DNA from: a virus
Reading direction: 5' to 3' (one strand)
Virus record (IMG/VR): IMGVR_UViG_3300017989_000200
Coordinates: 1-42,006 of that record
Length of the DNA stretch: 42,006 nt
Part shown: positions 1 to 42,006 of the stretch, piece by piece
Numbering within the stretch: position 1 is the first letter of the stretch
Layout: each line of letters opens with the position of its first letter
Program-made: the position numbers and the translations under genes
The notes under the pieces: generated by a model
The model's database searches: none
Told to the model about the DNA's origin: nothing
What the model saw: only the letters and a program-made list of their open reading frames with translations

Positions 1-224
1 ACGCAACCGTCAAGAGGACATCCGGGAGGCAATGAACGGAAGGAAGCCGTCCGCCGATGCGGACAACCGCTGTGCTGCTTTTCTAGGAGAGAGCGGGCCC
101 GAGGGGCTCCGTGCCGCGGGGAAGGAATCCTAGCTGTTGGCATGCTGTCACGGCCGGGGTCCCGGGGTCTCTCTTTCGTGAGTCTGACAAGGAAGATCGA
201 AGTTTGCAAGGAAGGAGTAGGAAC
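1..224. other. Left-edge stretch without a confident gene
   Basis: No convincing gene is seen. A 33-codon ORF on the + strand (33-134) follows a GGGAGG sequence only four bases before its ATG. It resembles nothing I know and may be chance. A perfect 6-bp hairpin (GTCCGC, loop CGAT, GCGGAC) lies at 49-64, with a short pyrimidine run about a dozen bases later. It is too weak to call a terminator. The stretch probably serves as leader for the lipoprotein gene at 225. Confidence 0.4.
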
Positions 225-641
225 ATGAACAAGCGAGATGCGAAGTTGATCACCGTTGCGCTGTTACTACCGGCCTGCGGTTGCCTGCAAGGGCTCAGTG
301 CATTTCCACGCGAGCTGGGCGTAGCGGCCGACGCGATGGTTAACATGGTGCGAGACCAGGGCGTGCTCGACGACTTCACTCAGGAGCTCGCCGGGAACGT
401 CCAGGATCCGGGGCTCGAAACGTATGGCCAGTTCACGGTTACGAGCGGTGTGAGAATCGTAGGTGTCAACGGCCAGGTGGATCTGCGGTCACGGGGTAGC
501 GGGACGCAGCTACCAGCCGGCCTGCGAACCGCGTTACTCGAAATGCTTGAGGCACCGATAAGCGACGAACAACGGGCGGCGATCCTCACGATTTTCGGAT
601 GGAACCGGCAGGAGTCTCCCCACAATCCCCCTCCTGGCTAG
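225..641 (+). CDS. Putative small phage lipoprotein
   Basis: 138 aa. The ATG at 225 was chosen because GGAAGGAG lies just upstream; the longer in-frame start at 111 has no ribosome site. The N-terminus MNKRDAK is basic, followed by a hydrophobic stretch ending in LLPAC, which fits a lipobox with Cys at residue 17, so a lipid-anchored periplasmic protein is likely. The mature part is mixed alpha/beta in composition and ends in a Pro-rich tail (PHNPPPG). A lipoprotein beside putative lysis or accessory genes could be an outer-membrane spanin subunit or a superinfection-exclusion protein, but it has no obvious i-spanin neighbour. The family is not recognised. It is separated from the next gene by 245 bases. 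Confidence 0.7.
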   Translation: MNKRDAKLITVALLLPACGCLQGLSAFPRELGVAADAMVNMVRDQGVLDDFTQELAGNVQDPGLETYGQFTVTSGVRIVGVNGQVDLRSRGSGTQLPAGLRTALLEMLEAPISDEQRAAILTIFGWNRQESPHNPPPG

Positions 642-886
642 GAAGCATCTCGGGATTCGGGGCATTAGATACGCCTCAGCTTTCAGGATCCCGCGACCAC
701 GGGGAACCGGACCCCGGGTCGGCCGCGAAGAGATGTTTCCGAGCAGGGACAGGCGCCCGCGGTTGTTCCCCGCCGCGGGGGAGGATGGAGGGCAGGATTA
801 GAATCCAAGCCGCTGCGAGCGGCTTACGAATAGGTGTGCCGGACATGTGCCGGCGGGTGGACGGTGGGCATGTAGAGGAGAAACGG
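642..886 (+). other. Intergenic region with an 8-bp hairpin
   Basis: No gene is supported in these 245 bases. A perfect inverted repeat AAGCCGCT-GCG-AGCGGCTT lies at 807-825. It has no T-run after it, so it is more likely an RNA-processing or regulatory hairpin, or an operator, than an intrinsic terminator. TAGAAT just before it (799-804) resembles a -10 box but has no matching -35. TGTGCCGG occurs twice between about 834 and 856. The region acts as leader for the gene at 887. Confidence 0.4.
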
Positions 887-1378
887 ATGCACTGGGTAGA
901 GTTCAAACTGGCCAACCGGCCAGGTGCCTCGTTATTCGTGGACGTGTCGGGCAATGGTTCCTCGGTCGAGGATCTTGGGAACGACACCTCCTTGCTGGTG
1001 CTGTGCGGGAAGGGTCCGCCGGTCCGGCATAATCTGGTCGGCAGGGCGAAGGACATCGCGGCGCGGGTGTTTGAGGGCTGGGAGGAGTTCGCCGCGGCGC
1101 TGTTCACGCGTGCCCTGGTGGAGCAGATCCTCGAGTTCATCAGCCAGCGGCTCACCAAGGAGCAGATACGGGTTCTCAGCGAGCAGCTTCGGCTCCTAGC
1201 GCAGGAGGTCGTGGTGAAAGAGCTGCCGCGTCAGCAGCGCGAAGCATTTGAGAAGCTCTTCGACGAGAAGATGCAGTTGTTTGTCCAGGAGCTCGGCGAG
1301 GACGCCGGCGAGGCTGTGCCGGCGACGCCGGCCGGGCAGGCAAGCACGCCCAAGAAGAAAGCCCCGAAGAAGCCATGA
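887..1378 (+). CDS. Hypothetical protein with basic C-terminal tail
   Basis: 163 aa. The ATG at 887 follows GAGGAG at good spacing; the in-frame upstream extension to 599 runs through non-coding-like sequence and was dropped. The N-terminal half (residues 1-65) looks beta-rich. Residues 65-135 form long amphipathic helices (LVEQILEFISQRLTKEQ, then more Glu/Arg-rich helix). The tail TPKKKAPKKP is Lys/Pro-rich and could bind nucleic acid. The stop codon overlaps the next start (ATGA at 1375-1378), so translation is probably coupled to the small winged-helix gene. The family is not recognised. Confidence 0.7.
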   Translation: MHWVEFKLANRPGASLFVDVSGNGSSVEDLGNDTSLLVLCGKGPPVRHNLVGRAKDIAARVFEGWEEFAAALFTRALVEQILEFISQRLTKEQIRVLSEQLRLLAQEVVVKELPRQQREAFEKLFDEKMQLFVQELGEDAGEAVPATPAGQASTPKKKAPKKP

Positions 1379-1638
1379 AGGGATTGACACAACCGCAGAG
1401 ACGCGTGTTGGAGGCCTGTGAGGGCGGCGGCGAGCTCGTTTACATGAACCACGTGCACGCCGGCGAGGCCTGTGTCCTGAATGACAAACAGGTCCCGATC
1501 GTGACCTTTAGGGCGTTGCGTCGGCGGGGGTTCCTCGAAAGTGATGGTCTTGTAACGCGGGGTACAGAGCTCGCGTCGGTGTACAAACCAAGCGACGCGG
1601 GCCGCGAGGCCCTGCGCAATGAAGGGAGATCAAGATGA
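1375..1638 (+). CDS. Small winged-helix-like protein
   Basis: 87 aa, starting at an ATG overlapping the previous stop. The pattern TQPQRRVLEAC (helix 1), VTFRALRRRGFLE (recognition-helix type) and YKPSDAGREALR (wing end plus the common 'DAGREAL' turn) is typical of MarR/PadR-like winged helices. I infer DNA binding, perhaps as a phage transcriptional regulator, but no partner or site can be named. Its stop overlaps the next start (ATGA at 1635-1638), placing it in a four-gene coupled run from 887 to 3889. Confidence 0.65.
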   Translation: MKGLTQPQRRVLEACEGGGELVYMNHVHAGEACVLNDKQVPIVTFRALRRRGFLESDGLVTRGTELASVYKPSDAGREALRNEGRSR

Positions 1639-2696
1639 ACCGAGAACACGTCGGCTGGTGGGGGTTGCTGGCGTTCACGTTAGTACCGTGGCTGGTTTTG
1701 GGAGATGCCGCGGGCGATCCGATCACGGACGAGCTGCGTGAGCTGCCAGCCTTGCAGAAGCTGCACGTCAGTTGGCCGGTGGACGCCACGCTGCTCAACT
1801 GCGCGGCCAGGCTAACGGAATACGTACGGATCACCGGGGCGTGCTCTGTGGGGCTTGGAGCACCCGAAGCCGATTGGCTCAAGTGCATAGGTGCGTGCGA
1901 GTCGGGTGGCGGACGCCTGGTCGTCAAATACTCACCGTTACGATCGGCTCCACTGCCAGACGAATCACCGGCGGAGCGGGCAAACGCTTTCGACGCAAGG
2001 TTCACCGCGGAGCTCTGCGAGATTATGACGCAACTTGAGGGGCTGGAGGCCATCGTGGACGCCGGCGGCGTCGAGCTGGCCGTCATCCTGCTCGACTCGG
2101 AGAGCCACATCGTGACCGACGAGACCCGCCAGGCGCTCGTAGAGAAACACACGGCGGTCTATCGCTTGTTCAAGGACGCGTTCCCGACGGCCCGGATCGT
2201 CTGGTACAACGTCGGTGGTATCCGAGAGGCAGGCACGCCCGAGGGGTGGAACGAGTTTCCGAAGGTTCCGATCGAGATCCCGGTGGACAACGCTTTCTCG
2301 TGCTCGCTCTACGCCTTGCCGGAGATCCACCGGATGCGCGAGACCTTCCGGCGAACGCTGGCCAACGCGGAGCTGCACGGCGTGGGCGAAGTGGTCCCGT
2401 GGGTGGCGTTGGGCTGCGGGTGGGAACGGACGCCGTGGAGGCCTCCGCCAGGCCGTAAGGTCCGGCGCTGGTGTGACACCTGCGATTACCCGCTGGCGTA
2501 TTCATGGCAGCTCGGTGCGGAGCTGAACCGTCCGTGGTACTCGACCAGGCCGATGCAGTACGCGCCGTGGAGTGCTGCGCCCATCGTGGCGTTCTGGCCT
2601 CAAGCAGGCGACACCGGTGTGCCGGCCTGGTGGCGTCATTTCATTGCGTACGTGCGTGGAGCTCACAACCGAGCGTTGGAAGGAGGTGGGCCGTGA
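1635..2696 (+). CDS. Secreted protein, possible TIM-barrel glycosidase-like
   Basis: 353 aa. Residues 1-26 form a signal peptide or signal anchor (WWGLLAFTLVPWLVLGDAAG), so the protein should be exported. The body alternates strand-like hydrophobic segments with helices. It contains VELAVILLDSE (about residues 146-156), ARIVWYNVGG and VVPWVALGCGW, which look like beta-strands of a (beta/alpha)8 barrel with acidic residues at strand ends, as in glycoside hydrolases. This is inferred from pattern only. The C-terminal third is rich in Trp and Tyr, as in carbohydrate-binding proteins. Roles could be cell-envelope degradation for lysis, or polysaccharide or biofilm attack. The start overlaps the upstream stop, and the stop overlaps the GTG of the next gene. 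Confidence 0.6.
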   Translation: MNREHVGWWGLLAFTLVPWLVLGDAAGDPITDELRELPALQKLHVSWPVDATLLNCAARLTEYVRITGACSVGLGAPEADWLKCIGACESGGGRLVVKYSPLRSAPLPDESPAERANAFDARFTAELCEIMTQLEGLEAIVDAGGVELAVILLDSESHIVTDETRQALVEKHTAVYRLFKDAFPTARIVWYNVGGIREAGTPEGWNEFPKVPIEIPVDNAFSCSLYALPEIHRMRETFRRTLANAELHGVGEVVPWVALGCGWERTPWRPPPGRKVRRWCDTCDYPLAYSWQLGAELNRPWYSTRPMQYAPWSAAPIVAFWPQAGDTGVPAWWRHFIAYVRGAHNRALEGGGP

Positions 2697-3889
2697 ACAG
2701 GCCGGCCACGATTGAATGGCTATTCGGCGCTGGCAAGGGCTGGAACCCGATCACGGGCTGTGGAAGCGTGCCGGCGAGCAGGGGCTGCGAGAACTGTTGG
2801 GCCCGGCGTGCTGCACACACGCGGCTGCGGAAGCATCCGAGGTACAGCGGGCGGGACGTGGCCGATGACCTGACGCAGGATCCCAGCGATCCCTTCGCCG
2901 TGCGGGTGCATGAGGACCTGTTCGACGCTCCCCTGCACTGGCAGAAACCCCTTCTGATCTTCACGTGCGGCATGGGCGACTTCTTCCACGAGTGTATACA
3001 GAACAGCGTCCGGCTTGAGCTGTTCAAGGTGATGGCACGCTGCCCTCAGCACATCTTCATCATCCTGACCAAGCGGGCGAGGCTGCTGGCCTTCTACGCC
3101 GAAACACTGCCGCAACTCGTGGAACCTTACTGTCGTTGCCGCGACAACGTGATTTTCGGCGTGTCGGTCGAAGACCAGGACACCGCGGCTGCACGCCTCG
3201 GGCACCTGTGGCTTGCACACCTGCACGGCTGGACCACGATGGTCAGCTACGAGCCGGCGCTGGGCCCGGTGGATTGGCGTGCGAGCTGGTACCTCGGCGA
3301 TCACGTCCCGGACAAGTGTGGCCTGTGTGGCGCGACCGACCACGTCGCCAACGCTTGCCCGAAGCGCTTTGCCTTCGACTGGCTGATCTGCGGTGGTGAA
3401 ATCGGCGAGCGTGCATGGCGGTCGGACGCAGAGGGGCACGGCGGCTACGTGCAGGGAGCTCGGCCGATGCACCCGGACTGGCCGCGGGCCGCGCGTGACT
3501 TCGCGGTGGCACAGCGGATACCGTTCTTCTTCAAACATTGGGGCGAGTGGCGACCGCGCGAGGGCACGGCGAGCGGACCGCACGTACACGAAGGGCTCGA
3601 CGCCCTGGCGGCGAGCCAGGTGAGCGACGGCTGTTGGGTACAACCGCCACCGGTTCGGGGGTTCAAGCGTGTACCGGACGGTGAGGCGAACCTCTTCGAG
3701 TGGTCGCTCAATCCGAACGTGAAGACCTGGCGTGTGGGCAGAAAAGCGGCCGGCCGAGAGCTCGACGGCAAGGCGTGGAATGAGGCGCCGGTGAAGGTGC
3801 GGAACCTGGTCTGCCGGCATCAGACTTGGGTAGGTGGTGGCAGTCGCCACGGGCGACGAGAGGCCGAAGTCGCCCGCGTAGGATTATGA
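2693..3889 (+). CDS. Phage Gp37/Gp68 family (DUF5131) protein with CCHC zinc knuckle
   Basis: 398 aa. GTG start at 2693 chosen for the AAGGAGGTG site and the GTGA overlap with the previous stop. The N-terminus carries the family signature: WNPITGCGS then SRGCENCWA, giving a three-Cys cluster C-x8-C-x2-C (about residues 22-34) that recalls the radical-SAM iron-sulfur motif. IFTCGMGDFF, LTKRA, IFGVSVE, MVSYEPALG and the late WLICGGE are further family hallmarks. Inserted at about residues 209-222 is CGLCGATDHVANAC, a perfect C-x2-C-x4-H-x4-C zinc knuckle that I do not associate with this family. The biochemical function of DUF5131 is not established. A radical-SAM-like or nucleic-acid-modifying role is a family-level inference, and the knuckle suggests single-strand nucleic-acid binding. 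Confidence 0.85.
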   Translation: MNRPATIEWLFGAGKGWNPITGCGSVPASRGCENCWARRAAHTRLRKHPRYSGRDVADDLTQDPSDPFAVRVHEDLFDAPLHWQKPLLIFTCGMGDFFHECIQNSVRLELFKVMARCPQHIFIILTKRARLLAFYAETLPQLVEPYCRCRDNVIFGVSVEDQDTAAARLGHLWLAHLHGWTTMVSYEPALGPVDWRASWYLGDHVPDKCGLCGATDHVANACPKRFAFDWLICGGEIGERAWRSDAEGHGGYVQGARPMHPDWPRAARDFAVAQRIPFFFKHWGEWRPREGTASGPHVHEGLDALAASQVSDGCWVQPPPVRGFKRVPDGEANLFEWSLNPNVKTWRVGRKAAGRELDGKAWNEAPVKVRNLVCRHQTWVGGGSRHGRREAEVARVGL

Positions 3890-3908
3890 GGGTCGGCAGG
3901 AGGAAACT

Positions 3909-4316
3909 ATGGCGGTTTTGTTGCTCGAAGCAAACCTGACTGACGAGGAAATCGCCCCGGAGGGGGGCTGGGGCGTGTACGTCGGGACGTGCCGGGTCAA
4001 AGACGGGCAGTGGTACGTTCCCGACGAGGTCCTGATGCTCTTGACCAAGCGGCTGGACTTGGACGCTGTGGTTCATCGGGCTGTGGCCGGGGATCCCGGG
4101 AAGATCGTCACCGCAAGCGAAGTCTCGCCGAATCCTATGATGGTAGCACGGCGGACCGTGAACACCCTTATGCGCGAGGTGTTCGCCGTGCTGATACACA
4201 TCCGCCGCGGTTGCCGCAGGGTCCCGGTGCAACACGTGGGCGACGTCTGCACTGACGAGCAGGTCGGCGAGGAGGAAACGTGGGTTGAGAAGGGGAGAAA
4301 GGCTGGTGTCCCTTGA
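3909..4316 (+). CDS. Hypothetical protein
   Basis: 135 aa. ATG at 3909 follows CAGGAGGAA with ideal spacing. The sequence is mixed: an acidic N-terminus, a Trp-rich short segment (GGWGVYVGT), and a central helix (NTLMREVFAVLIHIRRG). No domain is recognised and there is no signal peptide or membrane span. Its stop overlaps the TTG start of the next gene (TTGA), which argues for co-translation with the coiled-coil gene. Confidence 0.65.
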   Translation: MAVLLLEANLTDEEIAPEGGWGVYVGTCRVKDGQWYVPDEVLMLLTKRLDLDAVVHRAVAGDPGKIVTASEVSPNPMMVARRTVNTLMREVFAVLIHIRRGCRRVPVQHVGDVCTDEQVGEEETWVEKGRKAGVP

Positions 4317-4867
4317 AGGTCATAGCGAAACGACACCGACGCCGGCCAGGTCGATCGCCGGGGGGCGACGTCGCCGAGCTGCGGGACGTTGTTCGGAAGC
4401 TCGGGGGCTTCGCGATGGGGCTGGCGAAGCGCGTCAGCAAGAAACGGCAGAGCGAACTGTGGGCCCTCCACCATCACGAAAAGCACGGGGGCACGGGCAA
4501 CGACCAGCACACGGAGTGGGGCCGCAAGGTGTGGGACCGGCTGGAGAAGCTGGAGACGAGACTGAGTGAGCTGACGGCCGAGCTGGTGGCGATCGCGGAC
4601 ACGAGGGCCACCAAAGAGCAGGTCGAGCACCAGGTTAACGGGTTGAGTGAGCGGCTAAAGACGTTCAACGACCACGTAAAGGCGATCGCGGCGAGCAGGC
4701 CTGTCAAGCGCGAACTGTTGTTACTCAGGCGGGTGCTGAGCAATCGGCGCTCGACACTGTGGAAAACGACCTGCGGCGGGTACGGAACGAGCCGGAGAGA
4801 CTCGACGCGATGCAGTTGGAGCTCAACAAAGCCGAAACTCGCCTCAGCTCCCTCGGGGAAACGGTAG
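4313..4867 (+). CDS. Coiled-coil protein, likely frameshifted at its C-terminus
   Basis: 184 codons from a TTG at 4313 overlapping the previous stop. After a basic N-terminus (KRHRRRPGR), residues about 75-140 form a heptad-rich coiled coil (WDRLEKLETRLSEL, VNGLSERLKTFNDHV). From about 4740 this frame turns into a Ser/Arg/Thr/Trp-rich tail (STLWKTTCGGYGTSRRDS) unlike the rest, while the -1 frame becomes coiled-coil-like. Either a single-base indel has broken the gene, a -1 frameshift joins the two frames, or there are two overlapping genes. A phage fibre or structural accessory role is possible but not shown. Confidence 0.6.
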   Translation: MKVIAKRHRRRPGRSPGGDVAELRDVVRKLGGFAMGLAKRVSKKRQSELWALHHHEKHGGTGNDQHTEWGRKVWDRLEKLETRLSELTAELVAIADTRATKEQVEHQVNGLSERLKTFNDHVKAIAASRPVKRELLLLRRVLSNRRSTLWKTTCGGYGTSRRDSTRCSWSSTKPKLASAPSGKR

Positions 4868-5136
4868 CGACGGTGCAAGCAAGCTGGACGCACGAGCACG
4901 TGCTGGCGGGCTTGGTTACGGAGGTGTCGGCCATTCACGCGGCGGTGCTGCTCGTGGCTGAGGTTGCCAATGTGGGTGCGGCAGTGCGGAGTACGCTGAA
5001 CGTGGTTTGGCGAGGAGGTAGATGCGATGACGGGGACGAAGGACAAGCACGCGGAGATGGGAGCGCCGAAGGAGTTCATCGTGGAGCGGGTTCTGCGGAC
5101 GGGGCTGGTCAAGCCGGTGGCACTGCGGGAAGCTGA
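4759..5136 (+). CDS. Second-frame continuation of the coiled-coil protein
   Basis: 125 codons from a GTG at 4759. This frame reads ENDLRRVRNEPERLDAM, then KAETRLSSLGETVATV and a hydrophobic helix (AAVLLVAEVANVGAAV), which continues the heptad pattern lost by the 4313 frame. No good ribosome site precedes 4759, so independent initiation is doubtful. The last 110 bases overlap the start of the next gene and become Gly/Asp-rich, so the true end was probably near 5014, where GAGGAGGT serves the next gene. Best read as the 3' part of a frameshifted gene; a programmed -1 shift is possible but no classic slippery heptamer is evident. Confidence 0.35.
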   Translation: MENDLRRVRNEPERLDAMQLELNKAETRLSSLGETVATVQASWTHEHVLAGLVTEVSAIHAAVLLVAEVANVGAAVRSTLNVVWRGGRCDDGDEGQARGDGSAEGVHRGAGSADGAGQAGGTAGS

Positions 5137-5569
5137 GCGATTCATGGACTGCGTGCATCGGTTGGCGAGCTCGTTGTCCGCATGGCAGTACGCCCTGGTG
5201 GATAGCAGAACCGCGATCAACTGGTCGTTCAGCGACACCACGAAGCTCAAGGGGCCGGCGGGCCGGTTCCAGATGCTGTGCGTGGGGCATTGGGTGCTCG
5301 CGCTTCGCCTGATGCTGCACTTTGACCGTCTGCTGGCACGGCTTGTGAACACGGCGTGGAGCCGAGGAGAGTCCGGGGCAGCGAAGGATCCGACGGAACG
5401 GAGCAGACAGCTCGGCCGGCTCGAAGGGATGTTGGCGCAGGGCCTGGAGCAATGGACTCAGTGCAAGGAGTACCGGGAGCAGACAGGGCGTTTCGAGTGG
5501 CGGCGGGTCGTGTTCGAGCTGTACGACAGCGCGTACGACCTGGGCCGACAGGTCCCGTCGGGCGGGTGA
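5027..5569 (+). CDS. Hypothetical alpha-helical protein
   Basis: 180 aa. ATG at 5027 is preceded by GAGGAGGT. The composition is mostly helical with two hydrophobic helices (FMDCVHRLASSLSAWQYAL; MLCVGHWVLALRLMLHF) that look like a four-helix bundle rather than membrane spans. No family is recognised. The stop overlaps the next start (TGATG at 5567-5571), so it is likely made together with the 73-aa protein that follows. Confidence 0.65.
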   Translation: MTGTKDKHAEMGAPKEFIVERVLRTGLVKPVALREAERFMDCVHRLASSLSAWQYALVDSRTAINWSFSDTTKLKGPAGRFQMLCVGHWVLALRLMLHFDRLLARLVNTAWSRGESGAAKDPTERSRQLGRLEGMLAQGLEQWTQCKEYREQTGRFEWRRVVFELYDSAYDLGRQVPSGG

Positions 5570-5790
5570 TGAGCGAAGAGCCGGATAGACCGTTCGAGAT
5601 GACGAGCCGGTTGAATAAGCCGCGGTCGCTGCTACCGGTGGTGGAAGTGCGGGTGCGATTGCTGGACATAGGGCAATATGAGTTACCCGAGGACCGCAAG
5701 CTGGCGTTGAAGCGTTTGGTGGAAGCGCTGATGCTGCGGATCGACCTGTTGCGCGGGGAAGGCTGGCGAGAGGGAGAGAGACGGATATAG
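5569..5790 (+). CDS. Small hypothetical protein
   Basis: 73 aa from the ATG at 5569 inside the TGATG overlap. The longer in-frame start at 5356 lies inside the upstream gene and was rejected. It has a strand-like segment (PVVEVRVRLLDIG) followed by a Leu/Arg-rich helix (KLALKRLVEALMLRIDLL). It ends the first rightward gene cluster and is followed by a hairpin-bearing gap before the terminase genes. Confidence 0.55.
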   Translation: MSEEPDRPFEMTSRLNKPRSLLPVVEVRVRLLDIGQYELPEDRKLALKRLVEALMLRIDLLRGEGWREGERRI

Positions 5791-5848
5791 TTGTACGGGA
5801 CCCGTGGTGCCATGGCCGCGGGGATGATGGCGTACTGCGTCGCAGAAG

Positions 5849-5880
5849 GACGCCGGCGTGCCGAGTGCATAGCCGGCGTC
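5849..5880 (+). terminator. 9-bp inverted repeat before the terminase genes
   Basis: GACGCCGGC and GCCGGCGTC form a perfect 9-bp stem around a 14-base loop, followed by GTTGTGT. It lies in the 217-base gene-free gap 5791-6007. The T-run is weak, so it may be a partly effective terminator or an RNA-processing hairpin. Nothing else is seen in the gap apart from the ribosome site for 6008. Confidence 0.45.
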
Positions 5881-6007
5881 GTTGTGTATGGGGCCTGGGC
5901 CGGTGGCGCGCCGGACGGAGTTGGGGGGCCGGAAACGCCGCGACAGGCCGGTCGGCACGGTCGCGTAACCCAGCCCAGCAGGGGGCTTGGGGGAGCGGAG
6001 CTCCACC

Positions 6008-6559
6008 ATGGCAGCGAAGAAAACCGCCAAGACGGTCACACCGAAGAAGCGAAAGAAGCACAAGCACACCCTGGCGAAGCGGGCCAAGGAGATCCAGGAA
6101 TCGAGGCCGGAGTACGAGGAGCTGGGGGATCCCGCCAAGTATCTGTCGGATCCGGGGATCGACGTACTGCGCAAGGTGCAGTGTGCGGTCCTGGATAGCC
6201 GGCGGCTACCGCCAGCGAAGGCTCTTCTGAGCCTGGAGCGTGCGGCGCAGTTTGTTGAACCCGCCATCGAGAAGCTGCTGACGTCGAAACTGCCGAAGAG
6301 CATCACGTCGGGATTGCGATCGCTCAAGCTCATGTCGGACGTCATCGAGCGTGCACGCGCGCGAGAGATGAAGCTGCGCATCGAGGCGTTCCGTGCCCTC
6401 ACGGCGCTGGACGTGGCACACCGGCAGGCGGAGATCGACGCCCGTCTGGCCGGGGAGGGGGGCGGGCCGATGACGCCGGAGCGAATGATTCACGAGGTGT
6501 TGCCTGCGCTTGAGGAGCTCGCTGACACGGCAGTGGCCAAAGCACTCGGGCGTGACTGA
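6008..6559 (+). CDS. Putative small terminase subunit
   Basis: 183 aa. ATG at 6008 follows GCGGAG with seven bases of spacing. The very basic N-terminus (about 25 residues of Ala/Lys/Thr, e.g. TPKKRKKHKH) fits DNA binding. The rest is nearly all helix (AAQFVEPAIEKLL, RARAREMKLRIEAFRALTAL), consistent with an oligomerising core. Assignment as TerS rests on its position directly upstream of the large terminase, joined by a TGATG overlap, and on size and architecture. No sequence signature proves it. Confidence 0.5.
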   Translation: MAAKKTAKTVTPKKRKKHKHTLAKRAKEIQESRPEYEELGDPAKYLSDPGIDVLRKVQCAVLDSRRLPPAKALLSLERAAQFVEPAIEKLLTSKLPKSITSGLRSLKLMSDVIERARAREMKLRIEAFRALTALDVAHRQAEIDARLAGEGGGPMTPERMIHEVLPALEELADTAVAKALGRD

Positions 6560-13208: not shown

Positions 13209-15452
13209 GTGGCTGACAAGAGCGAGCAGGCCCTGGCGGTCCACGAAATCGACTGGCCGAACATCAGCGACGACGAGCTCCTGGCGTTCGTCGATTGCCA
13301 CTACGAAGCGGGCAAGAACCGCCGTGCGAATTGGGAGCACAAGGCGGCCGAGCAACTGGCGTGGGCCCGGGGCGACCAGGAGCTGCGCTGGGACGAAGCG
13401 AGCAATGAGCTCACTGAGGCGTGGGAAGAGCTCTATTGGGGGCACGAGGCCGAGGAGCTCCCGATGGACGAGCGCCGGCCTATCAAGCTCAACACCATCA
13501 AAGGCATGCTCCTCCAGAAGATCGCCGTGCTGTTGGCCAGGCCGATCACGCACGAGTGCTCGGCCATGGCCGAGGACGACGACGACCTGGCTGCGAGCAG
13601 TCTCGGCGAGCGACTCCTGCAATGGCAGTGGTTCTGTGGCGACCGGCCGACCAGGGCCCGGATCATGGAGGCCATGTGGACGGTCTTCTGCACGGGGCTG
13701 GTCGTGGTCAAGGCGTATTGGGATCCGAACTTGGGCCGGCGCGACTGGTTCGGCCCGCCCGCAAAAGCGGGGCGCAAGGGCTTGGCGGCATTCCGTGCGA
13801 AGCTCGAAAGGCTGCTCAACCGGCAGATCACGGACAAGGAGTTGGACAAGCGGGGGGGTATGGAGCTCGCGGCCGGGCAGCCGGTCATGGAGTTTCGCAG
13901 CCCCTTCGACATCACCGAGCCGGAGTTCTGCACCGACGTACCCTTTGCTCTGTGGATGATTGATTCCCGGTGGGTGTCGATCGAGGAGCTGCGGGCGGAT
14001 TTCCCGGCGGCGGCTGCGAAGGAGGTTGAGGCCGACAACTACTCGGAGGCCTATCACAGCGGTTGGCGCCCGCTCTATGGGCCGCGCAAGGACGCGGGCG
14101 GCGGGCGTGAAGAGCCGTGTACGATGGTGCTCAAGCACGAGCTGTGGAGGCCGAAGACCCGCTGGCTGCCCGAGGGGTTCTTCGGCGTCGTGGCCGGTGA
14201 TCGCGTGCTGCGCAAGGGGCCGCACCCGTACGACCATGGGCGGCTGCCGTTCGCTCGCCTCGTGGAGCACCCGGACCCGGATCTGTTCAGGCCGAGCTGC
14301 ACGGTAGGCGACCTGATGAGCGCGCAGGAAGCGCGTAACCGTACCATGTCGCGGGCCAACGCTTACGTCGCGATGCGTTGCGATCCGAAGGTCATGCACG
14401 AGGCATCGGCGGAGTTTCCCCCGGACGCGTTGACGCCTGGCCCGCGCAGTATCAAGGTCGCAGACGGAGCACTCGGAAGCGGGCAGATCAAGGCTCTGGA
14501 ACTGCCGCCGCTGCCGCCCGAGACGCTTCAGTTCGACCACGCGGTTCACGAGAGTATCAAGGACGTCGGCGGGGTGCACGACGCGACAGCGGGCCGGAAA
14601 ACGGACGCCAGCGAGTCTGGACGACACGCCGCACTGCTCCAAGCCGCCGACGCTCGCCGGAACACGGTGTCCCGCGAGCTCCTCGAAGCTGGCCTAGCGG
14701 AAGGAGGCGACCAGTGCCTGCACCTGTGGCACCAGTTCACGGCGGACGAACGTATCCTAGAGCTAACGGGGCAGGCCACGTTGGGAGAGGTCATCCGTTT
14801 CAAGGGCAAGGATCTGCTGGGCAACCGGAACTCGCCTCGTTTTTCCGTGCTGGTCCACCTTGGCTTTGAGCCCGACCTCGGCCGGGCACTCGAGGAGATT
14901 GGTGTACTGGCGAAGTTGGGGTTTCTACGGCCGGATCGCCCCGCGGACCATCGACGCATACAGCGACTGCTTGGCTACGACCTGGCCAGGGGCGAGGACA
15001 ACCCGGATGCCAGGGAACGTAGCAACGCCGGCAGGGAGCACGCGATCCTGGGCAAGGGGAAGCAGCTAGCGCCCAACCTGGGCGACGAGCACCAGATCCA
15101 CATCGAGGAGCACCTACACTGGACAACAACGGGGGAGTATCGCCGGATCGTGAAGCGCAATGATAAAGTTGCCGTATTGCTGCTCACCCACATCCGTGCC
15201 CACCAGTACCGGCAGGCGGAGTGGCGGATCCGCCAGAAGGTGATCGACGAGGTCGTCCTGCAGCACCTACAGCAGAAGGGAGCGGAACTGGTGAGCAACG
15301 ATCGACCGACACCGAGCGAGCACATGCCAACACCAGGTAGAGTTAACGGCCAGGCGCGGCAGCGGGCCGTGCAAGGGCAGATGCGGCCGGGCATGCCCGC
15401 GCCGGGGATCCCGGCGGGTGAGGCCATGCCGGGCCGGCCAGCAATGCAGTAG
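13209..15452 (+). CDS. Portal protein (P22-type)
   Basis: 747 aa, GTG start at 13209. It forms the dodecameric ring at the capsid vertex through which TerL packages DNA. It has the acidic helical N-terminus, the RPIKLNTIKGMLLQKIAVLLARP segment typical of P22/Epsilon15-like portals (their 'N..k..v..v.g....rp' pattern), the wing region FCTGLVVVKAYWDPN, and a helical stem (ARNRTMSRANAYVAM). The long C-terminus ends in a Pro/Gly/Met-rich tail (MPAPGIPAGEAMPGRPAMQ). Length (about 725 aa in P22) and position upstream of scaffold and coat agree. The ribosome site is weak (GGGGGTG). Confidence 0.85.
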   Translation: MADKSEQALAVHEIDWPNISDDELLAFVDCHYEAGKNRRANWEHKAAEQLAWARGDQELRWDEASNELTEAWEELYWGHEAEELPMDERRPIKLNTIKGMLLQKIAVLLARPITHECSAMAEDDDDLAASSLGERLLQWQWFCGDRPTRARIMEAMWTVFCTGLVVVKAYWDPNLGRRDWFGPPAKAGRKGLAAFRAKLERLLNRQITDKELDKRGGMELAAGQPVMEFRSPFDITEPEFCTDVPFALWMIDSRWVSIEELRADFPAAAAKEVEADNYSEAYHSGWRPLYGPRKDAGGGREEPCTMVLKHELWRPKTRWLPEGFFGVVAGDRVLRKGPHPYDHGRLPFARLVEHPDPDLFRPSCTVGDLMSAQEARNRTMSRANAYVAMRCDPKVMHEASAEFPPDALTPGPRSIKVADGALGSGQIKALELPPLPPETLQFDHAVHESIKDVGGVHDATAGRKTDASESGRHAALLQAADARRNTVSRELLEAGLAEGGDQCLHLWHQFTADERILELTGQATLGEVIRFKGKDLLGNRNSPRFSVLVHLGFEPDLGRALEEIGVLAKLGFLRPDRPADHRRIQRLLGYDLARGEDNPDARERSNAGREHAILGKGKQLAPNLGDEHQIHIEEHLHWTTTGEYRRIVKRNDKVAVLLLTHIRAHQYRQAEWRIRQKVIDEVVLQHLQQKGAELVSNDRPTPSEHMPTPGRVNGQARQRAVQGQMRPGMPAPGIPAGEAMPGRPAMQ

Positions 15453-15464
15453 GGAGGCAGAACC

Positions 15465-16217
15465 ATGGGTACGGATCCGTATGACGAAGAGACATTCGAG
15501 GTGACTCCGGAGGAGAAACAGCTTCTTCAGCACGCGCGTGCGCGCGGGTTGACGCCCGACGAGGTCATGGCTGCGAGCAGGGCCAGCGGAGATAAGCCCG
15601 ACGGGAGTTCCTCCGCCACCAGTGAGGAGGCGACTGCCAAGGGGAAGCAGCCGCTCACGTCCGAAGAGCTGGAGGCCAGGCTTAGGCAGCGTGACGAGGA
15701 ACTGCGCCGCGAGCGTGTGAGGGACCAGGAGCGTGACCAGGCCCGGGGCGTGATCCGTCAAGCGATCATGGAGGACAGCCGAACGGCCGGCGTGGCCACC
15801 GACCCCGAGATACAAGCCGACATCGAGCAGCGCGTCGCCAAGAAACTTCGCGACGATAAGGATCTCGAAAAGCTCGACGAGGCGCAGTGGCGTGAGCGTC
15901 TTAGAACTCACAGTGAAGCGGCGATCGGCGAGCTCCAGCAAAAGGCCAAGCGTCTCGCCGGCGTAGCAGCAGACGAGGACCAGGACGACGAGCTCACGAA
16001 ACGAGCCGCTGCCAAAGGGGCAGGTGTCTCCGGTAGTAGCGGCGGCGGGCGACGCACGGGCACGGGCGACGCCGGCACGATCAAGGCCCCGGAGCCGGTT
16101 CGCACCGGGGGCCCGCGCAGTGAAGCGTACCCGGACGAGGGCGACCTGGCTGCGCGGCACAACCAACGGTTCGAGGCCTGGCTGCAACAGGAGGAAGCAC
16201 GGAGCAAGAAGAGCTGA
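15465..16217 (+). CDS. Putative scaffolding protein
   Basis: 250 aa. ATG at 15465 follows GGGAGG. The protein is highly charged and almost entirely helical: a long heptad-like stretch (LTSEELEARLRQRDEELRRE, then KKLRDDKDLEKLDEAQW), a Gly/Ser-rich hinge (VSGSSGGGRRTG), and a basic, helix-forming C-terminus (FEAWLQQEEARSKKS), where scaffolds bind coat protein. The gene lies between portal and coat, the usual place. Function inferred from composition and position. Confidence 0.75.
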   Translation: MGTDPYDEETFEVTPEEKQLLQHARARGLTPDEVMAASRASGDKPDGSSSATSEEATAKGKQPLTSEELEARLRQRDEELRRERVRDQERDQARGVIRQAIMEDSRTAGVATDPEIQADIEQRVAKKLRDDKDLEKLDEAQWRERLRTHSEAAIGELQQKAKRLAGVAADEDQDDELTKRAAAKGAGVSGSSGGGRRTGTGDAGTIKAPEPVRTGGPRSEAYPDEGDLAARHNQRFEAWLQQEEARSKKS

Positions 16218-16232
16218 CCACCAGACAATGAC

Positions 16233-16256
16233 GGCCACGGTGCCATGACCGTGGCC
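16233..16256 (+). other. Perfect 8-bp hairpin after the scaffold gene
   Basis: GGCCACGG-TGCCATGA-CCGTGGCC, directly ahead of the terminator at 16275. The same hairpin with one mismatch occurs after terL (about 8261-8283), as part of the duplicated leader module. It may be an RNA-processing or stability element. Confidence 0.7.
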
Positions 16257-16274
16257 CTAGAGTAAGTGCAGTCG

Positions 16275-16311
16275 CAGGGCACATCGCAGCGCGGTGTGCC
16301 CTGTTTGTTTT
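16275..16311 (+). terminator. Intrinsic terminator before the coat gene
   Basis: CAGGGCACATCGC and GCGGTGTGCCCTG form a 13-bp stem around AGC, followed by TTTGTTTT. Compared with the copy after terL, both sides of the stem changed together (GCG/TGC to GGG/CCC), which supports selection for the RNA structure. Confidence 0.88.
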
Positions 16312-16448
16312 GGCGAAAGGTAGCCCCCCTCGCGTGGCCACGCGGGTAACGGGCTGTGGCTGGTCCCCCCTGACCGGCCGCGGGCCGCGGGGGCTCGTCG
16401 GAAACCTGCGTAGGTGTGGGGGCCTCCGCGTATGTGAGGAGGCTACCC
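16312..16448 (+). promoter_or_regulatory. Structured leader of the coat gene with Shine-Dalgarno-masking hairpin
   Basis: It holds the 14-base palindrome CGCGTGGCCACGCG (16331-16344) and the 24-base block (16406-16429) identical to the leader at 8392-8415. GCCTCC (16422-16427) can pair with GGAGGC (16438-16443), hiding the Shine-Dalgarno site GAGGAGG. It is the second copy of the module found upstream of 8430. The shared block may also contain a promoter or protein-binding site, but no sigma70 hexamers are visible. Confidence 0.6.
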
Positions 16449-17702
16449 ATGCCAATCACAGGTTCGTCTCGCGATACGATGGACAAGCTCCTTCGTACCG
16501 TGTACCGCGACCGGCTCCGCGAACAATTCCCGAGCCGGGCCTTCCTGCTTCAGGAGATCCCCACTGAAGCGCCGGAGAGTTTCACGCCTGGGGACAGTAT
16601 CTCGGTGCCGCTTCATATCGGCGGGTCGGGCGGGTTCGCGTTTTCGTCTGACGGTGTGCTGCCAGCAGCCGGCCACTCGCTCGTCGACCGCGCGAACTTT
16701 CTCTACAAGATGATGGTCGATCGGATCGAGATCGCCGGCGACTTCCAACAGGACACCAGCTCGAAGGCGTCGGCCGAGAAAAAGATCCTGGACATGGAGA
16801 CCAACGGCGTCATTCGGGACGCCAAGCGCGGTCTGTGCTTCCACATGTACGGGGACGGAACCGGCAAGCTGGCCGGCGTGTCGAGCTCCGCGAGCTCTAC
16901 GACCTTGATCGTCGATGACATCGCGGGGATCCCCACCAACGCGGTTGTGGACATCCTCAAGACCTCTGACGGTTCGGTTGGCAGTGGTGCGCAGGGCGTC
17001 CGGGTTCTGGTGCAGCGCGCGACAAAGACGCTGACGCTCCAGGACGGGGCGGTGCTGGCGGACTACGCAGACCTGAACACCAACGCCGCGGACTACACCG
17101 TATACCGGCAGGGATCCCGCAACGATGCAATCCTCGGGTTGCAGGCCTGGGTCTCGGCTTCCAATCCGCCTGCCGGCGTCGGGAACATCGGCGGGCTGGA
17201 CCGTTCGCTGCCTGCCAACGACTTCTACTGCGGCAACGTGTTCGGCAACTCCGGGGTGCCACGGGAGCCCACGTTCCCGCTGATGCAGGACATGCTGGAC
17301 AGCATCGACGAGTTTGCCGAGGGCGAGACCAAGCTGATCCTGTGCCACCCCCGGGTGCACAACTGGATTTCCTTCCAGCTTGCGGAGCAGAAGCGTTTCG
17401 TGCACGAGCGGGCCACCCTTCGCGGCTGGTGCAGTGCGATCCTGTTTGGCGACATGCGAGCGCCCATCGTGAAAGACCCGATGTGTCCCAAGACCAAGAT
17501 GTTCTTCTTGGATCCTAGCCTGTGGCGCATCTGGCAGGTCAACGGCGGCGAGTGGATGCAGGAGGACGGAGCGGTTCTGCACCGCGTACCAAACCGGGTG
17601 GCCTATGAAGCATCGTGGTTCCGCCGACTTCAATTTCTGTGTTTGAAGCCTTCCTCGGCAGGAGTGATCGAGGACCTGACCACCGAGCTGGCCTCCATCT
17701 AA
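16449..17702 (+). CDS. Major capsid protein (HK97 fold)
   Basis: 417 aa, ATG at 16449 after GAGGAGG. The N-terminus (TMDKLLRTVYRDRLREQFPSR) is a long arm-like helix. VDRIEIAGDFQQDTSS begins the spine-helix region typical of HK97-fold coats of this group. Residues about 140-220 form an inserted beta-domain (TTLIVDDIAGIPTNAVVDI, TLTLQDGAVLADY). The C-terminal half has FPLMQDMLDSIDEFAEG, ILCHPRVHNWIS and PIVKDPMCPKTKMFFLD, where P-domain and loop signatures normally lie. Size and order after the scaffold gene fit. It should be the most abundant virion protein. Confidence 0.85.
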   Translation: MPITGSSRDTMDKLLRTVYRDRLREQFPSRAFLLQEIPTEAPESFTPGDSISVPLHIGGSGGFAFSSDGVLPAAGHSLVDRANFLYKMMVDRIEIAGDFQQDTSSKASAEKKILDMETNGVIRDAKRGLCFHMYGDGTGKLAGVSSSASSTTLIVDDIAGIPTNAVVDILKTSDGSVGSGAQGVRVLVQRATKTLTLQDGAVLADYADLNTNAADYTVYRQGSRNDAILGLQAWVSASNPPAGVGNIGGLDRSLPANDFYCGNVFGNSGVPREPTFPLMQDMLDSIDEFAEGETKLILCHPRVHNWISFQLAEQKRFVHERATLRGWCSAILFGDMRAPIVKDPMCPKTKMFFLDPSLWRIWQVNGGEWMQEDGAVLHRVPNRVAYEASWFRRLQFLCLKPSSAGVIEDLTTELASI

Positions 17703-17763
17703 GCGGACGTGCCATCGGTCTGTCATGGGGGAGTAAACCCCTTAAAAACAAGGAGAAGATGAA

Positions 17764-18405
17764 ATGCCAACTCCAAAAGAAGTCGTCGCCGGCAACGTCG
17801 ATGACGAATCCATGGAGCATAAGCTCCACCGCATCGTGTTGTCGCCGTCGCACGGCGGGATCCAGGAAGACTATACGTCGTTCGGCGCCGGCGGACAGAT
17901 CGCCGAGGTCTCAGTCGGTGACGCCGAGGTAGTCGGCTTCTCGGTGAATACCGCCGATGAGCTGTACTGGTTGGTCGACATGCCCTGGGACATCGACCTC
18001 CGCCGCGACATTCTGGCTGAAGTGTTGTGGGAGTCAGCGAAATCCGGCGCGACTGCCGGCGTCGCTCACACACTGCACATCAAGGGCCTGGCCGCTGGTG
18101 CCGCACTGACCGACGCGAAGTCGTCCGCTGATGGCTCCATTGCCTGGACCGCGCAGGGCTGCGCGGCACCGGGCGTGCTCGCTCTCACAGGCCGGAAGCC
18201 GTTCAACGTCGCCGGGACCTTCTGTACGGAGGCCGGATCGAGTCAGTTCCCGCGGGAACTCAGCGCGCAGGACGAGATGCTCCTGGTCGCGTACACGATG
18301 ACGGACATCGGCGACGCCGCGGCCGACAACATCAGGCTTCTGGCCGTGCGCCTCTTTTACAGCGCGGAGATCTGCCACTACTCGGGCAAGCGGCAGGTGA
18401 CGTAG
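17764..18405 (+). CDS. Putative head decoration or minor capsid protein
   Basis: 213 aa. ATG at 17764 follows AAGGAG. The 61-base gap before it holds a short GGGG-AGTAAA-CCCC hairpin (17729-17742) followed by TTAAAAA, possibly a weak attenuator that sets the coat to decoration ratio. The protein is beta-rich (AEVSVGDAEVVGFSVNTA, NIRLLAVRLFYSAEI) and resembles virion proteins that follow the coat gene in other phages. No named family is recognised. Confidence 0.6.
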   Translation: MPTPKEVVAGNVDDESMEHKLHRIVLSPSHGGIQEDYTSFGAGGQIAEVSVGDAEVVGFSVNTADELYWLVDMPWDIDLRRDILAEVLWESAKSGATAGVAHTLHIKGLAAGAALTDAKSSADGSIAWTAQGCAAPGVLALTGRKPFNVAGTFCTEAGSSQFPRELSAQDEMLLVAYTMTDIGDAAADNIRLLAVRLFYSAEICHYSGKRQVT

Positions 18406-18406
18406 T

Positions 18407-18426
18407 CGCGTCACTGGTGTGACGCG
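18407..18426 (+). other. Hairpin between decoration and beta-helix genes
   Basis: CGCGTCA-CTGGTG-TGACGCG, a perfect 7-bp stem right after the stop at 18405. It has no T-run, so it is more likely an RNA-stability or processing hairpin than a terminator. Confidence 0.5.
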
Positions 18427-18469
18427 TCGGGAAGGACGCCCAATAACAGTCCCTCGAAAGGAGAAAGTG

Positions 18470-19342
18470 ATGAGCAGAATCGTAGCAAAGCACCTGGTCG
18501 GCGTGTGGCCGACCAACCCGTGGGCAGCCACGTTTTACGTCGATTCCAGCCATGGCAGTGCGAGCGACAACAACCGCGGCGAGTACCACAAGCAGCCGCT
18601 GGCCACGCTCAACCAGGCGGTGGTGAACGCCGCGGCCGGCGACCGCATCATCATCGGGTCCGGGCACAACGAGGCGATCGCCGCGGCGGGCGGCTGCACC
18701 TGCAACAAGAACGACCTGGACATCATCGGCATGGGCCACGGGGCCCGGCGGCCGACGTTCACGTGCGGGACCTCCACGGCGGCGACGTTCCTGCAATCGG
18801 GCAGCGGCGTGAAGCTGCGCAACATCCGGTTGCTGTGCGGGATCGACTCCCTGGTGACGATCGCCTCCTTCAGTGGAGCCCATTGTCTCTACCAGGACAT
18901 CGAGATCGGAAGCTCAGATGCGAGCAATTATCAGCCGGTCAACGCCCTGACGCTTACCTGCACCAGGTCGATCTTCGACAACGTGTATGGATACCTGCCG
19001 AGTGCCGGCGCGACCGCCCTGATCACCGCTGGGGCAATCGACGAGTGTTGGTTCCAACACATGCAGCTCGTGGCGCACGCCTCCACCGCGGTCTTCAACA
19101 ACACCGCGACGGCGGCGCGCATCACCCTGGTGGACAACTACATCGCGTCGCTGAACACCACGGCAAAGCCCTGCATCATTGCTGAGACGGACACCACGGG
19201 CCAGATCGCCCTGAACCGGTGCCGGCTCTACCAGGATGCGCAGACCGGTTGGATCACGCCCGGCAAGACGGATTTGCACGAGAACTACGGCGTCAACGAC
19301 GACGGGGAGACCGCGATCCTGATCGGCACACCTTCCGTGTAA
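18470..19342 (+). CDS. Right-handed beta-helix virion protein
   Basis: 290 aa from ATG 18470 after AAAGGAG. Residues 20-50 (ATFYVDSSHGSASDN, YHKQPLATLNQAV, AAAGDRIIIGSGH) are the standard opening of pectate-lyase-like beta-helix proteins. After this come rung-like repeats of about 20-25 residues (LDIIGMGHG, VKLRNIRLLCG, SIFDNVYGYL, ITLVDNYIASL, IALNRCRLYQD). Such proteins are often phage depolymerases or adhesins, but no catalytic Asp/Glu pair can be assigned. Its place among head genes suggests a capsid-attached fibre or decoration. Confidence 0.7.
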   Translation: MSRIVAKHLVGVWPTNPWAATFYVDSSHGSASDNNRGEYHKQPLATLNQAVVNAAAGDRIIIGSGHNEAIAAAGGCTCNKNDLDIIGMGHGARRPTFTCGTSTAATFLQSGSGVKLRNIRLLCGIDSLVTIASFSGAHCLYQDIEIGSSDASNYQPVNALTLTCTRSIFDNVYGYLPSAGATALITAGAIDECWFQHMQLVAHASTAVFNNTATAARITLVDNYIASLNTTAKPCIIAETDTTGQIALNRCRLYQDAQTGWITPGKTDLHENYGVNDDGETAILIGTPSV

Positions 19343-19354
19343 GGAGGTGCTCCG

Positions 19355-20011
19355 GTGAACTTTGGAGATCTCGAACAGCAGTTTCGGGAGTGGATGGACG
19401 ACCCCTATGGCGATGTGTGGGGTTCGTCGCGGGTGCGCCGTCTCATCAGAGCGGCGTACCTGGACATCCTGCTGATCGTAGACCAGTGCCCCTACGAGTG
19501 GGACGGGCCGAGCAGCTACACGGACCTGAGCGTGGTGGCTGCCACGCGTGAGTACGTGGTGACCGGGGTGCGCGTGCTGATCGACGCGCACCGGCTGAAT
19601 CCTGAGGGGACCGAAGGGGCTGAGTGGCTGATCCACCCGTACGGCGAGCGCAACAAACGCTCGCGAGGGTGCTACGCGTACCGGCGGTATTACGGGCCGA
19701 CGGAGACGCACCAATGGTTTTTGGGTATCTGCGCCCAGCCGTCGCCGGTGATGACGCTGCGGGTCCGGGGCCGACCTGAGCTCGACGCTGACCGCTTGTT
19801 TATGCTCGACCGACCGGAGGAGGAGCCCCTGATTATCCCGTTTGAGTTCCAACACCTGATAGCCTTGCGGGCTGCGGTACTGGCCCGCGCACAACGGCCG
19901 GCGCGACAGCGGGCCCGCTTTGACGTCGCCGGCCTGTGGGTCGAAGGGCGGGCGAACCTGATACGGGCCCTGGGCGGTGCTTACCATCCGAGTGCTTCGG
20001 GGAGGTTCTGA
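19355..20011 (+). CDS. Head-tail connector (adaptor), P22 gp4-like
   Basis: 218 aa. GTG start at 19355 preceded by AAGGAGGTG. The helical N-terminus (LEQQFREWMDDP, SSRVRRLIRAAYLDILLIVDQ) and the later helix (FEFQHLIALRAAVLARAQR) match the pattern of gp4-type adaptor proteins that sit under the portal. Residues about 60-150 form a beta-rich insertion. Size (P22 gp4 is about 166 aa) and order, just before the tail nozzle gene and overlapping it by TGATG, support the call. Confidence 0.65.
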   Translation: MNFGDLEQQFREWMDDPYGDVWGSSRVRRLIRAAYLDILLIVDQCPYEWDGPSSYTDLSVVAATREYVVTGVRVLIDAHRLNPEGTEGAEWLIHPYGERNKRSRGCYAYRRYYGPTETHQWFLGICAQPSPVMTLRVRGRPELDADRLFMLDRPEEEPLIIPFEFQHLIALRAAVLARAQRPARQRARFDVAGLWVEGRANLIRALGGAYHPSASGRF

Positions 20012-22086
20012 TGGCGGAGCCGTTTACGTTCAACGGCCCGTTCGTGGGGCTGGCGACGACGCACGGCCCGCGTGAGATCGGGCCGGGGTTCGCCACCAAA
20101 GCACACAACGTCGTCGTGTACGACGGGGTGATTCGTCCGCGCAGACCGTGGCAGAACATGCTGACTGCGCAGCAGATGCAGACCCTCGGGAGCCACCGCA
20201 TACGCTCCATGTTCCATTGGCGCCGCGCCGGGTCCCAGCAGCACCCGTACCTGCTCCTCAAAACCGACGACGGAATCAGCGCCTTCGCTGGCAAGCTCTG
20301 GAACCTGACCGGCGGTCAGCTCATGGAGCTTGCGAGCGGGTTGGCGCCGGGGCCGGCTAACTTCGTGCTGGCCGGCGACATCTGCTACGTGGTCGATGGC
20401 AGCGAGCGGATGTATATGACCCGGGGCGGTCCATCGACCACCACCCGGGTCGGGATCGCCGCACCACGGGACTGGTCGCAAGGCGGGTTAATCGCCTTCT
20501 TCGGCCCGATCGGCGGTGGTGCTCCCGGCGTTACTCTGCCAAGCAACGCCTCGTACGCCGTGACGTACTACGAGCCGGAAACGGGCCGCGAGAGCAACCC
20601 GGTCTACAGCAACAACTACAGCATCCCCGCGTACGCGAGTTTCCGGATCACCTACAACGCGGGCGGCGTGGCACCGGCCGACGCGGAGTCTTTCGACAAG
20701 GTGCGAATCTACCGGCGCAACAACACACTCGGGCAACCGTTCTATCGGTTGGTTGCGGAGCTGGCCTTCGTGCATAGCGTCAACCAAACGTGGGATGACG
20801 TCATCACGGAGGACGCGATCACGCTGAGCAACACGACGTTGGGCCCGTTCGCCCCTTCGCGCAACGGGCTCCCCCCGAGAAGCTACCACGCAGCCTGGTA
20901 CAAGGACCGCATGTTCTACGCGCCGGCCGACGAGCCCGGGCTTCTCTACTATTCCGAGCTCGGCGCGCCGCAACACGTCGCCGGCGACGGGTACGTGTCA
21001 CTTGTGGGCGACGAGTCGGACACGATCACCGGTCTGATCGAGGTCACCAACACCCTCTTCATCGGGAAGGCGGGCGCGATATGGGGCCTGTCGGGTGCAA
21101 TCACCGCTCCTGATAACCGCACGGCCGCGCTGGGCCTGACGGCGTCACTGCCGGTCAGCGGTCACGACCTGTTCAAGACGCGGGCGGGTATTGGCCCGAT
21201 GCCCGGCTCGGGCCCGGGTTTCATTCTGGCCGGGGATCCACCGCGGATCTTCTTCGCCACTGAGGCGGGCTTCCAATCCTTCGACGGTGACGGCGTGTCA
21301 AACCGAGCGATGGGGATCCTTCCGACGTGGGACGGTTTCTTGCGGCGTGGGACGGGAGCCCATGACGACGTGGCGATCACGTACGCGATGGATCCCGTCC
21401 AGAAGATCATCTACATGTGCAACGCCCGCAACTCCACGGTGCAATGGCCTGGGCCGGCGGTCCTCGCCTTCCACTACGGCACGGGCGGCTGGACCACGCA
21501 AGGCCTGTCGCCGTTGGTGGAGCCGCCGAGCGACGCTCCTGAGCGCGTCTGGTGCGTGGCGACCAGCTTGGGTGACCTGGCGTTCGATGATGCCTGGCCG
21601 CAGACGATTCAAAGTGCCCTGGCTGTCGGGACGGAAGACGGGCGGGTCCTGATGAGCGTGACGGATGGTGCCGCGGAAACCGACGTCGCCGCATGGGCCT
21701 GGCACACCGGGCACATGAGCCTGGGCACGCATGTGCAGAAGAACTTCCAGGTGTTTTACGTGCTGCTCTGCCGGCCGCTGGAGCTGCTGGAGGACGGGAC
21801 GTTCAACAGCCGGCCGTGGGTCGGCGACACGCCCATGTGCAAGGTCTACTACTCCGCGAACGGAGCGATGAACCTCGTCGGCGGCTGGCCGAAGCTGCTG
21901 CAACTGGTTGGTAAAGGCCAGCGGCGCAGCAAGGTGCCGTACGGGATCGGTCGGCACGCGGACGATTTGCAGGTGCGTTTCGAGGTAGCACCGCAATGGG
22001 CGAAGGGGTACTGCCGCGATGCCGGGATCACCGGCTTCGTGTTGGACTACGAGCTTTCAGGAGATGGACTCACCGGAGGCTGGTGA
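20011..22086 (+). CDS. Tail nozzle/hub protein candidate
   Basis: 691 aa from ATG 20011 (GGGAGG upstream, TGATG overlap). It is long and beta-rich, with many strand-turn units (FRITYNAGGVAPADA, DTITGLIEVTNTLFIGKAG, ILAGDPPRIFFATEAGF) that give a beta-propeller-like appearance. P22 gp10 and the T7 gp12 nozzle have comparable size and place in gene order, after the connector. I infer that it closes the short tail tube and may contact the spikes. No tail spike with a recognisable enzyme follows. Confidence 0.65.
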   Translation: MAEPFTFNGPFVGLATTHGPREIGPGFATKAHNVVVYDGVIRPRRPWQNMLTAQQMQTLGSHRIRSMFHWRRAGSQQHPYLLLKTDDGISAFAGKLWNLTGGQLMELASGLAPGPANFVLAGDICYVVDGSERMYMTRGGPSTTTRVGIAAPRDWSQGGLIAFFGPIGGGAPGVTLPSNASYAVTYYEPETGRESNPVYSNNYSIPAYASFRITYNAGGVAPADAESFDKVRIYRRNNTLGQPFYRLVAELAFVHSVNQTWDDVITEDAITLSNTTLGPFAPSRNGLPPRSYHAAWYKDRMFYAPADEPGLLYYSELGAPQHVAGDGYVSLVGDESDTITGLIEVTNTLFIGKAGAIWGLSGAITAPDNRTAALGLTASLPVSGHDLFKTRAGIGPMPGSGPGFILAGDPPRIFFATEAGFQSFDGDGVSNRAMGILPTWDGFLRRGTGAHDDVAITYAMDPVQKIIYMCNARNSTVQWPGPAVLAFHYGTGGWTTQGLSPLVEPPSDAPERVWCVATSLGDLAFDDAWPQTIQSALAVGTEDGRVLMSVTDGAAETDVAAWAWHTGHMSLGTHVQKNFQVFYVLLCRPLELLEDGTFNSRPWVGDTPMCKVYYSANGAMNLVGGWPKLLQLVGKGQRRSKVPYGIGRHADDLQVRFEVAPQWAKGYCRDAGITGFVLDYELSGDGLTGGW

Positions 22087-22132
22087 CAATCGAATAGGGC
22101 CGGCCGCGGAGTCATGCCCGGGGCCTGACACA

Positions 22133-22149
22133 GTGCCGTCGCAGGGCAC
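22133..22149 (+). other. Short hairpin in the 22087-22167 gap
   Basis: GTGCC-GTCGCAG-GGCAC. The sequence GTCGCAGGGCACC echoes part of the terminator module before the coat gene (GTCGCAGGGCACA), so this may be a decayed third copy. No T-run follows. Confidence 0.4.
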
Positions 22150-22167
22150 CTTCAAGGAGCTATTGCG

Positions 22168-22620
22168 ATGGCCAATCTACTGTTTTCGTTTAACGCAGAG
22201 TACACACCTATCTGTAACCCGTGCACGCTGGTGCAGCTTGTTGCAGCCGCCAACCAGCGGGTCTTGGTAACAGCTTGCGAGATGGATCCGCTGGGATCCA
22301 CCGGTGCCAGTGTGCCGCTGAAGTTTGTTTGGCGCGTACAGACGGACGCGGGATGCCTCGTCGACGCGTCCGGGAACCTGGTGAAAACTCCGCCGCAGGC
22401 GGCGGAAACGATCCAGACTGGAGCCTTGTATCGCTCCGGAGCTGGGGCGGAGCCAACGGCGGGCGACGATATCGACGGTTTTGCGCTGCACCAGCAAGGG
22501 GCCCGTGTATGGGTGCCCCGACAGGGTCCGCTGGTCATGCCGGGCGGTACGCGCCTGGGCCTGGTCTATGTGCAGGCCACGTACGTCGCGTGCAATTTCC
22601 GGGTGTATTGCGAGGAGTAA
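22168..22620 (+). CDS. Small virion protein
   Basis: 150 aa, ATG at 22168 after AAGGAG. It is beta-rich and compact (LLFSFNAEYTPI, KFVWRVQTDAGCLVD, LGLVYVQATYVACNFRVY), with conspicuous cysteines for a phage protein. The family is not recognised. Position between nozzle and ejection proteins suggests a tail accessory or a small decoration protein. Confidence 0.6.
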   Translation: MANLLFSFNAEYTPICNPCTLVQLVAAANQRVLVTACEMDPLGSTGASVPLKFVWRVQTDAGCLVDASGNLVKTPPQAAETIQTGALYRSGAGAEPTAGDDIDGFALHQQGARVWVPRQGPLVMPGGTRLGLVYVQATYVACNFRVYCEE

Positions 22621-22623
22621 CTC

Positions 22624-22842
22624 ATGCCAGGCAACTACGCACAGCCTTGGCTGTTTACCATGGGCGACCCGCCGAGCTGGCAGCGGGCGTCGAGAGTCCC
22701 GGAGGACGACGGGGCTCTGACAACGCGACCGGTGCCAGTGGGCGACGCTTTCGGCGGTGGGCGTGGGGCGGAGCCGCCGCAACAGCAGGACGTCGCGCTG
22801 ACGCCGCTGTGGGCGATGAATCAATCGGTCAGCGGTTACTGA
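22624..22842 (+). CDS. Small Pro/Gly-rich protein
   Basis: 72 aa, starting three bases after the previous stop. It is rich in Pro, Gly and Gln, with no hydrophobic core (GRGAEPPQQQDVALTP), so it is probably disordered. Co-transcribed with its neighbours. Function unknown. Confidence 0.5.
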   Translation: MPGNYAQPWLFTMGDPPSWQRASRVPEDDGALTTRPVPVGDAFGGGRGAEPPQQQDVALTPLWAMNQSVSGY

Positions 22843-22854
22843 GAAGGGCACGGG

Positions 22855-22992
22855 ATGCCACGGAAGCTGAAGCGATGTGTGCGGAAGGTGAAGGCGAAGA
22901 ACCGTGCCAAGGGCAACAAAGTCAACCCTTGGGCGGTCTGCGTGAGCTCGACCGGCCAGAAACCGCACCGCGCCAAGAAGCAACGCCGGTAG
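22855..22992 (+). CDS. Very small basic protein
   Basis: 45 aa, ATG at 22855, 12 bases after the previous stop. It is strongly basic (MPRKLKRCVRKVKAKNRAKG, C-terminus HRAKKQRR) with a central NPWAVCVSSTG. Small basic proteins containing a 'NP(W/Y)AVC' core occur in many phage genomes near structural genes, and their function is unknown. The fit between the neighbours (12 and 9 bases of spacing) and the clear composition support a real gene. Confidence 0.6.
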   Translation: MPRKLKRCVRKVKAKNRAKGNKVNPWAVCVSSTGQKPHRAKKQRR

Positions 22993-23001
22993 AGGTGATG
23001 A

Positions 23002-23670
23002 GTGGGCAAGGCTTTTATCCATGCCGATCCGCGGGTAGATGCGGACCTGCGACGCACCAACAGTGCTGTGTCCACGTTGGAGGGCCGTGTACGCGCGCTC
23101 GAGGAGGCCGGCGACGAGCTCGAACAGCCCGCAAGCCCGCCGAACGTCAACGAGCACCTGGGCATAGCGACGTTCGTGCACCTGATCAACGTGCGAATGG
23201 TGGGAGATGGACAGCCCCACGTCCGTCAAATGCCCGTCTGCCACATCCCTGGGCCGTACATCCCCTACAGCTTGCAGTTCAAGATCCTTCAAGGCGGTGT
23301 GAAGCCGCTCGACGCCGACTACGAGGTGATCGAGTTTCACCTTCGCGGATCCGCCTTCCGCGTGCACCCGGACGCTACCCAGGGCGACGCGCCCCAAGAC
23401 GCGTTTCGCTGGGCGAGTTGGCTCTACAACGACGACTCCCAGTACATCCTCTGGTATCACGCGCCCTTTGGGGAGTGGTGGAGCTGGGGCGACGGCTACT
23501 TCCCCAAGGCGCCCCTGTCGATCGTCAACACTCCAGAGGGCGACCAACTGCACCTGTGGGTAGGCTGGAGAGTGGCCGCAAGCAGCGAGTGGTGGTATCA
23601 GGCTGTGCTCATCGGGCAGTACATACCGATCGCCACGACGCGGTTCCCTGAACCGGAGTTAATCACATGA
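23002..23670 (+). CDS. Virion protein with N-terminal coiled coil
   Basis: 222 aa from a GTG at 23002 (AGAGGTGA upstream). Residues 15-45 form a coiled coil (LRRTNSAVSTLEGRVRALEE). The rest is a beta domain rich in Trp, Tyr and His (WLYNDDSQYILWYH, EWWSWGDGYFP, LHLWVGWRVAAS), which looks like a carbohydrate- or surface-binding head on a trimerising stalk. A tail fibre or tail-tip protein is a reasonable inference. The stop overlaps the next start (ATGA). Confidence 0.55.
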   Translation: MGKAFIHADPRVDADLRRTNSAVSTLEGRVRALEEAGDELEQPASPPNVNEHLGIATFVHLINVRMVGDGQPHVRQMPVCHIPGPYIPYSLQFKILQGGVKPLDADYEVIEFHLRGSAFRVHPDATQGDAPQDAFRWASWLYNDDSQYILWYHAPFGEWWSWGDGYFPKAPLSIVNTPEGDQLHLWVGWRVAASSEWWYQAVLIGQYIPIATTRFPEPELIT

Positions 23671-24746
23671 CTATCAGAAGCCCCTTCAACCGGGACGCGG
23701 ACATCTTCGGCCGACCGCTCCAGTACCAGGGCTATGCCGACGAGGCGGAAACCGCGCTGGCTCTGCTCGAACAGCGCCGGCCGGCGGCTCGTGCTTTCGA
23801 CCCGGCCGACTGGTACACCTATGGGAGCGGGCAGTTCAAGTTTGGCGGACCGGGCGAGGCGTCTTACTACTACCCGGAGCCTGTGGCGCCCGGCACCGGC
23901 CCCGCCGGGCAGGCATACCCGTTGCAGCTCGCCTTCGACCCCGTAATCCCGGTGTGGGGCCAGAGTATCGGCGGCCCGCAGCAGTTTTACGACTGGTGGC
24001 AGAGCTTCGGTCCCGAGGGGCCGTCGCCGGCGATCATCGCTGACTTGCAGCAGCAGGCCCGCACGAAACAGGAACGGGAAGCCGGCAGGGCCGAGGGTAT
24101 CTCGACGCTGCAAGGCCGCCGCGAGGACGTGGCCGCGTCCCTGGCCGGCTGGCAGGATGACCCGGAGCGTGCCGCGATCGCGGCGGCACTACGCGAGCGT
24201 GCCGGCGGCGATCTGTTCACCGAACGCGAGCAGGCCGCGGCGGACCTGGAGCTGGCGCGCGGCGGAGCCCTCGCTGCCAACCTGGCCGCGACGCAAGCGG
24301 CTGCCCGTGGCGTCGCCGGCGGAGGCCTCGCCAACCAACGGCAGACTATGCTAGACGCGATAACGTCGGGCAAGAGCCTGGAGCTCGGCGCGATGTTCGA
24401 TCGTGCCAACCGTGAGGCACGGGCGCGAGCGGAGGCCGACCTGGAGAGTTTCATTTCGCGGGACGCGCAGGTTACCTTCGAGTACCAGAAACTCCTGAGC
24501 GGCCTGGACACGCAGATCGCGCAGATGCAGCAGGACGTGGACATCCCGGTGACGGACTACCTCGGCTATGAGGCACTGTATCGGGCGGTGGACATCTATG
24601 AGCAGGAAGCAGAGGAGCGCCGCGAGAACCGCGAGCTGTACCAGCAGGAGACGGCCTACGGGCTCGAAGACTTCTTCGGCCAGTTGTTCGATTTTCTCAA
24701 CGCCGGCGGCGGCGAGATGTTCGCCGCGCTACTGCCCGGGATCTGA
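23667..24746 (+). CDS. Ejection (internal virion) protein candidate
   Basis: 359 aa, starting in an ATGA overlap. Residues about 125-300 are a long Ala/Glu/Arg-rich helical region (REAGRAEGISTLQGRREDV, ARGGALAANLAATQAAARG, DRANREARARAEADLESF). Such regions are typical of podovirus internal proteins that exit the virion and build a channel. The N-terminal 110 residues are less regular (YYYPEPVAPG). It is the first of three candidate ejection genes that lead into the giant polyvalent gene. Confidence 0.6.
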   Translation: MTIRSPFNRDADIFGRPLQYQGYADEAETALALLEQRRPAARAFDPADWYTYGSGQFKFGGPGEASYYYPEPVAPGTGPAGQAYPLQLAFDPVIPVWGQSIGGPQQFYDWWQSFGPEGPSPAIIADLQQQARTKQEREAGRAEGISTLQGRREDVAASLAGWQDDPERAAIAAALRERAGGDLFTEREQAAADLELARGGALAANLAATQAAARGVAGGGLANQRQTMLDAITSGKSLELGAMFDRANREARARAEADLESFISRDAQVTFEYQKLLSGLDTQIAQMQQDVDIPVTDYLGYEALYRAVDIYEQEAEERRENRELYQQETAYGLEDFFGQLFDFLNAGGGEMFAALLPGI

Positions 24747-24758
24747 CGGGAGGAAACC

Positions 24759-25355
24759 ATGATTCAGTACATGAACGCCGGGGCACCGACGGCCCGACAG
24801 CAGGCGATGCTCTACGCCAACCTGGCCGATCGGCAAGCGCTGGCCGCAGATGCCTTGATGGAAGCGATCGCCCGCCGGCGACACCAGAAGGTCCGCCAGG
24901 TGGGAGACGCCTTGATACGGTTTCGGCAAGGGCAGACACAGCGCCGCGAGCAGCGAGAGGCCGAGCAGGCTACCACCGGGGAGAAGATCCTCGGCGGCGC
25001 CAAGGGTGGAATGTCGGGAGCTATGACCGGCGCGATGTTCGGCGGTCCTGTTGGCGCGGTCATCGGTGGGGCTGTGGGCGCGGGCGGTGGGGCGGCGGCA
25101 ACCCACAACATGCCCGCCGGATCCGGGGCGGGGCAGCAAGTAGCTGACGTTCTCGGGATGCCGCGCGACGTCTTCGAGCTGAACGATTTCTTCAAAGGCG
25201 GCGGGAATAACGCCGGGTACGGGAGCGTCGGTTCCTACGATCCCGCCAAGACCGACCCGTTCGGCCTCTGGCGTAAGGCCCCGGTGACGGAGCAGCGAGA
25301 GCCGTTCCCTGGCACACACCCGACCTTCGATCCCTACTACGACCTTGGCCGGTAA
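24759..25355 (+). CDS. Ejection protein with glycine-zipper segment
   Basis: 198 aa, ATG at 24759 after GGGAGGAA. Helical N-terminus (RQQAMLYANLADRQALAAD), then a Gly/Ala-rich membrane-prone stretch at about residues 78-125 (GAMTGAMFGGPVGAVIGGAV), a classic glycine zipper as found in membrane-inserting phage ejection proteins. The C-terminus is flexible (PFPGTHPTFDPYYD). I infer a role in the transenvelope channel for DNA entry. Confidence 0.65.
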   Translation: MIQYMNAGAPTARQQAMLYANLADRQALAADALMEAIARRRHQKVRQVGDALIRFRQGQTQRREQREAEQATTGEKILGGAKGGMSGAMTGAMFGGPVGAVIGGAVGAGGGAAATHNMPAGSGAGQQVADVLGMPRDVFELNDFFKGGGNNAGYGSVGSYDPAKTDPFGLWRKAPVTEQREPFPGTHPTFDPYYDLGR

Positions 25356-25367
25356 GGAGGTGCCACC

Positions 25368-26642
25368 ATGGCACGTATGGACGTACTGGATGAGATCAAC
25401 CCGGCGAGCTCGCCGCTGGCCAGGGCAACCGACGAGCCGTATCGCATGGCGGCGGAGGACGTCAAGCGAGATCTACGCAGCGAGCTGCTCGTCAAGGCGA
25501 GCGAGCCGCTCGAAGAGGCCGCGGCAGACACCGCGGGGATCCCCGAGGTCCCCCCGGAAACCCCGGTGACACCGCAAGGCCCGCGGATCATGTCGTTGCA
25601 GGCCTTCGCTGAAGCGATGTTCCCGGAAATCGTTGACAAGCGTGTCGTCCCCAAGGGAACCAACGCGCGGGTCCGCCAGGCGTACGGGCAGTACCTGCAG
25701 CACTTGCAGGCGCAGCGCGGAGCCCGCCAGGAAGGGCGTGAGGCAGCCGGGGCTGACCAGCAGATGAAGCTGGGCCGCTTCTACGCCCAGCTCGCCGCGA
25801 TGAAGGCCGGCCGGCAGATCAACCAGGACAAGCTCGAGCAGCAGGTCAAGAAGGTGGCGCCGGCTACGTTCAAGACCTTTGAGGCGTTTGCGGTCGATCG
25901 CATGCGCGGGCTGCCCCCGGATCGGTGGCAGAGCGACCCGGTGATCAACCTGTGGAAGCAAATGAAGGGTGTGGCCGACGGGCAGAAGGCAGCGATGCCC
26001 AAGACGCTCGAAGAGGCCGCGGTCGCGGAGATGAAGAAGACTCCGAGGGACCAGTGGGACGCGAACCCGATCATCCGCCTCTACCGGGAAATCAAAACAC
26101 CCGGGGCAAAGGGGGACGCCGGCGTCCCCAGTGTTGCTGACCAGCGGGCGAACCTGCTGCTCGATGCGACGAAGGGCATGGAGCCCAAGGACGCTTATAC
26201 GTTTGCGACGTCACCCGCCCGAAGCATGGAAGGCGAACGGGCGGGGAGCCTCTCAAGCAGCGATCTGCATGAGGAGCTGTTCGGTCAGCTCGGGTACGGA
26301 GGCCTCGTCCAGAAGCTGGAGGGTGGTGGGCCCCGCGGCTATCTGGAGGCTTACCGAGCCGTCGCTAATATCGGCCTGTTCGCCGACCAACGCCAGCAGG
26401 CGGCACTGGCCGGGCTGCTCGAGCGCTATAAGCCGACCGTGCAGGAGGTAATCGAAGCAGGCCCGCGGTTTCGCGGCGCAGATGGCACGCGGCACGGCAC
26501 GGGCGAGCTCACCGAGGCTGAGGTCGAAGAGCTCCTGCAGGCGATCATGTCGCCCGAGGAGATCGCCAGGTTGCAGGCCCGGCGTCAAGCATTGCCCGCG
26601 CCGGCCAAGAGTAACTTCGAGTACAAGGGGCGGCTCGACTGA
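25368..26642 (+). CDS. Ejection protein candidate with internal repeat
   Basis: 424 aa, ATG at 25368 after AAGGAGG. It is mostly helical (YGQYLQHLQAQRGARQEG, MKLGRFYAQLAAMKAG). Two similar units occur: PPDRWQSDPVINLWKQMKG (about residues 183-201) and TPRDQWDANPIIRLYREIK (about 224-242), an internal duplication. The C-terminus is helical with a Pro-rich end. The stop overlaps the start of the giant gene (TGATG), implying co-production and probably co-packaging. Confidence 0.6.
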   Translation: MARMDVLDEINPASSPLARATDEPYRMAAEDVKRDLRSELLVKASEPLEEAAADTAGIPEVPPETPVTPQGPRIMSLQAFAEAMFPEIVDKRVVPKGTNARVRQAYGQYLQHLQAQRGARQEGREAAGADQQMKLGRFYAQLAAMKAGRQINQDKLEQQVKKVAPATFKTFEAFAVDRMRGLPPDRWQSDPVINLWKQMKGVADGQKAAMPKTLEEAAVAEMKKTPRDQWDANPIIRLYREIKTPGAKGDAGVPSVADQRANLLLDATKGMEPKDAYTFATSPARSMEGERAGSLSSSDLHEELFGQLGYGGLVQKLEGGGPRGYLEAYRAVANIGLFADQRQQAALAGLLERYKPTVQEVIEAGPRFRGADGTRHGTGELTEAEVEELLQAIMSPEEIARLQARRQALPAPAKSNFEYKGRLD

Positions 26643-29600
26643 TGGGAGATCTGCTCGATGAAGTGCTGGCCGACGTCGATCGAGTGTCCGCCGACACCGG
26701 CCTGGACGAGGCTATTGCGCGGCGGGCCCGGCCCGATCATCTCGCTGACGTGGTGCGATCTAGTCAACGGGACGCAACCTTAGCCGGGTCCGGCGGCTCA
26801 CCGTGGGTCGAGGAGCTACGCGACATCCTCACGGGGCCTGACTCGGAGCTGGGGGTAGCGGCCTTGTCGGCCGAACCCGAGGCCGAGCTGTTAGCCGAGA
26901 TCGACCGCGTTGCCGACCTGGCCGCGCTGGAGGAGTTGGCGGCTCCCTCTGCGCAGGCGCCGGTTGATCCGGGTCTGGTTGCCTCGCCAGACACTGTCGA
27001 ACGGATAGCAGCGCCGCTGCCCCCGTCCCAAGTCGCGGACCTTCCGGCTGCGAACGCCGAGATGGCCGCGACGATCCGGGAACGCCGAAACGAGGCGGTC
27101 CGGATCATGCAGGCCGACCAGGCCGCGGCGCGGGCGGTACAGCCACCGAGCCTGCTACGGCGTGTCACCGATTACCTGGGTTTCACGGAGCCTGGCCAAC
27201 CAGGCCCCGCGAGCGAGCCCGAGCCAACCGCGGCTACGCCCGAGGACGTCGAGGAGCTCCCGAGTCACCTGCGGTACGCAGTCGAACCGGTTGTCACCCG
27301 GCTCAAAGAGCTGTACGGCGTGTACGGGCATTTCAAGCTGGGGCAGCTTGCCGCGGAGATCGTCGAGGCGGAGGCGGACTACCGGATCCGCAACGGCCTG
27401 TTCGACCAGGGCGAAGTCAAGAAGGTCAACTGGGACGACTGGTTCGCGACGCTGCCTCTGCGAGCTCAGGGCCTGTGGTACGCCAAGGGCGTGGTGGCGG
27501 AGCGCCGCGGATCCACCTTCTACGACAAGACGGCGCTCGAGAACCACATCCACGACGAGCTGATGCTCGGCCTGCCGATGTACGGCGAGAAAGCACACAG
27601 CCTTCAGCTCGGCTACTACGACAAGCTCCGGAAGCTCACGCCGGCAGACCTGCCACCGGCGAAGGGTTTCTTCAGGAAGATGGCGCAGTTCGGCGGCAAC
27701 CTCGCCCCGTTGGTGGCGGAGCTCGCAGTGGTTCGCAGGCCGCTGGGCGGTCTGGCCCGCGGTGTCACCAGACGGACCGCCTCACGCGCCCTCGGGGAGA
27801 CCGCTCGCACCGCTGCGGGCTTCGGTCTGCGTGCCGCTACCGTTCCCGGCGGCGAACCGGCCAAGGAAGCTGCTTTCGGTGCGGTCCTCGGGGGCGCTCA
27901 AGCGGTGGGTGGTGCGCTGGCTGGAGCACGCGGTTTACCTCGAGGTGCCGGGCGTGGCGTTGGCACCGGCGTGACCTTCGGGACCGCCGCGGCGATGGAG
28001 CCCGGGGCCGGCGTCGAGGACGTCCTGATCGCCGGCGTGGTGGCGCCGATTCTTTTCCACGCGCAGGACATCATCCGGTACCCGTTCCGACCTCGGCAGC
28101 TCGTTCCCGCGGGCTACCGTGGCGAACGCATCCCGAACACGCTCGACGAGATGCGGGATAGCCGGTTGCTGAGCCAACGGTTAATCTACCGGTTTTTGAA
28201 GCTGGCCGAGACGCCGGAAGCCACCGCTGAGATCCGGGCCACGGCCAGGTCAATCCAGCGACTCTACGACCAGGCCCGGCGAACAAACTTCCGAGACATG
28301 TCACCGGCGGAGCGGGCCGTCCTCGAGGAGTTCATCACGAGGTACAGCCCGGCGGAGGTTCTGAAGCGAAGAGGCGTACCCGCCGACGAGGCCCAGCAGG
28401 CCGAACAGAAGGCCCGACACCGGCCGATCCGGGCGAAGGTGCGCCGGGAACCGGCTGCAACCCCACCAGAGCCGAGGAAACCGGCTGCAACCCCACCAGA
28501 GCCGCCGAAACCCGCTCCAGCCCGACCAGAGGCGGCCAGGCGGACCGCGAAGCCGGCCAGTTTGCGTGACATAAGAGAGGTACGTCACGAGCTCTTGCGG
28601 GTTACCAGCGAGCTGGATCGGACGACGGATCCGACCAAGCAACGGGAGCTGATGGACCGACAAGACCAGCTCCGGGCGAGGCTGCGAGCCATGGATCCCG
28701 AGGCGTGGGGCGGCGGGATAGGCGGAGCACCGCGGCCGGAGATCCCAGCGACGCCCAAGGCTCCGGTTTCGCCACCGCCCGAGGAGTTCTTTGCTGGCAT
28801 CGAGAACGAGCCGGACCTGCTCGCCGGCGAGCTGGCCGAGTGGGAGCAGGCCAAGCGCGAGGCCGCAGAGGCCGGCGACGCCGAGGGCATCTTCCGGGCC
28901 GAAGCCTACGCCCGCTGGCTGCGGGCACAGATGCCGATTGCACCACCACCCAGCACGCGTACACAGCCGCCAGCAGCTCCTACGCGCGAGCCCGGTGTAC
29001 CTGGACCCCCGGAACCCTCAGAAGCTCCAGAAACGCCGAAAGCGTCAAAAGTCACAGAAGTCACAGAGGAGGAAGTTCCGGAGATCCCCGTCCAGACGCC
29101 CGCGCAATACTTCGCGAGTATCCGAGGTCAGCCGTTGTCGTTGGCGCAGGCTCGCCTCGATTGCCTCAGGGGCCTTGACGAAATCGGCAAGCCCGAGACC
29201 GAGGGAGAGAAAGCTGTCGTACAGCGTCTTAACGCGATGGTGCGTTGGCTGAGCAAGCAGCCTGGAGTCGTGGAGGCCAACGAGGAACTGGCCAGGCAGA
29301 GACGCGTGGAGCTCGGCGAGCCGGAGTATCCGCCCGAGGGCGTGCGCACCGGCTTCATGGCCGGCGGGGGTGGCATCATGAGAGCGCCGGAGCGGCCCGC
29401 CGAGATCCCGCAGGCGGCAGCCGCGACAAAGCGGCTCTACTGGCATGGCGACGAGGCGGAGTACACGGGCAAGTCGGAGATGCTGCACGGCAAGACAGCG
29501 TACGAGGCTCGAGTGATTGAAGGGCACCGCAAGGGTGAGCTGGTCTGGACCTATCGCGCGCCCGAGCCCGTGGAGCCCGTGACGCACGAGCGGGTGAAGG

Positions 29601-32600
29601 AGATAGCGGGCATCCTGCGGCGGGACCTGGGTAGTTCCCGAGCCGGGGCCGAGTACGCGCGGAGAATCGAGCAGGCTGGCGGCGACGACGCGGAGCTCTA
29701 CGGACGCGTCGCGGCGATGCTCGAACGGGCGGCTCACCCGCCGACGCCCAAGGGCCCCATCATGGGGATTCCTGCGATCGCCGGTGCCAAGGTGGAACCG
29801 TCGGGTGAGCGGGAACCGCCCGAAGCCGGGAAACCGACAAGGGCGAGAGAAGCAGCCTGGCCCGATGATCCAGACCAGATCTACGAGATGGTCCTCAAGA
29901 ATGAAGGGCCAGAACCGGCACGGCTGGTACGGGCCTTGTTGGACGCCAACATCCTCACGGTGGAGACGCACGCCAGCAAAGAGCACGGCATCAACGTACG
30001 GGTGGCTTACCTGGACGACGTCAACCGTTCGATCATCGGGGCGACCTACTCGGGCGGTGAAATCAGCGGGGCCCGGGTGCAGACCGACCGAAGCCTGACG
30101 GAGACACCAGGCTTCTACCAGGACATGATCCAGGTCGCACCGGGTCCTGACGTTGCTTTCACGATCGACGGCATCGCGGAGATGATCCGCCACCAGGCGG
30201 AGCCCCCGGGCTTTGGGCCTCGGATCGAGGTGCCCGAGCCCGGCAGTGCTGAGGCGATCGAGGCAACCGCCAAGACCTTTGAAACCTGGCAGGAGTTCGC
30301 ACCCTTCGGCACGCGGGTGATCATGCCCGACGGCACGGAAGCTACGGTGCTTGACCCGTCGAAGCTGCGTCTCGAAGGTGACGAGGGGTTCGTGTTTACC
30401 GAGGACGACGTCGCTGCCATGGGCCGTGCCGGCGAGGTCCTCGTCGAGCAGCCCGACCCGGAGAGCCCGAGCGATATTCGACGGGAAATCATCGAGGCCA
30501 GCGAGCTCCAGCCGGTCGAGGAGCCCGCGGGGATCCCCGGGGCGCCGAAGGTTTCAGAAGCGCCTGAAACCAACGAAGGCTACCTGGTACCGGGCACGCG
30601 CGTGGTCGTGACGTTCGAGGGTAAGCAAGTCCAAGGCGTGATCATGTCAGATGCCGAGATCGCGGCGGAGGGGGTGGGCCCACATACTCGCGAGGAGATG
30701 CTTCCGCAGGGTCGTGTCATGGTTCGCCTGGAGACGCCTGACGGACAGAGATTGGCCCGCTTTTATCGGGCCGATCAAATAACGGCGGTCGAGCCCCGAC
30801 CCGGTGCCCAGCCGCCGCGTATAATTGAAGAGGAGCCACCACATGAGCCAGGAGCCGAACCAGGGCCAGGATTGGTTGAAGGACCCGCAGGCGGGCCCGT
30901 TGAACGGCCTCGGCGAGCAGGCGAAGGACTACCTGCGCCGGAAGCGCCCGAAGGAGTACCAGCGCCTCCTGGCCAACGGAGAGCTCCAGAGGGTCCTGTA
31001 CCAGAGGCAGAAGCTGGCAGAGCAGGTGATCTTGAAGGCCGAGGAGGACGGCCTGGACACCCACCAGTCGCAGGAGCTGGCGGCGCCGATCTTGTTTCCG
31101 ACGTCGGAACAGGAAGCGGAGCTCGTTCGCCAGGAGCAGCAGGAGTTCCAGGAGCTACTGGACGAGGAGCCGCCCAACAACGCCCCGGTCCTGTCGAACA
31201 AGTGGGCGCGCAAGGAGGAGAAGCGGGTCGGCCGCGCCACGAAGAAATGGAAGGCCCGACAGGAGGCGCGGGCCCGCCGACAACCCCCACCGTCGAATCG
31301 CCCGCCGGCCTGACCGGCGACTACATCATCCAACCGGGCGAGATCGTTTTCCCCGCTGGCGAGAAGACCCGCACACGCGCAAACCTGGAAGCCATCAGGA
31401 TTGTCAAACGGCTCGCGGAGAGCGGGGAAGATCCCACGCCCGAAGAGCGGAGAGCCCTGGTCCAGTACACCGGCTGGGGCTCCAACCGCTCGATCTTCAA
31501 GGGCTGGGGGTGGCACCCGGATCCCAAGTGGGAGAGCGAGTACAAGGACCTCGAAAACCTCCTCGATGAGGACGAGCTCGCCACGGCGCAGCGCAGCACG
31601 CAGTGGGCGATGTTCACGCCACCCGCCGTGATCCGCGAAATGTGGTCCGCCGTGCGCCGGCTTGGTTTCAGAGGCGGGCACGTGCTGGAGCCCGCGGCCG
31701 GCGTCGGTCATTTCTTCGGCGCCGCTCCGCCCGAGCTGCGTCGTGTCACCGGTCGCGTGGCGATAGAGATCGACAAGGTCAGCGGAGCGATCGCGGAGCT
31801 GCTCTACCCTGACAGCAACGTGCGGATCCAGGGCTTCGAGGAAGCGCTGCTTCCCAAGGGTTTCTTCGACGTCATCATCACTAACGTGCCGTTCGGCGAC
31901 GTCGCCGTGTTCGACCAGCGCTACGCGGCCAGGCTGCGCCGGCAGATCCACGATTACTTCTTTGTCCGCTCGATGGATCTGCTTCGACCTGGTGGCGTCT
32001 TGGCCGCGATTACCTCCACCGGCTCGATGGACAAGCGCGCGACGACGATCCGCGAATACCTGTCCGACCAGGCCGACCTGGTCGGTGCGATCCGGCTCCA
32101 CGAAAACATGCTCGCCGGCACCAAGGTGACGGCGGACATCATCTTCTTGCAGAAGCGTGAGCCTGGTGCGCAGCTTGGCGGCGAGGCGTGGGTCGAAAGC
32201 AGGAAGATCAAGGTGGAGGATCCCAAGAGCGGATCCACCGTCGAGCGTTACGTCAACGAGTATTTCATCAACAACCCGGACCAGGTCCTCGGCAAGATCG
32301 TGGCCGGCAGCCTTTACGGGCGCGGCGGCGGACCCACCGACAGTATCGTGATCGAGACGGACGGGGCGCCGACGCTGCCCGCCGCGATCGCGGCGCTACC
32401 CGACAACGTCATGGGGACGAAGCCCGACGAGGCCCCCACGGTTCCCAGCGACCCCGTCGAGCTGATACCGGCCGAGAAGGACATGCCCTACTACGCGATG
32501 GTGCTTCGAGAGGGCAAGCTGCACCAGGTCATGCGTGACGGCAGTATGGCACCCATCGAGCAGGCGATGATCGGCAAGCACGAGGCCGCGGCGAAGCCGG

Positions 32601-35600
32601 ACGCCAAGAGCCAGAAACGCGCCCGCGGCGTCGCGATGACCAAGATCGCCAAGGCCCGGGCGCTGGTACAACTCCGCGACCAGGTCCTCAAGCTCCAGCG
32701 GGCCATGCTCGGCAAAGCGGACGAGGCCGAGCTGGCAGCCGACCAGGCCGAGCTCAACCGGATCTACGATGCATTCGCCAAGAAGCACGGCCCCATCCAC
32801 AAGACCAACAACCTGGCCGCGATCGTGGACGACGCCTACACGCGGTCAATCGTTCGCAGCCTGGAGCACTACGACAAGCAGCGCAAGACGGCAACCAAGG
32901 GCTCGATTTTCACGAGGCGTGTCCTAGAGCCCGAGCCCGAGGAGCAGGTCGAAACGATCGACGACGCCCTGGCTGTGATGCTTAACGAGGGCGGCGGCGT
33001 CCTGGACATGGAGCGGATCGCCGAAATGCTGGGTTCGACCGCCGACCAGGTCGAGCAGCGCGGGCTTTCGCAGGGCCTTTGGTTCAAGGAGCCGGCCGGC
33101 CCGCTGGTCGTGGCCGACGAGTACCTGTCGGGTGACGTTCGTGAGAAGCTCCGCCAGGCCCAAGCGGCTGCGGAGATCGAGCCGGACACGTACAGCCGGA
33201 ACGTGGAGGCGTTGCAGGGAGTGATTCCCGACGACCTGGGGCCCGAGGACATCGCGGTGGGCCTCGGCGTCACGTGGGTACCGCTCGACATCATGCAGGC
33301 GTTTATCGATCACCTTTTCGGGCGAGGCATGACCGTCCGTTACGAGAAGGCGACAAACCGGTGGGCCTTCAGCGGTAAGAGTGCCGTGCGTCATCGCGTC
33401 GCCTCTACGGACACGTGGGGAACGCAAGACGTGGACGGAGTGAAGCTGCTTGAGAAGGCGATGGCCCACAAGAAACCCAAGGTCACGCGCGAGGAGACCG
33501 TCGGCAATGAAACCATCCTGGTCGATGATCCCAACGCGACAGCCCTGGCATTGGAACGTCAGAACGCCATCCGGGCGGAGTGGGAGCGGTGGCTTTGGGA
33601 CGACGCGCAGCGGATAGAACGACTCGTCCCGATCTACAACGACAAGATGAACGCCATTGTGCCACGCCAGTACGATGGGTCACACTTGCGTCTGCCAGGC
33701 ATGTCGCCGTTGTGGCGTGACCGGCTTCGGCAGTATCAGCGCCGTGCAATTTGGAGAGGCGTCGCCGGCACGGGCAACACGCTGCTCTTCCACGCCGTTG
33801 GTGCTGGCAAGACCATCGAGCAGACCGGCATCGCGATGGAGCTGCGCCGGCTGCGTCTTGCCCATAAGCCGGTGGTTGTGGTGCATGGATCCACGTATGA
33901 GCAGTTCCCCGCACAAAGCCGGGAGGCTTACCCACTGGCGAAGCTGTTTGCGATTGACACCGACGAGATGCGTCGCCAGGGTCGCAACGCGGCGTTGAGT
34001 CAGATCGCGTTCGGTGATTGGGACCTGGTGCTCATGCCGCACAGCACGTTTACCAAGATCCCGATGAGCCCGGAATCGACCGCGGCCTACTTCAAGCGGC
34101 GCATGCAGGAGTTCGACGACGCCAAGCGCGACGTGCTCGCCGAGGGCAGGGAGGGCGAAGCGACCAAGAGCATCATCCGTGAGCTGGAGAAGGCCAAGCA
34201 GAGGCTGGAGGTGAAGCTGAAGGAACGCCTGGCCAAGCTCGAAGCCTGGCGTGGCGAAGGTGGCATCTGGTTTGAGGACCTCGGCATCGACTGGCTGATC
34301 TACGACGAGAGCCACGCGCTGAAGAACCTGGCGTACACCAGCGGCGCCGGCCGCGTCAAGGGCATGGGCGACCCCAAGGGATCGGACCGGGCCTACGACG
34401 CGGAGATGAAGATCGAGTACATCCAGCAGATTCAGAACGGCCGCGGCATTGTTTTCGCGACGGGTACGCCGGTGGCGAACAGCGTGGTCGAAATGTTCAC
34501 CCTTCAGAAGTACCTGGCCCTGGAGAAACTCAAGGACCTGGGCATTGAGCACCTGGACGCCTGGTTGCACACCTTTGGCGAGATCTCCGAAGAGCTCGAA
34601 GCGACAATCGAGGGCACCTACAAGAGCCCGACCAGGCTGCGTGCTTTCCGGAACGTGCCCGACCTGGCCCGGCTGTGGCTCGACTTCACCGACATCGTGA
34701 CCACGCAAGAGCTGGTCGAGAAGTACGGCGTGGTCCTGCCCGAGATCGCCAAGAACAGCAGAGGGAAACGCGACTACGAAACGATCGTGGTGCCGGCCAC
34801 GGCTGAGCACCACGCGTTCATGAAGAAGGTACAGGCCTACGCGGAGTGGATCCGCCAGAACTGGCTTGAGGCCAAGCAGCAGGGCGAGAACTTCCTGAAG
34901 GCCACCAGCTACTTGCGTGAGGCCGCGCTCGATCTGCGCATGGTGGATCCGGGGTTTCTTGGGGAAAGCCTGGTCGCGGAGGACAGTTCGGAAAACAAGC
35001 TCTCGGTCATCGCCCGCAAGGTAGCGGCGATCCACAAACGAACCACCGGGGTGGAGCTGGCAGGTTACACGGCCGAGCAGCTCAACGGGCTCGGCGTGCC
35101 GAACGACAACGGCAAGGTCAACCTGACGCAGCTCGTGTTCCTGAGCCTGGGTGTCAACCGGAAGGCACACGGTTTCTGGCCGTACGAGGACCTGATCGAC
35201 AAGATGGTGGCAGCCGGCGTACCGCGCGCGGAGATTGCGATCGTGCAGGAGCACGACAAGGACCGCGAAGAGCTCTTCCGCAAAGTCAACGACGGTGAGA
35301 TTCGTGTCCTTGTGGGCTCCATTGAAAAAATGGGGGTAGGCGTTAACGTCCAGCGCCTCGTCGCGGCTGCACACTTCGCGGATCCACCTTGGCGTCCCGA
35401 CTGGATGGAGCAGGCTGAAGGCCGCGGGCGGCGGCAGGGGAACCTCAACAAAGAAGTGGAGATGTTCCTCTATGCGACGGAGAAGCTGGACGAGTTCTTC
35501 TACGACCTGCTCGCCCGCAAACGGATGATGATCGACCAGATCACCCGGGGGAACCTGAACGTCCGCAAGATCGAGGAAATCAGCCTGGAGGCCTTGCGCT

Positions 35601-38600
35601 ACGGCGAGATCGTGGCGTTGACCAGCGAAAACCCGTGGATCCTCAAGCTGGAGGAGGCCAAGCGTACGCTGGTCCGCCTGGAGGCCGAGCGGGGGGGGTT
35701 CGGCCGACAGCAGAGTGCCCTGCGAGCTGCCCAGCGAAAAGCGGACCAGGAAGTCGAGCTCCTGACCGCGTCGCTGCATCGACAGCGACAGCTTGCAGGT
35801 TACCTCGAGAAGCACCCGCCCAAACCGTTCGAGATGAAGGTCGGCGGAACCGTCTACACTAAGAGCACCGACGCCGGCCAGGCGTTGATACGCTTCACGA
35901 TGGCGACCACGGGCCAGGAGTGGCGAGACATCGGGGAATACCGCGGCGCTGAGCTGCAGGCCAAGATGGGGCTGATGGGGCAGATGATCCGCGTGCACCT
36001 GCCGCTCACCGGCATGGGTGAAGAGGTGCGCGGCATCGTAGTCCAGCAGGATGACGACCCGGCCGGCCTGGTCCGTCGCGTCGCCAACACGCTGCTAACG
36101 CACGTCCCCGAAACCGAGGCCCGCCTGGAGACGCGGAGGAAGGAACGCGACGAGATCGCGGAGCGTGTCGGGCAGAGCTGGCCCAAGCAAGCCGAGCTCA
36201 ACCAGGCCAAGGACGACGTTGCCAAGTACGAGGGTGAGCTCGACGCGTGGACCAAGCAGCAGGAGGGCACCGCGGAGGCAAGGGAAGAGGAGCCGCCTGA
36301 AGGCGGTGCCGGCGGCGGGCCGTTCCCACCCGCACCCGCGGGGAAGTACCCGATCGGGCTTTACCAGGATCTGAGCCCGGAGCAGTACGCCTGGCTGCGT
36401 AAGCTGGACCCGACCAAGCCCGGCCTCGGCATCGGAGCCATGGCGGACATACCGGATCCGCGAAGCCCGATCGCGAAGACCTACGACTGGATGGCGAAGC
36501 GTCTCCAGAACCTGCCAGCAGGCAGCAAGCGTCAGCGGCTGATGCGTATTTTGGGCCGGGGGCTGTACGGCGACCGCTGGGGGATCTCCCCGGAGATGTA
36601 CCGGTTCTTCGCGAGAGTCGAGGGAGCTGAACGGCTGGCCAGGGCGGATGCGGAACGCGCCCGGGAGTTCCTGACCGAGAAGCTCAAGCGATTCCGAAAC
36701 GAGTTCGGGCCCGACGCCGGCGACGAGGCGTACCGGCGGTGGGAAGGCCGCATGACCGACGTGTTCGACGGCAGGGAGACGCCGGACAGCCTGCCGCCGG
36801 TCGAGCGGCAATGGTTCGAGCAGATCAAGGCCAGGATCGACGGCCTGACGGAGGAGACGCTCCAGTTCCCCGAGGAGTACATCGCCGCGTTTGGGCTTCG
36901 CAACGTTCACGACGTCATCATTGAGCGAATGAAGGGCACGGGGACGCATCTGCGAGCCCTCTACACGCCTAGGCGGCAGACCGCGTTGGATGACACGGGG
37001 AAGGTGCGGAACGTGCTCCGTGGCGCTCGAGTGCGGGGTGGGATGTACAAGATCCGGCGGAGTGACAAGGGGATACCGCATCGGGAGACATGGAGCCTCC
37101 AACACGCCGACGGCACCTTCAGCCAGTTCTTCGACGAGGACACGGCCTTCGAAGCGTACCAGCGTGAGCTGAAGGCCAACGAAAAGAAGTACGGCTTGTC
37201 GCGGTTCGACCGGATCAAACTGTACGATTCGTTCGACCGTGAGCTGGTTTCCACGTTGGAGCCGATCCGAGATCTCGGGCTGCGCATCGCGTCCACGCTG
37301 ACGATGATGGAGCACAACCTTGCGACGCTCCGCCTGTTCGACATGCTCGCCACGGTCCACGCAATCGAAGACGATCCGGACGCTCCGCCACCGGCGGGCT
37401 ACCGCCATGTACCGGATCATCCCACGTTCGGACCTCTGCGGAACATGTGGGTCTCCCAGCCGGTTTGGGACAACCTGAACGCGTACGACGCCATCAGCAA
37501 GAACATGCTCGCGGCGATCTGGCAGACGTATCACTACGCGTGGAAGTCGGGCAAGACCGCGTGGAACTTGCGCACCTGGGTGAACAACATCCTGGGGCTG
37601 AACTTCTTTATGGCCCTCGATCACGGTTTCTTGCCTGTGCGTCGGCCGAAGTTCCTCCTGGCCGGTGTGGACGAGATGGCCAAGAAGGGCCCGAATTGGC
37701 GCTACCTGGTGGCCGAGAACCGGATCAACGTGGGCTGGAGCCGCGAAGCCGCCGAGCACTTCAAGAAGCTGTTTGACATCGAGAACATGAACCTGCAATC
37801 AACCTTGGGCAAGTGGGCCGAAGCGGGGATTCGGACGGCCAAGCGGGCCGATCGCCGCGTAGGCTACTGGTACGACTACCCGGACCAGTTGGCCATAATG
37901 GCCTCGTTCCTGGCGAAAACAGCCCCCGAGTCGGAGGGTGGGCTGGGCATGTCACGTGAGGAGGCGGTGCAGGATTTGTGGATGTACCCGAACTACGCGG
38001 AGCCCGGCACGTACGCCCGGTGGGCGCGCAAGTCGCCGGTGGGGGCGAGCTTCATCCTGTTCACGGAGCAGTCGCTCAAGATCATGCTGCGCGGCATGCG
38101 AAACCGGCCCGGCGCCATGCTCGCGATCTTCGCCGCGGTGGGGCTGCTCGGCATGGTCTCCAAGATCATCCTCGGCATCGACGAGGCCGAGGAGGATCTT
38201 CTCAACCAGGACCCGCGCCGTCGCGGCCGAGCGGGGCCCGAGGCGTGGCTCAACCGGTTCTTCCAGCCGTTCATTCCCTGGCGGGACAAGGACGGGAAGG
38301 CCGGTTGGGTCGATCTGCGGTGGAAGTTCCCGCTCGCCAACGACTTCAGGGTGGAAATGGGCCCGAACGGGATTGGTGTGCCGTGGCTTTTCAACACGCC
38401 GGCGACCAGGGTGGTAACGCAAGCCATGAGCGGGAAGGACCTCTTCTACGGGACGCCCACCGTGGCCGAAGAGGCGGACATGGCGGAGTTCCTCTACTCC
38501 CACCTGAAGGCCGCGGCCGGCGAGCTGCTGCCGTTGCCCACGATGGTTGATCGAGGGTTCACAGAGGTATACCGCTCGTGGGTGGGGGAAACCGAGAAGA

Positions 38601-38869
38601 GCTTCGCGAAGGCCCTGGCCCACGGTGTCTTCGGCCTGGAGTTCAAGCGGCCGTACCTGCGACGTTGGGACGTCTACGACGCGATCAAGGCGGAGGTGGG
38701 CACGCCGGCGGCAGAGAAGTGGCTGGAGATGATCGCGATCTACAACGAGACCTACCGGCCCGACTGGCGGAAACCGATCAGCCCCAAGCGGGTGATCCGG
38801 GCGAAGGTGCGGAAGAAGGCCAGTGAAGCCGAGAAAGCGAAACACGGACACCTGCGCCGGCGACGGTAG
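26642..38869 (+). CDS. Giant polyvalent protein with DarB-like methylase-helicase
   Basis: 4075 aa. N-terminal 1-350: acidic and helical; about 353-480: Gly/Ala-rich hydrophobic; about 600-640: Pro-rich tandem repeats. About 931-965: a common phage module (AEYTGKSEMLHGKTAYEARV, EGHRKGE); about 1312-1385: SH3-like (GYLVPGTRVVVTFEG). Residues 1401-1557 are a low-complexity linker whose DNA carries a nested gene. From about 1567: an N6-adenine methylase (motif I LEPAAGVGH at about 1681, motif IV NVPFG at 1748). Then an SF2 helicase (HAVGAGKT, Lys2390; DESH at 2555; ATGTPVAN at 2606; QAEGRGRRQGN at 2924). From about 3220: a helical region with a membrane segment (3825-3845), resembling C-terminal domains of large polyvalent proteins. 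By analogy with P1 DarB it is probably injected with phage DNA to block restriction. Confidence 0.88.
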   Translation: MGDLLDEVLADVDRVSADTGLDEAIARRARPDHLADVVRSSQRDATLAGSGGSPWVEELRDILTGPDSELGVAALSAEPEAELLAEIDRVADLAALEELAAPSAQAPVDPGLVASPDTVERIAAPLPPSQVADLPAANAEMAATIRERRNEAVRIMQADQAAARAVQPPSLLRRVTDYLGFTEPGQPGPASEPEPTAATPEDVEELPSHLRYAVEPVVTRLKELYGVYGHFKLGQLAAEIVEAEADYRIRNGLFDQGEVKKVNWDDWFATLPLRAQGLWYAKGVVAERRGSTFYDKTALENHIHDELMLGLPMYGEKAHSLQLGYYDKLRKLTPADLPPAKGFFRKMAQFGGNLAPLVAELAVVRRPLGGLARGVTRRTASRALGETARTAAGFGLRAATVPGGEPAKEAAFGAVLGGAQAVGGALAGARGLPRGAGRGVGTGVTFGTAAAMEPGAGVEDVLIAGVVAPILFHAQDIIRYPFRPRQLVPAGYRGERIPNTLDEMRDSRLLSQRLIYRFLKLAETPEATAEIRATARSIQRLYDQARRTNFRDMSPAERAVLEEFITRYSPAEVLKRRGVPADEAQQAEQKARHRPIRAKVRREPAATPPEPRKPAATPPEPPKPAPARPEAARRTAKPASLRDIREVRHELLRVTSELDRTTDPTKQRELMDRQDQLRARLRAMDPEAWGGGIGGAPRPEIPATPKAPVSPPPEEFFAGIENEPDLLAGELAEWEQAKREAAEAGDAEGIFRAEAYARWLRAQMPIAPPPSTRTQPPAAPTREPGVPGPPEPSEAPETPKASKVTEVTEEEVPEIPVQTPAQYFASIRGQPLSLAQARLDCLRGLDEIGKPETEGEKAVVQRLNAMVRWLSKQPGVVEANEELARQRRVELGEPEYPPEGVRTGFMAGGGGIMRAPERPAEIPQAAAATKRLYWHGDEAEYTGKSEMLHGKTAYEARVIEGHRKGELVWTYRAPEPVEPVTHERVKEIAGILRRDLGSSRAGAEYARRIEQAGGDDAELYGRVAAMLERAAHPPTPKGPIMGIPAIAGAKVEPSGEREPPEAGKPTRAREAAWPDDPDQIYEMVLKNEGPEPARLVRALLDANILTVETHASKEHGINVRVAYLDDVNRSIIGATYSGGEISGARVQTDRSLTETPGFYQDMIQVAPGPDVAFTIDGIAEMIRHQAEPPGFGPRIEVPEPGSAEAIEATAKTFETWQEFAPFGTRVIMPDGTEATVLDPSKLRLEGDEGFVFTEDDVAAMGRAGEVLVEQPDPESPSDIRREIIEASELQPVEEPAGIPGAPKVSEAPETNEGYLVPGTRVVVTFEGKQVQGVIMSDAEIAAEGVGPHTREEMLPQGRVMVRLETPDGQRLARFYRADQITAVEPRPGAQPPRIIEEEPPHEPGAEPGPGLVEGPAGGPVERPRRAGEGLPAPEAPEGVPAPPGQRRAPEGPVPEAEAGRAGDLEGRGGRPGHPPVAGAGGADLVSDVGTGSGARSPGAAGVPGATGRGAAQQRPGPVEQVGAQGGEAGRPRHEEMEGPTGGAGPPTTPTVESPAGLTGDYIIQPGEIVFPAGEKTRTRANLEAIRIVKRLAESGEDPTPEERRALVQYTGWGSNRSIFKGWGWHPDPKWESEYKDLENLLDEDELATAQRSTQWAMFTPPAVIREMWSAVRRLGFRGGHVLEPAAGVGHFFGAAPPELRRVTGRVAIEIDKVSGAIAELLYPDSNVRIQGFEEALLPKGFFDVIITNVPFGDVAVFDQRYAARLRRQIHDYFFVRSMDLLRPGGVLAAITSTGSMDKRATTIREYLSDQADLVGAIRLHENMLAGTKVTADIIFLQKREPGAQLGGEAWVESRKIKVEDPKSGSTVERYVNEYFINNPDQVLGKIVAGSLYGRGGGPTDSIVIETDGAPTLPAAIAALPDNVMGTKPDEAPTVPSDPVELIPAEKDMPYYAMVLREGKLHQVMRDGSMAPIEQAMIGKHEAAAKPDAKSQKRARGVAMTKIAKARALVQLRDQVLKLQRAMLGKADEAELAADQAELNRIYDAFAKKHGPIHKTNNLAAIVDDAYTRSIVRSLEHYDKQRKTATKGSIFTRRVLEPEPEEQVETIDDALAVMLNEGGGVLDMERIAEMLGSTADQVEQRGLSQGLWFKEPAGPLVVADEYLSGDVREKLRQAQAAAEIEPDTYSRNVEALQGVIPDDLGPEDIAVGLGVTWVPLDIMQAFIDHLFGRGMTVRYEKATNRWAFSGKSAVRHRVASTDTWGTQDVDGVKLLEKAMAHKKPKVTREETVGNETILVDDPNATALALERQNAIRAEWERWLWDDAQRIERLVPIYNDKMNAIVPRQYDGSHLRLPGMSPLWRDRLRQYQRRAIWRGVAGTGNTLLFHAVGAGKTIEQTGIAMELRRLRLAHKPVVVVHGSTYEQFPAQSREAYPLAKLFAIDTDEMRRQGRNAALSQIAFGDWDLVLMPHSTFTKIPMSPESTAAYFKRRMQEFDDAKRDVLAEGREGEATKSIIRELEKAKQRLEVKLKERLAKLEAWRGEGGIWFEDLGIDWLIYDESHALKNLAYTSGAGRVKGMGDPKGSDRAYDAEMKIEYIQQIQNGRGIVFATGTPVANSVVEMFTLQKYLALEKLKDLGIEHLDAWLHTFGEISEELEATIEGTYKSPTRLRAFRNVPDLARLWLDFTDIVTTQELVEKYGVVLPEIAKNSRGKRDYETIVVPATAEHHAFMKKVQAYAEWIRQNWLEAKQQGENFLKATSYLREAALDLRMVDPGFLGESLVAEDSSENKLSVIARKVAAIHKRTTGVELAGYTAEQLNGLGVPNDNGKVNLTQLVFLSLGVNRKAHGFWPYEDLIDKMVAAGVPRAEIAIVQEHDKDREELFRKVNDGEIRVLVGSIEKMGVGVNVQRLVAAAHFADPPWRPDWMEQAEGRGRRQGNLNKEVEMFLYATEKLDEFFYDLLARKRMMIDQITRGNLNVRKIEEISLEALRYGEIVALTSENPWILKLEEAKRTLVRLEAERGGFGRQQSALRAAQRKADQEVELLTASLHRQRQLAGYLEKHPPKPFEMKVGGTVYTKSTDAGQALIRFTMATTGQEWRDIGEYRGAELQAKMGLMGQMIRVHLPLTGMGEEVRGIVVQQDDDPAGLVRRVANTLLTHVPETEARLETRRKERDEIAERVGQSWPKQAELNQAKDDVAKYEGELDAWTKQQEGTAEAREEEPPEGGAGGGPFPPAPAGKYPIGLYQDLSPEQYAWLRKLDPTKPGLGIGAMADIPDPRSPIAKTYDWMAKRLQNLPAGSKRQRLMRILGRGLYGDRWGISPEMYRFFARVEGAERLARADAERAREFLTEKLKRFRNEFGPDAGDEAYRRWEGRMTDVFDGRETPDSLPPVERQWFEQIKARIDGLTEETLQFPEEYIAAFGLRNVHDVIIERMKGTGTHLRALYTPRRQTALDDTGKVRNVLRGARVRGGMYKIRRSDKGIPHRETWSLQHADGTFSQFFDEDTAFEAYQRELKANEKKYGLSRFDRIKLYDSFDRELVSTLEPIRDLGLRIASTLTMMEHNLATLRLFDMLATVHAIEDDPDAPPPAGYRHVPDHPTFGPLRNMWVSQPVWDNLNAYDAISKNMLAAIWQTYHYAWKSGKTAWNLRTWVNNILGLNFFMALDHGFLPVRRPKFLLAGVDEMAKKGPNWRYLVAENRINVGWSREAAEHFKKLFDIENMNLQSTLGKWAEAGIRTAKRADRRVGYWYDYPDQLAIMASFLAKTAPESEGGLGMSREEAVQDLWMYPNYAEPGTYARWARKSPVGASFILFTEQSLKIMLRGMRNRPGAMLAIFAAVGLLGMVSKIILGIDEAEEDLLNQDPRRRGRAGPEAWLNRFFQPFIPWRDKDGKAGWVDLRWKFPLANDFRVEMGPNGIGVPWLFNTPATRVVTQAMSGKDLFYGTPTVAEEADMAEFLYSHLKAAAGELLPLPTMVDRGFTEVYRSWVGETEKSFAKALAHGVFGLEFKRPYLRRWDVYDAIKAEVGTPAAEKWLEMIAIYNETYRPDWRKPISPKRVIRAKVRKKASEAEKAKHGHLRRRR
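28448..28537 (+). repeat. Three 30-bp tandem repeats in the giant gene
   Basis: Two almost identical units (28448-28477 and 28478-28507) share ACCGGCTGCAACCCCACCAG. A third, diverged unit follows (28508-28537). They encode a PAATPPEP(R/P)K-type Pro-rich linker. The near identity of the first two implies recent slippage or recombination, and copy number may vary between relatives. Confidence 0.85.
30551..30604 (+). repeat. 54-bp direct repeat, copy 2 (inside the giant gene)
   Basis: Differs from 8919-8972 at two bases. It encodes VSEAPETNEGYLVPGTRV at the start of an SH3-like domain and begins with the same palindrome. A shorter relative, TCAGAAGCTCCAGAAAC at 29018-29034, also encodes SEAPET in the same gene. 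Confidence 0.85.
30843..31313 (+). CDS. Nested gene in an alternative frame of the giant gene
   Basis: 156 aa, fully inside the giant gene in another frame. ATG at 30843 is preceded by AAGAGGAG with seven bases of spacing, which is unusual inside a coding region. The product is soluble-protein-like: charged helices (AKDYLRRKRPKEYQRLLANG, LQRVLYQRQKLAEQVILKA), then LFPTSEQEAELV and a basic tail (RKEEKRVGRATKKWKARQ). The layout 'RPKEY..L...GELQ..L..R...A.......GL......' followed by 'LP/FPTSEQE' matches a family of small phage and mobile-element proteins that usually stand alone. The giant frame over the same bases is Gly/Pro/Ala/Glu-rich low complexity, as expected of a shadow frame. Function unknown. 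Confidence 0.75.
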   Translation: MSQEPNQGQDWLKDPQAGPLNGLGEQAKDYLRRKRPKEYQRLLANGELQRVLYQRQKLAEQVILKAEEDGLDTHQSQELAAPILFPTSEQEAELVRQEQQEFQELLDEEPPNNAPVLSNKWARKEEKRVGRATKKWKARQEARARRQPPPSNRPPA

Positions 38870-39044
38870 CTGGCGGGAAGGGCAGGACCCGCCGGTGCCG
38901 CCGGCCTGGGAACCGTCCGAGTGGCTGTGGTATCTGCGTCGCCTGGCCCGCATGTCACGACGCTACAACCCTCAGCAGGCCGACAAGCTCCGGGCCCTGG
39001 CCAAGGAGCACGAGGCGTGGTACCGGGAGCGGGGGCTGCTGTAA
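38823..39044 (+). CDS. Small hypothetical protein
   Basis: 73 aa from a GTG at 38823, overlapping the end of the giant gene by 47 bases; AAGAAGG precedes it. Pro/Trp-rich first half (PPVPPAWEPSEWLWYL), then a basic helix (RLARMSRRYNPQQADKLRAL). It is the last rightward gene of the structural operon. The family is not recognised. Confidence 0.6.
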   Translation: MKPRKRNTDTCAGDGSWREGQDPPVPPAWEPSEWLWYLRRLARMSRRYNPQQADKLRALAKEHEAWYRERGLL

Positions 39045-39337
39045 CTCACAGGGGGTAGGAATAATTCCGGTTATAATGTGCACCCGGTTGTTGACTGTTT
39101 CGAGCCCGTGAGAGGCGATCTGTCGCGGGTGGAGGACAGTCCACGATAATCCAGCGGATTCCTCGATATTACAGGATTTTCCACGGAAAGCCCGTCGCTA
39201 CGTGACGGGGTTTGCGTCATCGGTGGAATAATCCAGTCCCGAATCAGCCGGGCGTGGGCTGGACGGGCGGGTCAGTATCGACGGCCGGCGGGTCCAGGAG
39301 GATATTGTCGGCCACGACAGCGGCGGTCACGGGAGCG
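39045..39337. other. Convergent intergenic region
   Basis: A 293-base gene-free stretch where the rightward structural operon meets leftward genes. It is less GC-rich than its surroundings. It holds TATAAT at 39072-39077 without a proper -35, a GTGGA/TCCAC hairpin near 39128-39144, and the terminator-like hairpin listed separately. No tRNA-like cloverleaf could be drawn. Confidence 0.5.
39187..39213. terminator. Putative bidirectional terminator
   Basis: AAAGCCCGTC and GACGGGGTTT pair with one G-G mismatch around a seven-base loop. A flanks on the left and T flanks on the right could end transcription from both sides, which suits the convergent gene arrangement. Confidence 0.6.
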
Positions 39338-39565
39338 TCACCCGAAGATCTCCTGCCAGATTTCCTCCAGCTTCTTCGCCTGCCGTCCCGTCAACATCGG
39401 GGGGGTCTCGTCGGGCTGGTGGGCGAAGCGGCCGAGGAGACCTTGCACAAAGTCGATCTCCCAATCCGTCAGCCGGCGGTTACCGCCTTCTCCGTCGTAG
39501 TCGAGGACCTCCTGCCGCATCTTGAGCTGCTCGATGGTAGGGTAGTCGCGCGGCGCGCCGTTCAA
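39338..39565 (-). CDS. Small hypothetical protein
   Basis: 75 aa, leftward. TTG start at 39565, chosen because it overlaps the stop of the upstream gene (TTGA) and has GGAG five bases before it; the extension to 39610 runs into the neighbour. Residues about 30-75 show a recurring small phage pattern (LTDWEIDFVQGLLGRF, MLTGRQAKKLEEIWQEIFG), in which two helices are joined by an 'LT..Q...L..I' turn. Such proteins are often encoded near replication or zinc-ribbon genes. Function unknown. Confidence 0.65.
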   Translation of the reverse strand: MNGAPRDYPTIEQLKMRQEVLDYDGEGGNRRLTDWEIDFVQGLLGRFAHQPDETPPMLTGRQAKKLEEIWQEIFG

Positions 39566-39873
39566 GGTACCTCCAGTTGCTGCTCGTCGATGAGATCCGC
39601 CAGCGAGCACAGGTCATCGCAGCAGACAGGGCGAAGCTGGCACCATTCGGGGCTGCCAACCTCTGCGAGCTCGTCGGCCCCCATCACCGTGTAACCGCGA
39701 TCGCAGTGTCGACAGTAGAACGTGCTGCCTTCGTTGTAGTACGAATGCTGACCGCAGTTCGGGCATTCGAGGAGAGCGATCTCCGTCGGCTCACGCTCCT
39801 TTAAGCGCTCAAGGAGCATCGGATCGTCGGCCCACGTGGGCCGCTGCTGGGTGGTGGAGCTCGAGTTCTTCAT
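39562..39873 (-). CDS. Zinc-ribbon protein
   Basis: 103 aa, leftward, with ATG at 39873. CPNCGQHSYYNEGSTFYCRHC (C-x2-C-x15-C-x2-C, about residues 37-57) is a clear zinc ribbon. A second Cys group (CQLRPVCCDDLC) follows. The N-terminus is Ser/Thr/Gln-rich and probably disordered. Zinc ribbons of this size in phages may bind nucleic acid or act as adaptors, but no target can be named. It is coupled to the 75-aa gene downstream by a stop/start overlap. Confidence 0.7.
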   Translation of the reverse strand: MKNSSSTTQQRPTWADDPMLLERLKEREPTEIALLECPNCGQHSYYNEGSTFYCRHCDRGYTVMGADELAEVGSPEWCQLRPVCCDDLCSLADLIDEQQLEVP

Positions 39874-40082
39874 CGTCGTTGACTCTGGCATGGTGCCCGG
39901 GAACGCAACCGAGGAAGACGGCGGGCAGTATCACGCGCCGGCCTGGTGTCCGGGGCAGGGGGCCACGCAACAGAATATGTCTTATCGGTCCTTGTGCCGG
40001 ACCTCGTCTGAGCTGTGTCGAGCAGCGGCGACTGGCCGTGCGTTTGTGGGCGAAGACGAATCGCAGGAAACGCTCCCAGCAT
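39870..40082 (-). CDS. Doubtful small ORF
   Basis: 70 codons, leftward. Its stop overlaps the ATG of the zinc-ribbon gene (ATGA), and AGGAGG lies just before its ATG, though only two bases away, which is too close. The product is Arg/Pro/Thr-rich without visible structure (PPAPDTRPARDTARRLPRLR), so it may not be real. It is the only candidate in the 39874-40138 gap; the overlapping frame ending at 39809 is no better. Confidence 0.25.
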   Translation of the reverse strand: MLGAFPAIRLRPQTHGQSPLLDTAQTRSGTRTDKTYSVAWPPAPDTRPARDTARRLPRLRSRAPCQSQRR

Positions 40083-40130
40083 ATCCTCCTCGAGCGGATT
40101 CTTGCTTGATCTTCTGGCGTCATGTGAGAC

Positions 40131-40147
40131 GGAAGGTATCACCTTCC
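40131..40147 (-). other. Hairpin at the end of the lipoprotein gene
   Basis: GGAAGGT-ATC-ACCTTCC, a perfect 7-bp stem spanning the leftward stop codon at 40139-40141. No T-run follows in the leftward direction, so termination is uncertain; it may protect the mRNA end. Confidence 0.45.
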
Positions 40148-40462
40148 AAAAGCCCAGTCCAGCGATCGCGTGGCGCAGATGGTGCAGAGGTGATCGCAAG
40201 TCAAGTCGCCGAGGCACGTGTCATCGCAGCCGTCCAGGAGGCGCATCAGCACGTACTGGTAGTCTCCGCCGAGTTCGACCGCGGTTCGAGCCATGCTGAG
40301 CTGCGTGTCTACAGCTGCCTCGTCGTTACCGAACCAGGGCCGGCAGGCCTCCTCGGCCTGAGCCCTCGTCGTCGGCTTGTTGGCCAGCGGATCCGTGACG
40401 CCGGATCCACATCCGGCCAGGACCAGCGTCGCCACGATCAACGCTACGCGAAGGGGCTTCAT
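40139..40462 (-). CDS. Cys-rich lipoprotein (possible moron)
   Basis: 107 aa, leftward, ATG at 40462 after AGGAAG; the upstream in-frame start at 40483 is less likely. MKPLRVALIVATLVLAGCGS is a textbook lipoprotein signal with lipobox LAGC (Cys18). The mature domain has a Cys-rich end (CDDTCLGDLTCDHLCTIC) with five cysteines in 18 residues, which may form disulfides or bind metal in the periplasm. Similar lipoproteins are carried by some bacterial genomes, so it may be host-derived. A single gene with its own promoter, opposite to the phage operon, fits a lysogenic-conversion or superinfection-exclusion gene. Confidence 0.7.
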   Translation of the reverse strand: MKPLRVALIVATLVLAGCGSGVTDPLANKPTTRAQAEEACRPWFGNDEAAVDTQLSMARTAVELGGDYQYVLMRLLDGCDDTCLGDLTCDHLCTICATRSLDWAFGR

Positions 40463-40560
40463 TGTATCTTCCTTTCTTCTCATCTGCGTCGTGAGCAGCG
40501 GACGCCGGCGAGGCCTCCGCGGAGCTCCACCAACGGACAGAAAAAATGCTTGACAAGGCT

Positions 40561-40589
40561 ATTCTAGCATGGTAGGGACGGCATTGCAA
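40561..40589 (-). promoter_or_regulatory. Leftward sigma70-like promoter
   Basis: On the - strand TTGCAA (-35, 40584-40589) is followed after exactly 17 bases by TAGAAT (-10, 40561-40566), with an extended -10 TGC in front. It should drive the Cys-rich lipoprotein gene from about 40553. On the + strand TTGACA (40550-40555) is a perfect -35, but no good -10 follows at 17 bases (TAGGGA). Confidence 0.6.
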
Positions 40590-40620
40590 CGGTCCTCGGT
40601 TGCGGCGCGGTTAGATTTGC

Positions 40621-40815
40621 ATGGGACAGACTTGTTGCTGGCCAAAGTGCCGGCGAGCGCCGTCCCTGGTGTACCTCAAGCGACCTTTGTGCCACACGCA
40701 TTGGGCTGGCTTCTGTAGGCTTGAGGAGACGCGAGGATCCGCCGTGGCACGCCGGAAAATCGGCCTTGGGCCCGCTCCGCCTGGCCCTCGTTTGGAGGGC
40801 ATAGGCTGTGGGTAG
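40621..40815 (+). CDS. Small Cys/His protein, putative zinc binder
   Basis: 64 aa, rightward. Residues 1-36 contain C-C-x3-C at the start (TCCWPKC) and LCHTHWAGFC later, a plausible C-C-C-H zinc site around the segment SLVYLKRPLC. The rest is Gly/Pro-rich. The ribosome site is poor, so initiation is uncertain, but the motif layout recurs in small bacterial and phage zinc proteins. It overlaps the next gene by eight bases. Confidence 0.5.
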   Translation: MGQTCCWPKCRRAPSLVYLKRPLCHTHWAGFCRLEETRGSAVARRKIGLGPAPPGPRLEGIGCG

Positions 40816-41125
40816 ACGTGTGTGTAAACCTGTGAGGAATCGCGCTTTTCCTCACAGCCGGACCGAGGCGGAGGTCGTGGTGTCAGTAGATTGCGGCTTT
40901 GCAACAGCTTCTCTCATAGCCAAGCATCTGCGTCTGACGCCCAGGACAGTTCGGCGTGTTTTGGCCCGTGCTCGGGCGCAGGGAGCGGTGACGCACAAGA
41001 CCTGGTCCACCCGGCAGGGTCGACGTGCTATGTATTGTGTTGGGGACACGAAACGGTGGTCGAAAGTCACACTGCAACGTGCTCGGGCCATTCTCGGAAT
41101 GTCACAGGCCCGAACGATGCGGTAA
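40808..41125 (+). CDS. Helix-turn-helix DNA-binding protein
   Basis: 105 aa, GTG at 40808. Residues about 33-60 (TASLIAKHLRLTPRTVRRVLARARAQG) are a clear helix-turn-helix with recognition helix TPRTVRRVLARA, followed by a wing-like segment (VTHKTWSTRQGRRAMYCVG). It is probably an early transcriptional regulator. It could bind the AT-richer stretch just downstream or the divergent promoter region at 40.55 kb, but neither is shown. Confidence 0.65.
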   Translation: MGRRVCKPVRNRAFPHSRTEAEVVVSVDCGFATASLIAKHLRLTPRTVRRVLARARAQGAVTHKTWSTRQGRRAMYCVGDTKRWSKVTLQRARAILGMSQARTMR

Positions 41126-41528
41126 GTCGTTGTTGTAACAGGAGTTATGAGCGTTCGTCCGGTTGTGAGAAACGTCCTATAGCCGAGTGCAACGTAACAT
41201 ATAGAGTCGGTCGTGCCACCGAATGGCACGTTTTTCACACCCGTTAATACTACGAATACTCTTAACTCTGTTTGGAGGTTGAGAGTGACAATCTCTGTCA
41301 CTTTCCAGCGCGTACCTCTTCCCCAGGGGGAACCGACGCGAACAACCCCGACGTCCGACCCGAACCAAGAAAAAAAGTGTTGTTGCTGGCGAGGGGCAAC
41401 AAGCAGGTCGCCCACCGGCCGAGGGATGACTCCCCTGCGGGGTGGCGGGCCTCTTCCTCCAACGTATTTATCGCAAACGGGTGCGAAAGCGCTCATGGAA
41501 AATCGGCAGTTGTTAAGGAGACCGACTG
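41126..41528 (+). promoter_or_regulatory. 403-base leader of the early genes
   Basis: It is much AT-richer than the surroundings, especially 41190-41280. A candidate promoter is TTCACA (41234-41239), 17 bases, TACTCT (41257-41262). TAATAC close by recalls a T7-type promoter start but does not match further. A GC hairpin (CCCC-TGC-GGGG) lies near 41431. An 85-codon frame from a TTG at 41272 ends in a TGATG overlap with the next gene; it has no ribosome site and I do not call it. An 11-codon ORF (MSVRPVVRNVL) near 41147 follows AGGAG and might be a leader peptide. Confidence 0.4.
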
Positions 41529-41906
41529 ATGAACATCGAGGTGACGTTGAGGACCCTGAAGGATCTCGACTTCGGGAAGCTCGACGAGGCCTTTAAGCGG
41601 CAAATGCGGGCCTGCGTCACTGATTGTCTCGACAGGCCCGGTGACACGTCCGCTCGTAGCGTCGAGCTTAAATTCGTGCTGGCCCCGGATGCGGACCAGG
41701 GGGGTACGTGCGAGAAGGTGAACCTCCAGGTTCATATCCGATCTAAGGTGCCCGCCCACCGCACGAGGCTATTCGTCTGTGAGCCCCGCACGACGGGGGC
41801 TCTCGTTGTAAACGCGGAATCACCCGAGGACCCGGCACAGAGAACGCTTGACGAGGAGCTCGAGCGGCAGGGCGAGGGTGCTCGCGACCTGGAAGAGGAG
41901 TCTTAA
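41529..41906 (+). CDS. Hypothetical early protein
   Basis: 125 aa, ATG at 41529 after AAGGAG. N-terminal helix (DLDFGKLDEAFKRQMRACV), a beta segment (VELKFVLAPD, VNLQVHIRSKVPAHRT), and a very acidic C-terminus (DEELERQGEGARDLEEES). Acidic tails occur in phage single-strand-binding and DNA-mimic proteins, but no domain is recognised here. It opens a rightward cluster that continues beyond the window, probably early or replication genes. Confidence 0.65.
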   Translation: MNIEVTLRTLKDLDFGKLDEAFKRQMRACVTDCLDRPGDTSARSVELKFVLAPDADQGGTCEKVNLQVHIRSKVPAHRTRLFVCEPRTTGALVVNAESPEDPAQRTLDEELERQGEGARDLEEES

Positions 41907-41907
41907 C

Positions 41908-42006
41908 ATGAAAATCGAAGGTGAACTGAAGCACGTTACAGATCTCGCCGAGAAGGCCCGTGACTTGAAGATTGTCACGCCCGCTGCCGAGCCGAACGAG
42001 GTTTAC
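41908..42006 (+). CDS. Partial gene at right edge
   Basis: Only 33 codons are present, starting MKIEGELKHVTDLAEKARD at ATG 41908, one base after the previous stop, with GAGGAG upstream. The reading frame is open to the edge. Too short to identify; a phage early protein is likely from context. Confidence 0.6.
   Translation, partial: MKIEGELKHVTDLAEKARDLKIVTPAAEPNEVY

Follow-up and report, generated by a model that had tools for sequence, protein, structure and literature searches.

TnpV (PF14198) is a transposon-encoded protein of Clostridia, specified by an ordinary gene; it is known from transposons and conjugative elements. In phage P1, DarB is carried in the virion and shields DNA from type I restriction. 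DarB-like polyvalent proteins, which join a methylase to an SNF2 helicase, include P1 DarB and gp70 of Bcep22 and BcepIL02 (PMC5512222); the giant product is contained in the virions of phage JC1 (PMC9144972). An out-of-frame gene within a phage methylase has been described for ShiLan, a selfish HNH homing endonuclease of patchy distribution which lies in conserved methylase sequence (PMC11855218).

The DNA analysed here (the window) spans the 42,006 bases of an IMG/VR virus record, in which terminase, portal and major head genes lie upstream of a giant gene. The giant gene (26642..38869, plus strand; 4075 aa) was identified from the ORF list, Pfam and tblastn. Its product consists of an upstream region of ~1400 aa, a linker in the overlap described below, an N6 adenine methylase and an SNF2-type helicase. 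The methylase core is at 31856..32164 (plus strand; PF02384, residues 182-284 of window:31313-33000) and the helicase C-terminal domain is at 35252..35437 (plus strand; PF00271, residues 752-813 of window:32999-38869). Pfam finds N6_Mtase (E 1e-8) and Helicase_C (6e-4) in the one ORF; the N6 methylase joined to an SNF2-type helicase, which characterises the DarB group, is therefore present. By tblastn the giant matches 105 phage records, many of them annotated as DarB-like, and it is ~35% identical to the DarB-like proteins of phages such as PBC5, Itty13, PEp14 and VvAW1 across the methylase region (829 aa).

The nested gene and its family

A TnpV-like gene of 156 aa (30843..31313, plus strand; PF14198) is nested in the +1 frame of the giant. 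It has an ATG start and a Shine-Dalgarno sequence, GAGGAG (30830..30835, plus strand), 7 nt 5' of the ATG. Over the same bases (30842..31312, plus strand) the giant's frame is open and encodes a Gly/Pro/Ala/Glu/Arg-rich linker with drifting residues; its 156 residues include 38 Gly, 28 Pro, 23 Ala, 17 Glu and 13 Arg. GC content at giant codon positions 1/2/3 is 0.65/0.46/0.83 just downstream vs 0.91/0.72/0.40 in the overlap; this flip is also seen in relatives. A codon model trained on the giant itself places the nested frame ahead by 41 nats per 50 codons, and the overlap is the sole segment of the window's giant in which the model prefers another frame. The nested frame is the coding frame in the overlap, and the nested gene is real. 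A chance ORF is ruled out by the codon-phase, ribosome-site and conservation tests.

The original prediction of a nested 156-aa gene with GAGGAG at 7 nt is borne out by the ORF, the codon phase, the TnpV match and same-frame homologues in dozens of relatives. The giant's frame is, as had been proposed, a shadow frame here: it is Gly/Pro/Ala/Glu-rich and its residues are not conserved. The product had also been likened to a familiar kind of small phage protein encoded on its own. This is only loosely right; TnpV, the type in question, is known from transposons and conjugative elements.

The window's own product matches the TnpV profile with E 6e-5 and 23.4 bits, under the curated cut-off of 27. 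Independent relatives match at 5.9e-6, 6.4e-5 and 4.3e-4. Among 46 diverse nested members, 28 match the profile (best 1.2e-25); Firmicutes-type members match strongly, and the same core is found throughout. The gene is not part of a Tn4451-type transposon with its resolvase: the record is that of a phage and has genes for terminase, portal and major head. For this reason the gene is termed TnpV-like and not a Tn4451 gene. A Firmicutes TnpV query gave no match against viral contigs.

The AlphaFold model of the small protein is helical, with a mean pLDDT of 81.8 and a core above 94. Its top PDB match is 2apl (PG0816), a DUF1896 protein, with a Foldseek E of 1.9; the structures superimpose with Z 8.3 and an rmsd of 1.6 A over 60 residues, in the first half only, and for helical proteins Z below 13 is not proof. 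The next PDB match has Z 5.0. The DUF1896 profile (PF08989) does not match the nested proteins, while profile-profile comparison by hhalign gives E 1.9e-5 and a probability of 78%, confined to the two-helix region. From profile and model together, the nested family is probably homologous to DUF1896, with moderate support. The fold search indicated no function, NCBIfam gave no match, and a Pfam search of the nested proteins found no nuclease or recombinase domain and no HNH.

Matches to the PHROG 'endolysin' family phrog_938 were rejected as an artefact of a fusion in Sinorhizobium phage PBC5, as they cover the last ~100 of 2185 positions. Since phrog_938 carries the nested protein as its C-terminal end, nested proteins may be mislabelled as endolysins. 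In PBC5 (L003:2937-9476) the upstream gene terminates in the nested frame, with the small protein as its C-terminus; the methylase part is in another frame, and either the split is natural or a single-base sequencing error has produced it. As the split may be an error, this layout is not used for the order of events.

Distribution and selection on the two frames

When the window's nested protein or methylase is used as a query, zero or one distant locus is returned and no close relative; the window's nested protein is only ~13-26% identical to other family members. The selection tests therefore rest on relatives. A same-family +1 ORF lies directly upstream of the methylase in phages Stean, PBC5, Itty13, PEp14, VvAW1 and LASTA, and in these records the small gene has no separate annotation. 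Profile-guided scans yielded 45 viral loci and 3 genome loci. In all but one of these, the small ORF is enclosed by an open ORF in a different frame, and the relation is always +1. The exception is an apparent prophage remnant in Corticibacter populi (L053:7001-7297), where the giant has been destroyed and the small gene remains intact behind a good ribosome site.

A further survey selected loci by methylase and not by the small gene (80 fetched; 91 surveyed in total). With a ribosome-site filter, a family ORF is found in 68 loci; in all 68 it is inside the giant ORF and in the +1 frame, and +2 does not occur. Further surveyed loci have a family match without the filter or, in the same place, a +1 ORF, diverged or unrelated, that has a ribosome site. 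When the methylases are clustered at 70% identity, the family is present in 47 of the 58 resulting lineages. Of 55 nested starts, 53 have a ribosome site in front of them, vs 6.5% of 10,470 other ATGs. The divergence of the small protein is correlated with that of the methylase (Mantel r 0.86).

The nested gene also occurs in 95 Listeria plasmid records, within a gene usually annotated as ArdC-like or SNF2. Embedded TnpV genes outside the window are found in these plasmids and in L152, L066, L108 and L136. In one Listeria plasmid record (L151:4724-5068) TnpV carries an annotation and no intact giant is present. L136 has an embedded TnpV at 2657-3205 and a second TnpV-like ORF at 9932-10309, which begins at the very end of the giant and is nearly outside it. 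The nested profile found no convincing nested gene in P1 and D6. A class-wide search of 229 genomes around one chromosomal carrier returned the starting genome alone, so the arrangement looks rare in chromosomes. The embedding is ancient, widespread and maintained; so far it is mostly unannotated.

Substitutions were compared in 19 non-overlapping sequence pairs from relatives of the window. At giant codon positions 1/2/3, per-site differences amount to 0.199/0.199/0.351 upstream of the overlap and 0.101/0.084/0.323 downstream; inside it they are 0.196/0.092/0.083. In the overlap, change is fast at the third position of nested codons and slow at their positions 1 and 2; the small protein is thus conserved while the residues of the giant change. 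Relatives with conserved giant residues and a broken nested frame would have refuted the original prediction; the opposite is found.

The giant's frame is constrained in a different way. Each giant codon comprises base 3 of a nested codon and bases 1 and 2 of the next, and the giant acquires a stop wherever a nested codon ends in T and the next begins with AA, AG or GA. T is found at 0/949 of these risky wobbles in the overlap and at 238/2,008 of the other sites; in the same context outside the overlap it is found at 19.8%. With one sequence per lineage the count is 0/874 (P ~7e-45, assuming independent sites). Both frames are under selection: the small protein is under purifying selection, and the giant's frame is only kept free of stops.

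The frame relation offers a reason why the nested gene is always in +1. Every NNT codon has a synonymous NNC codon, so stops in the observed frame can always be avoided without amino-acid cost to the small protein. Unavoidable stops are absent from the observed frame, but the other frame has at least one in 47 of the 55 proteins. Most third positions hold G or C, so that reading through the gene automatically yields a Gly/Pro/Ala/Arg-rich flexible linker; 79% of its residues are G/P/A/R/S/Q/E/T, and order-promoting residues make up 11% vs 27-32% in the flanking giant.

Origin of the arrangement

The account that best fits these data, to which we give a probability of about 80%, is that an older small gene was read through by a methylase-helicase gene and that both products were kept. 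An ancestral mobile element would have carried a stand-alone gene of the TnpV/DUF1896 superfamily, encoding an all-helical protein of ~100 aa, directly upstream of a methylase-helicase gene. The methylase-helicase frame would then have been extended upstream through the small gene, at first as an N-terminal extension. In many phages, including that of the window, the extension may have run on into further upstream genes to give one giant polyvalent protein. From one long mRNA, some ribosomes would read the giant through the overlap and others would start at the internal site.

Two observations suggest that the small gene is the older and the giant's linker the newer: the small protein belongs to a structured helical family, and a separate DUF1896 gene precedes the methylase in Bacteroides. 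In Bacteroides phage TP4 and a B. fragilis plasmid (L057, L153), this gene lies directly before a separate N6 methylase gene and overlaps it by 11-14 nt, in another relative frame than in the giants. The predicted direction of the fusion, by read-through of a small gene, is supported by these elements. The original prediction was of a scar, or a one-off fusion of this phage, which does not agree with an arrangement shared by 47 of 58 lineages with both frames maintained. Nor is the proposed joining of a 1400-aa gene required. In L051/L133, L106 and L146 the giant starts shortly before the small gene, with no more than a short extension at its N terminus; fusion to a large upstream gene is therefore a step of its own. 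A genome in which the 1400-aa gene, the small gene and the methylase-helicase gene are all separate was sought and none was found.

Classical overprinting would reverse this order, with the nested gene born de novo inside an older giant. The small gene is always inside the giant in this clade, and no surveyed genome carries it as a separate gene within the giant-bearing methylase clade. However, the nested protein belongs to TnpV and probably to DUF1896, in a structured family some of whose members are separate genes, and both codon composition and conserved residues track the nested frame while the giant's frame is low-complexity and drifting; de novo birth is consequently improbable. It is also very unlikely that the giant is two products and that GC-rich composition happens to leave its frame open across the small gene. 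The giant's overlap residues are not conserved, its openness over the nested ORF in the window alone is not significant (P ~0.27), and the PBC5 upstream gene ends in the nested frame with the methylase annotated separately, all of which would suit two products. Against this, T is at none of the 949 risky wobbles where ~20% is expected, AT-richer relatives included, and the giant product is detected in JC1 virions (PMC9144972).

The small gene might instead be a homing or mobile cassette, inserted selfishly as the out-of-frame HNH element ShiLan is. That element is a precedent for an out-of-frame gene in a phage methylase with the host frame left open (PMC11855218), and the name TnpV comes from a transposon gene. 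Such insertion has very little probability here: the nuclease and recombinase domains are absent, carriage by 47 of 58 lineages is not patchy, divergence follows the methylase (r 0.86), and the gene is in the linker rather than in a conserved active-site region. Under the preferred reading, an older small gene kept within the giant, the small protein is most likely a dedicated partner of the methylase-helicase module (a chaperone, activator or restraint). This role is suggested by linkage, as the small gene accompanies the module in phages, plasmids and conjugative elements. Since it is also found on plasmids without virions, a role with the module's action on DNA is likelier than one in packaging.

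A second embedded +1 ORF, of 58-69 aa, is found in giants of the alphaproteobacterial type, ~5.2-5.7 kb downstream of the methylase start (L107:11657-11863, L116:11666-11872, L123:11672-11872, L124:11639-11812, L114:11198-11386 and others). It has the motif 'FDTLQxWxxW...PxRxxxLKQAR' and the same substitution flip, with giant position 3 at 0.41 in the flanks vs 0.10 inside. L097 has a possible relative of this ORF upstream of its methylase. In L072, tandem +1 ORFs lie in the giant at 4840-5136 and 5140-5364; the first is TnpV-like, and the second, which has a ribosome site of its own, encodes another small protein. In L112 and L113 (236-433 in each), a +1 ORF embedded in another giant encodes a small basic protein, 'MPSKSDRQHNFMRM...', which we take to resemble a common stand-alone phage protein.

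The two embedded genes, unrelated to each other and both in +1, together with candidates such as the L072 tandem ORFs, raise a broader idea, for which we see even odds: polyvalent giants of phages and conjugative elements may repeatedly grow through small neighbours in the cost-free frame, the swallowed genes staying alive and supplying linkers. The embedding itself suggests a simple code-level rule that limits read-through of a small gene, in gene fusions, to a single frame. The old gene would be the small one, and the new coding sequence the giant's linker. The family is a large, multi-phylum case of conserved gene embedding that spans plasmids and double-stranded DNA phages; with the small gene masked by the giant ORF, gene finders mostly miss the whole family. 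It points to an unstudied protein tied to DarB-type anti-restriction machinery. Tractable carriers include the cultured phages PEp14, LASTA, BcepIL02 and VvAW1 and common Listeria plasmids.

Comparison with known systems

Searches of the literature, which covered open-access papers, turned up no reference to the embedding, and the nested gene is unannotated in the examined phage records of DarB-like relatives of the giant. DarB-like proteins share with the giant the same methylase-helicase dyad, and the match extends across the whole methylase region. P1 darB differs in that it begins at the methylase and no nested family gene is detected in it, whereas relatives of the giant carry one.

The nested proteins match most of the TnpV profile; unlike the transposon gene, the nested gene is embedded out of frame. 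DUF1896 (2apl) has the same helical core as the nested protein by profile and fold, and homology is moderately supported. In contrast to the nested gene, DUF1896 has a longer C-terminal half, is not embedded and is in another relative frame. ShiLan resembles the nested gene in that a second protein lies out of frame in a phage methylase gene with its own frame open; the nested gene differs in being a near-ubiquitous non-nuclease located in a linker.
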